A stretch of DNA of 64,000 nucleotides from Streptomyces sp. Je 1-369 (GTDB lineage Bacteria; Actinomycetota; Actinomycetes; Streptomycetales; Streptomycetaceae), in assembly GCF_026810505.1 (NCBI RefSeq), contig NZ_CP101750.1:1641448-1705447 (forward strand), in the 5' to 3' direction. A model generated the notes under the pieces. That model was not told the DNA's origin, did not search any database, and saw only the letters and a program-made list of their open reading frames with translations. Shown one piece after another: positions 1 to 64,000 of the stretch. Positions within the stretch are counted from its first letter, which is position 1; each line of letters opens with the position of its first letter. The position numbers and the translations under genes were made by a program.

Positions 1-62
1 ACGAAGTCGTAGCCGACCTCACCGCGGTAGAGCCTGGCGCCGAGATTGCCGAGCTTCGACAT
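1..62 (-). CDS. secF: SecF, protein translocase subunit (5' end only)
   Basis: Only the first 20 codons lie in the window; the gene continues beyond base 1. The reading frame begins MSKLGNLGARLYRGEVGYDF, a typical streptomycete SecF N-terminus. The start is fixed by a strong AAGGAGG ribosome site 6-7 bases upstream, which lies inside the 3' end of secD. secD stops one base before this ATG, so the two genes are almost certainly co-transcribed and translationally coupled. SecF forms a membrane complex with SecD that helps proton-driven release of exported proteins from SecYEG. Identity rests on the N-terminus plus the secD neighbour. Confidence 0.9.
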   Translation of the reverse strand, partial: MSKLGNLGARLYRGEVGYDF

Positions 63-63
63 C

Positions 64-1842
64 TCACGCCTCCTTCGGGTCGACAGGGCCGGCGGTGGGT
101 GCGGTGGTGCGGCGCGACCGGCGCAGCGGCGGCTTGGCGCCGAGCCGCTTCGGGTCGAGACCGGACCACTTGTGGCCGCTCGCGAAGAACTTCTTGCGCG
201 CCATCAGTGTCATCAGCGGCTTGGTGAAGAAGAACACCACGACGACGTCGAGCAGTGTGGTCAGGCCGAGCGTGAACGCGAAGCCCTGCACCTTGCCGAC
301 GGTGACGACGAAGAGGACGGCGGCGGCGAGGAACGACACGAAGTCGGAGACCAGGATGGTGCGCCGGGCGCGCGGCCAGCCCCGCTCGACGGCGGGTCGC
401 AGCGTGCGGCCCTCACGGATCTCGTCCCGCACGCGTTCGAAGAACACGATGAACGAGTCCGCGGTGATACCGATGGCGACGATCGCACCACACACCGCGG
501 GCAGGTTGAGCGCGAACTTAATGGTCGGGCCGAGCAGCGTCATGATCGTGTACGTCAGCGCCGCGGAGACCAGGAGGCTCGCGATGGCGATGAGCGAGAG
601 GCCGCGGTAGTAGGCCACCAGGTAGATGATGACGAGCGCGAGACCGATGGCACCCGCGATCAGACCCGCCTTGAGCTGCTCGCCGCCGAGGGCCGGGCTG
701 ACCGTGGTGACGCTCTGCTCGTGGAAGGTCAGCGGCAGGGCGCCGTACGACAGGATGTTCGCCAGGTCCTTGGCGGAGTCCTGGTTGAAGCTGCCGGAGA
801 TCTCGGCGTTGGTGCTCAGCGCCGTACGGACGCTGGGGGCCGAGGCCACTTCGCCGTCGAGGACGATCGCGAACTGGTTCTGCGGGGGCTGCTGCTGCGA
901 CAGCTTGCCGGTGGTCTTCGCGAACTTCTTGGCGCCGCCCTTGGTGAACTCCATGTTGACGACCCAGGCACCGGACTGCTGCTGGATGGCCGCCTTGGCG
1001 TCGTCGACGTCCTTACCGTTCAGCTCGGCCGGGGCCAGGATGAACTTGTCCCAGGTCTTGCCGTCGGGGCTCTTGCCGCACGCGATGGTGGGGTCGGAGG
1101 GCTTGATGCCGCGGCCGGCCGCGGCGCGTGCCTTCTTGTCGGTGCAGTCCAGCTTGGTGAACTGCTCCTGGAGCTTGGCGGTGGCCGGGTCGGGCTTGGG
1201 CGTCTCGTCCTTCTTGCCCTCGTCCTTGGCCTTGTCCGAGGCGGACGGCGTCGGATCGTCCTTCAGGGCCTCGCTGACGGCGCGGCCCTGAGAGGTCGGA
1301 TTGCCGCTCGGGGAGGTCGCCTTGTCCGTCCCCTTGTCGGTGGCCTTGTCGGTCGCCTTGTCCTTGTCCTTGTCCTTGCCCTTTTCCTTGTCCGTCCCGG
1401 ACGAGGGGCTGGTGGACGGCTCCGGCGTGGGCTGACCGGGGGCCTGCGTGATCACCGGGCGGAAGTAGAGCTGAGCGGTCGTACCGACCTGCTCGCGCGC
1501 CTGCTTCTCGTTCGAACCCTTGGGGATGTTGACGATGATGTTCTTCTCGCCCTGGGTCTGAACCTCGGCCTCGGAGACACCCAGCCCGTTGACACGGTTG
1601 TTGATGATGTCAACCGCGGTGTTCATGTTGTCCGGGTTGATCGCGTTCTTCTGGCCCGGCTCGTTCTTCGCCTCGAGCGTGATGCTCGTGCCGCCGGCGA
1701 GGTCGATGCCCAGGCGCGGCGTGGTGTGTCCGGAAAGGAACATTCCCCCGGTCAGCGCCACGAGGGCAATCAGGATGAAGACCAGCGAGCGTCCCGGCTT
1801 ACCCGGGGCGCTCTGCCTTCGGCCCTTCTTCGGTGCTGCCAC
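64..1842 (-). CDS. secD: SecD, protein translocase subunit
   Basis: A 592-residue RND-type membrane protein that partners SecF and YajC in late steps of Sec export. The first membrane segment is at about residues 18-37. The periplasm-type domain begins with LGIDLAGGTSITLEA, and the DGEVASAP region (about 376-385) precedes a C-terminal five-helix membrane block. The GTG at 1842 is chosen because it gives the usual AAPKKGRRQSAPGKPGR start and has an AGGAGAA site upstream; the open frame extends 50 codons further but that part looks like leader DNA. A low-complexity Lys/Asp/Thr insert occupies about residues 133-222. The gene is preceded by yajC and followed at once by secF. Confidence 0.95.
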   Translation of the reverse strand: MAAPKKGRRQSAPGKPGRSLVFILIALVALTGGMFLSGHTTPRLGIDLAGGTSITLEAKNEPGQKNAINPDNMNTAVDIINNRVNGLGVSEAEVQTQGEKNIIVNIPKGSNEKQAREQVGTTAQLYFRPVITQAPGQPTPEPSTSPSSGTDKEKGKDKDKDKATDKATDKGTDKATSPSGNPTSQGRAVSEALKDDPTPSASDKAKDEGKKDETPKPDPATAKLQEQFTKLDCTDKKARAAAGRGIKPSDPTIACGKSPDGKTWDKFILAPAELNGKDVDDAKAAIQQQSGAWVVNMEFTKGGAKKFAKTTGKLSQQQPPQNQFAIVLDGEVASAPSVRTALSTNAEISGSFNQDSAKDLANILSYGALPLTFHEQSVTTVSPALGGEQLKAGLIAGAIGLALVIIYLVAYYRGLSLIAIASLLVSAALTYTIMTLLGPTIKFALNLPAVCGAIVAIGITADSFIVFFERVRDEIREGRTLRPAVERGWPRARRTILVSDFVSFLAAAVLFVVTVGKVQGFAFTLGLTTLLDVVVVFFFTKPLMTLMARKKFFASGHKWSGLDPKRLGAKPPLRRSRRTTAPTAGPVDPKEA

Positions 1843-2004
1843 CTTCTCGTTCTCCCTGTCCAACCGCCCGGACTCCGGTCTGCCCCCCTGCAGTGCGGGA
1901 GCCCGGGCGGGCGGCCATGAAGTGGTGTCGAGATTCGGCGCGAAATGCACGTGGTCCGGGGCCCGTGGTGCGCGAGCGGCGCGCCCCACCAACCCCGGTC
2001 GTGA

Positions 2005-2469
2005 CTACTTCGCGTCGGACTCGCCGTCGGTCTTCTTCGGCTCCGCGTCGTCGGCCCCGGCGGCCGCGTCCTTCTTGCCGAGGTCGATGGGCGAGTCGTC
2101 GGAAGTGGCGGCGGGCTCGTCGGTCTTCTCGGTGAGGGAGGAGGCGTCGTCCGGGACGACGGGGGCGTCCTCGTTCAGGTCGTCCTCGGTGCCGTGCACG
2201 ATGCGGTTGTACTCGTCGTCGTCGAGGACGGCGCCGATCGAGTTCTTCGCGTAGACCGCGTGGACACCGGGGGCCACCTCAAGGAGGACGGCTTCGTCGT
2301 GAACCTCCTTGACGGTGGCGTACATGCCACCGATCGTGCGGATGCCGGTGCCGGGCTGCATCTCGTTACGCATCGTCGCGGCGGCCTGCTGCTTCTTCTT
2401 GGCCGAGCGGGTCATCAGGAACATGGCCCCGATGAGCACGATGAACGGGAGGAGGGTCACGATATTCAC
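2005..2469 (-). CDS. yajC: YajC, preprotein translocase accessory subunit
   Basis: A 154-residue protein with an N-terminal membrane helix (about residues 3-19, LLPFIVLIGAMFLMTRSA), a basic KKKQQ stretch, and the YajC core with PGTGIRTIGGMYATV. YajC binds SecDF-YidC at the membrane. The C-terminal tail (about 90-154) is acidic and low in complexity, as is common in actinobacteria. The GTG at 2469 is preferred over the longer frame because it is preceded by AAGGAAA at proper distance and puts the membrane helix at the N-terminus. It lies 162 bases upstream of the secD start, in the same direction. Confidence 0.92.
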   Translation of the reverse strand: MNIVTLLPFIVLIGAMFLMTRSAKKKQQAAATMRNEMQPGTGIRTIGGMYATVKEVHDEAVLLEVAPGVHAVYAKNSIGAVLDDDEYNRIVHGTEDDLNEDAPVVPDDASSLTEKTDEPAATSDDSPIDLGKKDAAAGADDAEPKKTDGESDAK

Positions 2470-2665
2470 GGGACGGAGTTTCCTTCGCAGACCGCGCAGG
2501 TAAGCGGCCATGGGGATGGGGGTGGGCACGCCGCCCATAAGGGCGGCATCGGCGGAGTCTAAGCGAGTCCGCACCTAACGAACAACGCTCAGCATGGCAC
2601 CGCAGTTCCTGGGGGGTCGACTCTCCGCGCCGTTGTTCTCCGGCCGCGGCGCTGTCTCGCCGATA

Positions 2666-3748
2666 TCACGTCCCGAACAGGTCCTGTTGTCCCTTTCCGC
2701 CCGCCTGCCGCGGAGGCACCAGGCCGAGGTGCGCCCATGCCGCGGGCGTCGCGACACGGCCGCGCGGGGTGCGGGCCAGCAGTCCCTCCCGTACGAGGAA
2801 GGGCTCCGCCACCTCCTCGACCGTCTCGCGCTCCTCCCCCACGGCGACCGCGAGCGTCGACAGGCCGACGGGACCGCCGCCGAACAGCTTGAGCAAGGCC
2901 TCCAGGACGGCGCGGTCGAGGCGGTCGAGGCCGCGCTCGTCCACCTCGTAGACAGCGAGGGCCGCGCCTGCGATGTCCTGGGTGATCGAGCCGTCGGCCT
3001 TCACCTGCGCATAGTCCCTGACGCGGCGCAGCAGGCGGTTGGCGATACGGGGCGTGCCGCGCGAGCGGCCCGCGATCTCAGCGGCGCCCCGCGGGTCGAT
3101 CTCCACGTCGAGCAGCTGGGCGGAGCGGTGGACGACGCGCTCCAGCTCGGCGGGTTCGTAGAACTCCATGTGCGCGGTGAACCCGAAGCGGTCGCGGAGC
3201 GGCGGCGGGAGCAGTCCCGCGCGCGTGGTGGCGCCGACGAGCGTGAACGGGGGCAGTTCGAGGGGGATGGCGGTGGCGCCGGGGCCCTTGCCGACGATGA
3301 CGTCGACGCGGAAGTCCTCCATGGCCATGTAGAGCATTTCCTCGGCGGGCCGTGACATCCGGTGGATCTCGTCCAGGAAGAGCACCTCTCCCTCCTGGAG
3401 GGAGGAGAGGATCGCGGCCAGGTCGCCCGCGTGCTGGATGGCGGGGCCACTGGTGATGCGGATGGGGGCGCCCATCTCGGCGGCGATGATCATCGATAGG
3501 GTCGTTTTGCCGAGGCCGGGGGCTCCGGAGAGCAGCACGTGGTCGGCGGTGGCGCCGCGCGCGCGGGCCGCACGCAGGACGAGGTCGAGCTGTTCGCGGA
3601 CCTTCTCCTGGCCGATGAACTCGCCCAGGTCCTTGGGGCGCAGGGCGGCCTCGACCGCCTGGTCCTCGCCGTCGGCGGACGCACCGACGAGCCGCTCGGC
3701 CGCGTCGGCGGCTTCGGCGGCGTCGTGGGTGGGGTCGTCCCAGTTCAT
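2666..3748 (-). CDS. ruvB: RuvB, Holliday junction branch-migration helicase
   Basis: A 360-residue AAA+ ATPase that forms the ring motor of the RuvAB complex moving Holliday junctions during recombination repair. Walker A GAPGLGKT is at residues 75-82, Walker B FLDEIH at 124-129 and the sensor GATTRAG at about 172. The C-terminal winged helix contains the typical [11 protein letters not shown] and [11 protein letters not shown] motifs. It has a slightly extended acidic/Ala N-terminus compared with short RuvBs. It is last in a ruvC-ruvA-ruvB run on this strand and is separated from ruvA by about 100 bases. Confidence 0.97.
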
Positions 3749-3849
3749 GCGGTGTGCCTCGCGATGCGGTCGGTTCCGGGGGTGGCCGTCGGGGGGAGCT
3801 GACGGGTGGGGTGCGCGGTGTCAGCGGGTGCGGGATGCGGGATGCGGTG

Positions 3850-4461
3850 TCAGCGGGTGCGGTTCAGGGTCTGGAGTGCGGCCTTCAGGAGCTGGCCGAC
3901 CTGCGGGGTGCCTTCCGTCGCCTCGGCCTGGGGGGTGACGGCGACAACGGCTTCGTCGGCCTCGCGCGTGGCGTACCCGAGGCCGATCAGGGCCGCGTGC
4001 AGCTGGTCGCGCCAGCCCGCGGTGACGGCCTTGCCGATCGCGGGGCCGCCGGTGCCGAGGGGCTCGCCGAGGCGGTCCTTGTACTCCAGGAGGAGCTTCT
4101 GGGCGCCCTTCTTGCCGATGCCGGGGACGGCGGTGAGTGCCTTCTCGTCGCCGGTGGAGACCGCTCGGCGCAGGGCGTCGGGGCTGTGCACGGCGAGCAT
4201 GGCCTGGGCGAGGCGCGGGCCGACGCCGCTCGCGGTCTGCAGCAGCTCGAAGGTCTGGCGCTCGTCGTCGTCCGCGAAGCCGTAGAGGGTCAGGGAGTCC
4301 TCGCGCACGACCAGGGAGGTGGCGAGCTTGGCCTGCTGGCCGACGCGGAGGGTGGAGAGCGTGTTCGGCGTGCACTGGACGGCCATGCCGATGCCGCCCA
4401 CCTCGACCACCGCGGCATCGGGGGCGAGGGCGGCGACGGGGCCGCTGACGAAGGCGATCAT
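3850..4461 (-). CDS. ruvA: RuvA, Holliday junction DNA-binding subunit
   Basis: A 203-residue protein starting [12 protein letters not shown], with an OB-fold N-terminal domain, helix-hairpin-helix motifs (ASGVGPRLA and [12 protein letters not shown] at about residues 76-125) and a C-terminal domain III that contacts RuvB. It binds the four-way junction as a tetramer. The ATG overlaps the ruvC stop by four bases (ATGA), showing translational coupling. The stop lies inside the second copy of a 19-bp direct repeat in the ruvA-ruvB gap. Confidence 0.96.
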
Positions 4462-5060
4462 GCGGTACGGCCTTTCTGTGCTGTTTGTGCTGTCTGTGCC
4501 GTCTGTGTCTTCGGGGTCCTGGCCGCGTGTGCGGCCACGGCCTGCTGGAGGCGGTTCTGGGCGACGGCCTGCTGCAGGCGGTGCTGCGCGGGGGCACGCC
4601 AGATGTGGCAGATGGCCAGGGCGAGGGCGTCCGCGGCGTCCGCGGGTCTGGGCGGTGCGTCGAGCCTGAGGAGGCGGGTGACCATCGCGCCGACCTGTGC
4701 CTTGTCGGCGCGGCCGCTGCCGGTGACGGCGGCCTTGACCTCGCTGGGGGTGTGCAGGGCGACGGGGATGCCGCGGCGCGACGCGCAGAGCATGGCTACG
4801 GCGCTGGCCTGGGCGGTGCCCATGACCGTACGGACGTTGTGCTGGCTGAAGACCCGCTCCACGGCGACGACTTCCGGCTCGTGCTCGTCGAGCCACTGCT
4901 CGATGCCGCGCTCGATGGCGACGAGCCGGTGCCCCAACTCGGCGTCGGCCGGGGTCCGCACGACTCCGACGCCGCGCATGGTCAGCGGCCGTCCCGCGAC
5001 GCCTTCGACGACTCCCACACCGCACCGGGTCAGCCCCGGGTCGACCCCCAACACGCGCAC
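4458..5060 (-). CDS. ruvC: RuvC, Holliday junction resolvase
   Basis: A 200-residue RNase H-fold endonuclease that cuts Holliday junctions delivered by RuvAB. The catalytic acidic residues are visible: D7 in GVDPGL, E68 in VAVERVF, and D141/D144 in PADAADALA. The catalytic core ends near residue 155, close to normal RuvC length. The last ~45 residues are an unusual low-complexity tail with a repeated LQQAVA unit and TAQTAQTAQ. It is the first gene of the ruvCAB unit and overlaps ruvA by four bases. Confidence 0.95.
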
Positions 5061-5111
5061 GTAGCCCCTCCAATCGCCTGTCCGTGCAGGCTATCGGGTC
5101 CCTCTGACAAC

Positions 5112-5149
5112 GCGATGGGCCGACGGGGCGTGTCCCGTCGGCCCATCGC
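5112..5149 (-). terminator. Hairpin terminator downstream of the yebC-like gene
   Basis: A perfect 16-bp inverted repeat (arms 5112-5127 and 5134-5149) with a 6-base loop sits between the end of the yebC-family gene and the start of ruvC. There is no clear U tract, which is usual for streptomycete terminators. Confidence 0.65.
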
Positions 5150-5160
5150 ACGCCCCAGGG

Positions 5161-5184
5161 GGGCGCGGGGAACTGCGCGAGCGA
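5161..5184 (+). repeat. Dispersed streptomycete intergenic repeat, copy 1
   Basis: GGGCGCGGGGAACTGCGCGA plus the next few bases matches a short sequence that I recall as recurring between genes in many Streptomyces genomes. A second copy in opposite orientation lies at 58400-58429 in this window. Its function is unknown. Confidence 0.6.
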
Positions 5185-5188
5185 ATAC

Positions 5189-5941
5189 CTACGCGTCGAC
5201 CTTCGCCATGACCTCGTCGGAGACGTCGAAGTTGGCGAAGACGTTCTGCACGTCGTCGCTGTCCTCCAGGGCGTCGATCAGCTTGAAGATCTTCCGGGCG
5301 CCGTCCTCGTCCAGTTCGACCTGCATGGTCGGGACGAAGTTGGCGTCCGCCGAGTCGTACTCGATGCCGGCGTCCTGGAGCGCGGTGCGGACCGCGACCA
5401 TGTCGGTGGCCTCGGAGAGCACCTCGAAGGACTCGCCGAGGTCGTTGACCTCTTCGGCGCCCGCGTCAAGGACCGCGCCCAGGACGTCGTCCTCGGACAG
5501 CTCGCCCTTGGGGACGATGACGACGCCCTTGCGGTTGAAGAGGTACGAGACGGAGCCCGGGTCGGCCATCGAGCCGCCGTTGCGCGTCATGGCGACGCGC
5601 ACGTCGGAGGCGGCGCGGTTGCGGTTGTCGGTGAGGCACTCGATGAGCACCGCGACGCCGTTCGGGCCGTAGCCCTCGTACATGATCGTCTCGTAGTCGG
5701 CGCCACCGGCTTCGAGGCCGGCACCACGCTTGACGGCGGAGTCGATGTTCTTGTTCGGGACCGAGCTCTTCTTGGCCTTCTGGATGGCGTCGAAGAGGGT
5801 CGGGTTACCCGACACGTCGGCGCCGCCCGTGCGGGCCGCGACCTCGATGTTCTTGATCATCTTCGCGAAGAGCTTGCCGCGCTTGGCGTCGATCACGGCC
5901 TTCTTGTGCTTCGTCGTAGCCCATTTAGAGTGGCCGGACAT
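5189..5941 (-). CDS. YebC/PmpR-family protein
   Basis: A 250-residue protein opening [23 protein letters not shown], the family signature, followed by [16 protein letters not shown] and the [17 protein letters not shown] block. The family includes DNA-binding transcriptional regulators and, more recently, factors proposed to relieve ribosome stalling, so the exact role here is open. Length is normal for the family. The start has AAGGAGA upstream at good spacing. It lies between the pdx genes and ruvC on the same strand; the association of yebC with ruvCAB is widespread in bacteria. Confidence 0.93.
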
Positions 5942-5999
5942 CTGCCTGTCTCCTTCGCGTTACCCAACAACCAGTACGAACTCTCCCAGAGGTTAAGGC

Positions 6000-6033
6000 C
6001 CCGGGGGGATCCCCGGAGATCCTACTAGGATCC
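6000..6033 (-). terminator. Possible terminator at the end of pdxST
   Basis: Two adjacent palindromes, CCGGGGGGATCCCCGG (6000-6015) and GATCCTACTAGGATC (6019-6033), overlap the pdxT stop codon and precede the yebC-like gene. They could form a terminator on the minus strand. The evidence is structural only. Confidence 0.35.
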
Positions 6034-6627
6034 CGCCCGCGGGTTACCCCGCGCCATCTCCACGAACAGCGCGTGGATCCGGTGGTCGCCCGTCAGCTCG
6101 GGGTGGAACGACGTGGCGAGGGCATTCCCCTGGCGTACGGCGACGATGTGGCCCTCGTGCTCGGCGAGCACGTCGACCTCGGCACCGACGGACTCCACCC
6201 AGGGGGCACGGATGAAGACGCCCTCCACGGGGGCTCCTTCGACGCCCCGGACGTCGACGGCCGCCTCGAACGACTCGTTCTGCCGCCCGAACGCGTTGCG
6301 CCGCACGATCATGTCGATGCCGCCCACCGTCTCCTGGCCCGAGCGCGGGTCGAGGATCTTGTCGGCGAGCATGATCATGCCCGCGCAGCTGCCGTAGACC
6401 GGCATGCCGTCCCGCACGCGCGCGCGGAGGGGCTCCATGACACCGAAGAGAGTGGCCAGCTTGGAGATGGTGGTGGACTCACCGCCGGGGATGACCAGGC
6501 CGTCGACCTCGGCGAGCTCCTCGGGGCGCCGGACCGGCCTGGCCACGGCGTCCGCCGAGGCCAGGGCGATCAGGTGCTCCCGTACGTCCCCCTGGAGGGC
6601 GAGGACGCCCACTACAGGAGTGGTCAT
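6025..6627 (-). CDS. pdxT: PdxT, glutaminase subunit of PLP synthase
   Basis: A 200-residue class-I glutamine amidotransferase that makes ammonia from glutamine and channels it to PdxS for pyridoxal 5'-phosphate synthesis. It has the N-terminal [13 protein letters not shown], the oxyanion loop PGGES (48-52), nucleophile Cys81 in GSCAG, and the His175/Glu177 dyad in SFHPEL. The ATG overlaps the pdxS stop by one base (TGATG), so the two subunits are translationally coupled. Length is normal for the family. Confidence 0.97.
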
Positions 6628-7541
6628 CACCAGCCCCGGTTCGCGTAGCGCTCGGTCTCCGGCAGGGTGTCGCAGTTGATGCCGACCATGGCCTCGCCGA
6701 GGTTGCGGGAGGCGTCGGCGATGATCTTCGGGTCGTCGAAGAACGTCGTGGCCTTCACGATGGCGGCGGCGCGGCGGGCCGGGTCGCCGGACTTGAAGAT
6801 GCCGGAGCCGACGAAGACGCCCTCGGCACCGAGCTGGCGCATCAGGGCGGCGTCGGCAGGGGTGGCGACGCCACCGGCGGAGAAGAGGACCACCGGGAGC
6901 TTGCCGAGCTCGGCGGTCTCCTTGACCAGCTCGTACGGGGCGCGGAGGTCCTTGGCGGCGGCGTACAGCTCGTTGTTGTCGTAGCCGCGCAGCTTGGCGA
7001 TCTCGTTCTTGATCTGACGCAGGTGGCGGACGGCCTCGACGACGTTGCCGGTGCCGGCCTCGCCCTTGGAGCGGATCATCGCGGCGCCCTCGGCGATGCG
7101 GCGCAGGGCCTCGCCCAGGTTGGTGGCGCCACACACGAACGGGGTCGTGAAGGCGAACTTGTCGCTGTGGTTGACCTCGTCGGCCGGGGTGAGGACCTCG
7201 GACTCGTCGATGTAGTCGACGCCCAGGGACTGCAGGACCTGGGCCTCCACGAAGTGGCCGATGCGGGACTTGGCCATGACCGGGATCGAGACGGCCTCGA
7301 TGATCTCTTCGATCATGTTCGGGTCGGACATCCGGGCCACGCCGCCGTCCTTGCGGATGTCGGCGGGCACCCGCTCCAGCGCCATGACGGCGACCGCGCC
7401 GGCGTCCTCGGCTATCTTCGCCTGCTCGGCGTTGACGACGTCCATGATCACGCCGCCCTTGAGCTGCTCGGCCATGCCGCGCTTGACGCGCGCGGTGCCG
7501 GTCTCGGGCGTCGGGTTGTTGCTGGAGGGGGTGCTGGACAC
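6627..7541 (-). CDS. pdxS: PdxS, PLP synthase subunit
   Basis: A 304-residue TIM-barrel enzyme that combines ribose 5-phosphate, glyceraldehyde 3-phosphate and ammonia into PLP. Conserved blocks include [10 protein letters not shown] (Asp34), VMAKSRIGH (Lys91) and [12 protein letters not shown], with the two catalytic lysines present. The GTG at 7541 ([15 protein letters not shown]) is chosen for its GAGG site 8 bases upstream; the open frame extends 26 codons further without support. It is followed directly by pdxT. Confidence 0.97.
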
Positions 7542-7692
7542 GGAGTTGACCTCACTCGCTGGAGACGGCTTCTGCAGCTCCGAGGAAACGCCCGGTGAGC
7601 AGGCCACAGCAAGGGCCAATGGGTGAGCGGTGGCTCGTTTTTAAGCGATGTGCCTGGTCAGCGCCGTTTGCGGCCGTGCGCGGACCCCGTCG

Positions 7693-8238
7693 TCAGGCGG
7701 TCGCGCGGTCGGCCAGGGCCGTCGGCGGCTCGTCGTCCATCTCGAACGCCATCGGGAAGGGCGCGTGGCCCGCGAGCCGGAACCAGCGGACCGTGCGGTG
7801 GCGGCGGAGCGCGCGGGCTGCGCGTACGGCGTCGTTGTGAAAGCGGCGGGCCATCGGCACCCGGCGTACGGACGCGGCCAGCTCGGTGGCCGCCTCGTCG
7901 CCGCCGGGGGCCTCCCGTACGGCCTCGACCTGCTGGACCTCTCCGAAGATGGCGCGCAGTGCCTGGCTGAGCTCGCTCTCGGCGACCTCGCGGTGCTCCT
8001 CCTCCGCCTGCCGGGCCGCGTGCGCCGCTTCGTAGAGCACGATCGACGCGGCCGGATCGAGCACTCCGGAGGTGGCCAGTTCCTGGGCGACCGAGGCGCG
8101 GCGCAGCAGTTGGGCGTCCAGGGCGGCGCGTGCGGCGTCGATCCGGGCGTGCAGCCGGTCGAGTCGGCCGGCGGTCCAGCTCAGGTACAGGCCGATCGCG
8201 AAGAGGGCTACCGCGATCCAGATCAAGGTGGAGGTCAC
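7693..8238 (-). CDS. Membrane-anchored protein of unknown function
   Basis: A 181-residue protein with one N-terminal membrane helix (about residues 4-22, LIWIAVALFAIGLYLSW), then a long charged helical region rich in Ala, Arg and Glu (about 25-130) and a short C-terminal tail. The layout (membrane anchor, then helical bundle starting GRLDRLHARIDAARAALDAQL) recalls LemA-like proteins, but the similarity is only general. It sits between pdxS and the repeat array on the same strand as the pdx genes, with about 150 bases between its stop and the pdxS start. Confidence 0.75.
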   Translation of the reverse strand: MTSTLIWIAVALFAIGLYLSWTAGRLDRLHARIDAARAALDAQLLRRASVAQELATSGVLDPAASIVLYEAAHAARQAEEEHREVAESELSQALRAIFGEVQQVEAVREAPGGDEAATELAASVRRVPMARRFHNDAVRAARALRRHRTVRWFRLAGHAPFPMAFEMDDEPPTALADRATA

Positions 8239-8257
8239 AGCCCGAGGCTACCTTCGG

Positions 8258-8299
8258 GCGTGGGCGGCTTCTGGCGTGGGCGGCTTCTGGCGTGGGCGC
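8258..8299 (+). repeat. Short tandem repeat of 16 bases
   Basis: The unit GTGGGCGGCTTCTGGC occurs about two and a half times immediately upstream of the 181-residue membrane protein gene. It may simply be slippage in a GC-rich promoter region. Confidence 0.6.
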
Positions 8300-8343
8300 C
8301 TATGACCGGGCGACGGCGCCCGGCGCCCCACGCACCGTCTTCG

Positions 8344-8722
8344 GGGGCTCCGCCCCCGCGCCCCCGGTCCTCAATCGCCGGACGGGCTGCAATTCAGCGC
8401 CCGGCACCCGCACCCGCACCCGCACCCCCTTCACGGGATCCACCTCCGGACCCCCCGGCCCTCAAACACCGCACAGGCCGAAACTCAGCGCCCAGCACCG
8501 CACGCACCCTCTCCACGGGATCCACCCCCGGCCCCCCGTCCTCAAACACCGGACAAGCTGAAACTCAGCGCCCGACACCACACGCGCCCTCTCCACGGGA
8601 TCCACCCCCGGACCCCCCGTCCTCAACGCCGGACAGGCTGAAACTCAGCGCCCGGCACCGCACGCACCCTCTCCACGGACTCCACCCCCGAACCTCCCGG
8701 CCCTCAAACGCCGCACAGGTTG
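8344..8722 (+). repeat. Tandem array of ~80-bp intergenic repeats
   Basis: The 488-base gap between the membrane protein gene and pimA is filled by a GC-hairpin (GGGGGCTCCGCCCCC, 8344-8358) followed by four and a quarter copies of a unit that starts CTCAAACACCG-CACAGGC and contains AAACTCAGCGCCC and CTCCACGGGATCCACCCC. Unit starts are about 8370, 8461, 8541, 8622 and 8703. Lengths are 91, 80, 81 and 81 bases, and the last copy is partial and runs into the pimA 3' end. The units are similar but not identical. No open frame is conserved through the array. Confidence 0.85.
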
Positions 8723-8726
8723 GGAA

Positions 8727-9890
8727 CTAGCCCTTCGACGCCAATCCGAACCGCGCCCGCAGTCCCGAGCGTTCGTCCTCGGCTACCGAGGTCGCGCCGT
8801 CCGTCACTGTTTCGTAGACCGCGAGGATGTCGGAGCCGACCGTCGACCAGTCGAAGCGGCGGACGTGGGCGCTGCCGCGTTCGTGCAGGCCCTGTCGGCG
8901 TTCGGGGTCGGCGAGCAGGCGTACCGCGGACTTCGCGAGGGACTCCGCGTCCTCGTTGCTGAAGAGGTCGCCCGCCGCGCCCTGGTCCAGGACCTGGGCG
9001 AACGCGTCCAGGTCGCTGGCGAGTACGGGCGCGCCCGCGGACATCGCCTCGACCAGGATGATGCCGAAGCTCTCGCCGCCGGTGTTGGGCGCGACGTACA
9101 GGTCGACGCTGCGCAGCAGCCGCGCCTTGTCCTCGTCGCTGACCATGCCGAGGAACTCCACCCGGGAGCGCAGCTCGGCGGGCAGGGACGCCACCGCTTC
9201 CTCCTCGTCGCCGCGGCCCGCGACGAGCAGGCGGGCGTTCGGGCGCTCGGCGAAGATCTGCGGGAGGGCCCGCATGAGGACCGGCAGGCCCTTGCGGGGC
9301 TCGTCGATGCGTCCGATGAAGCCGATCGTCTCGCCCTGCCACTCGGGCTTGGGCTCGGCGTCGGCGAAGAAGTCGACGTCGACGCCGTTGGGGATGACGA
9401 CCGCGTCGCCGCCGAGGTGTTCGACGAGGGTGCGCCGCGCGTACTCGCTCACCGCGATGCGTGCGCTGATCTTCTCGAGTGCCGGCTGGAGGATCGGGTA
9501 CGCGGCGATCATGGCCCGCGAGCGCGGGTTGGACGTGTGGAACGTCGCGACGATGGGGCCCTGCGCGGCCCAGCAGGTGAGCAGGCCGAGCGAGGGCGAC
9601 GCGGGCTCGTGGATGTGGATGACGTCGAACGTGCCGTCGTGCAGCCAGCGGCGCACCCGCGCGGCCGACAGGAAGCCGAAGTTGAGGCGGGCCACCGAGC
9701 CGTTGTACGGCACCGGAACGGCGCGTCCCGCCGATACGACGTACGACGGAAGCGGTGTCTCGTCGTCGGCCGGGGCGAGGACGGAGACCTCGTGCCCCAG
9801 GCGGATGAGGTGCTCCGCCAGATCGCGGATGTGGAACTGGACGCCGCCCGGCACGTCCCACGAGTAGGGGCAGACGATGCCGATCCTCAC
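8727..9890 (-). CDS. pimA: PimA-like phosphatidylinositol mannosyltransferase
   Basis: A 387-residue GT-B glycosyltransferase of family GT4 that should transfer mannose from GDP-mannose to phosphatidylinositol on the cytoplasmic face of the membrane. The N-terminus RIGIVCPYSWDVPGGVQFH carries the acceptor-side glycine loop. HIHEPASPS and FHTSNPRSRA follow, and GESFGIILVEAMSAG (about 270-284) is the nucleotide-sugar E-x7-E motif. The GTG at 9890 overlaps the stop of the upstream acyltransferase by four bases (GTGA). The order pgsA, acyltransferase, mannosyltransferase matches the actinobacterial PIM operon. Confidence 0.93.
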   Translation of the reverse strand: MRIGIVCPYSWDVPGGVQFHIRDLAEHLIRLGHEVSVLAPADDETPLPSYVVSAGRAVPVPYNGSVARLNFGFLSAARVRRWLHDGTFDVIHIHEPASPSLGLLTCWAAQGPIVATFHTSNPRSRAMIAAYPILQPALEKISARIAVSEYARRTLVEHLGGDAVVIPNGVDVDFFADAEPKPEWQGETIGFIGRIDEPRKGLPVLMRALPQIFAERPNARLLVAGRGDEEEAVASLPAELRSRVEFLGMVSDEDKARLLRSVDLYVAPNTGGESFGIILVEAMSAGAPVLASDLDAFAQVLDQGAAGDLFSNEDAESLAKSAVRLLADPERRQGLHERGSAHVRRFDWSTVGSDILAVYETVTDGATSVAEDERSGLRARFGLASKG

Positions 9891-10807
9891 GACGCCTCCC
9901 CCGCCGGTGCGGCATCGGCGCGGGGTTCCAGGTCGGCGAGCCACAGACGCTGCAGCATGTGCCAGTCCTCCGGGTGGTCGGCGATACCGGTGGCGAAGGC
10001 GTCGGCCAGCGCCTGTGTCATGGAGGACGTCTTCTCGACCCGCGTACCTGTCTCGGGGACGTCGACGGGCGGGTGGACGCGGCCCTTCATGACGGGCGAA
10101 TCGTCATACCAGAGGGTGACGGGCAGCAACAGGGCTCCGGTCTGCTGGGCGAGCATCGCGGGGCCCGCGGGCATCCGGGCGGTGTCTCCGAAGAACTTCA
10201 CTTCGACTCCGGAGGCGGACAGATCGCGGTCGGCGACGAGGCAGACGAGGCCGCCCGCGCGCAGGCGCCGTGCCAGGGTTCCGAAGGCGGAGCCTCCGGT
10301 GTGGGGCAGGACCTCCATGCCGAGGCTTTCGCGGTAGGCGACGAAGCGGTCGTACAGCGTCTCCGGCTTGAGGCGCTCGGCGACCGTCGTGAAGGGGGTC
10401 TCCAGTTCGGTGGTGACCCAGGCGCCCGCGAGGTCCCAGTTGCCCAGGTGCGGCAGGGCGATGATCACGCCCTTGCCGGCGGCGAGCCCGTCGGTGAGGT
10501 GGTGGACGTCCTTGACGTCGAAGCCGTTCCTGACGCGCTCCTTGCTCCAGGACGGCAGTCGGAAGGACTCCATCCAGTAGCGCAGGTAGGAGCGCATGCC
10601 CGCCTTGGAGAGCTCGGTGAGCCGCTGCGGGCTCGCGTCGGGCACCACGCGCGCGAGGTTGGACTCCAGCCGGAGCACGCCCTTGCCGCGGCGTTTCCAG
10701 ACCGTGTCGGCGATGGCCCTGCCGAGCCGCTCGGCGACGGGTTCGGGAAGCTTCTTGACGGCGCTCCAACCGAGCCCGTACAGCCCGTCGGTGAGTCGGT
10801 CCTTCAC
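9887..10807 (-). CDS. PatA-like PIM acyltransferase
   Basis: A 306-residue protein of the lipid A lauroyl/myristoyl acyltransferase (HtrB) superfamily. The catalytic motif HLGNWD is at about residues 122-127, with ADRDLSASGVEVKFFG and a C-terminal PEDWHMLQRLW block. In mycobacteria the corresponding enzyme acylates the mannose of PIM1. It overlaps pgsA upstream and pimA downstream by four bases each, so the three enzymes are tightly coupled. The substrate is inferred from the operon. Confidence 0.9.
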   Translation of the reverse strand: MKDRLTDGLYGLGWSAVKKLPEPVAERLGRAIADTVWKRRGKGVLRLESNLARVVPDASPQRLTELSKAGMRSYLRYWMESFRLPSWSKERVRNGFDVKDVHHLTDGLAAGKGVIIALPHLGNWDLAGAWVTTELETPFTTVAERLKPETLYDRFVAYRESLGMEVLPHTGGSAFGTLARRLRAGGLVCLVADRDLSASGVEVKFFGDTARMPAGPAMLAQQTGALLLPVTLWYDDSPVMKGRVHPPVDVPETGTRVEKTSSMTQALADAFATGIADHPEDWHMLQRLWLADLEPRADAAPAGEAS

Positions 10808-11475
10808 TGCGCGGCCTCACTCTCCTGGGCCCCTGACGCCGTGGCGGCGTCCGCCTCCGCCGACTCCCGGCGCACGGTCACGACCCGCTGGACGAGGGTG
10901 ACCATGCTGCCGGCCGCGACGGCCCACAGGGCGATGGGCAGCAGGATCTGGATGCCGGGGACGCCGAACTTGTGCAGGCCCGCGAGGCCCGCGGCGACCA
11001 GCGTGATCACCAGCCGCTCGGCGCGCTCCACCAGGCCGTTGACGGCGACGGGCAGGCCGATCGCCTCACCGCGCGCCTTCGTGTACGAGACCACCTGGCC
11101 GCTCGCCAGACAGAAGATGGAGACGGCGCAGAGGATGTTGTCGTCGCCCGATCCGGCGTACCAGAGGGCGAGGCCGCCGAAGATCGCGCTGTCCGCCACC
11201 CGGTCGAGCGTCGAGTCCAGGAACGCGCCCCAGCGGCTGGAGCGACCGAGCTGGCGGGCCATGTTGCCGTCGACGAGGTCCGAGAAGACGAACGACGTGA
11301 TGACGATCACGCCCCAGAAGAGCTCGCCCCGGGGGAAGAAGACCAGCGCCCCCGCCACCACACCGGCCGTGCCGATGAAGGTGACCGCGTCGGGGCTGAC
11401 CCCACGGCGGATGAGAAACGCGGCGAACGGCGTGAGGACACGCGTGAAGAATGCACGCGCGTACTTGTTCAGCAT
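10804..11475 (-). CDS. pgsA: CDP-alcohol phosphatidyltransferase (PI/PIP synthase, PgsA-like)
   Basis: A 223-residue membrane enzyme carrying the complete CDP-alcohol phosphotransferase signature D66-x2-D69-G70-x2-A73-R74-x8-G83-x3-D87-x3-D91. It has about six membrane segments. Next to pimA and the PIM acyltransferase, the expected product is phosphatidylinositol phosphate made from CDP-diacylglycerol and inositol phosphate. It is first in the operon; the ATGA overlap with the next gene implies coupling. The 258 bases upstream are shared with the divergent EF-G-like gene and hold both promoters. Confidence 0.93.
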   Translation of the reverse strand: MLNKYARAFFTRVLTPFAAFLIRRGVSPDAVTFIGTAGVVAGALVFFPRGELFWGVIVITSFVFSDLVDGNMARQLGRSSRWGAFLDSTLDRVADSAIFGGLALWYAGSGDDNILCAVSIFCLASGQVVSYTKARGEAIGLPVAVNGLVERAERLVITLVAAGLAGLHKFGVPGIQILLPIALWAVAAGSMVTLVQRVVTVRRESAEADAATASGAQESEAAQ

Positions 11476-11733
11476 GGCCTTCCCGAGGGTTCGGTGCGCC
11501 GCGCGGCCCCGATGGCCACCGGCCGACCCATCGTAGTCACGCTGTTGACGGACCGGCTCGCCCCCTCACGATCGCGTACGACGTATGGACGCACAGTGAC
11601 CCGAGTGGAAAGCTCGAAAGCATGACGGGCGCCGCCGGTGCCGCCCCGCACTCGGCCCCGCGCGTCCGCGAGCAGCCAGCATCCCCGAGGGGGCTGAGCC
11701 TCCTCACCGTGCACGTAACCGGGAGGCCAAGGC

Positions 11734-13941
11734 ATGGGCGACAAGGCGAACGCACACCCCGGAGCCGCCGGCAGGGCAGCATCGGCCGACCACCCCGCGT
11801 CCGTACGGAATGTGGTGCTGGTCGGCCACAGCGGATCCGGCAAGACGACTCTGGTGGAGGCCCTCGCGCTGACGGCGGGGGCGGTGAACCGGGCGGGCCG
11901 CGTGGAGGACGGCGGCACCGTCTCCGACTACGACGAGATGGAGCACCGGCAGCAGCGTTCGGTGCAGCTGTCACTGGTCCCCGTCGAATGGGACGGGTTC
12001 AAGATCAACTTGCTGGACACCCCGGGTTACGCCGATTTCGTCGGCGAGCTGAGGGCCGGTCTGCGCGCCGCGGACGCGGCCCTTTTCGTCGTCTCGGCGG
12101 CCGAGGGCGTCGAGGGCATCACCGGTGCGACCCGCATGGTGTGGGAGGAGTGCGCGGCGGTCGGCATGCCGCGGGCCATCGTGATCACGCACCTGGAGTC
12201 GGCGCGTGCGGACTTCACCGCGATGACCAGCACCTGCGCGCGGGCGTTCGGCGGCGACGACCCCGACGCGGTGGTGCCGCTGTACCTGCCGCTCCACGGT
12301 GAGCAGGGGCCGGACGGCCACGCCCCGGTGACCGGCCTGATCGGGCTGCTCTCGCAGCGGATATTCGACTACGCCTCCGGGGAGCGCAAGGAGTCCGAGC
12401 CGGGCGCCGATCAGCTCCCGCTGATCGCGGAGGCGCGCAACACGCTGATCGAGGGGATCATCGCCGAGAGCGAGGACGAGTCCCTCATGGACCGTTACCT
12501 CGGCGGCGAGGACATCGACTTCAAGACATTGGTGGACGACCTGGAACGTGCGGTCGCGCGCGGCATCTTCCATCCGGTGCTGGCCGCCGCACCGGCGGCG
12601 GAGGGCGCACGCCAGGGCATCGGCACGGTCGAGCTCCTCGAGCTCATCACGGGCGGCTTCCCGACCCCGCTCGAACACCCGGCACCGGCCGTCACCACGC
12701 CGGGCGGAAAAGCGCGCCCCGCGCTGACCTGCGACCCCGAGGGCCCGCTGGCCGCCGAGGTCGTGAAGACCGCCTCCGACCCGTACGTGGGCCGGGTCTC
12801 CCTCGTCCGTGTCTTCTCCGGCACCCTGCGCCCCGACGAGACGGTGCACGTCTCCGGGCACGGCCGCACCGACCGCGGCCACGAGGACCACGACGTCGAC
12901 GAGCGCATCGGCGCGCTCTCCTCCCCCTTCGGCAAGCAGCAGCGCGCCCTCACCCACTGCGTGGCGGGCGACCTGGCGTGCGTGGCCAAGCTGCACCGCG
13001 CGGAGACCGGCGACACGCTCTCCGCCAAGGACGACCCGCTCCTGATGGAGCCCTGGGACATGCCGGACCCGCTGCTGCCGCTGGCCATCCAGGCGCACAG
13101 CAAGGCCGACGAGGACAAGCTGTCGCAGGGGCTTTCGCGGCTGGTCGCCGAGGACCCCACGATGCGGCTCGAACAGAATCAGGACACGCACCAGGTTGTC
13201 CTGTGGTGTCTGGGCGAGGCGCACGCGGACGTGGCTCTGGAGCGGCTGCGCAGCCGGTACGGCGTGCAGGTCGACGTGGTGCCGTACAAGGTCTCCCTCC
13301 GGGAGACGTTCGCGGCCAGGTCCGGTGGCCGGGGCCGCCATGTGAAGCAGTCGGGCGGGCACGGGCAGTACGCGATCTGTGAGATCGAGGTGGAACCGCT
13401 GCCGGGCGGCAGCGGCATCGAGTTCGTCGACAAGGTCGTGGGCGGGTCGGTCCCGCGGCAGTTCATCCCGTCCGTCGAGAAGGGTGTGCGCGCGCAGGCG
13501 GCGAAGGGCGTCGCCGCCGGGTACGCGCTCATCGACGTACGCATCACGCTCCTCGACGGCAAGGCGCACTCGGTGGATTCCTCCGACGCCGCGTTCCAGA
13601 CGGCGGGCGCGCTGGCGCTGCGGGAGGCCGCGTCCGGCGCGAAGATCCATCTGCTGGAACCGGTCGCCGAAGTGCAGGTGCTGGTCGGCGACGACTACGT
13701 CGGGGCGGTGATGAGCGACCTTTCGGGGCGGCGCGGCCGGGTGGTCGGCACCGAGCAGGCGGCGGGCGGGCGCACTCTGGTGCGGGCCGAGGTGCCCGAG
13801 ATCGAGATCGGCCGGTACGCGGTGGACCTGCGGTCCCTGTCGCAGGGCACCGCGCGCTTCAACCGTACGTACGCACGCCACGAGCCGATGCCCCCGCAGC
13901 TCTCCGAACGGATCCGCGAACGGGCGCACGACGCCTCGTAG
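11734..13941 (+). CDS. Elongation factor G-like GTPase
   Basis: A 735-residue protein with EF-G architecture: P-loop GHSGSGKT (31-38), DTPGYADF (95-102), and domains II-V with SGGRGRHVKQSGGHGQYA and SVEKGVRAQAAKG. The G4 position, normally NKxD, reads THLE (about 152-155), so guanine recognition is altered. This marks the actinobacterial EF-G2-like branch rather than the housekeeping FusA; a mycobacterial EF-G2 has been reported to bind GTP but lack ribosome-stimulated GTPase activity. The start has CCGGGAGG upstream at good spacing. The gene is monocistronic and divergent from pgsA. Its role in translation is unproven. Confidence 0.92.
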   Translation: MGDKANAHPGAAGRAASADHPASVRNVVLVGHSGSGKTTLVEALALTAGAVNRAGRVEDGGTVSDYDEMEHRQQRSVQLSLVPVEWDGFKINLLDTPGYADFVGELRAGLRAADAALFVVSAAEGVEGITGATRMVWEECAAVGMPRAIVITHLESARADFTAMTSTCARAFGGDDPDAVVPLYLPLHGEQGPDGHAPVTGLIGLLSQRIFDYASGERKESEPGADQLPLIAEARNTLIEGIIAESEDESLMDRYLGGEDIDFKTLVDDLERAVARGIFHPVLAAAPAAEGARQGIGTVELLELITGGFPTPLEHPAPAVTTPGGKARPALTCDPEGPLAAEVVKTASDPYVGRVSLVRVFSGTLRPDETVHVSGHGRTDRGHEDHDVDERIGALSSPFGKQQRALTHCVAGDLACVAKLHRAETGDTLSAKDDPLLMEPWDMPDPLLPLAIQAHSKADEDKLSQGLSRLVAEDPTMRLEQNQDTHQVVLWCLGEAHADVALERLRSRYGVQVDVVPYKVSLRETFAARSGGRGRHVKQSGGHGQYAICEIEVEPLPGGSGIEFVDKVVGGSVPRQFIPSVEKGVRAQAAKGVAAGYALIDVRITLLDGKAHSVDSSDAAFQTAGALALREAASGAKIHLLEPVAEVQVLVGDDYVGAVMSDLSGRRGRVVGTEQAAGGRTLVRAEVPEIEIGRYAVDLRSLSQGTARFNRTYARHEPMPPQLSERIRERAHDAS

Positions 13942-13959
13942 TTGCCTCCCACAAAAGCG

Positions 13960-13990
13960 TGCCGCTCGCCCCTCCCCCGGGCGGGCGGCA
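13960..13990 (+). terminator. Hairpin terminator after the EF-G-like gene
   Basis: TGCCGCTCGCCC and GGGCGGGCGGCA form a 12-bp stem with one G-T pair and a 7-base loop, starting about 18 bases after the stop codon. Confidence 0.6.
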
Positions 13991-14121
13991 TGCGGTTGCC
14001 ACCTGACGGATGTCGGTGCGCCCGGATACGCTGATGACCTGATCAACAGACGCGCCTGGCGGCAACAGGTGTGCCGGGCAGGGAAGTCGGGAAGAGCCGC
14101 AGCAGCGAAGGCACCGCGGCG

Positions 14122-15789
14122 ATGGGGGCGGCAGTGGCGGACGATGTATTCGACTTCAGGCCCGGGGCCCAGGTTCCGCTCTCGGGCTCCGCGGGACAGA
14201 CGGCGGCGACCCACGCCCTGTCCTCGGCCGCGTACCGCGACGGTGATGTCGACGGCATCCTCGCGGCCAACAACGAGTGGCACAAGTCCGTGGTCAAGCC
14301 CGGCATCTGGTCGCTGTTCAAGCCGAATCTGGGTGAGGCGTTCTCGCGGACCGTGCAGGTGCGGATGCTGGGCGGCGGTCGCAGTCCGCTCATCCAGTCC
14401 TTCGGGACCGAGCCGCAGGCGGTCGTGGAGCACTGCCTCGCGGCGAACCGCATCCGCAAGGAGCGCGACAGCTGGCTGACCGCGGTGACGGTGCTGTGCG
14501 GCGTGCTCTTCCTGCCGGGTTTCATCTTCTGGCTGCTCGTCTTCACCATCCGGCGGCAGGTCACCAAGGGCGAGGACAAGCGCGCGGGCGCGCTCGCGAC
14601 GGCCGTGCTGGTCGCCGTGGGTGTGCTGGCCGCCGTCGCCCTGCTCAAGCTGCCGTTCGGCGGTTTCTGGGCCTGGTATCTGCGTGCGGCGATCGTGCTG
14701 CCGGTGGTGGGCTGGTTCTGGGCGAAGCAGATCGCCGAGCGCACCGCCAGGGACCTGCGCGATCGCTGGTCCGGCCTGCTCGCGGGCGGCGGCATCGGCG
14801 CCAAGATCCCCGAGGCGGTGCCCGGCAGCCCCGGTGAGACGGCGGCCGAGCGGCTCCGGCAGGGTCTGGCCAGGCTCTCCGCCGAGCAGCAGAGCAACTC
14901 CGTGTTCTACGCGGGGCCCAAGGGCATATTGGGCATGGGCACGCGGTGGGGCAGCTGGCAGCTCGCCGAGGAGCTGGTGCCTGCCGACGCGAGCAAGGAG
15001 ATCCACCCCTTCCGCAGCTGGGATGTCATACGGGCGGTGCACGACCAGCTGCGCATGCTGGAGCGCGGCCCGCTGCACACGGGCGGTTTCCCCGCCCCCG
15101 ACATAAACCACTGGATCGTCTCTCCCATCGGGGAGAACGCGAAGGCGGTGTCCCGCCCCACCGGCACGGACGTCGAGGCCTTCCAGATCCGCGGCCACGA
15201 GATACAGCGGATCTGCAACGAGCAGCAGTTCGGCAGCGGCAACCGGCACTACCTGGGCGTGCAGTTCACGCTCTGGGACGGCCAGCTGGTCATCACGATG
15301 CTGATCACGGTGACCGTGCTGCACGAGACGCTGCGCATCGAGGTCACCGGCCACGCCCTGGGCCCCGTGCACCCGCTGTTCACCACGAAGCCCTCGCCGA
15401 AGACGAAGACGGTCGCCAAGCCGATCAGGTTCTGGGAGACCACCACCCGCAACCTGCCGCTGATCGACGCGGACGAGGTCGTGCGCCTCGCCGTCCGCGC
15501 CCCCTTCACCTGGTACCCGCCGGTCCTCGACCATCTCGGCGGCAAGCTGATCCTGCCCGAGCCGTTCGGTCTGCGGCACGCCTGGGCCGACAAGCCGTGG
15601 CGGCACCGTTTCATGGCGGACGACGCGCTGCGCGCCGCCACGCCGGTGCTGCGCGTGGTGCACTCCGCCGCGATCAAGGTCCTCGACGAGAACGGCGTGA
15701 ACACGGAGAAGTTCGGCGCGCGATCCGGCTTCCTCAGCGGGGCCATCCAGGACCCGATGCCGAGGAAGGCGGATCTGTACGACGCGTAG
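14122..15789 (+). CDS. Membrane protein of unknown function
   Basis: A 555-residue protein with two or three membrane segments clustered near residues 120-215 (LTAVTVLCGVLFLPGFIFWLL, then ALATAVLVAVGVLAAVALL, then YLRAAIVLPVVGWFW) and a large soluble C-terminal part containing DINHWIVSPIGE and GNRHYLGVQFTLWDGQLV. I do not recognise a domain. The ATG at 14122 follows GAAGG with 10 bases between; a GTG at 14134 is an alternative and the frame stays open 17 codons further upstream. It stands alone, convergent with the protease gene whose stop lies only three bases from its own. Confidence 0.78.
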   Translation: MGAAVADDVFDFRPGAQVPLSGSAGQTAATHALSSAAYRDGDVDGILAANNEWHKSVVKPGIWSLFKPNLGEAFSRTVQVRMLGGGRSPLIQSFGTEPQAVVEHCLAANRIRKERDSWLTAVTVLCGVLFLPGFIFWLLVFTIRRQVTKGEDKRAGALATAVLVAVGVLAAVALLKLPFGGFWAWYLRAAIVLPVVGWFWAKQIAERTARDLRDRWSGLLAGGGIGAKIPEAVPGSPGETAAERLRQGLARLSAEQQSNSVFYAGPKGILGMGTRWGSWQLAEELVPADASKEIHPFRSWDVIRAVHDQLRMLERGPLHTGGFPAPDINHWIVSPIGENAKAVSRPTGTDVEAFQIRGHEIQRICNEQQFGSGNRHYLGVQFTLWDGQLVITMLITVTVLHETLRIEVTGHALGPVHPLFTTKPSPKTKTVAKPIRFWETTTRNLPLIDADEVVRLAVRAPFTWYPPVLDHLGGKLILPEPFGLRHAWADKPWRHRFMADDALRAATPVLRVVHSAAIKVLDENGVNTEKFGARSGFLSGAIQDPMPRKADLYDA

Positions 15790-15792
15790 CGA

Positions 15793-18700
15793 TCAGATGG
15801 CCTGCCACAGGGCGGGGACGTTCGGCGGCTCCCAGCCCGGATAGGCGGTGTGGCCCTGGATGCAGCGGTAGCGGACGCCGTTGTAGGTGACCACGTCCCC
15901 GGCCGCGTAGGTGCCGCCCAGCCGCCAGCTGGTCTCACCGCCGCCCGGCACGGTCAGGGTGTAGGTCGTGGTGTGGCTGACCTGTCCCTCACCGGTGAAG
16001 GTGAGCGTGTACGTACCGGCGGCCGTGCCCGCCGCGACCTCGACGGTGGCCGTCGCGGACTCGCCCGAGAGCACCGATTCGGGGCTGATGGACACGCTCA
16101 CTCCGGACGGGGCCCCGGATGCCGAGAGTCCCACCTTCTGCGCCTCCCCACTGGTCGTGGCGGTGGCGAGGGTGACCTTCGCGGAGGAGCCGGGCTCGAC
16201 CGTGCCCGACGCCGGGTCGGCGGCGAGGGAGAAGTCGTCCACCGGGGCGGGCTTGTCGCCGACCGAGGTCTTCCAGAGTGCGTACGCGACGCCGTCCGAG
16301 CTGCGGTCGAGGGCGGTGGCGCTCACGTTGGCGGTGGTGTCACAGGCGGAGTGGTAGCACGGGTCGTACGAACGGCCCGCGGTGCCGCCCCACTTCGCGG
16401 CCTCGGCCGCGGACTTCGTGGCGGAGGCGCCGGTGGCGTAGCCGGAGGTCGGGATGCCGACGCGCTGGAAGGAGGCGTCGTCCGACCGGCCCTGGCCCTC
16501 GACGTTCTCCTGGGGTGCGAGGTTGAGGGAGGTCCAGTAGTCGCGCAGCGGGACCGACGCCGTGGAGTTCAGGTTGTTGACGAAGTACCCGGCGTTCGTC
16601 GAGCCCACCATGTCGAAGTTGTAGTACGCCTTGATCTTGGCGCGTTCCGCGGCCGGCAGCGACGAGGCGTAGTAGTCCGAGCCGTTGAGGCCCTGCTCCT
16701 CGTCGGTCCACCAGGCGAAGCGGACGCGGTTCTTCATGGCGGGGTTGTTCTGCGCCAGGGACAGCGCCGCCTCCAGGATCGCGGCGGATCCGGAGCCGTT
16801 GTCGTTGATGCCAGGCCCCGCCGACACGCCGTCCAGGTGCGCGCCGAACATGTAGACGCTGTCCGCGTCGCCCTGCGGCCACTCGGCGATCAGGTTGTTG
16901 CCCGCGCCCGCGGAGCAGCCGGAGGCGCAGCTCTGCTCGGTGACCTTGTATCCGGCGGCCTCCAGCTTGCCCTTCACGTACGCGAGGGAGGCGCGGTAGC
17001 CGGCGCCGGTGGCGCGGCGGTTGCCGCCGTTCTGCGTGGCGATGGTGTTGAACTGCGTGAGGTGCGCCCGGACCTTCTCCACGTCGATGTCCGGCGGGGG
17101 CGTCGGGTTGCCGCCGCCGCCCACGGTCAGCGTGTACTGGGCGGTGTGTGTCTTGGTGCCCGCGGTGCCGGTGACGGTGATCGGATAGGTGCCTGCGGTG
17201 GTGGAGCCCGCGGTGGTGATCTTCATGGTGGCGTTGGAGCCGGAGGTGACGGTCTTCGGGTCGAAGGTGACGTCCACGCCCGCCGGGGCGCCCGCGGCGG
17301 TCAGCGTGATCTGCTGGGCGCTGCCGGTGACGGTCGTGGTGTTGACCGTGCCGGTGGTCGATGCGCCGGGCTCGACCTTCCCCGAGGCCGGGCTGAGCCC
17401 GAGGGAGAAGTCGTTCTGCTGCCCGGTGCAGGTCGGGTCACCGCTCTGGGCCGGAATGCTGATGGCGTCCCAGGCCGCCTTGGTGGCGTTGAACAGGTCG
17501 CAGCTCGCGTCCAGGTTCTTCGCCGCGGTGAGCGTGGCGGTGCGGTAGCGCTTGTACGTCATGCCGCTGGTCTTGAGCAGCATGGCTCCGTAGAAGATCT
17601 TGCCGGCGTTCTTGACGCCCACGCCGGTCACCTGCTGGTTGTTGCAGGTGGGGCTCGATGGCTTGCCGCCACCGGGGTTGGAGCCCTCGGCGAGCAGGTA
17701 GAACCAGTGGTTCATGGGCCCGGCCGCCTTGTGCTCCTCGGTGCCCGGGATCGAGGCGGAGTAGCAGTTGGGGTCGTTGTTGACCCGGCTCGGGTCGTAC
17801 ATGTTGCGGATCGGGCCGCGCCCCTGGAGGTTGATCATCTCCCCGACGGTGTAGTCCGGGGTGTCGTAGGGGGCGGGCTGGTTGATGTACGCCTCGGTCA
17901 GGGCGCCCATGATGTCGCCGGTCGCCTCGCCCAGGCCGCTCTCGTGGTTGGCGCCGCCGGGCGTGTTGGAGTCGAGGCCGTGGCCGAACTCGTGGGCGAC
18001 GACGTCCACTCCGGCGATCCACTCGTTGGCGCTGTTATGGCCGATGGTGACGGAGGAGCCGTCCCAGTAGGCGTTGAGCTGGTTGAGGCCCACGCTCACC
18101 GGCCAGCTGCCGCCGTTGCCGTTGTGTCCGTTGCGGCCGACCCACTCCTTGAGCATGTTCCACTGCTTCTGCGCGGCGAACATCACGTCGACGCAGCCGG
18201 TCTCCCGGCTCGTGGGGTTGCCGGTGCCCCAGTCGTCGGTCGCCTTGGTGAAGACGCTGCCCTGGTAGCTCGAGCACTGGAGACCGGGGCGTGTGGTGTC
18301 GCGCAGCACGTAGTTGCTGCCCGAGCGCGAGGTGTCGATGGTCAGCGGGTCGGGGCCGTTCCACTTGCTGTGGCCGCTGCCCGCGCGCACGTCGTCGTAG
18401 GTGTCGATGACCTTGCCGGTGAGCGCGTCGACGAAGACGTGCAGCCTGCTGGGGGCGCCCGCCTTCGTACGGCCGGTCAGCTCGGTCTCCCAGGCGAGCG
18501 CGGGCGCGTCCTTCTTGACCCGGACCACCAGGCGCTTGGAGTCGACCTTCTTGACGGTGGCGAGCTTCGTACGGCTCGTCCTGACCGCCTGCGCCGCCGG
18601 TACCTTCGCCTTGGTGGTGACCGAGATCGTCGCGTCGGTCGCGGCTCTGACGGACCGGACCTTCCCCTTGCCGTCGGCGAGGACCACCGCGTCGCCGCCC

Positions 18701-18981
18701 ACCACCGGCAGCCCGCGGTAGGTGCGTTCGTACGCGACCGAGTAGAGGCCCTTGAGCCAGGGGGTGACCTGCTGCCGGTCGTACTGCTCCTCCGGCCCTC
18801 TGGCCAGCGAGTCGAGGCCGCTGCGCACCGCCTTGTCGGCGGCCGCGACGGCTTTCGCGAGGGGGTCCGGTCTGTCCGCGGTGGGTGCGGTCTGCGCCGC
18901 CGAGGCGAGGGACGCCGGTACCGTCACCCCCGCGAGTGCCAGGGCCAGGGTTATCCCGGCCGCTGCGGATCTTCTGAGCAT
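15793..18981 (-). CDS. Secreted M4/M28 double metallopeptidase with chitin-binding-like module
   Basis: A 1062-residue exported protein. A signal peptide (1-29, ending LASA) is followed by an FTP/PepSY-type propeptide (about 40-200) and a thermolysin-family M4 domain with HEFGH at 330-334, the third zinc ligand E352 in GLGEATGD, and active-site H425 in GPMNHWFY. Next come an Ig-like repeat (about 523-620) and an M28 aminopeptidase domain with H715, D727, E761/E762, D790 and H877 all present. A second Ig-like repeat (about 915-1012) precedes a CBM5/12-like C-terminal module (1018-1061) rich in Trp and Tyr. The ATG follows AGGAG by 5 bases. Both active sites look intact, so an endo- and an exopeptidase are joined in one chain. 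Confidence 0.93.
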
Positions 18982-19199
18982 CACGGCTCCTTGTGAGAGG
19001 TGTTGCGGCTCGTTCGAGCCAGGGGGAGCCCGTGCGTCAGGCTGTGCGGTCGTGCCCGCTGCTCCGCTTGCGACCTGGCGGTGACATGACACCCTCGTGG
19101 CTGGCGGAACCCTCACACCGGCCCGGTCCGCGGTCAATGGATTCCCGGCCTCCGGCACGCCCCGGCAAGAACTGGCAAGCGCGACGCGACCCCACCGCC

Positions 19200-20621
19200 T
19201 CACTCCGACGCGGCCCGCACCCGCTCCCGGTACTCCCGGACCTCCGGCAGATCACCCCAACGCCCCGCGAGCCGCCGGTGCAGCCCGCGCAGCTCGACGG
19301 CGACCGTCAACTCCCGCGCGCCCACCGCCTCTTGCAGGACAGGCCCCGCCAGGGTCACCGCCGCGACGGGGTCACCGGCACACGCCCAGCTGTCCGCGAG
19401 GCGCAGGGTGAGCAGCAGCCGTGTGGAGCGCATCACCGGCGGCAGCAGCGCGTACGACCGTGCGGTGGCCTCGACCGCCCGCCGGGCCACCGCCCGGTCC
19501 CCCGTCACCACCGCCAGGTCACGCAGCGCCCCACCGGCCGCCGACTCCACCCGCAGCACACCTTCCGCCCCCGTGAGCCAGGGCGCTTCGAGCCGGTCCC
19601 GGTCGTCGAGCCGGGCGAACCTGCGCCGCGCCATCGACAGATGCCGTCGGCACGCGGCGACGTCATGCCCCAGCGCGTACGCACGCGCCTGATACAGGTC
19701 GGCCAGCGTCATCATCCAGCGCCGCTTGACGTCCACCGCCCCGATGGCCTGCGCGTACACGAGCATCGACGCAGGGTCCCCGTCCAGCCGCACAAGAGTC
19801 GACATGTCGCTGAGGAGGGTCGCCCGGGCCTCGGCGTCCTGCGCGGCGTCCGCCCACCGCAGGCCGTGTCCGAACCAGGCCATGGCCACGCCGCTCTGCC
19901 CGCGCTCCATCCGCAGCCGCCCGGCGACCTGCGCGTACTGCGCGGCGAGCCGCAACTGCCCGTACGGCAGCCGTCCCCCGGCATTGGCCGCCTCGGCCCA
20001 CCGCACCACCCCGCGCAGCAGCCGCTCCACGGTGCTCGCGCACGCGTCGGTGGCGTGGCCGAACGCCTCGCGGACCAGACAGGCAAGCGCGGCGGTCAGA
20101 CCGTGCAGCAGCTCGGCCTCCGCGCCCGCCGTCTCGCCGACGCGGTCGTACGGTCCGGTCAGCCCGGCCAGCAGGTCCGTCACCGCCCCCCGGTCGGGCG
20201 TCGCGCAGCCCACCCTGCCGTGCAGCGGACAGGCAAGGCCCTCGGCGGGCAGCCGCGACGGCCAGGGCTGCGCGGTCAGGGAGGCCGTGTCACCGGGGGC
20301 GTCGGCCCCGGGGATCGGCGAGAACAGCGTGGGCGCCGCCGGAGGCAGGCCGGGCGCGCACGGAGGGGCGGGCGGTGAGGCGACGAGCGCGGCGAGCCCG
20401 CCCCCGGCCCCCAGGACGGCGTCGAGCCGGTTCACCAGGTCGAAGGGCGGTTCCCGCAGCCCGCCCTCGAGCCTGCTGATGAAGCTGTGGTGGTAGCCCA
20501 CCCTCCTGCCGAGCTGCAGCTGGGTGAGCCCGGCCCGCCTGCGGTGGAAACGCAGCAGCCGCCCGAACTCCGCCCACCCCGGCTCGACCGGGTCGGCCGC
20601 CCGTGACATGCCGACGGACAT
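19200..20621 (-). CDS. XRE-family transcriptional regulator
   Basis: A 473-residue regulator with an N-terminal Cro/C1 helix-turn-helix (about residues 18-75, [26 protein letters not shown]) and a long helical C-terminal part with TPR-like character, the common streptomycete design. The ligand is unknown. The ATG has GGGAGGGG just upstream. It lies upstream of the M4/M28 protease gene on the same strand with 218 bases between them, so it could control that gene, but this is only proximity. Confidence 0.88.
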
Positions 20622-20681
20622 GACCCCTCCCTGACACAGGTGCTCCGTGAGGGCAGGGTGGCAGGAGAGGTCGCCGCTCTT

Positions 20682-20706
20682 AACCCCCCAATGGAGCAGG
20701 GGGGTT
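20682..20706 (-). terminator. Hairpin downstream of the HIT gene
   Basis: AACCCCCC (20682-20689) and GGGGGGTT (20699-20706) form an 8-bp stem with a 9-base loop about 60 bases past the HIT-gene stop. It probably ends the thrS-HIT transcript; it could instead be a control site for the XRE gene. Confidence 0.5.
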
Positions 20707-20765
20707 GACGCTATGGACGATGCGGACGACAGGGACGGGGCGGATGAGGTACTACGGCACCGCCG

Positions 20766-21320
20766 CTAGCTCACCGGCGTGGGCCAGGCGTCCGCCAGCA
20801 TCTTGCGGGTGTCGGCGAGCAGCTGCGGCAGCACCTTGGTGTGCCCGACGACCGGCATGAAGTTGGTGTCGCCGCCCCAGCGCGGAACGATGTGCTGGTG
20901 CAGGTGGGCCGCGATACCGGCACCCGCCACGGCTCCCTGGTTCATGCCGATGTTGAAGCCGTGCGCCCCGGACGCGGTGCGCAGCGCCTGCATCGCCTGC
21001 TTGGTGAGCTCGCCGAGCTCGGCCGTCTCGGGGGCGGTCAGGTCCGTGTAGTCGGCGACGTGCCGATAGGGCACGACCATCAGGTGGCCGCCGTTGTACG
21101 GGTACAGGTTGAGGACCGCGTACACGTGCTCGCCGCGCGCGATGACGAGCCCGTCCTCGTCGGACTTGGCCGGGATCGAGCAGAACGGACAGCCGTCGTC
21201 GGCCCCTGGGCCCGTGGGCTTGTTCTCGCCCTGGATGTACGCCATCCGGTGGGGCGTCCACAGGCGCTGGAACGCGTCCTGCGACCCGACTCCGATCTGC
21301 TGCTCCGGCTCACTCGTCAT
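20766..21320 (-). CDS. HIT-family protein (Ap4A phosphorylase-like)
   Basis: A 184-residue histidine-triad protein. The catalytic HxHxH is HLHQH at 139-143, preceded by NIGMNQGAVAGAGIAAH. Near the N-terminus C44-P-F-C47 with later histidines suggests a structural zinc site, as in diadenosine tetraphosphate phosphorylases of actinobacteria. The substrate is probably a dinucleoside polyphosphate, which fits its place 73 bases after thrS, since aminoacyl-tRNA synthetases make Ap4A. Neither ATG (21332 or 21320) has a strong ribosome site; the second gives the usual MTSEPEQ start. Confidence 0.9.
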   Translation of the reverse strand: MTSEPEQQIGVGSQDAFQRLWTPHRMAYIQGENKPTGPGADDGCPFCSIPAKSDEDGLVIARGEHVYAVLNLYPYNGGHLMVVPYRHVADYTDLTAPETAELGELTKQAMQALRTASGAHGFNIGMNQGAVAGAGIAAHLHQHIVPRWGGDTNFMPVVGHTKVLPQLLADTRKMLADAWPTPVS

Positions 21321-21392
21321 GGGGTGAAGCATATGACTTGGCCCCGGGGAGAGGTCCCCGGGGCCCGAGCTCAGCGCAGTGTCACCGTGGCG

Positions 21393-23372
21393 TCAGACCT
21401 GGACGCGGTCCTCGACCGCCTTCGCGATCTTGGCGATGGCCTCGTCGACGGGGATGCCGTTCTCCTGCGAGCCGTCGCGGTAGCGGAAGGACACGGAGTT
21501 GTTGCTCATGTCCTCGTCGCCCGCGATGACCATGAAGGGCACCTTGGCCTTCTGCTGGTTGCGGATCTTCTTCTGCATGCGGTCGGACGACGCGTCCACC
21601 TCGACCCGCAGCCCCTGCTCCTTCGCCTTCTCGGCGAACTCGCGGAGGTAGGGGATGTGCGCGTCGCCGATCGGGATGCCGACGGCCTGCACGGGCGCGA
21701 GCCAGGCGGGGAACGCACCGGCGTAGTGCTCGAGGAGCACCCCGAAGAACCGCTCGATGGAGCCGAACAGGGCACGGTGGATCATGACGGGCTGCTGGCG
21801 CGAGCCGTCCGCCGCCGTGTACTCCAGGTTGAACCGCTTGGGCTGGTTGAAGTCGACCTGAATGGTCGACATCTGCCAGGACCGCCCGATCGCGTCCTTC
21901 GCCTGCACCGAGATCTTCGGCCCGTAGTACGCGGCGCCGCCCGGGTCCGGCACCAGCGGCAGGTTCTGCTTCTCGGCGGCGAGCCGCAGCGCCTCCGTGG
22001 CCTCCGCCCAGTCCTCGTCCGTGCCGATGAACTTGTCGGAGTCGTCGCGGGTGGACAGCTCCAGCTCGAACTCGGTCAGGCCGTAGTCCCGCAGCAGGTC
22101 GAGCACGAAGGTCAGGAGCGTGTCGAGCTCCTGCGGCATCTGGTCCTTGGTGCAGTAGATGTGCGAGTCGTCCTGCGTGAAGCCGCGCGAGCGGGTCAGG
22201 CCGTGCACGACGCCCGACTTCTCGTACCGGTAGACGGTGCCGAACTCGAAGAGGCGCAGCGGCAGCTCACGGTAGGAACGCCCGCGCGACTTGAAGATCA
22301 GGTTGTGCATCGGGCAGTTCATCGCCTTGAGGCGGTAGTTCTGCTCGTCGAACTCGATGGGCGGGAACATGCCCTCCGCGTAGTGCGGCAGGTGACCCGA
22401 GATCTCGAAGAGCTTCTCCTTCGAGATGTGCGGGGTGTTCACGAACTCGTACCCGGAGACCTCGTGGCGGCGCCGCGAGTAGTCCTCCATGACCTTGCGG
22501 ATCACACCGCCCTTGGGGTGGAAGACCGCGAGGCCCGGGCCGAGCTCCTCGGGGAAGGAGAAGAGGTCGAGCTCGGAGCCGAGCTTGCGGTGGTCGCGCT
22601 TCTCGGCCTCGGCGAGGAACTCCAGGTGCGCCTTCAGCTCGTCCTTCGACGGCCATGCGGTGCCGTAGATGCGCTGGAGCTGCGGGTTCTTCTCACTGCC
22701 TCGCCAGTAGGCGGCGGCGGAGCGCATCAGCTTGAACGCGGGGATGACGCGGGTGCTGGGCAGGTGCGGGCCCCGGCAGAGGTCCTTCCAGCACAGCTCG
22801 CCGGTCTTCGCGTCGAGGTTGTCGTAGATGGTCAGCTCGCCCGCGCCCACCTCGGCGTCGGCGCCGTCGGCGGCCTGGGCGGCGTTGCCCTTGAGGCCGA
22901 TGAGCTCCAGCTTGTACGGCTCGTCGGCGAGCTCGACGCGGGCGTCGTCGTCGGTGGTGACGCGCCGCGAGAACCTCTGCCCGCGCTTCTGGATCTCCTG
23001 CATCTTCTTCTCGATGCGCTTGAGGTCCTCGGGGGTGAAGGGCTCCTTGACGTCGAAGTCGTAGTAGAAGCCGTCCCGGATGGGCGGGCCGATGCCGAGC
23101 TTGGCGTCGGGGAAGAGCTCCTGCACGGCCTGCGCCATGACGTGCGCGGTCGAGTGGCGCAGGATGTTCAGGCCGTCCTCGGAGGAGATCTCGACGGGCT
23201 CGACCTCCTCGCCGTCGCCCGGCACGTACGCGAGGTCCTTCAGCTCGCCGGCCACGCGCACGGCGACGATGGCGCGCTCACCGGGGAAGAGCTCGGCGGC
23301 CGTAGTGCCCGTCGTCACCACGCGCTCTTCCCGCTCGGAATCGCGTTGGATGATCACACGGACGTCTGACAC
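21393..23372 (-). CDS. thrS: Threonyl-tRNA synthetase
   Basis: A 659-residue class-II synthetase: a TGS domain (1-62), an editing/SAD domain with [11 protein letters not shown] (about 73-83), the catalytic core with [24 protein letters not shown] and motif 2 VYRYEKSG, and a C-terminal anticodon-binding domain from about 540. The start is a GTG with AGGAGAG 4 bases upstream. Length is normal. I found no T-box leader in the 118 bases upstream. The DUF4365 pair is upstream on the same strand and the HIT gene follows. Confidence 0.97.
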
Positions 23373-23490
23373 CGGTCTCTCCTACCTGAAGGGGGGCGCG
23401 CCGCTCTCTGTCGCGCGTACGCAAGGGGAATCGTACCGAGCCGCGGGGCCCGCCCGCGAAACGGATCTCTCCGTACCCCCATCGACCCCT

Positions 23491-24732
23491 TCAGTCCGTG
23501 CTGCACGCCTCCTCGAAGAAGTCGAGGTTCTCCTGGAGCGACTTCATGAGCCGGTCGCGTTCCGCCTCGTCCACCTGCACGGGCACCACCCCGCTCGCCC
23601 CGGTGAGCCTGCGGAACCCGCCCCTGCTCTCCAGGCGCCCCTGCACGCGGATGGGCAGCCCGACCAGGTGGGCGTGGCCCGCGATGCGGTACGCCTCCTC
23701 GTCCAGGGTCATCCGCACGTGCGGGACGTCGGCGCCCGCGATCACCCGGATCCGCACGGTGCCGTCCTCGTGGGGCGCCGAGCGCCGCATCCGCACCACG
23801 GCTCCGGTGACCCGCACCGGCACCGACGGTTCGTCGCGGAGGTACCGGGCGCCCGCCTCGCGCAGCGCGGGCAGGTCGCCGGGCGAGAACTCGACGGGTT
23901 CGGCGTGGGCCGCGCACCCCTCGGGCACCCCGGCGCCGGGCGCCCACCGCACGGCGACGCGCGCCCCTTCGGTGCCGCGCACCATGGCGACGACGGCCTC
24001 GGTCAGCTCGTGGCTGACGCCCGCCTCGACCGCGCCGTCGAAGGCGTCCATGCCGCCGGTGGCGCGCTGGTAGTCGATGGCTTCGCGGGCCGCGCAGAGC
24101 GCCTGGTGGAGCCGGACTGCGAGGGGCCGACCGGTCAGGACGGGCACGAAGGCGGTGAGCTGCTGTCCGCCCGTGGCGGGGCCGACGAGCACGTTCTCCA
24201 GGGATGCGGCGGCGGGGCCGCGGTGCCGCGCGCCGTAGTAGCCCGCGCGGCCGCGTGCGGCGAGTGCGCCCGCGAGGAGCATCTGCCGAGCGGCGGAGCG
24301 CAGCTGTTCCTCCTCCGGCCAGGTCGCGGTGTCGGCTGGTCCCGTCCGCACGTCGCGCGACCAGTGGATCTCGTCGCTGGGCACGGCCAGCCCGACGAGT
24401 ACTTCGCGGGCGGCGGGCGAGGCGCTGCGGGACAGCGCGACGAGCGCCTCCGCGACGAGGTCCTCGCAGTCCGGGAAGGCACGGCTCTCGGGGACGAGGA
24501 GGCTGGTGCCCGCGCCGCCGGGTCCTGGGGGTGTCCAGCGTGCGTAGCGGCCGGGGGCTCCGCCGCGGCGGAGCCAGCCGTGCCGGGCGAGGAGCGCGCC
24601 GAGGACGGAGGGGTCGATGTGGGAGGGTTCGGGCGGCTCGGTCCAGCCGCCCGCGGCCGGTGCGGGGTGCGGGCGGACGGGCGGCAGCGACGCGTCGTGG
24701 CCGGCCTCGTCGTGGTCGAAGGGGCGGTGCAT
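23491..24732 (-). CDS. Protein of unknown function, OB-like C-terminus, coupled to a DUF4365 gene
   Basis: A 413-residue protein I do not recognise. The N-terminal ~40 residues are Pro/His-rich. A middle part (about 45-290) has blocks such as PSDEIHWSRDVRTGP and ARGRAGYYGARHRGPAAASLENVLVGP. The last ~120 residues alternate short strands (VRVTGAVVRMRR, VRIRVIAGADV, IRVQGRLES) in a way that suggests an OB-type or beta-barrel fold. The start codon shares one base with the stop of the upstream DUF4365 gene, so the two are translationally coupled and probably act together. thrS lies 118 bases downstream. Confidence 0.8.
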   Translation of the reverse strand: MHRPFDHDEAGHDASLPPVRPHPAPAAGGWTEPPEPSHIDPSVLGALLARHGWLRRGGAPGRYARWTPPGPGGAGTSLLVPESRAFPDCEDLVAEALVALSRSASPAAREVLVGLAVPSDEIHWSRDVRTGPADTATWPEEEQLRSAARQMLLAGALAARGRAGYYGARHRGPAAASLENVLVGPATGGQQLTAFVPVLTGRPLAVRLHQALCAAREAIDYQRATGGMDAFDGAVEAGVSHELTEAVVAMVRGTEGARVAVRWAPGAGVPEGCAAHAEPVEFSPGDLPALREAGARYLRDEPSVPVRVTGAVVRMRRSAPHEDGTVRIRVIAGADVPHVRMTLDEEAYRIAGHAHLVGLPIRVQGRLESRGGFRRLTGASGVVPVQVDEAERDRLMKSLQENLDFFEEACSTD

Positions 24733-25298
24733 CAGGGTTTCCCTCCCGTTCCGACGCGCGTCATGATCTCGCAGAGGGCGCGGTCGTCGAAGATCCGCGA
24801 GGTCGGGACGCGCACGGTGGTCCTGCGCCGGCCGGTCACGGGGTGCCCGGCGAGATTGGTCCAGTAGCAGCAGTGCCGCAGGTCGAGCCGGTCGTGACCG
24901 GCGCGCAGCCAGTCGTCCTGGGAGCGGGGCACGAGCATCACGACCAGGATCTTGTGGACCGAGACCGGGGTGCGGGCGAGCTTCTCCAGGTGCGGGTTGT
25001 CGAGCGTGAAGGAGAAGGCGGGCCCCGTCGGGTTCGGCGGTATCTGGTACGTGCACTTGAGCTGGACCTTGATGGTGACCTCGTCGTCGACCGTGTGCCC
25101 GGGGGCGCTGTGGCTGACGTGCCAGTCGATGCCGTTGTCCGGAAAGGGCTGGGAGAGCGAGCAGCCCGCGGCCGCCGCGACGGCGTGCAGATAGCCCACT
25201 TGAAGTGTCTCCATGCAGGCGGTGGTGGCGAGTGTGCCGCGCGGCGGTGCGATCCGCTCGGGCAGCAGCCCACCCTGGTCGGGCTGCGCGAGCGCCAT
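24732..25298 (-). CDS. DUF4365-domain protein, nuclease-like
   Basis: A 188-residue protein matching the DUF4365 pattern: an N-terminal helix with Glu30, then GIDWHV (Asp58), a short gap, and KVQLKCT (Gln79-Leu80-Lys81). This D...QxK layout is the active-site pattern of the PD-(D/E)XK nuclease superfamily, in which DUF4365 has been placed. The later part holds FSFTLDNPHLEKL and a Cys pair HCCYW. The start follows GGAAGG by 10 bases. It is the first gene of a coupled pair and is divergent from a DEDDh exonuclease across a 168-base promoter region. Nuclease activity is inferred. Confidence 0.8.
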   Translation of the reverse strand: MALAQPDQGGLLPERIAPPRGTLATTACMETLQVGYLHAVAAAAGCSLSQPFPDNGIDWHVSHSAPGHTVDDEVTIKVQLKCTYQIPPNPTGPAFSFTLDNPHLEKLARTPVSVHKILVVMLVPRSQDDWLRAGHDRLDLRHCCYWTNLAGHPVTGRRRTTVRVPTSRIFDDRALCEIMTRVGTGGKP

Positions 25299-25466
25299 GG
25301 TCAACGTGCCTTCCGAGCCGGGTGGTTCAGTGCCGGGACGGTGATTTCCAAAGCCCCTCTCCTCTGTTGTCTCCGGGCCGCGTACAGCGCAAACGGCCCG
25401 GGTATCACCAGCGTGGGCAGGGGACCGAACGTCATCTGCCGGGACTGAACGAGGAGTTGCGTCACC

Positions 25467-26192
25467 ATGACGTGCTGGTACGAAGGCCCCTTGGCCGCAT
25501 TCGACACGGAGACCACGGGCGTCGACGTCGAGACCGACCGGATCGTGTCGGCCTCGGTCGTCGTCCAGCAGGGCGCGGGAACCCGGCCGCGCATCACTCG
25601 CTGGCTGGTAAATCCGGGCGTACCCGTGCCCGCGGCCGCCACCGCGGTGCACGGACTGACGGAGGATCATCTGCAGCGCACGGGCCGCTGGCCCGCGCCG
25701 GTGATGGAGGAGATAGCGCGCGATCTGGCCGAGCAGGGAGCGGCGGGCAGGCCGATCGTGGTGATGAACGCGCCGTTCGATCTGACCATTCTGGACCGGG
25801 AGTTGCGCAGGCACCGCGCCTCGTCGCTGAGCCGCTACACGGAGGGCTCTTCGCTGTGCGTGATCGACCCGCGGGTCCTGGACAAGCAGCTGGACCGCTA
25901 CCGCAAGGGGCGCCGGACGCTCACCGATCTGTGTGCGCACTACGAGGTGGAGCTGTCGGAGGCGCATGACGCGGCGGCGGACGCGCAGGCGGCCATGGAT
26001 GTGGTGCGTGCGGTGGGACGGCGTTTCGCGGGGCGCCTCGAGCGACTCTCACCGGCCGAGCTGCACACGTTGCAGGCGGTCTGGCATGCGGCGCAGGCGC
26101 GCGGGCTGCAGGCGTGGTTCGCGAAGAGCGGCTCTCCGGAGACGGTGGACCCGGCGTGGCCGCTGCGTCCCGATCTTCCTGCGGCGGCCTGA
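25467..26192 (+). CDS. DEDDh-type 3'-5' exonuclease
   Basis: A 241-residue exonuclease related to the DNA polymerase III epsilon subunit. The four acidic ligands and the general base are visible: D13 and E15 in FDTETTG, D105 in NAPFDLTIL, H167 and D172 in EAHDAAAD. It is a stand-alone domain, so it probably acts in repair or nucleic-acid turnover rather than as the main proofreader. The ATG follows a weak GAGGAG site 10 bases upstream. It is divergent from the DUF4365 pair. Confidence 0.92.
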   Translation: MTCWYEGPLAAFDTETTGVDVETDRIVSASVVVQQGAGTRPRITRWLVNPGVPVPAAATAVHGLTEDHLQRTGRWPAPVMEEIARDLAEQGAAGRPIVVMNAPFDLTILDRELRRHRASSLSRYTEGSSLCVIDPRVLDKQLDRYRKGRRTLTDLCAHYEVELSEAHDAAADAQAAMDVVRAVGRRFAGRLERLSPAELHTLQAVWHAAQARGLQAWFAKSGSPETVDPAWPLRPDLPAAA

Positions 26193-26226
26193 GGGCGGGC
26201 ACCGAGCGCCGACGCCCCGCGCGGGC

Positions 26227-26260
26227 AAGAAAAAACCGGTCCGTCTGCTGACGGACCGGC
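26227..26260 (-). terminator. Rho-independent terminator of tRNA-Val(CAC) copy 1
   Basis: CCGGTCCGTC (26236-26245) pairs with GACGGACCGG (26250-26259) across a 4-base loop. On the minus strand this is followed by a run of six T, giving a full intrinsic terminator just after the tRNA gene. Confidence 0.85.
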
Positions 26261-26270
26261 ATTCTCCGGG

Positions 26271-26342
26271 TGGGCGATACTGGGTTCGAACCAGTGACCT
26301 CTTCGGTGTGAACGAAGCGCTCTCCCACTGAGCTAATCGCCC
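26271..26342 (-). tRNA. tRNA-Val (anticodon CAC), copy 1
   Basis: A 72-base cloverleaf without encoded CCA. The acceptor stem GGGCGAT pairs with ATCGCCC, and the T arm carries GGTTCGAACC. The anticodon loop TTCACAC on stem CTTCG/CGAAG gives anticodon CAC for GUG codons. The sequence is identical to the copy at 29437-29508. Confidence 0.96.
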
Positions 26343-26392
26343 GGGAACGCACTGAACAATACAGGTCCCGGCGCCTTTCCTTCAAACCGCCT

Positions 26393-26839
26393 TCAGGCCG
26401 CTCGCAGACGGGCCGCGAGGCCGCGCTGTCCGGCGCGCATCATCAGGGCGTGGTTGAGCCGGAACAGCGGACGCCCGGGGACGGAGAGGCGTCGCATCAG
26501 GGCTTTGCGCACCTCGACCTCCTGATCGTAGCGGGCGCGGGTGCCGTCCGGGGTGGCCGTGAGCGTCCAGCGCGCCCAGCCGTCCAGGTCTCCGCTCATG
26601 GCGATCTCCAGGACCCCGGCCGCGGGGTCGTTGCGCCGCTCCCGTGCGGTGACGACCAGGTCGTACGGCAGGAAGGACCGGAAGCGGACGATGCCGCTGC
26701 GGTCGTCCAGCGGTGTCACCTCGCGCACCTGCGGCCACCACTGCGGATAGTCCTCGGCCTGTTCCAGCGCGGCGAAGACGCCGGTAGGCGCTCCGGGCAG
26801 TTCCCAGACGCTGCGGAAGCGGTAGTGGCACCAGTCCAT
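26393..26839 (-). CDS. SRPBCC-family (polyketide cyclase/START-like) protein
   Basis: A 148-residue protein starting MDWCHYRFRSVWELPGAPTGVFAALEQAEDYPQWWPQVREV, the standard opening of the SRPBCC helix-grip fold, in which PxWWPxV lies at the ligand-pocket entrance. The family binds hydrophobic ligands or acts as cyclases; no substrate can be deduced here. No strong ribosome site precedes the ATG. It is divergent from the large membrane protein and lies between the two tRNA-Val(CAC) genes. Confidence 0.85.
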   Translation of the reverse strand: MDWCHYRFRSVWELPGAPTGVFAALEQAEDYPQWWPQVREVTPLDDRSGIVRFRSFLPYDLVVTARERRNDPAAGVLEIAMSGDLDGWARWTLTATPDGTRARYDQEVEVRKALMRRLSVPGRPLFRLNHALMMRAGQRGLAARLRAA

Positions 26840-26942
26840 GGGCGGCAGTCTGCCGCAAGGACCTGGACCCGTACCGGATCTGAGTACGTCCTGAGTACCC
26901 GCACCCATGCCGCGCGGTGTGCCGCGGACCACACTCCCTGAC

Positions 26943-29333
26943 ATGACGAATATTCCGCCCCCGGCCGAGGAGCTGCGCATCCTCGACTGGGAGCTGCGCC
27001 AACTGGAGGCGCGCAGAACGCAGTTGCTGCAGCGCCGGGCCTGGCTGCTCGGTGTCCTGCGCGCGGCGGGCCCGGCCGGGCCGCCCCCTCGTCCGGCCGG
27101 GCCGCCCGCCCCCGACGCCACGCCGCCGAGCGTGCAGAACGTCCTGCTCGCGCTGGGCGGGGTGCTCCTGACCTTCGCCGCGATCGCGTTCACGGTGGTG
27201 AGCTGGGGCCACTTGGGGATCGGTGGCCGCAGTGCGGTCCTGGGTGCGGTGACGCTGGCGGCGCTCGGTACGCCCGCGGTCCTGCTGCGGCGCTCGCTGC
27301 GCTCGACGGCGGAGGCGGTGGCGGGCCTCGGTCTGGCGCTGACCGTCCTCGACGCGTACGCGCTGCGCCACCTCGCGCTCCCGGACGTGAACGCCTTCGG
27401 GTACGCGGCCGCCACCTCCGCGGTCCTGGCCGCGCTCTGGGGCGGGTACGGGCTGCTGCTCCGGAAGTTGCGGCTGCCACTGCCGATCGCGGTCGTGGCG
27501 GCGCAGCTCCCCCTGGTCCTGTGGGCGGGCGCCGCGCACGCCGACGCGTACGTGATGACGGCCGCGCTGCTCGTGACGGCTGCCTTCGACACGGCGCTCG
27601 CCCTGTGGGCGGGGATCAGTTCGGTGCGGTCCGCCGCCACGGCCGGTGCCTGCGTGCTGGGTCTGTGGGGTGTGGCGAGCGCCGGGTGGCTCTCCGTGCA
27701 GGCGTCGGGTCCCGGCGGGGCGGCTCGCGCGGGCGTGCTGCTGCTGTTCGCCGCGGGGATCGCGCTGGCCGCCGCGCGGTGGGCGAAGGGCGCCGAGGTG
27801 GTGAGCGGTGCGGCCGGTGCCTGCGGTCTGCTCGTGGTGGCCGCGTCGGGCGGGGTGCTGCGGACCGTGCTGCCCGCGGAGTGGACGGTTCCCGCCTACC
27901 TGGCGTGCGGGCTGGCGCTGTTGGCCGTCGTGCGCACCTCGCTGCCCTGGACGCTGCGGCGCGGGATTCTCGCGGCGTCGGCCGTGGTGCAGGGGCTCGC
28001 GGCGCTGTGGGCGCTGCCGGTCGCGGCGGTCGCCCTGCTGGGACCGTTCGGCTGGGGGACGCGCGTCTGGTCGGGTGCGCACGGCGACGCCCGGGACGCG
28101 CTGCTGCTCGAACTCCCGCTGCCGCACCCGCTCCTGGCTCCGCTGGTGCTGGGAGCCGTCGCCGCCGTGCTCTCCGTGACGGCGGGGCCGCTGGGCGAGT
28201 CGGCGCGGCGGGCGGCACGGTTCGGGGCGCCGGTGCTGCTGTGGTCCGCGGTCGTGGCGCTGCCGGCCGCGCTCCGTCTGCCGTACGGGGCCGGGGTGGC
28301 GGCACAGCTCCTTGCGACCGCCGTCCTTCTCGCCGTGGCCGCGCGTACCGCGTCGGCCGTGCCCGCGCTGACCGCTTCGGCCCTCGCGGCGGTGTCCTCG
28401 GCGAGCGTCGCGTTCCTGTCGCTGGCGACCACGACGGCGACCCTCTCCACGCTCGGCGTGCTGACGGCGCTGCATCTCGCGGCCTGTGTGCGTCCGGCGC
28501 GGGCCGGATCGCCCACTCCCGGCGCCGCGGCGCTCGCCGCCTGCGCCTCCCTTGCCTCCGCCACGGCGCTGGTCTGCGCGTCGGGTGCCGCGTGGGGGCT
28601 GCGTCCCGAGCACATCGGGCTGCTCTCCCTGACGGTCCCGGCGCTCGCCGCCGCGGCCGCGGCCCGCCTCGGCACGCACCCCCTGACGCCGCCCGTGGAG
28701 ATCATGGCGGCCGTCTCCGGAGCCGTCGCGGTCGTCCTCGCCGCGGGGGACGCCCCCGTCCTGTCGCTCGTCCTCGCGCTCTGCGGGGTCATCGCGTCCG
28801 GCACCGCGCTGCGGGCGGACCGCCGTTCCGTCGGGTACGCGGCCGGGGTGCTGTTCGTCCTGGCGAGCTGGGTGCGCCTCGCGTCGTGGGAGGTGTCGGC
28901 CCCGGAGGCGTACACCCTTCCGGTGACCGTCCCCGCACTGCTCATCGGCTTGCTGCGGCGGCGGCGCGACCCGGCGGCCTCCTCCTGGACGGCCTACGGT
29001 CCGGGCCTCGCGGTGACGCTGCTCCCGAGCCTCGCGGCCGCCTGGGGCGACGTGTACTGGCAGCGTCCGCTGCTGCTCGGCACGGCGGCCCTCGTCCTGA
29101 CGCTGGTGGGTGCCCACTACCGGCTGCGCGCCCCGCTGGTGCTCGGCGGCACGGTCCTCGCGCTGGACGCGCTGCACGAACTGGCCCCGTACATCGTGCA
29201 GGTCGCGGACGCGCTGCCGCGCTGGCTGCCGCCCGCGCTCGCGGGTCTGCTGCTGCTCGCGGTCGGCGCCACGTACGAGCAACGGCTGCGCGACGCACGC
29301 CGGTTCCGGAATGTCCTGAACCGAATGCACTGA
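26943..29333 (+). CDS. Large polytopic membrane protein of unknown function
   Basis: A 796-residue protein that starts with a soluble Leu/Arg-rich helix of about 45 residues (EELRILDWELRQLEARRTQL) and a Pro-rich linker. The rest is a nearly continuous series of more than twenty Ala/Leu/Val-rich hydrophobic segments. I see no catalytic or transport motif. Streptomyces carry several such proteins annotated only as integral membrane proteins. The ATG at 26943 lacks a clear ribosome site; an in-frame ATG at 26907 is an alternative. It is flanked by two identical tRNA genes. Confidence 0.82.
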   Translation: MTNIPPPAEELRILDWELRQLEARRTQLLQRRAWLLGVLRAAGPAGPPPRPAGPPAPDATPPSVQNVLLALGGVLLTFAAIAFTVVSWGHLGIGGRSAVLGAVTLAALGTPAVLLRRSLRSTAEAVAGLGLALTVLDAYALRHLALPDVNAFGYAAATSAVLAALWGGYGLLLRKLRLPLPIAVVAAQLPLVLWAGAAHADAYVMTAALLVTAAFDTALALWAGISSVRSAATAGACVLGLWGVASAGWLSVQASGPGGAARAGVLLLFAAGIALAAARWAKGAEVVSGAAGACGLLVVAASGGVLRTVLPAEWTVPAYLACGLALLAVVRTSLPWTLRRGILAASAVVQGLAALWALPVAAVALLGPFGWGTRVWSGAHGDARDALLLELPLPHPLLAPLVLGAVAAVLSVTAGPLGESARRAARFGAPVLLWSAVVALPAALRLPYGAGVAAQLLATAVLLAVAARTASAVPALTASALAAVSSASVAFLSLATTTATLSTLGVLTALHLAACVRPARAGSPTPGAAALAACASLASATALVCASGAAWGLRPEHIGLLSLTVPALAAAAAARLGTHPLTPPVEIMAAVSGAVAVVLAAGDAPVLSLVLALCGVIASGTALRADRRSVGYAAGVLFVLASWVRLASWEVSAPEAYTLPVTVPALLIGLLRRRRDPAASSWTAYGPGLAVTLLPSLAAAWGDVYWQRPLLLGTAALVLTLVGAHYRLRAPLVLGGTVLALDALHELAPYIVQVADALPRWLPPALAGLLLLAVGATYEQRLRDARRFRNVLNRMH

Positions 29334-29396
29334 TTACCGGCCGCCGCGGAACATGTGGACCCGTCAATTCCCTTAAAGGGCGCGGGAATACGAGAA

Positions 29397-29426
29397 CGGC
29401 CCGGAGGCTCAATAGCCTCCGGGCCG
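29397..29426 (-). terminator. Hairpin terminator of tRNA-Val(CAC) copy 2 and the large membrane gene
   Basis: A perfect 13-bp stem (CGGCCCGGAGGCT with its complement) and a 4-base loop lie between the convergent membrane protein gene and the tRNA. There is no strong T run on either side, but the position suits a bidirectional terminator. Confidence 0.7.
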
Positions 29427-29436
29427 TAATCCGGGG

Positions 29437-29508
29437 TGGGCGATACTGGGTTCGAACCAGTGACCTCTTCGGTGTGAACGAAGCGCTCTCCCACTGAGCT
29501 AATCGCCC
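29437..29508 (-). tRNA. tRNA-Val (anticodon CAC), copy 2
   Basis: A 72-base gene identical in sequence to the copy at 26271-26342, with anticodon CAC and the same orientation. CCA is not encoded. Confidence 0.96.
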
Positions 29509-29570
29509 CGGGCGCAGGAAGAACATTACCGCATGTCAGCGGGTGCTCCCGACCGCCCTTGAGCCGACGG

Positions 29571-30005
29571 TCACTCCTTGATCTTCCACGGCATCTCGAT
29601 GCCGAACTTCCACACGTAGACGGCGACGAGCACCGCGACGATCACGAGGCCGATCGTGGTCAGGATGATGTTGCGGCGGCGCACCTTCGGGTCGAGTGCG
29701 CGCTGTGCCGCCTCGGTGACCTTGCGTTTCGTCCAGCGGAGCACCAGCTGGGCCCAGACGAACTCGGTCGCCCAGATCGCCATGCCGCCGAAGATCACCA
29801 GCCATCCGGGACCCGGCAGCGGCAGCATGATGATGCCCGCGACGACGACCGCGAGACCGACGATGAAGACGCCCACCTGCCAGCTCAGATGCAGCACCCG
29901 GCGGGACTGGACGTACTGCGGAGCCCGCGAGCCGAGCGGCGGGTCGGACTTGGCTCCGGCGGCCGGATCCGTGACCCCCGCCGAATCGTTACTCCCCGTA
30001 TTCAT
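29571..30005 (-). CDS. TIGR02611-like membrane protein
   Basis: A 144-residue protein with two membrane regions: about residues 45-80, carrying LPLPGPGWLVIFGGMAIWATEF, and about 115-133 (IILTTIGLVIVAVLVAVYVW). The PGPGW signature followed by FGG is characteristic of the actinobacterial TIGR02611 family, whose function is unknown. The ATG at 30005 is chosen because the upstream part of the frame is not protein-like. It is divergent from ssgB and its 5' region holds the ssgB promoter area. Confidence 0.85.
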   Translation of the reverse strand: MNTGSNDSAGVTDPAAGAKSDPPLGSRAPQYVQSRRVLHLSWQVGVFIVGLAVVVAGIIMLPLPGPGWLVIFGGMAIWATEFVWAQLVLRWTKRKVTEAAQRALDPKVRRRNIILTTIGLVIVAVLVAVYVWKFGIEMPWKIKE

Positions 30006-30111
30006 GCGGCCAAACCCTACCGGACGGAAACCCATCACCGGAATGGGCGCATGGGCGGATGGGACAATCCGCCATACGGGGCGTCTAAAGACACGCAAAT
30101 CCCTCAGAGGG

Positions 30112-30135
30112 GTTTACAACGGCACCGTAGGTGGC
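30112..30135 (+). promoter_or_regulatory. Candidate stress-sigma promoter of ssgB
   Basis: GTTT at 30112-30115, 14 bases, then GGTGGC at 30130-30135 resembles the GTTT-N14/15-GGGTAY pattern used by SigH/SigB-type factors. The S. coelicolor ssgB gene is known to depend on SigH. The -10 part matches only half of the consensus, so this is tentative. Confidence 0.35.
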
Positions 30136-30196
30136 ATGTCGATTTCGCCGACGTGCGAATCCCCGAGCGCACACTGAGCGAAAGGCCCTGGCGCTT

Positions 30197-30610
30197 ATGA
30201 ACACCACGGTCAGCTGCGAGCTGCACCTGCGCCTCGTTGTGTCGAGCGAGTCCTCACTGCCTGTTCCCGCAGGACTGCGGTATGACACGGCCGATCCCTA
30301 TGCCGTGCACGCCACCTTCCACACCGGAGCCGAGGAAACCGTCGAGTGGGTCTTCGCCCGCGACCTCCTCGCCGAGGGCCTGCACCGGCCCACCGGTACC
30401 GGCGACGTCCGAGTCTGGCCGTCCCGGAGCCACGGTCAGGGCGTCGTCTGCATCGCCCTGAGCTCTCCGGAAGGTGAGGCTCTGCTCGAGGCCCCGGCGC
30501 GGGCCCTGGAATCCTTTCTCAAGCGAACGGACGCAGCCGTGCCACCCGGTACGGAACACCGCCACTTCGACCTCGACACGGAGCTCTCACACATCCTGGC
30601 CGAGAGCTAA
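30197..30610 (+). CDS. ssgB: SsgB, sporulation-specific cell-division activator
   Basis: A 137-residue SsgA-like protein, the exact length of SsgB, with VSCELHLRLVVSSESSLPVPA, DPYAVHATFHTG and EWVFARDLLAEGLH. It is the archetype of the SALP family: in S. coelicolor it binds FtsZ and, with SsgA, sets the positions of sporulation septa in aerial hyphae. The high conservation and the start MNTTVSCEL support SsgB rather than another SALP. A GAAAGG lies 12 bases before the ATG. A CGNR-type regulator follows in the same direction. Confidence 0.95.
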   Translation: MNTTVSCELHLRLVVSSESSLPVPAGLRYDTADPYAVHATFHTGAEETVEWVFARDLLAEGLHRPTGTGDVRVWPSRSHGQGVVCIALSSPEGEALLEAPARALESFLKRTDAAVPPGTEHRHFDLDTELSHILAES

Positions 30611-30826
30611 GCGCCGCCCCGGCGCGTCGAGAACCGCCACGCCGTCCGACTCGGGGCGACGGCGCAAGCAGTCACGGCACAACGACACAAGGCGAACAGA
30701 TGCAGACACCGGCGCCGTCGCCGCGGGCTTCCCGCGGCGACGGCGCCGGTGCGTCCCGTCGCGAAGCCGCTAGCATCGGCCAGCATCGGCGGGCACCGGC
30801 CCGACCCCCAGGCCAGGGAGCAAATC

Positions 30827-31396
30827 GTGCTGATCACCCACGACACCCGGTGTTCTCTCGACGCCGTGGTCGATCTGGTGAACACCGCACCGGAGACGAA
30901 CGGCACGGACGGGCTCGCGAACGTGGCGGCGCTCGGTGATTTCGTACGGAGCCACGACGTGAGCGACGTCGGGGCGCTCTCGGAGGGCGACCTCGCCGAC
31001 GTGCACCGCATCCGCGCCCGCTTCGGCGAGGTCTTCGCGCACCCCGAACCGCAGGCCGCCTCCACGATCCTCAACGACCTGATCGCGAGGGCGGGCACCA
31101 CGCCGCGCCTCACCGACCACGACGGCTACGACTGGCACGTCCACTACTTCGCGCCCGGCGCGTCCGTCGCGGACCACCTGGCTGCCGACTGCGGGATGGC
31201 GCTGGCGTTCTTCGTGGTCGCGGGCGAGCAGGAACGGCTGCGGCGCTGTGAGGCCCCGGACTGCCGGCACGCCTTCGTCGACCTCTCGCGCAACCGTTCG
31301 CGGCGCTACTGCGACAGCCGCACCTGCGGCAACCGCCTGCACGTCGCCGCGTACCGCGCCCGCCGCAAGGAGGCCTCGGGCCAGAGCGTCCCCTAG
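30827..31396 (+). CDS. CGNR zinc-finger / ABATE-domain regulator
   Basis: A 189-residue protein with an N-terminal ABATE-type domain (about 1-130) and a C-terminal treble-clef zinc finger that reads CEAPDCRHAFVD, then RRYCDSRTCGNR, the CGNR signature. The family are presumed DNA-binding regulators of stress or secondary metabolism. GTG at 30827 is chosen for its AGGGAG site 6 bases upstream. It follows ssgB by 216 bases and overlaps the convergent small gene by four bases at its stop. Confidence 0.9.
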   Translation: MLITHDTRCSLDAVVDLVNTAPETNGTDGLANVAALGDFVRSHDVSDVGALSEGDLADVHRIRARFGEVFAHPEPQAASTILNDLIARAGTTPRLTDHDGYDWHVHYFAPGASVADHLAADCGMALAFFVVAGEQERLRRCEAPDCRHAFVDLSRNRSRRYCDSRTCGNRLHVAAYRARRKEASGQSVP

Positions 31397-31668
31397 AGCA
31401 GCAGCAGGTCGTGGAGCGTGGCCACCAGGATCAGGGTGCTGATCACCGCCAGAAAGATCATCAAGGGTGGCTGGGAGAGGGCGAAGAGGCACCCCTGCCG
31501 CTCCTCGTCACCGTGGGGCCGCTCCGCTTCGCCATCGATGGCGTGCCGCTCCGCTTCGCCGTCGGTGGCATGCCGCTCGGCGGCCGCAGGTCGTCGCTCA
31601 TGGGCCGGTGCCGTTTGTCCGCCGTCGTCCGACGGGGTGGCATCGCCCTCTGTGGTGGTGTCAAGCAT
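31393..31668 (-). CDS. Small membrane protein with acidic repeats
   Basis: A 91-residue frame: an acidic Asp/Thr/Glu-rich N-terminal half with the repeated unit AERHAxDGE, then one C-terminal membrane helix (about 68-90, PPLMIFLAVISTLILVATLH). The repeat is also visible as DNA at 31518-31583. There is no homology that I recognise. The ribosome site is weak, but the helix at the end and the four-base convergent overlap with the CGNR gene make it plausible. Confidence 0.5.
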   Translation of the reverse strand: MLDTTTEGDATPSDDGGQTAPAHERRPAAAERHATDGEAERHAIDGEAERPHGDEERQGCLFALSQPPLMIFLAVISTLILVATLHDLLLL

Positions 31669-31885
31669 CTCGTCGTGATGATGACGCAGCCGCGGGCCTG
31701 CCGTTGACCAACACACCCGTTCGGGGCGGAAGTTCGCCGACTCCCGTGAACAGGGATAAGTCCAGCGCCCGGCACGTTCCACCCCTCACCCGGGGGTGAT
31801 CCCTCCATGGGACCCGGCCGCCCCGTCCGTACCCGAACGAGGGAGCCGCGCAGTCCGCCCGGCGCGAGGCGGCGGCCCTCCCCCG

Positions 31886-32332
31886 TCAGATGCCGTGCTT
31901 CTTCAGGATGGCCTCGATGTCGCTGAAGTCCTCCGCGGGCGCGGCCGACTGCGGCTTGGCTGCGGGCCGGGCCGCGGGCTGCCGGGTGCTGCCGCCGAGC
32001 GAGGGCGCCGAGGCGGCCGGGGCCACGGCCTCGCGCCGGGCCGCCTTCGCGGCTTTGCGTTCCTTGCGGGTCCCGCCCGTGCGGCGCTCCACGGCCCGTG
32101 TGCCGAGGAACATGAGCCAGGCCACGCCGAGCACGCCGAAGCCGACCCACGCCTTGAGGCTGAACGCCGTGTCCGCCGCCCATCCCACGACTCCCGTCAG
32201 CACCAGGCCTATCGGCACCAGGGAGTACGCGGCGAGGCGGGCCGCGGAGAGGAAGCGCTTGCGGTAGGCCGTGACCGCGGCGATGCCGAGCCCGGCCGCG
32301 GATACGGCGGAACAGACGGTCTCGGCAATCAT
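31886..32332 (-). CDS. Small integral membrane protein
   Basis: A 148-residue protein with two or three membrane helices in the first 80 residues (MIAETVCSAVSAAGLGIAAV, then LAAYSLVPIGLVLTGVVGW, then AWVGFGVLGVAWLMFLG). A basic stretch RRTGGTRKERKAAKAARR follows, then an Ala/Pro linker and a compact end EDFSDIEAILKKHGI. Similar streptomycete proteins are sometimes labelled cellulose synthase, but nothing here supports an enzyme. The ATG has GGAGG exactly 5 bases upstream. It is divergent from the DsbA-like gene. Confidence 0.8.
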   Translation of the reverse strand: MIAETVCSAVSAAGLGIAAVTAYRKRFLSAARLAAYSLVPIGLVLTGVVGWAADTAFSLKAWVGFGVLGVAWLMFLGTRAVERRTGGTRKERKAAKAARREAVAPAASAPSLGGSTRQPAARPAAKPQSAAPAEDFSDIEAILKKHGI

Positions 32333-32539
32333 CCGGTCCTCCAGGCATGCAGGCGTACGTCGGGAAAAGACGCTGTCGTCCCTTCCATCCTGCACCGGGT
32401 GGGCGCCGCTGAGCCATGTCCGGAGCGGACCTCAGGGACATTTCCGGGTCATCTAGGGGTCGGGCCTCCTCCGCAGGTGCCGGTCGGTGCGGCCCTGTCC
32501 CGGTTGGGGGCCGGATCCGTGGGCTGGGAGACTGTACCC

Positions 32540-33070
32540 ATGAGCGACTCCCCTGCCGACCGCCCCGCCCGTCCCGTCGTCATCGACGTCTGGTGCGAGC
32601 TGCAGTGCCCCGACTGCCGTACCGCACTCGACGACGTGCGCGCCCTGCGCGCACGCTACGGCGACCGTGTCGAGCTGCGCCTGCGGCACTTCCCCCTCGA
32701 GAAGCACAAGCACTCCTTCGCCGCCGCCCAGGCCGCCGAGGAGGCCTTCGAGCAGGGCCAGGGGTGGCCGTACGTGGAGGCCGCGCTCGCCGGGGTCGAG
32801 AACCTCGACCGCAAGGGCGAGGCCCACCTGGTGGACACGGCCCGCGAACTCGGTCTGGACGCGGAGGAGTTCGACATCGCCCTGATCGACGGGCGGCACA
32901 TCCTGATCGTCGACGCCGACGAGGCCGAGGGCAAGGCCATCGGCGTCACCGGCACGCCCACGTACGTCGTCGGCGGCGAGCGCCTCGACGGCGGCAAGAG
33001 CCAGGAGGGGCTGCGCGAACGCGTCGAGGCGATCACCGACCGCCTCCTGGCGTCGGACTCGCCCTCCTAG
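32540..33070 (+). CDS. DsbA-family thiol oxidoreductase
   Basis: A 176-residue thioredoxin-fold protein of the DsbA/FrnE type. The redox motif CPDC lies at residues 23-26 with an extra Cys19 just before it. An inserted helical domain and a cis-Pro loop TGTPTYVVGG (about 141-150) follow. There is no signal peptide, so it acts in the cytoplasm, perhaps in disulfide exchange or isomerisation. The start has GGGAG 9 bases upstream. It converges with the double-GNAT gene with a four-base overlap at the stops. Confidence 0.92.
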   Translation: MSDSPADRPARPVVIDVWCELQCPDCRTALDDVRALRARYGDRVELRLRHFPLEKHKHSFAAAQAAEEAFEQGQGWPYVEAALAGVENLDRKGEAHLVDTARELGLDAEEFDIALIDGRHILIVDADEAEGKAIGVTGTPTYVVGGERLDGGKSQEGLRERVEAITDRLLASDSPS

Positions 33071-33891
33071 AGCAGCGGTTTCCAGAAGTAGTACGACGCC
33101 GGTTCGTAGCCGAGCGAGGCGTACAGGTTCAGGGCCGGGGTGTTGTCGGCGAGGACGTTGAGGCCGATGCGGTGCCGGTCCGCCGCGCGGCCCTGCGCCT
33201 CCGCGAGGCGCATCAGGGACCGGCCGTGCCCGTGCCCGCGGTGCTCGGCGTCGACCGCGACGTCGTAGACGAACGCGTCGCCGTCCGCCACGGAGAGCCA
33301 CAGCGTGCCCACTGGGGTGCCGACGTGCGTGAGGACGCTCAGCCAGGTGCCGGGCGTCGCGAGGCCGCGCGGGAGGGCCCTGGCGTGGTCGGCCTCGGCC
33401 TTGGCGCGCGCCTCGTCCTCCGGCAGGCCGCGGTCCGTCCAGGTACTCGCGTAGAGCTCCTTCGCGCGCACCAGCCACGGCCCGGCCTCCGCCTCGGTCA
33501 TCGGCCGCCCCTCGGTGCCGACGGGCAGCGTGGGCACCGGGTCCGTCAGCGGCTTCGTCAGCCTGCGGCTCCGCTCGACGTAGCCGAGCGCCGTGACGAG
33601 CCGCAGTGCGGCCGCCGCGTCGGCGGGCACGGTCGTCTCGATGCGCGTACACCCCCAGCCGCGCGCCACTTCCTCGGCGGCCAGCGCCGCGACCGTGCCG
33701 CGCCCGCGCCCGCGGTCCGGCTCCGCGATCCGGAGGTCGTGGAGCCGACAGACGCGCGGGCCGAAGACCTCGTGCGTGGCGAGGCCTATGGACCCCACGG
33801 GACGGCTGTTGACGCAGACGTCGTACGTGCGCGCCTTGGCGCCGTCGGCGCCCTGCTGAAGCGGCCCGGTCGGCCGCAGGGTCGTGGTCAT
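33067..33891 (-). CDS. Tandem GNAT-family N-acetyltransferase
   Basis: A 274-residue protein with two GNAT domains. The first (about 20-105) has LRIAEPDRGRGRGTVAALAAEE, a degenerate acetyl-CoA loop. The second (about 130-274) has VAVDAEHRGHGHGRSLMRLAE, a good R/Q-x2-G-x-G/A loop, and ends NTPALNLYASLGYEPASYYFWKPL. The two-domain layout is like mycothiol synthase MshD, but the sequence is not close enough to call it that. The substrate is unknown. It lies between the DsbA-like gene and pabC. Confidence 0.85.
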   Translation of the reverse strand: MTTTLRPTGPLQQGADGAKARTYDVCVNSRPVGSIGLATHEVFGPRVCRLHDLRIAEPDRGRGRGTVAALAAEEVARGWGCTRIETTVPADAAAALRLVTALGYVERSRRLTKPLTDPVPTLPVGTEGRPMTEAEAGPWLVRAKELYASTWTDRGLPEDEARAKAEADHARALPRGLATPGTWLSVLTHVGTPVGTLWLSVADGDAFVYDVAVDAEHRGHGHGRSLMRLAEAQGRAADRHRIGLNVLADNTPALNLYASLGYEPASYYFWKPLL

Positions 33892-33968
33892 CCCTCTGGT
33901 TCTACCCGCCCCGGGCCCGTACCGTCACCGGGGTTTCCCCGGTCTTACGGTCTCAAGGGCTCGCGGTC

Positions 33969-34790
33969 CTACGGGTCCAGGTCGTCGGCGGCGCGCTCGT
34001 CGAAGATCCGCATCGCCTTGGCGGTCACCGGGCCCGGAGCGGCGGGAAGTTGGCGGTCGTCGACACGGTGCACGCCCTGCACGTCGCGCAGCGTCGACGT
34101 CAGGAAGACCTCGTCGGCGCGGTCCAGGACGTCGAGCGGCAGGTCGGTCTCGCGTGCGCCCGTCCACTCGACGGCCAGCGCGCGGGTGATGCCCGCGAGG
34201 CAGCCGGAGGCGACCGGCGGGGTGTGGATCTCGCCGTCGAGCACGACGAAGACGTTGGAGCCCGTGCCTTCGCAGAGCTGTCCGACGGTGTTGGCGAAGA
34301 GGGCTTCCGTGGCGCCGTGTTCGTGCGCGCGGGCCAGAGCGACGACGTTCTCCGCGTACGAGGTGGTCTTCAGGCCGGTCAGGGCGCCGCGTTCGTTGCG
34401 GGTCCAGGGGACGGTGATCACCGCGGTGGTGTCGGGGCGCTGCTTGGCCTCGCCGAGGGCGACGACGAGCGTGGTGCCCTGGTCGCCGCGGTCGGAGCCG
34501 AGCGGTGAGAGGCCGCCGGTGTAGGTGATCCGGAGGCGGCCGAGCGGGAGCGGGTTGGCGTCGAGGACGGCGGCGCAGGCGTGGCGCACCTCGTCGAGGT
34601 CCGGTTCGGGCAGCCCGAGGCCGCGGGCCGACTGCGCGAGCCGGGCCAGGTGGCGGGTCAGGGCGAAGGGGCGGCCCTCGACCGACTTCACCGTCTCGAA
34701 AATGCCGTCGCCCACCGTCAGCCCGTGGTCGAGCACGGAGACGCGGGCGTCGTCGACGTCCTGCAGCCCGCCATTGAGCCAGATCTTCAC
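33969..34790 (-). CDS. pabC: Aminodeoxychorismate lyase (class IV aminotransferase fold)
   Basis: A 273-residue PLP enzyme of fold type IV. Lys141 in LTGLKTTSYAENV is the PLP lysine, and ANTVGQLCEGTGSNVFVV is the phosphate-binding region. Coupled to a PabB-type gene, its job should be to release pyruvate from aminodeoxychorismate to give p-aminobenzoate for folate. The GTG at 34790 has AAGGA 8 bases upstream and overlaps the pabB stop by four bases (GTGA). A branched-chain aminotransferase-like role is possible from the fold alone but less likely here. Confidence 0.88.
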   Translation of the reverse strand: MKIWLNGGLQDVDDARVSVLDHGLTVGDGIFETVKSVEGRPFALTRHLARLAQSARGLGLPEPDLDEVRHACAAVLDANPLPLGRLRITYTGGLSPLGSDRGDQGTTLVVALGEAKQRPDTTAVITVPWTRNERGALTGLKTTSYAENVVALARAHEHGATEALFANTVGQLCEGTGSNVFVVLDGEIHTPPVASGCLAGITRALAVEWTGARETDLPLDVLDRADEVFLTSTLRDVQGVHRVDDRQLPAAPGPVTAKAMRIFDERAADDLDP

Positions 34791-35854
34791 GTTGGGTTTC
34801 CTTCGCTCGCTGCGTATGCGCCCGACGCTACCGCCAGCAGCCGCGCGGCCTTCAGCTCGGTCTCCCGCCACTCCCCTTCGGGGTCCGAGCCCCAGGTGAT
34901 GCCCGCTCCCGTGCCGAAGCGCAGCGCACCCGCGCCCCTGTCGATCCAGAAGGTACGGATCCCTACAGCGAGCTCCCCCGTCCCCCGGTCGGCGTCGACC
35001 CAGCCGATGCCGCCGCAGTACGGGCCGCGGGGCGCCGTCTCCAGCTCGTCGATGATCCGCAGGGCGCTGGACTTGGGGGCGCCGGTGACGGAGCCGGGCG
35101 GGAACACTGCCTCGAACAGCTCGGGCCAGCCCGCACCGGGGGGCAAGTCACCAGCGACGGTGGAGACGAGGTGGACGAGTCCGGGGTGCTTCTCGACCAC
35201 GCAGAGGTCGGGGACGGTCACGGAGCCGGTGGCGCAGACGCGGCCGAGGTCGTTGCGGACGAGGTCCACGATCATGACGTTCTCGGCGTAGTCCTTCTCC
35301 AGGAGGTCCGCCTCGGTGCGGCCCGTGCCCTTGATGGGGCCCGACTCCACGTGTCGCCCGTCGCGGCGCAGGAAGAGCTCGGGAGAGGCGGTGGCGAGCT
35401 CCACGCCGTGCTCGGGCAGCCGGATCGTTCCCGCGTACGGGGCGGGGTTCCCGCGCGCGAGGAGGGCGGTCAGGGCGTCCACGTCGGCGTCGGCGGGGAC
35501 GGGCGCGGACAGGACGCGGCAGAGGTTGGCCTGGTAGACCTCGCCGGCGGCTATGTACGCGCGCACCCGCCGTACGCCCTCCGTGTACGCGGCCCGGTCG
35601 AGGGACGACGTCCAGTCCCCGGCGGCTGGGCCGTGCCACCCGCCCGGGACGGGGGCGGGCACGGCTTCCTCGCGCACGTCGTCGAAGCGGGCGCAGACCA
35701 TGCCCCCCTCGAAATCCGCGGACACCGCCCAGAAGCCGGTGGAGTCCAGGGCCGCGGGATCGCTGGTCACGTCGCGTAGCCCGGTGGCCACGAGACGGCC
35801 GAAGCGCGCCATGGGAGGGAGCGCGGGAGACGTAGTCAGAGGGGGGTTGTGCAC
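34787..35854 (-). CDS. pabB: Aminodeoxychorismate synthase component I
   Basis: A 355-residue chorismate-binding enzyme. The signature PIKGTGRT (173-180) has Lys175, the residue that separates PabB from anthranilate synthases (PIAGT). VMIVDLVRNDLGRV, PGSVTGAPK and GAGITWGSDPE complete the active site. It adds ammonia to chorismate; no glutaminase subunit (PabA) is adjacent. The usual ~450-residue N-terminal part is shortened. The GTG start at 35854 lacks a clear ribosome site, and ATG at 35812 is an alternative. It is coupled to pabC. Confidence 0.9.
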   Translation of the reverse strand: MHNPPLTTSPALPPMARFGRLVATGLRDVTSDPAALDSTGFWAVSADFEGGMVCARFDDVREEAVPAPVPGGWHGPAAGDWTSSLDRAAYTEGVRRVRAYIAAGEVYQANLCRVLSAPVPADADVDALTALLARGNPAPYAGTIRLPEHGVELATASPELFLRRDGRHVESGPIKGTGRTEADLLEKDYAENVMIVDLVRNDLGRVCATGSVTVPDLCVVEKHPGLVHLVSTVAGDLPPGAGWPELFEAVFPPGSVTGAPKSSALRIIDELETAPRGPYCGGIGWVDADRGTGELAVGIRTFWIDRGAGALRFGTGAGITWGSDPEGEWRETELKAARLLAVASGAYAASEGNPT

Positions 35855-35929
35855 GGCTGCGAGTCTATGACCGGTGCGCCGGGGGCGCCCTGGACCAGGG
35901 ACAGCGCAGCACGCTGCGCAAACGCGTTT

Positions 35930-35957
35930 TTGTACTGGCCCAGGAATCCGCTAGAGT
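35930..35957 (+). promoter_or_regulatory. Promoter of the tRNA cluster
   Basis: TTGTAC (35930-35935), a 16-base spacer and TAGAGT (35952-35957) form a good vegetative SigA-type (HrdB) promoter. The predicted start is about 35 bases before tRNA-Gly. Confidence 0.75.
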
Positions 35958-35999
35958 TCAACACGTCGCCGGGACGCGCAAGCGGACCGGGAAAGACAA

Positions 36000-36072
36000 G
36001 CGGACGTAGCTCAGTTGGTAGAGCGCAACCTTGCCAAGGTTGAGGTCGCCAGTTCGAACCTGGTCGTCCGCT
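36000..36072 (+). tRNA. tRNA-Gly (anticodon GCC)
   Basis: A 73-base cloverleaf with acceptor stem GCGGACG/CGTCCGC and U discriminator. The anticodon loop TTGCCAA on stem CAACC/GGTTG gives GCC, reading GGC/GGU. It is the first gene of a five-tRNA run. CCA is not encoded. Confidence 0.96.
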
Positions 36073-36112
36073 CGCAGGAAAGTGGGGGATCTTCCCGAAC
36101 CCCCATACTCCT

Positions 36113-36183
36113 GGTGGAGTGGCCGAGAGGCGAGGCAACGGCCTGCAAAGCCGTCTACACGGGTTCAAATCCCGTCTCCACCT
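36113..36183 (+). tRNA. tRNA-Cys (anticodon GCA)
   Basis: A 71-base cloverleaf with acceptor GGTGGAG/CTCCACC and U73, as expected for cysteine tRNA. The anticodon loop CTGCAAA on stem ACGGC/GCCGT gives GCA. The T arm reads GGGTTCAAATCCC. Confidence 0.96.
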
Positions 36184-36187
36184 CCAA

Positions 36188-36259
36188 GGACGATTAGCTC
36201 AGCGGGAGAGCGCTTCCCTGACACGGAAGAGGTCACTGGTTCAATCCCAGTATCGTCCA
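36188..36259 (+). tRNA. tRNA-Val (anticodon GAC), copy 1
   Basis: A 72-base gene with acceptor stem GGACGAT/ATCGTCC and anticodon loop CTGACAC giving GAC. It starts only four bases after tRNA-Cys. Its acceptor stem differs from the two following copies. Confidence 0.95.
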
Positions 36260-36298
36260 CTGGATCTTCGAGAAGATCATCTTCATGAAGGTCGTCCC

Positions 36299-36370
36299 GC
36301 GCGATTAGCTCAGCGGGAGAGCGCTTCCCTGACACGGAAGAGGTCACTGGTTCAATCCCAGTATCGCGCA
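36299..36370 (+). tRNA. tRNA-Val (anticodon GAC), copy 2
   Basis: A 72-base gene with acceptor stem GCGCGAT/ATCGCGC; the body is identical to copy 1 and the whole is identical to copy 3. Confidence 0.95.
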
Positions 36371-36399
36371 CGCAGTACGCAGCACACGCAGGTTCACCT

Positions 36400-36471
36400 G
36401 CGCGATTAGCTCAGCGGGAGAGCGCTTCCCTGACACGGAAGAGGTCACTGGTTCAATCCCAGTATCGCGCA
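36400..36471 (+). tRNA. tRNA-Val (anticodon GAC), copy 3
   Basis: A 72-base gene identical to copy 2, 29 bases further on, and the last tRNA of the cluster. Confidence 0.95.
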
Positions 36472-36477
36472 CCATCC

Positions 36478-36518
36478 ACACGAAGCCCCGGTCGTCTCCA
36501 CGGCCGGGGCTTCGTCGT
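36478..36518 (+). terminator. Terminator of the tRNA cluster
   Basis: CACGAAGCCCCGG and CCGGGGCTTCGTCGTG form a 13-bp GC-rich hairpin directly after the last tRNA. It can also serve the convergent zinc-ribbon gene. Confidence 0.8.
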
Positions 36519-36531
36519 GTCGCAAAGCGGC

Positions 36532-36834
36532 TTACGACGAGAAGAGCATGTGCCCAAAGCTCTTGTGACGCTTGTGGCCGTAGTGACCGCCGTGGCCGGT
36601 GTGACCGCCGTGCGGGGCACCCCAGGCGGGGGCCGGGGCCGCGGGGTAGCCCTGGGGGGCGGCCGGCGGGACGGGCGGCGGCGGGGCCTGCTGGCCCCAC
36701 TGGGCCTCCAGGCGGGTCAGGGACTCCAGCTCGCCGTAGTCCAGGAATATGCCGCGGCAGCCGTTGCACTGCTCGATCTGGACGCCATTGCGGTTGTACG
36801 TGTGCATCGGTGCGTGACACTTGGGGCACTGCAT
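36532..36834 (-). CDS. TFIIB-type zinc-ribbon protein
   Basis: A 100-residue protein. The first half is a zinc ribbon, CPKCHAPM, then EQCNGCRGIFLDYGELESL (zf-TFIIB pattern), with four cysteines. The second half is a Pro/Ala/Gly- and His-rich tail (HGGHTGHGGHYGHKRHK) that might also bind metal. The function of the family is unknown. GAGGAG lies 11 bases before the ATG. It is convergent with the tRNA cluster. Confidence 0.9.
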   Translation of the reverse strand: MQCPKCHAPMHTYNRNGVQIEQCNGCRGIFLDYGELESLTRLEAQWGQQAPPPPVPPAAPQGYPAAPAPAWGAPHGGHTGHGGHYGHKRHKSFGHMLFSS

Positions 36835-36903
36835 GGACGGCTCAACTCCTCGCCGGTGGTGACTGCTTCGCCGGGAGACTGCCCGGCTTCGGTGCGTTGC
36901 ACC

Positions 36904-37851
36904 CTACTTCGTGGCGTCCGGTGCCAACTCCGGCGGGCGGACCTCGACTCCGCTCATGCGCGCGCACGCGTCCACCAGGGCTTGTTCGACTTCGTCCAGG
37001 GGGCGGTGGGCCGCGACGGCCTTGGTGATCGCGAGGGCCGCGGTCTGCACGGTGAGGGCGCGGGCCGGGACGTCGAGAGCGGGCCAGGGGTCGGCGCCGT
37101 CGAGCGGGACGGCGGGGCCGCGGGCGCCCCGGTAGGCGTCCAGGAAGCGGGCCCACTCCTCCGGGGACAGCAGCCCGCACGCGAACCACGCGGCGGGCCG
37201 GGCGAGGTCCCACGCGGGATCGCCCGCCCCGAGGTCGTCCACGTCGATGAGCAGCCAGTGGCCTTCGGGGGCGCGTACGAGTTGCCCGAGGTGGAGGTCG
37301 CCGTGGCACAGGCTCGGGGGCCGGGGCGCGGGCGCCTCCGCGCGGGCCCAGGGCGGGAGCCCCGCCCAGGCGCGCAGGACGGCCGACGCCCCCACGTGCG
37401 GCCCGGCGGCGCGGAGCCGCGCCACGGCCCTGGCCGCCTTGGCGGGACCCCGCATGGGCGGCAGCGAGTGCGGCAGCGGGGCGGCGTGGAGCCGGGCGAG
37501 GAGAGCGCCGGCGGCCTCCCACGGGGCGGAATCGGGATCGTCGCGGTCGACGGGGGTCCCGTGCGGCCAGAACGTGACGAGGCGGCCGTGGAGAGGGGCG
37601 GCGGCGGGGGCGAGGGGAGCGAGCAGGACATCGGGGATGCGGGTGGCCACGTCGAGCCGTACGGCGAGCTCCGCGGGGTCGGTGTCCGCGGCGTGCGCCT
37701 TGGCGACGACGTCCCCGTGCCGGACGACGCTGGCATCCGCCCTGTCCGCGAGCACGGCGTCCCTGTCCCCACAGACACAGGCCCCTCCGGGGAGGGGGTG
37801 GGCGACGGCACGCGCGGAGTCGGCAAGGGCGGCGAGAACGGCGGCGGTCAC
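36904..37851 (-). CDS. APH-family phosphotransferase
   Basis: A 315-residue kinase-fold protein. The catalytic HGDLHLGQL lies near residue 184 and the metal-binding segment LLIDVDDLGAGDPAWDLA near 200, as in aminoglycoside/choline phosphotransferases. The N-lobe starts around residue 40 with SVVRHGDVVAKAH, which includes the ATP-binding lysine. The physiological substrate is unknown. The GTG start has CGGAG 4 bases upstream. A ~500-base region without genes lies upstream. Confidence 0.88.
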   Translation of the reverse strand: MTAAVLAALADSARAVAHPLPGGACVCGDRDAVLADRADASVVRHGDVVAKAHAADTDPAELAVRLDVATRIPDVLLAPLAPAAAPLHGRLVTFWPHGTPVDRDDPDSAPWEAAGALLARLHAAPLPHSLPPMRGPAKAARAVARLRAAGPHVGASAVLRAWAGLPPWARAEAPAPRPPSLCHGDLHLGQLVRAPEGHWLLIDVDDLGAGDPAWDLARPAAWFACGLLSPEEWARFLDAYRGARGPAVPLDGADPWPALDVPARALTVQTAALAITKAVAAHRPLDEVEQALVDACARMSGVEVRPPELAPDATK

Positions 37852-38230
37852 GAAACTCCGTAGGCGATCGAAAAGAACACGCCCGAAGCGTACGCACCCG
37901 GGCGGGGCCCGGGCTCATGTCTCCCGCGACTGCGTGCCGCGGGCCCACCCGGGGGGGGACACCCTCGGCACCCGGCAGGCCCGGCGAAGGCGGGCGGACT
38001 CGGCGCACTCGATACCCGGCGAAGTGAGCATGCGGCGTGCCGGGAGCCGGGATGGGCCCGGCGCCCGCCCCCCCGATGGAGTGGGCTTCTCGCGTGCCAG
38101 GGTGGACCCCGCTGCTGGCGTGCAGGTGCTGAAGTCTGACCCCGGCACCCGACGTTCGCCGTCCCCTGCGAGGTGGACTTTCGGGCGCCGGGGACGTCGT
38201 GGATCCGTTGGGCGCCCCGCCAGACATGGC

Positions 38231-38264
38231 AATGCCCGCGCAGCTCCCCAGCTGCGCGGGCATT
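38231..38264 (-). terminator. Perfect hairpin within a 498-base gene-free region
   Basis: AATGCCCGCGCAGCT and its exact complement (15 bp) flank a CCCC loop, about 90 bases downstream of the 67-residue membrane protein gene. It is likely its terminator. The rest of the gap (37852-38349) holds G8 and C7 tracts and short GC-rich inverted repeats but no frame I would call. Confidence 0.7.
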
Positions 38265-38349
38265 CTGCCGTCCGCCGCACCCCCGTCCCCACGGGGTTTC
38301 ATGGCCGGATGTCCCCGCCCGGACCGCTCTTCCGGGCCTGGAGCGCCGC

Positions 38350-38553
38350 TCAGCGCCCCAGCATCACGCCCACGGACGACGCTTGTGTGACCACTGCCTC
38401 CCAGCCGCCGAAGACGACCACGAGCAGGGCTGCCAGGGGGAGGACCATGGCCGTCGCCACCAGAGGATGACGCGTGCCGGACGGGCGGACGCCGAACGCG
38501 GAGAACCTGCGCCCTTGCGTGCGGATCATGGTCCGCGGTGCCGTGTCCGCCAT
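38350..38553 (-). CDS. Small single-pass membrane protein
   Basis: A 67-residue protein with a basic N-terminal half (RTMIRTQGRRFSAFGVRPSG) and one membrane helix (about 31-50, LVATAMVLPLAALLVVVFGG). The ATG is preceded by AGGAGAGG at ideal spacing, which makes it convincing despite its size. Function is unknown. Confidence 0.72.
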   Translation of the reverse strand: MADTAPRTMIRTQGRRFSAFGVRPSGTRHPLVATAMVLPLAALLVVVFGGWEAVVTQASSVGVMLGR

Positions 38554-38752
38554 GATTCCTCTCCTGACCGCTTCGATGTGGTTTTGGCAAGCGGCGAGTG
38601 TCTGACCTCGGGGGACGAGTGCTCCACCCGCCGCTTGACCTCAAATCTAGGTCCGCGGGACCTGCCGGGCGTCATGCCCTCGTACCGAATGCCTGGCCTC
38701 CCGGAGGATGACCGATCGACACGCACGTACTCCCGTGGGTGGAGATGGGGGC

Positions 38753-39031
38753 CTAGGACGTGGTCCTAGGACTCGGGGAAGACCCTGAGGGGACGGCCTT
38801 GACCTCGGAGGAGTCCTCCCTGGGGACCGGTTGCTCGACCAGGGCCAGGACCCGCGTGGCCATGAACCGCGCCGTGCGGACCACCGAGCCGCTACGGGTG
38901 ACTTCGCTCACTTCCACCACTCCCCTGCGCACCGCCGTCTCCACCCGGCGACCCGCCCTGCTCGCCACCACTTCGTACGTCCGAGTCGTGTCTCCGGCAT
39001 CCACGACTATCTCCACGCGATCACCCTTCAC
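38753..39031 (-). CDS. Small protein of unknown function
   Basis: A 92-residue frame starting with GTG, with AAGGGGG 9 bases upstream. The predicted core is beta-rich (VEIVVDAGDTTRTYEVVAS, then VEVSEVTRSGSVVRTARFM), with a Ser/Pro-rich tail. There is no recognisable domain. It is divergent from the Ser/Thr kinase gene. Confidence 0.55.
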   Translation of the reverse strand: MKGDRVEIVVDAGDTTRTYEVVASRAGRRVETAVRRGVVEVSEVTRSGSVVRTARFMATRVLALVEQPVPREDSSEVKAVPSGSSPSPRTTS

Positions 39032-39227
39032 GGGATCAATCCCCCTTCAGCGACGGATGGTTGAGGTGCCGGGCCGCGACAACGGCCGTGGCTCCCCCGT
39101 CCTCTGACCACTCTTCAAGTTTCCCACCCGGCACTGACAATCGATCGCCCCGCGAGGGCGCGGCCTCTGCACGTGCCCGGCCGCGGAAACGTAAGCTGTG
39201 GCTCGTCAGACGGACCGGGTAGCGGGG

Positions 39228-40616
39228 ATGGACATGGCGATGATGCGGCTCCGGCGCGAGGACCCGCGTGTCGTCGGCTCGTTCAGGCTGCACAGGCGCC
39301 TGGGCGCCGGCGGCATGGGGGTCGTCTATTTGGGGTCGGACCGGCGGGGGCAGCGCGTCGCCCTCAAGGTGATCCGGCCCGACCTGGCGGAGGATCAGGA
39401 GTTCCGGTCACGGTTCGCCCGTGAGGTCTCCGCCGCACGCCGGATCAGGGGTGGCTGTACCGCGCGGCTCGTCGCCGCCGACCTCGACGCGGACCGGCCG
39501 TGGTTCGCCACGCAGTACGTCCCCGGGCCCTCCCTGCACGACAAGGTCGCCGCCGAGGGCCCGCTCTCCGCGGCCGACGTGGCCGTGGTCGGTTCGGCGC
39601 TGGCCGAGGGGCTCGTGGCCGTGCACGAGGCCGGTGTCGTCCACCGTGACCTCAAGCCGTCCAACATCCTGCTGTCCCCCAAGGGGCCGCGGATCATCGA
39701 CTTCGGGATCGCGTGGGCCACCGGCGCCTCGACGCTGACGCATGTCGGGACCGCCGTGGGGTCCCCCGGCTTCCTCGCCCCCGAGCAGGTGCGCGGCGCC
39801 GCCGTCACCCCCGCCACCGACGTCTTCGCGCTCGGCGCCACGCTCGCCTACGCGGGCATGGCGGACTCGCCCTTCGGGCACGGCAGTTCCGAGGTCATGC
39901 TCTACCGGGTGGTGCACGAAGAGGCGCAGCTGCACGGTGTGCCCGACGCGCTCGCACCGCTCATCAGGGCCTGCCTGGCCAAGGACCCGGAGGAACGGCC
40001 CAGCACGCTGCAGCTTTCGCTGCGACTGAAGGAGATCGCCGCCCGGGAGGCGCAGGGGATCAGCGATGTCCGGCCGCCCGCACCCCGCCAGGACCACGAC
40101 CGTCCCACCGGCCGGCTCGCCGAGAGCTATCTGGACGAGCGCACGCAGCGGCGTGCGGCGCCCGGCGCCACTCCCCCGCCGCGGTCCGGCGCGTCCCGGA
40201 CCGGGTCGTCACGGACGGGGGCGTCGCGGACCGGGTCGTCACGGACGGGGGCGTCGCGGACGGGGTCCTCACGGACGGGGTCGGCACGGACTGGTCCTTC
40301 CCGGACCGGAGCCTCTCGTACCGGCGTCCCGCGGTCCGGCTCCCGGCCTTCGGGGCCCCGCAACACGACGCGCGGCGGCGCCGGACGTCCGGGGCCGCGC
40401 ACCAAGGGGACGGGCCGCAGGGGTCCCGCCAATCCGCGGCTGCTGCGTCAGCGGATCTTCGTGTTCGTGGTCGTGACGCTGCTGGTGGCACTCGGCATCG
40501 CGGCGGCGCAGGGATGCCAGGGGCCCGCACGGAGCCTCGGCGACACGGGCGTACACCAGCAGCGGTCACAGCAGAGCGGGCCGATCGGTCCGGTACAGCA
40601 CGATCCCCGCGACTGA
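39228..40616 (+). CDS. Membrane-anchored Ser/Thr protein kinase
   Basis: A 462-residue Hanks-type (PknB-like) kinase. It has a glycine loop LGAGGMGVV (25-33), Lys47, catalytic HRDLKPSN with Asp141, DFG (158-160), and APEQ (184-187). The activation loop contains STLTHVGTAVGS, with several possible autophosphorylation threonines. Residues 322-367 are a run of SRTG-type repeats. One membrane helix (410-428) is followed by Cys430 and a short outside tail, so there is no PASTA sensor. ATG at 39228 is chosen; 39234 and 39240 are possible. It converges with the methyltransferase gene with no spacing. Confidence 0.93.
   Translation: MDMAMMRLRREDPRVVGSFRLHRRLGAGGMGVVYLGSDRRGQRVALKVIRPDLAEDQEFRSRFAREVSAARRIRGGCTARLVAADLDADRPWFATQYVPGPSLHDKVAAEGPLSAADVAVVGSALAEGLVAVHEAGVVHRDLKPSNILLSPKGPRIIDFGIAWATGASTLTHVGTAVGSPGFLAPEQVRGAAVTPATDVFALGATLAYAGMADSPFGHGSSEVMLYRVVHEEAQLHGVPDALAPLIRACLAKDPEERPSTLQLSLRLKEIAAREAQGISDVRPPAPRQDHDRPTGRLAESYLDERTQRRAAPGATPPPRSGASRTGSSRTGASRTGSSRTGASRTGSSRTGSARTGPSRTGASRTGVPRSGSRPSGPRNTTRGGAGRPGPRTKGTGRRGPANPRLLRQRIFVFVVVTLLVALGIAAAQGCQGPARSLGDTGVHQQRSQQSGPIGPVQHDPRD
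40192..40329 (+). repeat. 30-bp coding repeats in the kinase linker
   Basis: Repeats of about 30 bases encoding SRTGASRTGS lie in frame in the linker between the kinase domain and the membrane helix. The copies are nearly identical at DNA level, so copy number may vary between strains. Confidence 0.85.
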
Positions 40617-41435
40617 TCAGAGCCGCGGGCGGCCCGTCGCCACCGCGTAGAACGCGACCGCCGCCGCCGCGCCCACGTTGAGCGAGTCCACGCCGTGGGC
40701 CATCGGGATGCGGACCCATTCGTCGGCGGCGACCAGCGCCTGGGTGGAGAGGCCGTCGCCCTCGGCGCCGAGCATCAGCGCCACGCGGTCCATGCGGTGC
40801 GGCGCCGCCTCGTCCAGGGACTTCGCCTTCTCGTCCGGGGTGAGCGCGAGGAGGTTGAAGCCTGCCTCGCGTACGCCTTCGAGGCCCTTGGGCCAGGACT
40901 CCAGACGGGCGTACGGCACCGAGAAGACGGCGCCCATCGAGACCTTCACCGAGCGGCGGTACAGCGGGTCCGCGCAGTCCGGGGAGAGCAGCACCGCGTC
41001 CATGCCGAGCGCGGCGGCCGAGCGGAAGATCGCACCGATGTTGGTGTGGTCGTTGACCGCCTCCATGACGACCACGCGGCGCGTGGTCGCGAGGAGCTCG
41101 TCGGCGGTGGGCAGGGGCTTGCGCTGCATGGAGGCGAGGGCACCGCGGTGCACGTGGTAGCCGGTGACCCGCTCGGCGAGGTCGGGGCTGACCGCGTACA
41201 CCGGGGCCGGGAGCTCGTCGATGACATCGCGCATGACGTCGACCCACTTGGCCGAGAGCAGCATCGACCGCATCTCGTACCCGGCGTCCTTGGCCCGTCT
41301 GATGACCTTCTCGCCCTCCGCGATGAACAGGCCTTCGGCCGGTTCGCGCTTGCGGCGCAGCTCGACGTCGGTAAGGCCTGTGTAGTCGCGCAGGCGCGGG
41401 TCGTCGGGGTCGTCGACGGTGATGAGATCAGCCAC
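40617..41435 (-). CDS. SpoU/TrmH-family RNA 2'-O-methyltransferase
   Basis: A 272-residue SPOUT methyltransferase with an N-terminal L30e-like substrate domain (about 1-100). The C-terminal knot motifs are VVMEAVNDHTNIGAIFRSAAALG (motif 1), VALMLGAEGDGLS (motif 2) and IPMAHGVDSLNVGAAAAVAFY (motif 3). The target (rRNA or tRNA) cannot be told from sequence alone. The start is GTG at 41435. It is downstream of the corrin-pathway gene on the same strand, 91 bases away. Confidence 0.93.
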   Translation of the reverse strand: MADLITVDDPDDPRLRDYTGLTDVELRRKREPAEGLFIAEGEKVIRRAKDAGYEMRSMLLSAKWVDVMRDVIDELPAPVYAVSPDLAERVTGYHVHRGALASMQRKPLPTADELLATTRRVVVMEAVNDHTNIGAIFRSAAALGMDAVLLSPDCADPLYRRSVKVSMGAVFSVPYARLESWPKGLEGVREAGFNLLALTPDEKAKSLDEAAPHRMDRVALMLGAEGDGLSTQALVAADEWVRIPMAHGVDSLNVGAAAAVAFYAVATGRPRL

Positions 41436-41526
41436 AGGGTGATACTGCCTTGTCCTGGGTGTGGTGCCAACGGCTGCGGACCGGTTCCGTTACCGCTGGT
41501 TACTTGGGAGTGGGCGGGGCCGGGCG

Positions 41527-42759
41527 TCACGCGAGGGGCTGGGGGCCGACCTTCACGACGTCGCCGATGACGATGACAGCGGGGGGCTTCACCTCGTGGG
41601 TGCGGACCGCCTCCGCGACCGTGCCGAGTGTCGCGTCGACGCGGCGCTGGGCGGCCGTCGTGCCCTCCTGGATCAGGGCGAGCGGGGTGTCGGCGGACTT
41701 GCCGTAGGCGATCAGGGCCGCCGCGATCTTGCCGATCTTGTCGACCCCCATGAGGACCACGAGGGTGCCGCGCAGCTTGGCCAGGGACTGCCAGTCGACC
41801 AGGGAGCGCTCGTCGTCCGGGGCCACGTGGCCGCTGACCACCGTGAACTCGTGGGCGACGCCGCGGTGGGTGACGGGGATGCCCGCCGCCGAGGGGACCG
41901 AGATCGAGCTGGAGATGCCGGGTACGACGGTGCAGGTGATGCCCGCCTCCGCGAGCGCCTGGAGCTCCTCCATGCCGCGGCCGTAGACGTAGGGGTCGCC
42001 GCCCTTCAGGCGGACGACGGCCTTGCCCTGCTTGGCGTGCTCGATCAGAGCGTTGTTGATGGCCTCCTGGGCCATGAAACGGCCGTACGGGATCTTGGCG
42101 GCGTCGATGATCTCGACGTGCGGCGGCAGCTCGTCGAGGAGGTCGCGGGGGCCGAGGCGGTCCGCGATGACGACGTCCGCGGCGGCGAGCAGGCGGCGGC
42201 CGCGGACCGTGATCAGGTCGGGGTCGCCGGGCCCGCCGCCGACGAGGGCGACGCCGGGGGTGCGGGTGCGCAGGTGCGGGGCGACGAGGCTGCCGTCGCG
42301 CAGGCCCTCGACGACCGCGTCGCGGATGGCGGCGGTGCGGCGGGGGTCGCGGTCGTTGATGTCGGAGGAGAGGACGGCGATCGTGACGCCCTCGGAGCGG
42401 CCGGTGGCCGGGGTCCAGGCGGTGGCCTCTTCGGCGTCGTCGGAGCGGACGCACCACACGCGGTGGGCCTCGGCCTCGGCGGAGGCCCGGGTGTTCGCCT
42501 CCGCGTCGCTGGTGGCGATCAGGGCGTACCAGGCGTCCTGGAGGTCGCCCTCCTCGTACCTGCGCCGGGTCCAGGTGAGCTCGCCCGCGTCGGCCATCGC
42601 TTCCACGGAGGGCGTGGCCGAGGGGGATACGAGGGTGATGGCCGCGCCCGCCTTGATGAGGGCCGGGAGGCGGCGCTGGGCGACCTGGCCGCCGCCGAGG
42701 ACGACGACGCGGCGGCCGGTCAGGCGGAGGCCAACGGGGTAGGCGGGGTTTTCGGCCAT
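41527..42759 (-). CDS. cobA: CysG-like precorrin-2 dehydrogenase / uroporphyrinogen-III C-methyltransferase
   Basis: A 410-residue fusion. Residues 1-160 are a siroheme-synthase-type NAD-binding domain (VVVLGGGQVAQRRLPALI) that can oxidise precorrin-2. Residues about 168-400 are the SUMT methyltransferase with VALVGGGPGDPDLITVRG, RLKGGDPYVYGRG and VVPGISSSISVPS, which makes precorrin-2 from uroporphyrinogen III. It feeds siroheme and cobalamin synthesis, fitting the neighbouring bluB-cobT and cbiET genes. A ferrochelatase activity as in full CysG is not evident. Confidence 0.93.
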   Translation of the reverse strand: MAENPAYPVGLRLTGRRVVVLGGGQVAQRRLPALIKAGAAITLVSPSATPSVEAMADAGELTWTRRRYEEGDLQDAWYALIATSDAEANTRASAEAEAHRVWCVRSDDAEEATAWTPATGRSEGVTIAVLSSDINDRDPRRTAAIRDAVVEGLRDGSLVAPHLRTRTPGVALVGGGPGDPDLITVRGRRLLAAADVVIADRLGPRDLLDELPPHVEIIDAAKIPYGRFMAQEAINNALIEHAKQGKAVVRLKGGDPYVYGRGMEELQALAEAGITCTVVPGISSSISVPSAAGIPVTHRGVAHEFTVVSGHVAPDDERSLVDWQSLAKLRGTLVVLMGVDKIGKIAAALIAYGKSADTPLALIQEGTTAAQRRVDATLGTVAEAVRTHEVKPPAVIVIGDVVKVGPQPLA

Positions 42760-42842
42760 GGCGGGGTGGCTCCTCGTACGGGCGTTACGGCTGCCGCTGC
42801 GACGCTGGAGCGGCCCTTTGACGTGCGGGTTCAGTATGGCTG

Positions 42843-42876
42843 GGGCGGGGCCGGGGTTCTCCCCCGAGCCCCGCCC
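42843..42876 (-). terminator. Terminator of the bluB-cobT gene
   Basis: A GC-rich hairpin (GGGCGGGGCCGGGG / CCCCCGAGCCCCGCCC, loop TTCT) begins about 40 bases after the bluB-cobT stop codon. The predicted pairing is strong. Confidence 0.7.
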
Positions 42877-42913
42877 GATCCCGAATTGCCGGAACAGTCC
42901 TCCGGCTCGGGCA

Positions 42914-45900
42914 CTACTTCTCGGTGACGCCCGCCGAGTCGAAGGTGGCCACCTCGTGCATGGCGCGGGCCGCGCTCTGGACGACCGGCAGGGCCAGGAG
43001 CGCGCCCGTTCCCTCGCCGAGGCGGAGGTCCAGGTCGACCAGGGGGCGCAGGCCCAGCTTGTTGAGGGCCGCCACGTGGCCGGGCTCCGCGCTGCGGTGT
43101 CCCGCGATGCAGGCCGCGAGGACCTCGGGGGCGATGGCGCGGGCCACCAGGGCGGCGGCGCCGGCGCTGACGCCGTCCAGGATCACCGGCGTACGCAGGG
43201 ACGCGCCGCCGAGGAGGAGGCCCACCATCGCAGCGTGCTCCAGGCCGCCGATGGCCGCGAGGACGCCGACCGGGTCCGCGGGGTCGGGCTGGTGCAGGTC
43301 CAGGGCGCGGCGTACGACCTCGACCTTGCGGGTGTGCATCTCGTCGTTGATGCCTGTACCGCGCCCGGTGACCTCGGCGGGGTCCGTGTCCGTGTAGACC
43401 GAGATGAGGGCTGCGGACGCGGTGGTGTTCGCGATGCCCATCTCACCCGTCAGCAGCGCCTTGTTGCCCGCCGCCACGAGGTCGCGGGCCGTCTCGATGC
43501 CGACCTCGATGGCCGCCTTGACCTCTTCCCGGGTCAGGGCGGGTCCGGTCGTCATGTCGGCCGTGCCCGCGCGGACCTTGCGGGGCAGCAGGCCGGGGGT
43601 GGCGGGCAGTTCGCTCGCCACGCCGACGTCGATGACGCAGACCTCGGCGCCCACCTGGTTGGCGAAGGCGTTGCAGACCGCGCCGCCGCCGAGGAAGTTG
43701 GCGACCATCTGCGCGGTCACCTCCTGGGGCCAGGCGGTGACGCCCTGGGCGTGCACGCCGTGGTCGCCCGCGAAGATCGCGACGGCCGCGGGCTCCGGGA
43801 TGGGCGGCGGGCACATCCGGGAGAGGCCGGAGAGCTGGGCGGAGATGATCTCCAGCATGCCGAGGGCGCCCGGCGGCTTCGTCATCCGCTTCTGCCGTTC
43901 CCACGCCTCGCCGAGCGCCTTGGCGTCCAGCGGGCGGATGTTGGCGACGGTCTCGGCGAGCAGGTCGTGCGGGTCCTCGCCGGGCAGGGCACGACGGCCG
44001 TACGTCTCCTCGTGGACGACCCAGGAGAGCGGGCGGCGCTTGGACCAGCCGGCCTGCATCAGCTCGGGCTCGTCCGGGAACTCGTCGACGTAGCCCACGC
44101 AGAGGTAGGCGACGACTTCGAGGTGCTCGGGCAGGCCGAGGGCGCGGACCATCTCGCGCTCGTCGAAGAAGCTGACCCAGCCGACGCCGAGGCCCTCGGC
44201 GCGTGCGGCGAGCCAGAGGTTCTCGACGGCGAGCGCCGAGGAATAGGGGGCCATCTGCGGCTGGGTGTGCCGGCCGAGGGTGTGGCGGCCGCCACGGGTG
44301 GGGTCGGCGGTGACGACGATGTTCACCGGGGTGTCGAGGATGGCCTCGATCTTCAGTTCCTTGAACTGCTTCGCGCGGCCCTTGGGGAGGGACTTGGCGT
44401 ACGCGTCGCGCTGGCGCGTGGCCAGTTCGTGCATCGAGCGCCGGGTCTCGGCGGACTTGATGACGACGAAGTCCCAGGGCTGGGAGTGGCCGACCGACGG
44501 GGCGGTGTGCGCGGCCTCCAGGACGCGGAGCAGCACCTCGTGCGGGATGGCGTCGTTGCGGAAGCCGTTGCGGATGTCGCGGCGCTCGCGCATGACGCGC
44601 AGGACGGCCTCACGCTCGGCGTCGGCGTAGCCGGGAGCGGCGGTGCCGGGGGACGCGACGGGCTCGGCGAGGTCCGGGGCGTGCTGCGCTTCGGCGGCCG
44701 TCCCGGCTTCGGCGTCGCCCTCGGCGCGTGCCTCGGGTGCCGGGGCGCCCACGGCCTCGGCGGGCGCGACCATCAGGATCTCCGGGGCGTCGGCGTCCGG
44801 ATCGTCAGCTGCCTCGGGGGCTGCCACCGCGGCGACGGGGGCGAGGGCCTCGGGGCCCTCATGGCCCGTGGCGTCCTCGGGGTCGGGCAGGGGGGCGGGC
44901 GCGGGCGCGGGTACTGCGGCAGCCGGTACGGCTGCTTCAGGCGCTTCGGCCATCTCAGGTGCTTCGGCCACTTCGGTCACTTCGTTCGCTTCGATCGGTT
45001 CGAACGAGATGACTTCGTCGGCCTCGTCCAACTCGTCGGCCGGGTCGGCCGTCTCGGGGGCGGCCGGGAACTCGGTCGGAGCCGCCGCAGAGGAGACAAT
45101 ACGGGGCACACCGGAGACGGGCGGGACCTGGGGGGTCTCCGTGACCTCGGGCGTCGCGCCGAGCGCCGCTTCGGGCGCCGCCTCGTCCGGCACGGCGTCG
45201 GGCTGTGCCGTGGGCTGAGCGCCGTCGCGCGGGGCGGGGACGGTGACGGTGGCGGCGGGCTGCTGGGCCGCCTCCGGGGTCACGTCGGGGTTCGCGGGCG
45301 CTTCGGGGGCTACAGAGACTTCGGGGGCCTCCGCCGGGGTGGCGGGCTCGGCGACCGGGGCTTCGGTTGCCACGGCTTCCGGGGCCGGAGCCGATGCCGA
45401 TGCCGATGCCGATGCCGCCGGAGCTTCCGCTGTCACGGTCTCCGCGGTCGGGGCGGGTGCCGCCTCGGAGGGCGCGCCCTCCGTGGCCTCCGCGCCCTCG
45501 GCCTCGGGGACGGGCTGCACGGCCGGGGCCTCCTGGGGGACGACCAGCGGGTGCGGCGGTGTCGGGGCCAGGTGGGGCGTGGTCGGGACCGTGCCGTCCA
45601 CCGGCACGAACCGGCCGATGGGCGCGGGGTCTTGGGCGCCGTCGAGGCCGCCGGGAAGCGGGGCGTCCACGGGTGCGGCAGGGCCCTGCGCGGGCTGCCC
45701 CTCGGGGTGGTGCGGGCCCGGCGCGGCGTGCCGTGCCTCCGGGGCGAAGCCGGGCTGTACGGCCTCGGGGGCGTGCGGAAGCTGCGCGCCGTCCCACGGC
45801 TGGGCGGAGGCGACGGCGAACGCGGGCTGCCCGACACCGGCGGGCACGGCCTGCGCGAACACGGGCTGCTCCGCCACGGAGAACTGCTGCTCCTCCGAGG

Positions 45901-46861
45901 GGACCTGGCCGAGATCGGCACCCTGCTGCGCCACCGGGTCGGCCTGACCGGCTCCGGCGTCCGCGGCGTGCGGGAAGGCGGGGGCGTCCACGGGGGCGGC
46001 CACGGGCGCCTGGGACGCTACGGGCGCCTCGGGCGCCTCAGTGGGAAGCGCGAAGGGCACGGAGTCCTGCGCCTGCGGCGCTTCTGTGGTCTGTGGGGCC
46101 GATGCGACGGATGCGTCACCCGCGACGTCAGGGGCCCCTGTGCCGACGGGGACCTCCGTGGCGACCGCGCCCTCCGCGCCCTCCGTGGCCTGCGGGACCT
46201 GCGGGACGACCGTTTCTGCTGGTGCGGCGTACGCCTCCGGCGCGGTCTGCTCCTGCGGGGACCCCCACGGCGTCCCGCCCTGCGGCGGGATCTCACCGAG
46301 CTGCGGGCCCGGCAGCGGCAGCCCCGCGTCGTCGCGGGGGATGTCGAGGTACTCGGGTCCGGTCGGCGGACCCGCGTGACGGGTCGGCGCGGGCCCGCGG
46401 TCCGCGAGCGAGCGCACCGGGCTCCCGGAGCCATCCGGCACGGCCGGGCCCGACGGGCCGTGGTGCAGCGGACGACGGGCGGGGCCCGGGTGGGACGGTG
46501 CGGGCATGGAGCCGGGCAGCCGGACGCCGTTGAGGTCGACCGAACCGCTGTCCCTGCCGGACGTCTCGTGCGGTCCCGGCTGGTGGGCGGCGTGCGCCGG
46601 CTGGCCCGCGTATCCGCCCTGCGCCGCGAGACCCTCGCCCCACGCGCCCTGGGCGCCCGGCATCAGCAGCAGGTCGTCCTCGTCGGCGGGAGCTGCGGCA
46701 GGTGCTGCGACAGGAACGGCGGCGGGGTCGGCATAGGGATACGCACCCGGAGCGGGAACGCCCGGCTGCTGCGCCCCCATGCCCTGCACGGGCCCGGACG
46801 GCACATCATTGCCTGCGCCCTCCGGCAGTCCCTCACCCGGGACCTGGCCGGTGTCGGTCAT
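42914..46861 (-). CDS. cobT: BluB-CobT fusion with a ~740-residue disordered N-terminus
   Basis: A 1315-residue protein. Residues 1 to about 740 are Ala/Pro/Glu-rich low complexity with many EAP/TEAP units and no predicted fold. About 745-960 is BluB, the flavin-dependent 5,6-dimethylbenzimidazole synthase (RRDIRNGFRNDAIPHEVLL, HTAPSVGHSQPWDFVV). About 970-1315 is CobT, the nicotinate-nucleotide:DMB phosphoribosyltransferase, with GEMGIANTTASAA and the catalytic Glu of LGEGTGALLALP. One chain would thus make DMB and activate it as the lower ligand of cobalamin. The ATG at 46861 has GAGGGG 6 bases upstream; another in-frame ATG is six codons earlier. Confidence 0.92.
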   Translation of the reverse strand: MTDTGQVPGEGLPEGAGNDVPSGPVQGMGAQQPGVPAPGAYPYADPAAVPVAAPAAAPADEDDLLLMPGAQGAWGEGLAAQGGYAGQPAHAAHQPGPHETSGRDSGSVDLNGVRLPGSMPAPSHPGPARRPLHHGPSGPAVPDGSGSPVRSLADRGPAPTRHAGPPTGPEYLDIPRDDAGLPLPGPQLGEIPPQGGTPWGSPQEQTAPEAYAAPAETVVPQVPQATEGAEGAVATEVPVGTGAPDVAGDASVASAPQTTEAPQAQDSVPFALPTEAPEAPVASQAPVAAPVDAPAFPHAADAGAGQADPVAQQGADLGQVPSEEQQFSVAEQPVFAQAVPAGVGQPAFAVASAQPWDGAQLPHAPEAVQPGFAPEARHAAPGPHHPEGQPAQGPAAPVDAPLPGGLDGAQDPAPIGRFVPVDGTVPTTPHLAPTPPHPLVVPQEAPAVQPVPEAEGAEATEGAPSEAAPAPTAETVTAEAPAASASASASAPAPEAVATEAPVAEPATPAEAPEVSVAPEAPANPDVTPEAAQQPAATVTVPAPRDGAQPTAQPDAVPDEAAPEAALGATPEVTETPQVPPVSGVPRIVSSAAAPTEFPAAPETADPADELDEADEVISFEPIEANEVTEVAEAPEMAEAPEAAVPAAAVPAPAPAPLPDPEDATGHEGPEALAPVAAVAAPEAADDPDADAPEILMVAPAEAVGAPAPEARAEGDAEAGTAAEAQHAPDLAEPVASPGTAAPGYADAEREAVLRVMRERRDIRNGFRNDAIPHEVLLRVLEAAHTAPSVGHSQPWDFVVIKSAETRRSMHELATRQRDAYAKSLPKGRAKQFKELKIEAILDTPVNIVVTADPTRGGRHTLGRHTQPQMAPYSSALAVENLWLAARAEGLGVGWVSFFDEREMVRALGLPEHLEVVAYLCVGYVDEFPDEPELMQAGWSKRRPLSWVVHEETYGRRALPGEDPHDLLAETVANIRPLDAKALGEAWERQKRMTKPPGALGMLEIISAQLSGLSRMCPPPIPEPAAVAIFAGDHGVHAQGVTAWPQEVTAQMVANFLGGGAVCNAFANQVGAEVCVIDVGVASELPATPGLLPRKVRAGTADMTTGPALTREEVKAAIEVGIETARDLVAAGNKALLTGEMGIANTTASAALISVYTDTDPAEVTGRGTGINDEMHTRKVEVVRRALDLHQPDPADPVGVLAAIGGLEHAAMVGLLLGGASLRTPVILDGVSAGAAALVARAIAPEVLAACIAGHRSAEPGHVAALNKLGLRPLVDLDLRLGEGTGALLALPVVQSAARAMHEVATFDSAGVTEK

Positions 46862-47002
46862 GCGTAACCCCTCGCCCATCGGTTAGTGCTTCTTCGACCG
46901 CCCCGCAGCCTTCGGCCGGGGAGGTCCCATTGCCCGGAGCGGCGCACCGACCGCCCGTCATCCTCAACGAGCGTGTGCGTCCCGCGGCACGAACCGCGCA
47001 CC

Positions 47003-47020
47003 GGACAACAGGCATTGTCC
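47003..47020. promoter_or_regulatory. Inverted repeat upstream of bluB-cobT
   Basis: GGACAA-CAGGCA-TTGTCC is a perfect 6-bp inverted repeat in the 356-base gene-free region between cbiET and bluB-cobT, about 140 bases before the bluB-cobT start. It could be an operator. I found no cobalamin riboswitch core in this gap. Confidence 0.35.
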
Positions 47021-47217
47021 CTGTCGGTCCGCCGCCGTGGCAGGTTGATCGGCCACGGCCCGCTGTGGACTGCGCCACGTTGCGCATCCTCCGGTCATGC
47101 CGTACCACACACCCCCCGAAATCGGGTGAGCTTTCCGGACATCGGCCAACGAACTCCGTGGCACCCGGGTGCAGTACAACAATCGGCCAGCCTACCCCGC
47201 ACCGCACGCCGGCAGGG

Positions 47218-48432
47218 TCACGGGGAACGGTCGGGCAACCGCCCGGAGAGCAGGAACACCACGGTCCGCTTCTCCTCGCGCCACGCCCGTGTGTCGAGCT
47301 CCACGGATTGCAGGAGGGCGCACTCGACGGCGTATCCGTGCTCGCTGAGGTCCCTGCCGATGAGTTCGGCGGCGTCGCGTGTCGCGGCGTGCGTCACGAT
47401 GCGCTCCGGGCGGCGGTCGGCGACCGCGGAGACCACCGCGGCTCCCCCGCCCCCGACGCGTACGACATCGGGTTCGGGCAGGTCCTCGAGGACGTGCGGG
47501 GCGATGCCGTGCACGGTCTGCGCCTGGACGCCGAAGCGGCGGACGGCGGCGGTCGTGCGGCCGAGGGCGTCGGGGTCGCTGTCGACGGCGATCACCGCGG
47601 CACCGAAGCGGGCGGCCTCCGCGGTGAAGGCGCCGCTGCCGCAGCCGATGTCCCAGACCAGGTCGCCCACGCGGGGCCCCAGGCGCGCGAGTTGCGCGGC
47701 CCGCAGCCGGTCGCTCTCGCCCTCGCCGAGCCAGATGTCGCCGCCGTACTCCGCGGCGGGCAGCGCCCAGCCGCGCGGGCCGGCGCCCGGTTCGCGACCC
47801 ATGATCCAGCCGGTGTCGGCGGCCGCGGCGGCGCCGCCGATGACGATGACGACGTTCGGGTCGCGCCAGCTGTGGTCGGCGGCCTTCTCGGAGGTGACGA
47901 CGGAGACCTGCTCGCGTTCGGTGCCGAGCTCCTCGCAGATCACGAAGGTGCGGTGGACGTCCTGGAGCAGCAGGCCGAGTTCGGCGGGGCCCGCGCCGGG
48001 CGAGGTGAGGACGGCGACCTTGGGGTGGGCGCGGCAGACGTTCACGGCGCGGCGCAGGGTGCGGCGGTGGGCGACCACGACCTCGGCGTCGTCCCACGGC
48101 ATGCCCGCGCGGGCGAAGGCCTGGGCGACGGAGGAGACGGCGGGCACCACTTCGACCTCCAGGCCGAATTCGGGGGCGCGCAGGGTGCGTACGACGCCGA
48201 AGAAGCCGGGGTCGCCGTCGGCGAGTACGACGGCGGTGCCGCGGTGGGCGGCGATGCGGCGGGCGGCGAGGCCCACGCTGCCGAGGCGGATCCTTTCGGC
48301 GCGGGCGGGGACCTCGTCGAGTGCCAGGTGGTGGGCGGCGCCCGCCACGAGCGTCGCGGCGCTCAGCGCGGAGCGTGCCGCGGCGGTCAGCGGCGTGCCG
48401 TCCCAGCCGATCACCGTGACCCGGTCGGCCAT
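47218..48432 (-). CDS. cobL: Precorrin-6Y C5,15-methyltransferase (CbiE-CbiT fusion, CobL)
   Basis: A 404-residue two-domain enzyme. The first ~200 residues are a CbiE-type tetrapyrrole methylase (VTVIGWDGTPL, VVLADGDPGFFGV, AVSSVAQAFARAGMPWDD). The rest is CbiT, a Rossmann-type SAM methyltransferase with VWDIGCGSGAFTAEAARFG and VRVGGGG, which methylates C15 and decarboxylates. It belongs to corrin-ring assembly. The ATG at 48432 follows GGAG by 10 bases. The other corrin-ring enzymes are outside this window. Confidence 0.94.
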   Translation of the reverse strand: MADRVTVIGWDGTPLTAAARSALSAATLVAGAAHHLALDEVPARAERIRLGSVGLAARRIAAHRGTAVVLADGDPGFFGVVRTLRAPEFGLEVEVVPAVSSVAQAFARAGMPWDDAEVVVAHRRTLRRAVNVCRAHPKVAVLTSPGAGPAELGLLLQDVHRTFVICEELGTEREQVSVVTSEKAADHSWRDPNVVIVIGGAAAAADTGWIMGREPGAGPRGWALPAAEYGGDIWLGEGESDRLRAAQLARLGPRVGDLVWDIGCGSGAFTAEAARFGAAVIAVDSDPDALGRTTAAVRRFGVQAQTVHGIAPHVLEDLPEPDVVRVGGGGAAVVSAVADRRPERIVTHAATRDAAELIGRDLSEHGYAVECALLQSVELDTRAWREEKRTVVFLLSGRLPDRSP

Positions 48433-48534
48433 CGTCGTCTGTCTCCTGGGTTCTCGCGGGTCGTCAGTGCGGGGCGGCGGCTGCGGGGTGGGGCAGGGCA
48501 CCGGACCAGGCGAGCGTACCCGCTGGGACCGGAG

Positions 48535-49206
48535 TCAGTTCCAGTCGGAGTAGGCGGAGAATCCGCTGTCGGCGAGGCTCTCGGAGACGCCTTCGAGGTC
48601 CTCGGGGAGCAGGCTCCACACGATGAGGTCGGTGCGCAGCTCGAGCCAGCCGCCGAACGGGTCGCCGCCGTTTCTCGTGCGTGCTATCCAGGCGCCGCGC
48701 AGGACGCCCTCGCTGATGCAGCCGATCTTCTGTGCGACCTGCTGGGCGGCGGTGTTGTCGGCGGCGGTGCGCAGCTCGATGCGTTCGAACTTCTGGTCGT
48801 GGAACAGCCACTGGGCGGTGGCGAGCGCGGCCTCGGACGCGTACCCCTCGCCGCGGGCCCAGGGGGCGACGACGTAGCTCAGTTCGGTGGAGCGCACCCG
48901 CCAGTCGGTGCCCCGGAGTTGGATGATGCCGACAAGCCGCTGGGTGAGGAACTCGGTGACGGCGAGGACGATGCCGCGGCCCTCGGAGCGTTCGGCGGGG
49001 GCGCGGCGTGCGATCCAGTCGCGCGCGACGGCCTCGGTGTAGGGCTGGGGCACGGAGGTCCAGGCCGTGACGAGTTCGTCGTTCATCATCTCCGCGTACG
49101 CGGGGACGTCCGCCTCTTCGAGAGGGCGCAGCACCAACCGCTCCGTGCTGATGGAGATTTCGGGGAACCCCGATGTGCCCGCTGTGCCCGAGGAGGCTGT
49201 AGTCAT
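48535..49206 (-). CDS. GNAT N-acetyltransferase, RimJ/RimL type
   Basis: A 223-residue acetyltransferase starting ISTERLVLRPLEEADVPAYAEMMND, the usual opening of the RimJ/RimL subfamily. The acetyl-CoA region reads YVVAPWARGEGYASEAALATAQW, and RIELRTAADNTAAQQVAQKIGC follows. The substrate is unknown; some relatives modify ribosomal proteins or antibiotics. ATG at 49206 has GGAG 6 bases upstream. Confidence 0.9.
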   Translation of the reverse strand: MTTASSGTAGTSGFPEISISTERLVLRPLEEADVPAYAEMMNDELVTAWTSVPQPYTEAVARDWIARRAPAERSEGRGIVLAVTEFLTQRLVGIIQLRGTDWRVRSTELSYVVAPWARGEGYASEAALATAQWLFHDQKFERIELRTAADNTAAQQVAQKIGCISEGVLRGAWIARTRNGGDPFGGWLELRTDLIVWSLLPEDLEGVSESLADSGFSAYSDWN

Positions 49207-49299
49207 GCGCCGCTCCATACCCTTCATAGACCTGAAGGACCTTCACCTTTCGGTCTTCTGAAGTGCCCAGCATGCAGCATGCACGGGCACAGACGCACC

Positions 49300-49334
49300 A
49301 CGGGGTCCTCTCCCGGTGCGGGAGAGGACCCCGT
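49300..49334 (-). terminator. Terminator of the metNIQQ operon
   Basis: A perfect 15-bp stem (ACGGGGTCCTCTCCC with its complement) and 5-base loop start about 26 bases after the last metQ stop codon on the minus strand. Confidence 0.82.
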
Positions 49335-49359
49335 TGGTGTCACGCGCGCGGGAGGCCGT

Positions 49360-50175
49360 TCAGGCCGCCTCGACGGGCAGGACGGATCCCTTGTACTTGT
49401 CCTCGATGAACTTCTTCACCTCGGGTGAGCGGAGCAGTTTCGCCAGCTTGCGCACCCGCGGGTCGTCCTTGTCGCCCTTCTGGACGGCGAGGACGTTGTT
49501 GTAGGGATTGCCCTTCGACGACTCCAGGAGGATGGCGTCCTCCTTGGGGCTGAGGTCGGCGTCGAGCGCGTAGTTGTTGTTGATGACCGCCGCGTCGAGG
49601 TCGTCGAGCGAGCGCGGCAGCTGCGCCGGTTCGAGCGCCTTGACGGTGAGCTTCTTCGGGTTGGACGTGATGTCCTGGGGCGTCGCGGTGCCGCCGACGC
49701 CCTTCTTGAGCCCGATGAGGCCCTTGGAGGCGAGCAGCTGGAGCGCCCGTCCCTCGTTGGTCGTGTCGTTCGGGACGCCGACGGTCGCTCCCGCGGGGAG
49801 CTTCGCGATGTCCTTGATCTTGTGCGAGTACACGCCCATGGGGGGCAGGTACACCTCGGTGACCGGCACGAGGTCCGTCTTCTTGGACTTGTTGAAGTCC
49901 TCGAGGTACGGGGTGTGCTGGTACAGGTTGGCGTCGAGGGACCCCTCTTGGAGCGCGGTGTTCGGCGTGACGTAGTCCGTGAACTCCGTGATCCTGAGGT
50001 CGAGTCCTTCCTTCTTCGCCAGGTTCTGCTGGATGTACGTGAGGACCTCGCCGGCCGGGGTCGGCGTGGCGCCGACCACGAGCGTGCTGTCGCTCCGGTC
50101 GTCCGCGCCGCACGCGGTGAGGCCGAGCGCGAGGGCCAGGGTCCCCGCCGCGGCGGCGATGGCGGACGTACGCAC
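49360..50175 (-). CDS. metQ: MetQ-like methionine-binding lipoprotein, copy B
   Basis: A 271-residue NlpA-family solute-binding lipoprotein with lipobox LTAC (Cys22), then LVVGATPTPAGEVLTYIQ, ITEFTDYVTPNTALQEGSLDANLYQH and VPNDTTNEGRALQLL. It should capture methionine or a related amino acid outside the membrane for the MetNI transporter. The GTG start lies two bases after the stop of the other metQ copy. It is closely related to that copy, so this is a tandem duplication. Confidence 0.9.
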   Translation of the reverse strand: MRTSAIAAAAGTLALALGLTACGADDRSDSTLVVGATPTPAGEVLTYIQQNLAKKEGLDLRITEFTDYVTPNTALQEGSLDANLYQHTPYLEDFNKSKKTDLVPVTEVYLPPMGVYSHKIKDIAKLPAGATVGVPNDTTNEGRALQLLASKGLIGLKKGVGGTATPQDITSNPKKLTVKALEPAQLPRSLDDLDAAVINNNYALDADLSPKEDAILLESSKGNPYNNVLAVQKGDKDDPRVRKLAKLLRSPEVKKFIEDKYKGSVLPVEAA

Positions 50176-50177
50176 GG

Positions 50178-51017
50178 TCAGAACGCCGCGACGACGGCGC
50201 CGTCGTACTTCTCGTCGATGAACTTCTTGACCTCGGGCGAGGTGAGGAGCTTGGCGAGCTTCTTCACGCGCGGGTCGTTCTCGTCGCCCTTCTTCACGGC
50301 GAGGAAGTTGCCGTAGGGGTTGCCCTTGGCGGGCTCGGCGACGATGGCGTCCTTGGCGGGGCTGAGGGCGGGCTTGGCCTCCAGCGCGTAGTTGCCGTTG
50401 ATCACCGCGGCGTCGACATCGCTCAGGGTGCGGGGCACCGTGGGGGCTTCGAGCTCCTTGAACTGGATGTTCTTGGGGTTCTTGGCGATGTCCTTGGGGG
50501 TGGCCTCGTAGCCCACGCCCTTCTTGAGCTCGATGATGCCGTTGTCCGCGAGGAGCTTGAGCGCGCGGGCCTCGTTGGTGGTGTCGTTCGGAATGGCGAT
50601 GGTGGCGCCGTTCTTCAGCTCACCGAGCTTCTTGACCTTGTTCGAGTAGACGCCGAGCGGCTCCAGGTGAACCGTGGCTCCCGGGACGGGCACGATGTCG
50701 GTGCCGCGCTTCTTGTTGAAGTCGTCCAGGTACGGCTTGTGCTGGAAGTAGTTGGCGAAGACCTCGCCCTGCTCCACGGCCGTGTTCGGCGTGATGTAGT
50801 CGGTGAATTCCTTCACCTCGAGGTCGAGACCGGCCTTCTTGGCGAGGTTCTTCTGGACGTAGTCCAGGATCTCGCCCTGCGGCATCGGCGTCGCGGCGAC
50901 GATGAGCTTGCCGTCCTTGTCGGCGGCGGAGCCCTTGTCGGAGCCGCAGGCGGTGAGCCCGAGGGTGAGGGCTCCGGCGGCGAGGACAGCGGTGGTGATC
51001 TTGGCGGTGTTACGCAC
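50178..51017 (-). CDS. metQ: MetQ-like methionine-binding lipoprotein, copy A
   Basis: A 279-residue lipoprotein with lipobox LTAC (Cys24), LIVAATPMPQGEILDYVQ, VKEFTDYITPNTAVEQGEVFANYFQH and IPNDTTNEARALKLL. It is first of two paralogous binding proteins. The start is GTG with GAAAGG 8 bases upstream, 69 bases after the metI stop. It has a longer charged C-terminal part than most NlpA proteins and is expected to be anchored on the outer face of the membrane. Confidence 0.92.
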   Translation of the reverse strand: MRNTAKITTAVLAAGALTLGLTACGSDKGSAADKDGKLIVAATPMPQGEILDYVQKNLAKKAGLDLEVKEFTDYITPNTAVEQGEVFANYFQHKPYLDDFNKKRGTDIVPVPGATVHLEPLGVYSNKVKKLGELKNGATIAIPNDTTNEARALKLLADNGIIELKKGVGYEATPKDIAKNPKNIQFKELEAPTVPRTLSDVDAAVINGNYALEAKPALSPAKDAIVAEPAKGNPYGNFLAVKKGDENDPRVKKLAKLLTSPEVKKFIDEKYDGAVVAAF

Positions 51018-51086
51018 GAAAAGTGCCTTTCTCCATGGGTGGTGCAGCCCCGCGGGGTGCGCGGGGAAGTCCTGGTGACCGCTGCG

Positions 51087-51833
51087 TCAGCCGGTCTTGG
51101 TGCCCGATTCGGCGGCGGCGGTGCCGGGCAGTACGCCCCGCAGCGGCCGGAACAGCAGCAGCGGGCCCGAGCCGCCGCCGCGCTTGTGCAGGCGGCGGGC
51201 CGCGTAGTCGCCGATGAACTGGATGATCGAGATGACCACGGCGAGGACCGCCACGGTGATCCACATCAGCTCGGTCTCGAAGCGCTGGTAGCCGTAGCGC
51301 AGGGCGAGGTCGCCGAGGCCGCCGCCGCCGACCGTGCCCGCCATGGCGGAGTAGCCGATGAGCGCGACGATGGTGGTGGTGGCGCCCGAGATCAGCGAGG
51401 GCAGCGACTCGGGGACGAGGACCTTGCGTACGACGGTCCAGGTGGAGCCGCCCATCGACTGCACGGCCTCGACGAGTCCGCCGTCGACCTCACGGATGGA
51501 GGTCTCGACCAGCCGCGCGAAGAACGGGATGGCGCCGACGGCGAGCGGCACGAGGGCGGCCTCGCGGCCGATCGTGGTGCCGGTGACCCAGCGCGTGAAG
51601 CCCATCAGGGCGACCATCAGGATGATGAAGGGCATCGAGCGGGCGATGTTCACGATCTGCCCGATGACCTTGTTGAGGAAGGCGTTCTGCAGCAGTCCGC
51701 CGCGCTCGCTGAGGACGAGCAGCACGCCGAGCGGCAGCCCGGCGACGACGGCTATCAGCGTCGACCAGCCCACCATGTAGAGGGTGTCCCAACAGGCCTG
51801 CTCCAGCAGGGGCTGCATCTCCGACCAGGTCAC
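51087..51833 (-). CDS. metI: MetI, methionine ABC transporter permease
   Basis: A 248-residue permease with five to six membrane helices and the EAA-type loop EAVQSMGGSTWTVVRKVLVPESLPSLISG, which docks on the ATPase. MGFTRWVTGTTIGREAALVPL is typical of MetI. The GTG overlaps the metN stop by four bases (GTGA), giving coupled translation. About 30 residues after the last helix are a Gly/Arg-rich cytoplasmic tail. Confidence 0.94.
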   Translation of the reverse strand: MTWSEMQPLLEQACWDTLYMVGWSTLIAVVAGLPLGVLLVLSERGGLLQNAFLNKVIGQIVNIARSMPFIILMVALMGFTRWVTGTTIGREAALVPLAVGAIPFFARLVETSIREVDGGLVEAVQSMGGSTWTVVRKVLVPESLPSLISGATTTIVALIGYSAMAGTVGGGGLGDLALRYGYQRFETELMWITVAVLAVVISIIQFIGDYAARRLHKRGGGSGPLLLFRPLRGVLPGTAAAESGTKTG

Positions 51834-52888
51834 TTGGCACCTTCCTTGATCAGCAGCGTCGCGTCCTTCGGCGTGGGTGCGGCGTCTTCGCCCGCGATGT
51901 CGACCTGGAGGCCCTGCTCGCGCAGGAAGCCGATGGGGACGACGTTCTCCTCGAAGCGGCCCGGCAGCTCGATGCGCATGCGGCCGACCTGCTTGCCCGC
52001 GACGGTGTCCATCGCGGCGCCGAGGATCGAGATGTCGATGTTGTACGTGCGCGACAGCTGGGAGATGACCGGCTGGGTCGCGGCCTCCCCGTGGAAGGTC
52101 ACGTCGACGACGGTGCGGTCGTCGCCGGTGGCTTCGCCGCTGACCGGGAAGAGCGCGGCGGCGAGCTCGGAGCCGGGGGTGGCGAGCAGCTCGCTGACGG
52201 TGCCGGACTCGATGATCTGTCCGCGCTCCATGAGGGCGGCGGAGTCGCAGACGCTCTTGACGACGTCCATCTCGTGCGTGATGAGCAGGACGGTCAGGCC
52301 GAGCTGCTGGTTGAGGTCGCGCAGCAGCTGGAGGATGGAGCGGGTGGTCTCGGGGTCGAGGGCGCTGGTCGCCTCGTCGGAGAGGAGCACCTTCGGGTCG
52401 CCGGCCAGGGCGCGGGCGATGCCGACGCGCTGCTTCTGGCCGCCGGAGAGCTGCGCCGGGTAGGACTTCGCCTTGTCGGCGAGGCCGACCAGGTCGAGGA
52501 GTTCGCGGGCCTTGCGGGAGCGTTCCTGGCCGGAGAGGCCGAGGATCTCCAGGGGCAGCTCGACGTTGTCCTGCACGGTGCGCGAGGACAGCAGGTTGAA
52601 GTGCTGGAAGACCATGCCGATGCGGTTGCGGGCCCGGCGCAGTTCCTTGCCGGCGCGGGGGCCGCGGCCCGCCAGGGCGGTGAGGTCCTGGCCGGCGACG
52701 GTCACGGTGCCGGAGGTGGGGCGCTCCAGGAGGTTGACGCAGCGGATCAGGGAGGACTTGCCGGCGCCGGACTGGCCGATGACGCCGTACACCTCGCCCT
52801 CGCGGACGTGCAGGTCGACTCCGTCGAGGGCGGTTACTTCACGACCGCGTGAGCGGTAGACCTTGGTGAGGCCGGAAGTGGTGATCAC
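51830..52888 (-). CDS. metN: MetN, methionine ABC transporter ATPase
   Basis: A 352-residue ABC ATPase with Walker A GQSGAGKSS (38-46), signature LSGGQKQRV (147-155) and Walker B LLSDEATSALD (168-178). A C-terminal NIL domain (about 255-345) binds methionine and shuts down transport in known MetN proteins. The GTG start has GGAAAT upstream. It is first of the metN-metI-metQ-metQ operon; the 419-base region upstream contains a candidate leader peptide. Confidence 0.95.
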   Translation of the reverse strand: MITTSGLTKVYRSRGREVTALDGVDLHVREGEVYGVIGQSGAGKSSLIRCVNLLERPTSGTVTVAGQDLTALAGRGPRAGKELRRARNRIGMVFQHFNLLSSRTVQDNVELPLEILGLSGQERSRKARELLDLVGLADKAKSYPAQLSGGQKQRVGIARALAGDPKVLLSDEATSALDPETTRSILQLLRDLNQQLGLTVLLITHEMDVVKSVCDSAALMERGQIIESGTVSELLATPGSELAAALFPVSGEATGDDRTVVDVTFHGEAATQPVISQLSRTYNIDISILGAAMDTVAGKQVGRMRIELPGRFEENVVPIGFLREQGLQVDIAGEDAAPTPKDATLLIKEGAK

Positions 52889-53023
52889 AGGATTTCCGTC
52901 ACTGTCGAGTGCGCGGCGCGGGGTGGCCGGGCACGGGGCATTCGTTCGGAACGCGGCACGGTTCTCGCGGTGGTGGTGCGGTGGAACCGGAGGACGTGTG
53001 CGCGGGGCGGGCTCGCTTCCTAC

Positions 53024-53037
53024 GTCGACTTGTCGAC
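53024..53037. repeat. Double GTCGAC site in the metN leader
   Basis: GTCGAC-TT-GTCGAC lies about 135 bases before the metN start, inside the untranslated leader. It could pair with itself in RNA or be a protein site; no function is known. Confidence 0.4.
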
Positions 53038-53125
53038 TCCGTTGAGTACGACGGTTGCGTCGGTCAGGAGCGCGGCACAGCGGCTTCGCTTCGGGGCGCG
53101 AGGCTCTTCAGTGGTGCGGGGGCCC

Positions 53126-53212
53126 TCAGAAGGCGCACATTCGACACATACAACGAGCACCGGGCGTCGTGATCGCCTCGGTCGCAGGGGTGCGGCTGCT
53201 CGTCGTGGTCAT
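53126..53212 (-). CDS. Candidate Cys/Met-rich leader peptide of the metNIQQ operon
   Basis: A 28-codon frame starts MTTTSSRTPA and ends RCMCRMCAF followed by TGA, about 240 bases before metN and on the same strand. Three Cys and two Met codons in six positions right before the stop are very improbable by chance and resemble ribosome-stalling leader peptides that sense amino acids. A shorter version could start at the internal ATG (MCRMCAF). There is no clear Shine-Dalgarno site; a start near the mRNA 5' end is possible. The role is inferred from composition and position. Confidence 0.5.
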   Translation of the reverse strand: MTTTSSRTPATEAITTPGARCMCRMCAF

Positions 53213-53247
53213 GGGCCCAAGTAAAACACGCGTGAGGTCGCTGTCCA

Positions 53248-53278
53248 CCACCGCTGTCCGGTATACGGACAGCGGTGG
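53248..53278 (-). terminator. Terminator of the HAD gene
   Basis: A perfect 13-bp stem (CCACCGCTGTCCG with its complement) and a GTATA loop start about 30 bases after the HAD gene stop codon, upstream of the metN leader. Confidence 0.8.
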
Positions 53279-53307
53279 GACGGCCGCGGACGCCGGTGAC
53301 GGGCGGC

Positions 53308-53964
53308 TCAGTCGGCGAGGACGATCTCCACGCCGCCATCCGTGACCTGCGCGGACACGGCGGAGAGGTCCTTGACGACGACGTCGGCGAGGTCGGCGGG
53401 GAGCTCGGACGCCTGGTGGGTTGTGGTCAACGCCACGGTCTTCATGCCGGCGGCCCGGCCTGCCTGCAATCCCGCGGGGGCGTCCTCGAAGACGACGCAG
53501 CGGGCGGGGTCGACGCCGAGCTTGTCGGCGGCGAGGAGGAAGGGCTCCGGGTCGGGCTTGCCGCGCGTGATGTCGTCGGCGGCGATGACGAGGCCGGGGC
53601 GCAGGCCGACCTCGGCGAGCCGGGCCTCGCCCAGGGCGCGGGTCGCGGAGGTCACCACGGCCCAGCGCTCGGCGGGCAGGGACTCCAGGAGCTCGCGGGT
53701 GCCGGGCAGCAGGACGACACCGCCCGCGACGTCGGAGACCTCGAGCTCCTCGATGCGGGCGACGGCCTCGGCGATCTTCTCCGGAGGCAGCAGGTCGGCG
53801 GCGATCTCGGCGGCGGGGCGCCCGTGCAGCTCGACCTCGGCGAACTCCTCGGCGGTGATCCCGTACTCCTGCGCCCACCGCGACCAGCAGCGGTACACCG
53901 ACTCCATGGAGGAGACGAGGGTGCCGTCGTTGTCGAACAGGAGCGCGTCAGCATGGATCTTCAT
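53308..53964 (-). CDS. HAD-superfamily phosphatase
   Basis: A 218-residue beta-phosphoglucomutase/GS1-like HAD hydrolase: motif I LLFDNDGTL (Asp11, Asp13), motif II VVTSAT, motif III Lys in RGKPDPEPFL, and motif IV VFEDAPAGLQAG. The cap domain (about 18-85) is of the small helical type. It is likely a sugar-phosphate or nucleotide phosphatase. The ATG at 53964 is taken as start; another ATG is two codons upstream and neither has a strong ribosome site. Confidence 0.9.
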   Translation of the reverse strand: MKIHADALLFDNDGTLVSSMESVYRCWSRWAQEYGITAEEFAEVELHGRPAAEIAADLLPPEKIAEAVARIEELEVSDVAGGVVLLPGTRELLESLPAERWAVVTSATRALGEARLAEVGLRPGLVIAADDITRGKPDPEPFLLAADKLGVDPARCVVFEDAPAGLQAGRAAGMKTVALTTTHQASELPADLADVVVKDLSAVSAQVTDGGVEIVLAD

Positions 53965-54056
53965 AATCATCGAGCCTACGGGGCGCCCCCAGGGGCCGTG
54001 CAACGGGCCGAGGGCCGCGCGCACCGGGCCGAAGGCCCCGTAATAAAGTCACGGAC

Positions 54057-54416
54057 ATGCTTGTTGCCCTGACGATCGCGACCTCCGTGGCCGCGCTCGC
54101 CCTCGCCGCGTGGTGCGGTTTCGCCGCCTACCGCGACCAGCCGACCAAGGACTGGCACTTCATCGGGATGGGTGTCGTGACCCTCCTGGCCGCCGTCCAG
54201 CTGATCGCCGGCATCGTGCAGCTCGCGCGCGGCGAGCACGCGGACCAGGGCACGACGATCTTCGTGGCGTATCTGATCGGCGCGTTCGCCTGTGTGCCCG
54301 CGGCGGGCTTCATGTCCCTCGCCGAGCGCACCCGCTGGGGCTCCCTGACGGTCGCCGCGGGCGGCGTGGTCCTCGCCGTGCTCGAAGTGCGGCTCTACGA
54401 CATCTGGGGAGGCTGA
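54057..54416 (+). CDS. Four-helix membrane protein, first of a pair
   Basis: A 119-residue protein with four predicted membrane helices (about 3-22, 35-58, 68-85 and 96-110). There is no known domain. It is followed by a second membrane protein that starts one base after its stop, so the two are probably made together. It is divergent from the HAD gene with about 90 bases between the starts. Confidence 0.78.
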   Translation: MLVALTIATSVAALALAAWCGFAAYRDQPTKDWHFIGMGVVTLLAAVQLIAGIVQLARGEHADQGTTIFVAYLIGAFACVPAAGFMSLAERTRWGSLTVAAGGVVLAVLEVRLYDIWGG

Positions 54417-54417
54417 G

Positions 54418-54855
54418 GTGACGGTGACCGGCGAGAGCGAGTCCCCCGAGACCCGCCAGAAGCTCATCTCGGGCCCGGGCATCCTGCTGGTGTGGCTGTA
54501 CGGCGTGATGGTGGTCGGCGCCGTGTCCCGCTCGGCCGTGCAGATCTCCACGGACTTCGACAAGGCCCCGCTCGCGTACTCGCTGTCCGCGGTCGCGGGC
54601 CTCGTCTACGGCTTCATCACGTACTCGCTGGTGCGCGGCGGTGCCACGGCCCGCACGGCGGCGCTGGTGTGCTGCGCCGCCGAGCTGGTGGGCGTGCTCG
54701 GCGTGGGTACGTGGACGCTGGTGGAGCCGTCCGCCTTCCCGGACGCCACGGTGTGGTCGGACTTCGGGATGGGCTACCTCTTCATCCCGGTGATCCTGCC
54801 GGTGACGGCGATCTTCTGGCTGAACAAGGCACGGAAGGCTTCGGCGGAACGCTAG
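54418..54855 (+). CDS. Four-helix membrane protein, second of a pair
   Basis: A 145-residue protein with four predicted helices (about 20-38, 55-74, 80-103, 118-136) and charged ends. The GTG start follows the stop of the upstream gene by one base, with GGAGG in the upstream gene's last codons as ribosome site. It has no recognisable family. It converges on the GNAT gene with a four-base overlap of stops. Confidence 0.78.
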   Translation: MTVTGESESPETRQKLISGPGILLVWLYGVMVVGAVSRSAVQISTDFDKAPLAYSLSAVAGLVYGFITYSLVRGGATARTAALVCCAAELVGVLGVGTWTLVEPSAFPDATVWSDFGMGYLFIPVILPVTAIFWLNKARKASAER

Positions 54856-55364
54856 GCGCTGGCCACGTACGTTCCCGCGGCCGCCTCCTTCGCGAGCGTC
54901 AGCACCGTGAGCCGTTCGTTCACGTGCTGGGTGCTCACCGGCGCGTACCCGTGCTTGCGGTAGAGCTGGAGGTTCTGCTCGCTGCGGTGGCCCGCGGAGA
55001 GCTGGAAGCACTTGGCCGTGCCGCCCTCGCCGAGCCGCCGCTCGATCGCGTCGAGGAGGCGGCCGCCCAGGCCGTGGCGCTGCATCCTGGGGTGGACGAT
55101 GAGCTTGCCGATCCGCGCCGTGCCGTCGGCGTCGACCGTGCCGCGCACGGAGGCCACCACCTCGCCGCCGAGCCGGGCCACCAGGACGGTGCCCGCGGCC
55201 AGTTCGCCCCGGAGTGACTCCAGTGACTGGGTCAGGGGTTCGATCGAGTAGTCGCCGTAGATCTCGGCCTCGCTCTGGTAGCAGAGGTACTGCAGTTTCA
55301 GGATCTGCTCGACGGCGTCCTGATCGTCTGCCGCCGCCACCGAGATGGTCACGCTCATGCCCAT
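54852..55364 (-). CDS. GNAT N-acetyltransferase
   Basis: A 170-residue acetyltransferase. The acetyl-CoA loop IVHPRMQRHGLGGRLLDAIE (R-x2-G-x-G) is well conserved, and SAGHRSEQNLQLYRKHGYAPV follows. The substrate is unknown. ATG at 55364 has GGGAGG 9 bases upstream; a second ATG two codons later is possible. It follows the sigma-like gene by 37 bases on the same strand. Confidence 0.9.
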   Translation of the reverse strand: MGMSVTISVAAADDQDAVEQILKLQYLCYQSEAEIYGDYSIEPLTQSLESLRGELAAGTVLVARLGGEVVASVRGTVDADGTARIGKLIVHPRMQRHGLGGRLLDAIERRLGEGGTAKCFQLSAGHRSEQNLQLYRKHGYAPVSTQHVNERLTVLTLAKEAAAGTYVASA

Positions 55365-55401
55365 GTGTGCATGCCTCCCGCTCACCTGCTCCACCGGTTG
55401 T

Positions 55402-55929
55402 CTAACGCTCCATTCCCCACGGTGCAGGAGCCGCAACCTCCGCCGCCAGCATTCTGCGCAGGCATCCCAGGCAACGGGAACGTTCCGGCCCCAGACTCCC
55501 CTGTGACATTCCCAACTCTCCTGCGATTTCGCGGTAGGTGAGGTCCTTGGGGGACAGCAGTGCGGCCATGAGGCCGGGGCAGCGTCCGGGCAGCCTGCGC
55601 ACGGCGGCGTGCAGGGTGCGGTTCCGGTCGGCGGACAGGGCGCGCTCCTCGGGGCCGCACCCGGTGTCGTCGGCGGGTTCGGTGGCGTACGCCGCTTCCT
55701 GTCGGCTCGTGCGCCGGGTGAGGCGCGCCTCGGCCCGCACGGCGCCGCGCAGCCACAGAGCGGGGTCGGCGGGCGGCCCGTCGGACTCCAGGCGCTCCAG
55801 GAGGCGCAGCCAGACGGCCTGTTCGAGGTCGCCGGGGTCCGTGCCGGAGCCGAGCGCCTCCGCGGACGCCTCGGCGGCGAGGAGCGGGCGCAGGGCGGGG
55901 ATGAGCGTGGGGAGGGGGTCGTACGTCAT
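55402..55929 (-). CDS. Sigma factor-like regulator, orphan
   Basis: A 175-residue protein of the streptomycete type with a weak region-2-like helical N-terminal half and a clear region-4 helix-turn-helix (about 128-160, LTYREIAGELGMSQGSLGPERSRCLGCLRRML). The SxGPxRSRCLxCLR end is typical of a Streptomyces ECF-like group. No anti-sigma gene is adjacent; the neighbours are a GNAT and glpQ. Whether it directs RNA polymerase or acts in another way cannot be told. Confidence 0.82.
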   Translation of the reverse strand: MTYDPLPTLIPALRPLLAAEASAEALGSGTDPGDLEQAVWLRLLERLESDGPPADPALWLRGAVRAEARLTRRTSRQEAAYATEPADDTGCGPEERALSADRNRTLHAAVRRLPGRCPGLMAALLSPKDLTYREIAGELGMSQGSLGPERSRCLGCLRRMLAAEVAAPAPWGMER

Positions 55930-56003
55930 GCACGGCGGGACGCGGCCGCTCCGGTTCGAGGTTTCCGGAGCGGCCGTCTCTCACCCCAACCGGGGCCCGG
56001 CCC

Positions 56004-57194
56004 TTACCGGTTGACGAAGTCCGCGGCCGCGAGCAGGGCGGTGTCGCAGTTGTCGGAGAAGATCCCGTCGATGCCCGTCTCGAAGTACGCCTTGAAGGCG
56101 CCGAAGGCGTCGCCGTAGGCGTTCGGGTCGGTGCCCTTCCTGAAGTTCGCGGGGAGGAAGGTGTTCTCGTTGCGCATCGTGTACGGGTGCAGGATCAGGT
56201 CCGCCGCGTGCGCGTCCTTGACCAGGGTGGTCGGCGTGCCGAGGCTGCCGTCGGCCTTGCGCGGGATGACCAGGTCGAGGGTCGGGCCGATGCCCTGCGC
56301 GAAGCCGGCCATCCAGCGCAGGCCTTTGGGCGTGATCAGGTCGGCGACGGTGCGCGGGTCGCCCGCCTCGACGAAGTCCCAGGGGCGGGAGCCCGCGGTC
56401 GACAGGAGCACGACGCGCGGCGCGGAGACCAGCTTGGCCAGGCGCTGGATGCTGCTGGGCTCGAAGGACTGGAGGAAGTTCGGCGAGTTCTTCTTGTGGC
56501 GGCCGTAGCGGCGCAGGAGCTTGGCGAGGGGCTCCTCAAGACCGAGGCCCAGCTTGCGGAAGTAGGTGGGGTGCTTGGTCTCGATGTGCAGCCAGACGGG
56601 CCTGCCGCGCTTGCGGCCCGCCTTCTCGGCCCACCGGAAGACCTCTTCGAGGGTGGGCACGTCCCAGCGGCCGTCGTAGAGGGTGTTGCGCTGGCGGGTG
56701 CCGGGGATGCGCTCCTTGGCGCGCAGCGTCTTCAGCTCGGCGAGCGTGAAGTCCTCGGTGAACCAGCCGGTGAGCGAGGCGCCGTCCACGGACTTGGTGG
56801 TCTTGCGGGACGCGAACTCGGGGTGCGCCGAGACGTCCGTCGTCGCCGTGATGTCGTTCTCGTGACGGCAGACGAGGTGGCCGTCCTTGGTGGGCACCAC
56901 GTCCTGCTCGATGACGTGCGCGCCCATGTCGAGGGCGAGCTGGTACGAGCCGAGGGTGTGTTCCGGCCGATAGCCGCTGGTGCCGCGGTGCGCGACGACG
57001 GTCGGCACGGGCAGGGACGCGTATCCGCCATGTCCGCCGTGCCCGCCGTGTCCACCGCCGTGCCGCTCGTCGGCTCTCGCCACGCCGGGCAGTCCGACCG
57101 CGGCGGCGCCCGCACCGGCGATCGCCGCTCCCAGTAGCGCTCGGCGCCCCGGGCTCGTCCCCGGCTGCTGCTGACCCGAATCCTGCGTCGCCAT
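56004..57194 (-). CDS. glpQ: Secreted glycerophosphodiester phosphodiesterase
   Basis: A 396-residue enzyme with a Tat signal: GRRALLGAAIAG with the twin arginine at 17-18 and a likely cut near residue 41 (ARA-D). A short GHGGHGGHGG stretch follows, then the GDPD barrel with VAHRGTSGYRPEHT (His69), IEQDVVPTKDGHLVCRHEND (Glu97, Asp99, His111). It hydrolyses glycerophosphodiesters to glycerol 3-phosphate plus alcohol outside the cell; relatives in S. coelicolor are under PhoP control. GGAGG lies 7 bases before the ATG. Confidence 0.93.
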   Translation of the reverse strand: MATQDSGQQQPGTSPGRRALLGAAIAGAGAAAVGLPGVARADERHGGGHGGHGGHGGYASLPVPTVVAHRGTSGYRPEHTLGSYQLALDMGAHVIEQDVVPTKDGHLVCRHENDITATTDVSAHPEFASRKTTKSVDGASLTGWFTEDFTLAELKTLRAKERIPGTRQRNTLYDGRWDVPTLEEVFRWAEKAGRKRGRPVWLHIETKHPTYFRKLGLGLEEPLAKLLRRYGRHKKNSPNFLQSFEPSSIQRLAKLVSAPRVVLLSTAGSRPWDFVEAGDPRTVADLITPKGLRWMAGFAQGIGPTLDLVIPRKADGSLGTPTTLVKDAHAADLILHPYTMRNENTFLPANFRKGTDPNAYGDAFGAFKAYFETGIDGIFSDNCDTALLAAADFVNR

Positions 57195-57210
57195 TGGCGT
57201 TCCTCCCGAT

Positions 57211-57242
57211 GTCCCGCTGCCTTGCACCTGACAAAGCGGGAC
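57211..57242. promoter_or_regulatory. Inverted repeat upstream of glpQ
   Basis: GTCCCGCT and AGCGGGAC (8 bp each, 16-base spacer) lie 17-48 bases before the glpQ start. It could be an mRNA hairpin covering the 5' leader or a binding site. The 384 bases between glpQ and the acyltransferase gene hold both promoters; another inverted repeat (ATCGGGT/ACCCGAT) is at 57481-57500. Confidence 0.35.
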
Positions 57243-57578
57243 TGATCGTAGGTGGCCGGGAGTGACGTGTGGGAGACCCTGGAGGGAACGGCGGGATGAC
57301 GTGGCGTGGCGAGTGGGCGCACGATGGGGGTGGCGGCGCGGGTACGGGGACCGCCACGCAGAGCGAAGTACGCGCGTGACAAGGACCACTACTTCGGGCC
57401 ACGTCCGCCTCGCGGGGATACGGTCGTCACACAGGCGACAACCCCGGGCAACACGGCACAGAATCAGGTCAACACTGTGTATCGGGTCCATGAACCCGAT
57501 GTGCAAAGGGCGGTGGCCCGCGAGTACCGTACTCACCTGCACTTACTCGTCGTCGACCCGTTGACACCGGAGGGCCTG

Positions 57579-58250
57579 TTGTCCCGTCTAGCGCTCATCA
57601 AGGCAGTGCTCGGACCGTTCTTGCGCCTGATGTTCCGCCCACGGGTAGAAGGCGCCGAGAACATTCCGGGGACCGGGCCGGTCATTCTGGCCGGAAACCA
57701 CCTGACGTTCATCGACTCGATGATCATGCCGCTGGTGGCCAACCGTCCGGTGTTCTTCATCGGCAAGGACGAGTACGTCACCGGCAAGGGCCTCAAGGGC
57801 CGCCTCATGGCGTGGTTCTTCACGGGCGTCGGCATGATCCCCGTGGACCGTGACGGCGGGCGCGGGGGTGTCGCCGCGCTGATGACGGGGCGGCGCATCC
57901 TCGACGACGGCAAGGTGTTCGGCATCTACCCCGAGGGCACGAGGTCTCCCGACGGGCGGCTGTACCGGGGGCGTACGGGCATCGCCCGGCTCACCCTCAT
58001 GACGGGCGCGCCCGTCGTCCCCTTCGCGATGATCGGCACGGACAAGCTCCAGCCGGGCGGCAAGGGCCTCCCCCGGCCGGGGAAGGTGACGGTCCGCTTC
58101 GGCGAGGCGATGGAGTTCTCGCGGTACGACGGGATGGACCGTGACCGGTATGTGCTGCGGGCGGTGACGGACTCCGTGATGACGGAGGTCATGTTGCTCT
58201 CCGGGCAGGAGTACGTGGACATGTACGCCACGAAGGCGAAGGCGGCGTAG
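57579..58250 (+). CDS. 1-acylglycerol-3-phosphate O-acyltransferase (PlsC type)
   Basis: A 223-residue acyltransferase with NHLTFID (H41-x4-D46), a substrate-binding GMIPVDRDGG block, and PEGTR (118-122). It adds a fatty acid to lysophosphatidic acid or a similar acceptor at the membrane. The start is a rare TTG at 57579 with a perfect GGAGG 5 bases upstream, giving LSRLALIKAVLGPFLRLMF, the usual N-terminus of streptomycete homologues. The open frame extends further upstream but that part is not protein-like. Divergent from glpQ. Confidence 0.9.
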   Translation: MSRLALIKAVLGPFLRLMFRPRVEGAENIPGTGPVILAGNHLTFIDSMIMPLVANRPVFFIGKDEYVTGKGLKGRLMAWFFTGVGMIPVDRDGGRGGVAALMTGRRILDDGKVFGIYPEGTRSPDGRLYRGRTGIARLTLMTGAPVVPFAMIGTDKLQPGGKGLPRPGKVTVRFGEAMEFSRYDGMDRDRYVLRAVTDSVMTEVMLLSGQEYVDMYATKAKAA

Positions 58251-58279
58251 CCCTGCGGGGCCTGAGCGGATTACTGGTG

Positions 58280-58327
58280 CGCCCGCACCGGTGCGGAGGT
58301 CTTTTCCTCCCTGCACCGGGGCGGGCG
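58280..58327. terminator. Bidirectional terminator between the acyltransferase and MFS genes
   Basis: CGCCCGC-ACCGGTGCGGAGG pairs imperfectly with CCTCC-CTGCACCGG-GGCGGGCG across a TCTTTT loop. It lies between convergent genes. Confidence 0.7.
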
Positions 58328-58399
58328 TTCGCGTTTCCTCGCTGGAGTGCCGGGGTGCCGGGGTGCGGGGGTGCCGATGCCTTCGGCTGCGGGTGGGTG

Positions 58400-58429
58400 G
58401 GGGCTGGTCGCGCAGTTCCCCGCGCCCCT
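58400..58429 (-). repeat. Dispersed streptomycete intergenic repeat, copy 2
   Basis: On the minus strand this reads GGGGCGCGGGGAACTGCGCG followed by ACCAGCCCC, the fuller form of the element at 5161-5184. Confidence 0.65.
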
Positions 58430-58518
58430 AGGTCGGACCGCTCCGGCCCACCGCCCCGTTGACGCCACACGGAGCTGACGCCTGCCAGGGGGGCGACGGC
58501 TGGGCTCGCCCCCAGGCC

Positions 58519-60060
58519 TCAGTGTTCTACGCCGTCTTCCAGTTTCTGGTGCCTCAACAGGAACCACGCCGCCGCTGCCGTGGCGAGGAGGACCGCCGCG
58601 CCCACGCCCGCCGCCAGGCGCAGGCCGTCCACGAAGGCCGATTGGGCGGAGGAGAGGAGTACGTCCGCCTGGGCGGAGGGGAGCGACGTCGAGGATTCCA
58701 CCGCGCCGCCCAGCGACTCGTGCGCCGCCGACGCCACGTCCGCCGGCGTGCCCGGTGGCGCCGTGAAGTCGCGGTAGACGCCCGTGACGATGGAGCCGAG
58801 CAGGGCGATGCCTAGCGCCGCGCCCAGCTCGTACGCCGTCTCCGAGACCGCGGAGGCCGCGCCCGCCTGTTCCTTGGGGACGCTGGAGAGGATGACGTCG
58901 GCGGTCACCGTGAACGAGAAGCCCGCGCCGATGCCCACCACCAGGAGCGCCGCGCCCAGCAGCGGATAGCCCGTGCTCTGGTCGAGTGCCGTGAGTACGG
59001 CGAGGGAGAGGCCTACCGCCGCCAGGCCCCCTGCGACCACCAGCCGTACCGAGAAGCGGCGCGCCACCATGCCCGCGATCAGGCCCGCGCCCACCGCGCC
59101 CACCGCCGCGGGCAGTTCGGCGAGGCCCGCCTCGAACGGCCGCCTCCCCTGCACGAGCTGCAGGAACTGGGAGAGGAAGAAGACCAGGCCGGAGAGGCCG
59201 AGGACGGTCAGCAGGTCGGCGAGGACCGCCCCGGAGAACCCGCGGTTGCGGAAGAGCCGCATGTCCAGGAGCGGCGCGGGAAGCGTGAGTTGGCGGCGTA
59301 CGAACCAGACGAGCGCGGCGACGCCCACGACCGCCGACGCGGCCACGTCCCAGCGCAGCCCGTGCGCGGCCGCCTCCTTGATGGCGTACACGACGGCGAT
59401 CATGCCGATGAGGGAGAGCACGACGCTGACCAGGTCCCAGGGGCCCGGCGCCGGGTTCTTGGACTCGGGCAGGAACTTGATGCCGACCAGGACGAGCACG
59501 GCCATCACCGGCAGGTTGATGAGGAAGACCGAACCCCACCAGAAGTGTTCGAGCAGGAAGCCGCCGACGACGGGCCCCACCGCGGCGCCCGCGGACGCCA
59601 TGGCGCCCCAGATGCCGACCGCGAGGCTGCGCTCGCGCGGGTCGTGGAAGATGTTGCGGATCAGCGCCAGCGTCGACGGCATCAGCGTCGCGCCCGCGAC
59701 TCCGAGCAGCGCGCGGGCCACGATCATCATCTCGGGACTGGTGGCGTAGGAGTTCAGGACCGACACCGCGCCGAAGGCGACCGCTCCGGTGAGCAGCAGC
59801 TTCTTGCGGCCGATGCGGTCGCCGAGGCTGCCCATGGAGACGAGCAGACCCGCGATGACGAACGAGTAGACGTCGCCGATCCAGAGGAGCTGGGTGCCGG
59901 AGGGCTTGAGGTCCTCGCTGATGTACGGCGTCGCCAGGCCGAGCACGGTCGCGTCGACGGCGACGAGGAGCACGGCGAGCGCGAGCACGGCGAGAGCGAG
60001 CCAGCGGCCGGGGCTGCGCTCGATCTCGGGCGCAGCGGCCTCCTTGTGGATGCTGGTCAT
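58519..60060 (-). CDS. MFS drug-efflux transporter, DHA2 (14-helix) type
   Basis: A 513-residue transporter with about 14 membrane helices. Motif A GSLGDRIGRKK follows helix 2, the D-x-T-V region DATVLGLATPYISEDL is in helix 1, and helix 5 contains GAAVGPVVGGFLLEHFWW (antiporter motif C). It resembles SmvA/QacA-type proton antiporters for cationic or hydrophobic compounds. The ATG overlaps the stop of the tetR gene by four bases, so the pair is one operon and the regulator likely controls its own pump. Confidence 0.93.
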   Translation of the reverse strand: MTSIHKEAAAPEIERSPGRWLALAVLALAVLLVAVDATVLGLATPYISEDLKPSGTQLLWIGDVYSFVIAGLLVSMGSLGDRIGRKKLLLTGAVAFGAVSVLNSYATSPEMMIVARALLGVAGATLMPSTLALIRNIFHDPRERSLAVGIWGAMASAGAAVGPVVGGFLLEHFWWGSVFLINLPVMAVLVLVGIKFLPESKNPAPGPWDLVSVVLSLIGMIAVVYAIKEAAAHGLRWDVAASAVVGVAALVWFVRRQLTLPAPLLDMRLFRNRGFSGAVLADLLTVLGLSGLVFFLSQFLQLVQGRRPFEAGLAELPAAVGAVGAGLIAGMVARRFSVRLVVAGGLAAVGLSLAVLTALDQSTGYPLLGAALLVVGIGAGFSFTVTADVILSSVPKEQAGAASAVSETAYELGAALGIALLGSIVTGVYRDFTAPPGTPADVASAAHESLGGAVESSTSLPSAQADVLLSSAQSAFVDGLRLAAGVGAAVLLATAAAAWFLLRHQKLEDGVEH

Positions 60061-60608
60061 GATTCCACTCTCCGCTGTGCGCCGCCGATCAGCAGCTCGG
60101 CGATCATGTACGAGAAGTCGTTGGCGGCCACCCGCCCGTCCTGGACGGCCCAGGCGCCGGAGCCGATGAGGCCGTAGAGCGCCTCGGTGAGCCAGATGGG
60201 TGTCAGGTCGATACGGAACTCACCGTTCTCCTGACCCCGCCGGAAGAGTGAGGCGAGCCGGTCGTCGATGTGGGACCAGCCGTCGTTCTGCGCGTCGCCC
60301 TCGAAGAGCTGGTTCTCGGTGTAGAGGAAGGCGAGCAGGCCCGCGGCGGGCTCGATCTCCTTCACCAGGCGCCGCAGCGCGTCACCCGCGCCGTCCTCGT
60401 CGAGCCGGGCCCGGACGAGGGCGGCCTCGCACTCCTGGAGGCCGAGCTCTTCGAGGGCGCGCACGAGGGCGTCGCGGCCCGCGAAGTGGCGGTGGAGGGT
60501 CGCCCTGCTGATGCCCGCGGCGCGGGCGACCTCGTCCATGGTGGAGGTGGCTTTGCGGGTGAGCAGGGCCGCGGCGCTGCGCAGGACCTGGTCGCGATCG
60601 ACTGACAT
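60057..60608 (-). CDS. TetR-family repressor
   Basis: A 183-residue regulator with an N-terminal helix-turn-helix (about 10-55, LTRKATSTMDEVARAAGISRATLHRHFAGRDALVRAL) and a helical ligand domain. It is coupled to the MFS gene. No Shine-Dalgarno site precedes the ATG at 60608, and a TATGCT hexamer ends seven bases before it, so the transcript may be leaderless. A palindromic operator lies immediately upstream. Confidence 0.92.
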   Translation of the reverse strand: MSVDRDQVLRSAAALLTRKATSTMDEVARAAGISRATLHRHFAGRDALVRALEELGLQECEAALVRARLDEDGAGDALRRLVKEIEPAAGLLAFLYTENQLFEGDAQNDGWSHIDDRLASLFRRGQENGEFRIDLTPIWLTEALYGLIGSGAWAVQDGRVAANDFSYMIAELLIGGAQRRVES

Positions 60609-60625
60609 GAGACAAGCATAAGCCG

Positions 60626-60647
60626 CGTGAGACACTCACGTCTCACG
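60626..60647. promoter_or_regulatory. Palindromic operator of the TetR/MFS operon
   Basis: CGTGAGAC-N6-GTCTCACG, a perfect 8-bp inverted repeat about 18-40 bases before the tetR start, lies where the -35 region would be. A further half site TGAGAC overlaps the start codon (60608-60613). This is the expected autoregulatory site. Confidence 0.7.
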
Positions 60648-60702
60648 AGTTCCGTGCGGCGGCCCGTGCTGGACCTGGACCTCCCGCCCCGGGACCGCCG
60701 CG

Positions 60703-61677
60703 TCAGTTCCAGGGCAGCCGCGCGCGGCCCTCCCAGTACGCCGCCGGGTCCTGCACCAGCCCCACCAGCCGCTCCACCTGCCCGGCGTCGAGGTCGACGG
60801 CGGCGGCGTGCAGGTTGGAGACCAGCTGGACCGACGTGGCCGCTCCGGAGAGGACGACGCCCGCCCACGGTTCGGCGAGGAGGACGGCGAGCGCCACCGC
60901 GTCGCAGCCGAGGCCCGCCTCCTCGGCGACCTCGCGCAGCACGGTGGGCGCGTAGGGATCCGCGAGGCGGCCGTTGGCCAGGCCTTCCTTGATGAGCACC
61001 GTGAGCCCCGCGTCGTGCGCCTCGGCGAGCGCGGGGCCCGCGGAGGTCTCCAGGATGTTGTACGTCGCCTGGACGGTGCGGAAGAGCGGCTCGCCGTCGA
61101 CGGTCACTTCGAGGGCGGCGCGGATCGCGGCGGCCTGCTCGGGGCCGCTGACGGAGAGACCGACGGTGACGCCCTCGGCCGCGAGCCCGGCGAGGCGGGC
61201 GTGGAGCTCCTTGTCGGTGAGCGCGGGGCTCTCGGGCGTCACGGAGTGCACCTGGTAGAGGTCGAGGCGGTCGCCGAGGAGCTCGGCGGTCTCGGCGCGC
61301 TGCCGGTCGTACGCCGCCGGGCTGTGGTCCTTGACCTCGTGCGGGCCCTCGGCGTCGGTACGCCAGTCCGCCGTGTACGTGTAGCCCCACTTGCTGCCGA
61401 TGACGACGTCACGGATCTCGGGCCTGGCCTTCAGCCAGTCGCCGAGGAAGTCCTCGGAGCGGCCGTACGAGCGGGCCGCGTCGATGTAGCGGACCCCCGA
61501 CGCGTAGGCGGCGTCGAGGAGTTCGAGGGTGCGTTCGCGCAGGGCCTCGACGCTGCGCGAGTGCGGCAGGTCGGTGTCGCGGCCGAGCGTGATGTAACCG
61601 GGCCTGCCGACGGCGGCGAGACCGAGCCCTATGTGCGCGGTCGGGGTCGTGGCTGCGGCCAGCCTGGCGAAGGGCAT
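60703..61677 (-). CDS. Aldo/keto reductase family protein
   Basis: A 324-residue barrel oxidoreductase. The catalytic residues are visible as DAARSYGRSEDFLG (Asp, Tyr) and IGSKWGYTY (Lys), with YQVHSVTPES in the His position. The NADPH-binding end reads VVLSGAATSVQLVSN. The substrate is unknown. ATG has AGGAG 6 bases upstream. It follows argH by 65 bases on the same strand and may be read from the argH transcript. Confidence 0.9.
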   Translation of the reverse strand: MPFARLAAATTPTAHIGLGLAAVGRPGYITLGRDTDLPHSRSVEALRERTLELLDAAYASGVRYIDAARSYGRSEDFLGDWLKARPEIRDVVIGSKWGYTYTADWRTDAEGPHEVKDHSPAAYDRQRAETAELLGDRLDLYQVHSVTPESPALTDKELHARLAGLAAEGVTVGLSVSGPEQAAAIRAALEVTVDGEPLFRTVQATYNILETSAGPALAEAHDAGLTVLIKEGLANGRLADPYAPTVLREVAEEAGLGCDAVALAVLLAEPWAGVVLSGAATSVQLVSNLHAAAVDLDAGQVERLVGLVQDPAAYWEGRARLPWN

Positions 61678-61742
61678 CGCGAGCTCCTAGCTTTCGGGGT
61701 CTCCCGCCAACGTAACCCGCGATGCCCTTTTCTCACCTGCGG

Positions 61743-63185
<1,443 letters not shown>

Positions 63186-63344
63186 TCAGGCTGTCGCTGC
63201 TGTCGCTGGAAACTGTTACGGGAATTGCGGGTCGCGCCGTGCGGCGATCTTCGCGCAGAGACCCGAAGATCTCGACGAAGCCCGCGCCTCGGACCGGTCG
63301 AACGTGTCGCCCGAGCGGGGCCTTCCCCATGCGGCGATGCGCTC

Positions 63345-63362
63345 TATGCATGAGTATGCAGT
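63345..63362. promoter_or_regulatory. ARG box (ArgR operator) of argH
   Basis: TATGCATGAGTATGCAGT matches about 14 of 18 positions of the ArgR/AhrC operator consensus TNTGAATWWWWATTCANW. It sits over the -10 element of the argH promoter, so arginine-bound ArgR should block transcription. Confidence 0.75.
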
Positions 63363-63381
63363 GCACCGTATGTTTCGTCAA
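63353..63381 (-). promoter_or_regulatory. Promoter of argH
   Basis: On the minus strand TTGACG (63381-63376), a 17-base spacer and CATACT (63358-63353) form a good vegetative promoter. The -10 element is inside the ARG box. The start of transcription would be about 170 bases before the argH GTG. Confidence 0.65.
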
Positions 63382-63441
63382 CGCGACGACTCGCCGGGGG
63401 TCGTTAGACAGCCGAAGGATCCTGGTCGATAATCCGCAGCC

Positions 63442-64000
63442 ATGGGAAAGACTCACGACCGCATAGACGGCAGGCTCCGCACCTTCATCGAGGAACAGCC
63501 GATGTTCTTCACGGCGACCGCGCCCCTCGCCGACGACGGCACGATCAACCTCTCCCCCAAGGGTCTCAAGGGCTCCTTCGCGGTCGTCGACGAACGGACC
63601 GTCGCCTACCTGGACTTCGCGGGCAGCAACGCCGAGACCGTCGCCCACCTGCGGGAGAACGGCCGCATCACGCTCATGTGGTGCGCCTTCCAGGGGCCGC
63701 CGAACATCGTGCGGGTGCACGGCCGCGGTGAACCGGTCTTCCGCGACGACCCGCGCTTCACGGAGCTCCTCGCCCACTTCCCCGGCATCGACCCGACACC
63801 GCACGGGCTGCGCGCCGTCATCGTCGTGACGGCCGACGTCATCCGCGACACCTGCGGGTACGCGGTGCCCTTCATGACGTACGACGAGGACCGCGACCTG
63901 CACGGCAAGCGGTTCGCGCGCGAGGACGACGCGTCGCTCAGCGCGTACTTCACGAAGAAGGACCACATCGCCCAGAGCATCGACGGCCTCCCCGGGCTCC
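63442..64000 (+). CDS. Pyridoxamine 5'-phosphate oxidase-like protein (3' end outside window)
   Basis: The first 186 codons of a flavin-split-barrel protein. It begins MGKTHDRIDGRLRTFIEEQP, then MFFTATAPLADDGTINLSPKG, RTVAYLDFAGSNAETVAHLREN and RVHGRGEPVF, as in the PNPOx-like family that binds FMN or F420. C-terminally it has VITVTADVIRDTCGYAVPF-like sequence. The true substrate is unknown; it need not make PLP. GAAGGA lies about 23 bases upstream of the ATG, so the start is approximate. It is divergent from argH, and the shared 268-base region holds the ARG box. Confidence 0.88.
   Translation, partial: MGKTHDRIDGRLRTFIEEQPMFFTATAPLADDGTINLSPKGLKGSFAVVDERTVAYLDFAGSNAETVAHLRENGRITLMWCAFQGPPNIVRVHGRGEPVFRDDPRFTELLAHFPGIDPTPHGLRAVIVVTADVIRDTCGYAVPFMTYDEDRDLHGKRFAREDDASLSAYFTKKDHIAQSIDGLPGL

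Follow-up and report, generated by a model that had tools for sequence, protein, structure and literature searches.

A putative cysteine- and methionine-sensing leader peptide with an overlapping predicted RNA fold upstream of metNIQQ in Streptomyces

Introduction

In mycobacteria, leaderless ORFs containing Cys codons are Cys-responsive attenuators (Canestrari 2020, as cited in PMC9031893 and PMC13236596), and Cys leader peptides are given for mycobacteria, Propionibacterium, and Bifidobacterium in PMC1262725. According to the available text of PMC1262725, there is no conserved RNA structure upstream of the methionine operons in its genomes and, in the mutations cited there for the LEU element, the Leu codons did not matter. 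Within Streptomyces, Table 4 of PMC8079986 gives metL (SLIV_29928) of S. lividans TK24, MSTTSDRTPATEATTTPGARCMCRRMCAF followed by a stop codon, upstream of metNIQ. In the available text of that paper, metL has a leaderless start from RNA-seq, termination is unclear with no typical Rho-independent terminator, and the peptide is described as holding several methionines and threonines.

The window analysed here is a stretch of 64,000 nucleotides from Streptomyces sp. Je 1-369 (contig NZ_CP101750.1, positions 1,641,448 to 1,705,447). An initial annotation had placed a putative Cys/Met-sensing leader peptide upstream of metNIQQ in this window and had taken the locus to be undescribed, which was wrong in view of the S. 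lividans entry. Among the matches listed, no further published description tied to the metL leader was found (most of the subscription literature lies outside this scope).

Results

The leader ORF and its operon

The leader ORF, its tail, and the genes that follow it are:

53126..53212, minus strand: leader peptide ORF (metL), MTTTSSRTPATEAITTPGARCMCRMCAF and stop, from translation, conservation in relatives, and selection on the frame
53135..53152, minus strand: Cys-Met-Cys-Arg-Met-Cys, codons 21-26, of which CGA-ATG-TGC is the most widely kept part
53118..53125, minus strand: GGGCCCCC, directly 3′ of the metL stop
51830..52888, minus strand: metN, importer ATPase (best NCBIfam match TIGR02314, under the cut-off)
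51087..51833, minus strand: metI, permease (NF008049, above the curated cut-off, 212.9 against 212)
50178..51017, minus strand: metQ-type lipoprotein gene, copy 1 (best match MetQ/NlpA families, under the cut-off)
49360..50175, minus strand: metQ-type lipoprotein gene, copy 2 (best match MetQ/NlpA families, under the cut-off)

Translation of 53126-53212 on the operon strand bears out the short frame that had been proposed: 28 codons, read from 53212 to 53126, with the C-terminal end RCMCRMCAF. The three Cys and two Met codons said to lie within six positions are codons 21-26, and the leader of about 240 bases claimed ahead of metN measures 237 bases, from the stop ending at 53126 to the metN GTG at 52888. 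None of the three Cys codons within these six are adjacent in Je 1-369, and a contiguous Cys run is absent; adjacent Cys codons are present in a few relatives, for example L138 and L203. The GGGCCCCC after the stop leads into GGGCC or GGGCCC in 134 of 140 leaders of the genus, the remaining six having differences of a few bases. A search of the metL peptide against NCBIfam gave zero matches. The bare motif R-M-C-x-x-stop is not rare, with six matches genome-wide and seven for the reversed control.

On the best NCBIfam matches, the gene order metN-metI-metQ-metQ is that of a putative methionine importer; the substrate is given as putative because MetN and both MetQ proteins score below the NCBIfam cut-offs and MetI alone passes. 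The two metQ-type lipoprotein genes form a tandem pair after metI (49360-51017), and the two binding proteins have perhaps been retained for different sulfur compounds. For the gene upstream of metL on the same strand, the best NCBIfam match is to HAD-family phosphatases. Seven tRNA matches are also present in the window, at 36000-36471 on the plus strand, where five are clustered in 472 bases, and at 26271-26342 and 29437-29508 on the minus strand.

Conservation of the tail codons and of the frame

A 161-base leader was matched in 141 of 150 same-genus genomes, and the ORF is present in 140 of the 141. The 141st match (L140) is a 22-base, promoter-only match and was rejected as an instance of the element, as were the secondary BLAST matches L141-L148 on inspection; L140-L148 were dropped before the count of 140. 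The presence of metL in 140 of 150 same-genus genomes is a spread newly described here. Among the matches listed, all five named Streptomyces have the same kind of ORF, and it was not found in Actinoplanes L264 or in L265, L333, and L338. Two leaders, L090 and L101, encode exactly the published S. lividans peptide. metL adjoins metN in 137 of the 140 leaders, those with a recognised metN start. No conserved ORF overlapping the metN start was found in the genus; by eye, the reading frames there differ between species.

All 140 ORFs start with ATG. Their lengths are 28 codons (109 ORFs), 29 (6), 30 (9), 31 (5), 32 (6), 33 (2), 36 (1), and 37 (2). In the 108 unique sequences among the 109 28-codon leaders, the tail residues are kept in the order M25 (105), C23 (103), C21 (98), M22 (91), and C26 (76). 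Conservation of the Cys and Met codons upstream of metN in other Streptomyces, proposed as a check on the initial annotation, therefore holds for most of the tail, as at M25, but less so for C26, which is Arg in 30 of the 108; C21 is Arg in 10, and Met22 is replaced by Leu, Arg, Thr, or another residue in 17.

The distance from the start codon to CGAATG, or its variant, was compared across 160 leaders, being the 140 of the genus and 20 divergent leaders, with L188, L205, L206, L207, and L210 left out. Its 11 different values range from 66 to 99, and each is divisible by three. No frame is seen in the distance from the stop to the hairpin loop described below (remainders 0/1/2 of 34/89/26, 149 leaders), nor in that from the stop to metN (51/39/47, 137 leaders). 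The extra codons of the 31 longer ORFs in the genus sit mostly between the Cys and the R-M-C codons. Since the leaders are related, there are fewer independent events than leaders, but the changes cover a minimum of nine distinct lengths or places. These distances indicate that the metL frame is under selection and, as none of the length changes seen breaks the frame, translation of metL is very likely. A chance frame is ruled out by this and by the conservation across the genus.

A predicted RNA fold within the ORF

T- or A-ending codons are unusual in GC-rich genomes. In the 108 unique 28-codon leaders, synonymous sites are near-fixed at such codons, with GGT in 106, GCT in 104, CGA in 105, and TGT at codon 23 in 102, whereas the variable codons (6, 8, 9, 14, and 15) alter the amino acid. 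This pattern points to RNA rather than protein constraint. Because much of the conservation is of the RNA, codon conservation alone is no proof of amino-acid sensing within the genus. The predicted structures are:

53151..53205, minus strand: three-way-junction RNA inside the ORF, from the fold and from pair counts with controls
53198-53205 with 53151-53158, minus strand: P1 helix, predicted fold, CGACGAGC with GCUCGUUG
53183-53194, minus strand: P2 helix, predicted fold, CGCA/UGCG
53159-53182, minus strand: P3 helix with a bulged A, predicted fold, ACCG-A-GGCG/CGCC-CGGU
53085..53102, minus strand: hairpin CTCGC-GCCCCGAA-GCGAA with a near-invariant loop

Pair counts were made in three sets of leaders and ignore phylogeny. 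The first set, of 94, was drawn from 130 distinct leaders by removing near-identical ones; 97.4% of its cells pair, four of 20 pairs change on both sides, and there are 10 two-sided cells, compared to 0.8 in shuffles. The other two sets are of chosen leaders. When 59 leaders were fitted to the model, nine of 20 pairs were two-sided (32 cells, 7.4 in shuffles), and when 48 were aligned without structure, six of 20 were (22 cells, 4.9 in shuffles). Some results tell against the fold. As a control, the partners were slid by -2 columns, which gave about as many two-sided pairs (4, 8, and 7 in the three sets), while the two-sided cells and the covariation score fell below those of the native pairing.

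P1 is the weakest helix. In the 48-leader set, 85% of the cells in its outer six pairs are paired, with 15 and 12 of the 48 rows unpaired at two positions, and the last P2 pair is unpaired in 16. Alone, RNAalifold recovered P2 and P3, giving the P1 strands a different, mixed pairing. In L185 and L197, from other genera, a P1 G-C pair has changed to A-U on both sides, and in L104 and L108 the helix is kept in a shifted register (by eye; L108 is also in the strand swaps). In these swaps of the 5′ strand and the tail strand between species, the native combination has a mean rank of 0.24, where about 0.5 is expected (23 leaders, KS p about 1e-4). For 14 ORFs taken singly, the fold z-scores are weak, at -1.99 to +0.66 (a fifteenth, L235, was excluded), and by themselves give no support for structure.

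The loop GCCCCGAA of the hairpin after the stop is present in 135 of 140 leaders, and 120 of these have five or more stem pairs; in Je 1-369 the outermost of the five stem positions is unpaired. On the predicted fold and its pair counts, metL in the Streptomyces-like family is a dual-use element, in which the ORF overlaps a three-way junction with compensatory changes and is then followed by a hairpin.

The near-fixed synonymous sites beside variable codons that alter the amino acid, together with two-sided changes in four to nine of the 20 pairs, above the level of shuffles, would also fit a riboswitch or protein-binding RNA, in which the junction is the sensor and the peptide incidental. This is unlikely. 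The frame is kept in 160 of 160 leaders, two other families (f3 and f19, below) have the Cys/Met tail without the junction sequence, and the loops of P2 and P3 vary among leaders, leaving no obvious ligand pocket. A known riboswitch was rejected, as there is no Rfam match at the gathering level and just three weak microRNA matches at E<=10. No second copy of the RNA was found in the Je 1-369 genome, where the next best match has an E value of 0.97 and was judged by eye to be coding.

Cysteine and methionine codons outside the genus

When genomes of the order were searched with a covariance model built on the junction, 270 of 293 gave a match, and three other genera of the family are among them; the sole match in L206 and a second match, L207, were judged false by eye, so 270 is an upper figure. 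Leaders were inspected from 22 of the 270 genomes, the weakest and most distant, and the downstream metN was translated in L205 only. L205, from another genus of the family, has upstream of metN the ORF MTTTTTCIPTGATPAGERRMCRRMRRMCCR and stop, with repeated R-R-M units; its predicted fold differs, and its 5′ end pairs with the last codons.

Without a leader match were 32 genomes, nine of the 150 in the genus and 23 of the 293 in the order. MetN was sought in 24 of them, and 18 have none at E<=1e-100. Of the six that do, L210 and L211 have a diverged ORF, that of L211 being read as ending RRMCAR, in L208 and L209 the sequence stops at metN or close to it and thus lacks the upstream region, and L212 and L213 belong to another family, f3. 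ORFs upstream of metN in f3 end MMCGMPMCRMCSC or MMCCRFACRMCGC, and TATAGT lies seven bases ahead of the ATG. By eye, the junction sequence was not found in the f3 leaders and, when the four f3 leaders are taken alone, the native strand pairs are no better than swaps (ranks 0.52, 0.20, 0.45, and 0.50).

A strict, exact tail pattern was present in 15 of 394 genomes of the class, 13 of these among 40 genomes of the genus and two in family f19. Both f19 matches adjoin metN on its upstream side and have CRCRMC tails and GAGGGCCCCC, and their hairpin loop is either identical to that of the genus or a single base away from it; GGGCCCCC is also present in the f19 loci L233 and L234. Of 28 loci examined, nine, from family f19 (L233, L234, L238, L239, L240, L241, L244, L245, and L250), have a second short ORF between the Cys/Met ORF and metN, for example MNCPADTLVLRRLSHLPFHPGTR and MIFVLHLLSHAPYPPGTC, each followed by a stop. 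The end of this ORF is conserved as L-S-H-x-P-[FY]-[HP]-P-G-x-x. The ORF resembles an additional leader or arrest peptide, and it was not found as such in the Streptomyces genus set.

In a survey anchored on metN, 63 genomes of the order and class gave 24 loci with metN at E<=1e-95. Of these, 14 have an ORF whose final 12 residues include three or more Cys+Met; the other 10 have no such ORF. Across 25 loci (the 24 plus L212), the mean of the maximum Cys+Met count is 3.52, compared to 1.08 in dinucleotide shuffles and 0.68 on the reverse strand. Cys alone gives 1.96 against 0.86 in shuffles and Met alone 1.56 against 0.38; the shuffle fraction is 0.03 or lower in 14 of the 25. The filter and the enrichment statistic were both chosen after the genus tail was known and the loci are related, so the p values (about 1e-6 for the sum) err on the optimistic side. 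The f3 and f19 sequences differ so strongly that the Cys/Met content is what they share. Tails rich in Cys and Met are thus found again ahead of metN in two other families of diverged sequence.

It is unlikely that metL is a Met-only, or Met/Thr, leader peptide with Cys codons that are by-products of the RNA constraint. Met/Thr is the published reading for S. lividans (available text of PMC8079986), the operon is by best match that of a Met importer, and the ORFs of the f19 loci L239-L241 and L244 have a Met-rich end, MGGMPSMR, with one or two Cys in the last 12 residues. However, the Cys enrichment outside the genus holds on its own, with as many as five Cys among the last 12 residues in f3; in both f3 and f19, Cys codons reappear amid changed sequence; and Met22 is replaceable, as noted above.

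The tails might instead form a sequence-specific arrest peptide, with R-M-C near the stop, responding to something besides Cys or Met charging. CGA-ATG-TGY is common to the families, and in 156 of 160 leaders two codons separate it from the stop. The remaining residues vary freely, however, and L239-L241, L244, and L245 end differently, making such a peptide very unlikely.

Promoter region and leader

The features before the ORF and in the remainder of the leader are:

53220..53225, minus strand: -10 box TTTACT, seven bases before the ATG, leaderless geometry, conserved motif
53255..53271, no strand: palindrome TGTCCGGTATACGGACA, about 50 bases before the ORF start, exact match, candidate regulator site
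52889..53084, minus strand: C-rich remainder of the leader, candidate Rho entry region from C and G counts

The -10 box is TTTACT in 137 of 140 leaders, TTTAAT in two, and TTAACT in one, with a spacing to the ATG of six bases in 70 leaders and seven in 70. The mean distance from -10 box to start in S. lividans is 6.3 bases (available text of PMC8079986). GTCC-N3-7-GGAC is present in 132 of the 140 leaders, its centre at a median of 50 bases 5′ of the ATG (5-95% range 49-52), and in 63 of 2800 mononucleotide shuffles. Given this near-fixed place, a DNA-binding regulator may act as well, and the palindrome may be its operator. The strict palindrome has two matches genome-wide, equal to the two of the reversed control, and thus no regulon was inferred. 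The sole other exact copy, L340 (C1:6229070-6229086), is 48 bases before an ORF that by eye resembles leuB; this may be chance.

A palindrome at a constant position and a -10 box that hardly varies would be expected if promoter or operator DNA were all that is conserved and the frame were untranslated. The conservation, however, extends through the ORF to the stop and follows both frame and base pairing; this explanation is largely refuted by the frame test and is scarcely credible.

Leaders without a recognised metN start (three of 140) were dropped from the C/G counts and metN distances, leaving 137. Between the hairpin and metN, C exceeds G in all 137 (0.46 C, 0.28 G), whereas upstream of the ORF this is so in 62 of 137 (0.35 C, 0.35 G); the first 60 bases of metN are C-rich too (0.38 C, 0.29 G). 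A search for an intrinsic terminator hairpin with a U-tract gave 0 terminator-like sites in 52860-53330. The C-rich leader and the lack of a U-tract terminator make Rho-dependent or translational attenuation likelier.

Discussion

From the sequence comparisons, the preferred reading of metL, with a probability of about 0.6, is a leader peptide ORF with a leaderless start ahead of metNIQQ, through which the charging of tRNA-Cys and tRNA-Met is reported. The leader peptide sensing Cys and Met that was first proposed is supported in that the tail is conserved in the genus, recurs in f3 and f19, and is enriched in Cys and in Met separately, but it is weakened by much of the conservation within the genus being that of RNA and by the 10 surveyed metN loci that have no such ORF.

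In the model inferred here, which takes in ribosome stalling, the sulfur signal, the sign of the response, and the type of output (Rho or translational), the mRNA would begin at the AUG of the ORF. With ample Cys and Met, the ribosome would run to the stop and leave, after which the 5′ part of the ORF would pair with bases in the tail codons and immediately ahead of them, forming P1. Counted from the 5′ end of the ORF, this helix has its first strand beginning seven bases in, and the second strand extends into the first Cys codon of the tail. Once P1 had formed, the C-rich leader would be open to Rho, or to structure hiding the metN start, and little transporter would be made. When Cys or Met is short, the ribosome would stall on the tail, holding P1 open and covering the GGGCC after the stop, and metNIQQ would be expressed.

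A more specific form of this model is put forward tentatively, as a possibility with the odds against it: the 87-base stretch may be dual-coded, both a leaderless ORF reading Cys and Met charging and a three-way junction, with P1 gating the 70S start on the AUG and reporting the stall on the tail. The pairing of 5′ end and tail may have been re-invented with other sequence in other families. If this is true, sulfur amino-acid import in these actinomycetes would be controlled by a peptide sensitive to two amino acids and by an RNA fold in the same bases, giving a directly testable rule for a transporter operon preceded by metL in 140 of the 150 genomes sampled in the genus. metL would be an example of a leaderless ORF and an RNA structure sharing one sequence. 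Codon conservation, the usual sign of a leader peptide, can mislead, and a simple frame test separates peptide selection from RNA constraint.

Comparison with described systems

The element resembles S. lividans metL in its place upstream of metNIQ, the same kind of peptide and tail, and the lack of a Rho-independent terminator. It differs in that the S. lividans metL was read as Met/Thr-dependent in one strain, the available text of PMC8079986 giving no role for Cys, no conservation across species, and no three-way junction. New relative to the published metL are thus the wider spread, the Cys side, and the RNA shape, of which no prior description was found in the available text of the papers cited.

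With the polycysteine ORFs and the Cys leaders of PMC1262725, as far as the available text describes them, metL shares a short ORF with Cys codons near the stop, a position before sulfur genes, and no obvious terminator; a leaderless start is also a feature of the mycobacterial polycysteine ORFs (via PMC9031893 and PMC13236596). The Cys codons of those ORFs and leaders, as described in these sources, are contiguous and upstream of cys genes, whereas those of metL alternate with Met and Arg, precede a putative Met importer, and lie in a conserved predicted RNA fold. Likewise, the ilvB1 attenuator of M. tuberculosis, another actinobacterium, has a uORF with regulatory codons near a hairpin but, according to the available text of PMC13236596, its leader has a terminator with a U-tract, and none was found for metL. 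The LEU element upstream of leuA in Actinobacteria, likened here by its description in the available text of PMC1262725, also has a short ORF with the relevant codons overlapping a conserved RNA fold, although that fold is a pseudoknot and the gene and amino acid are different.
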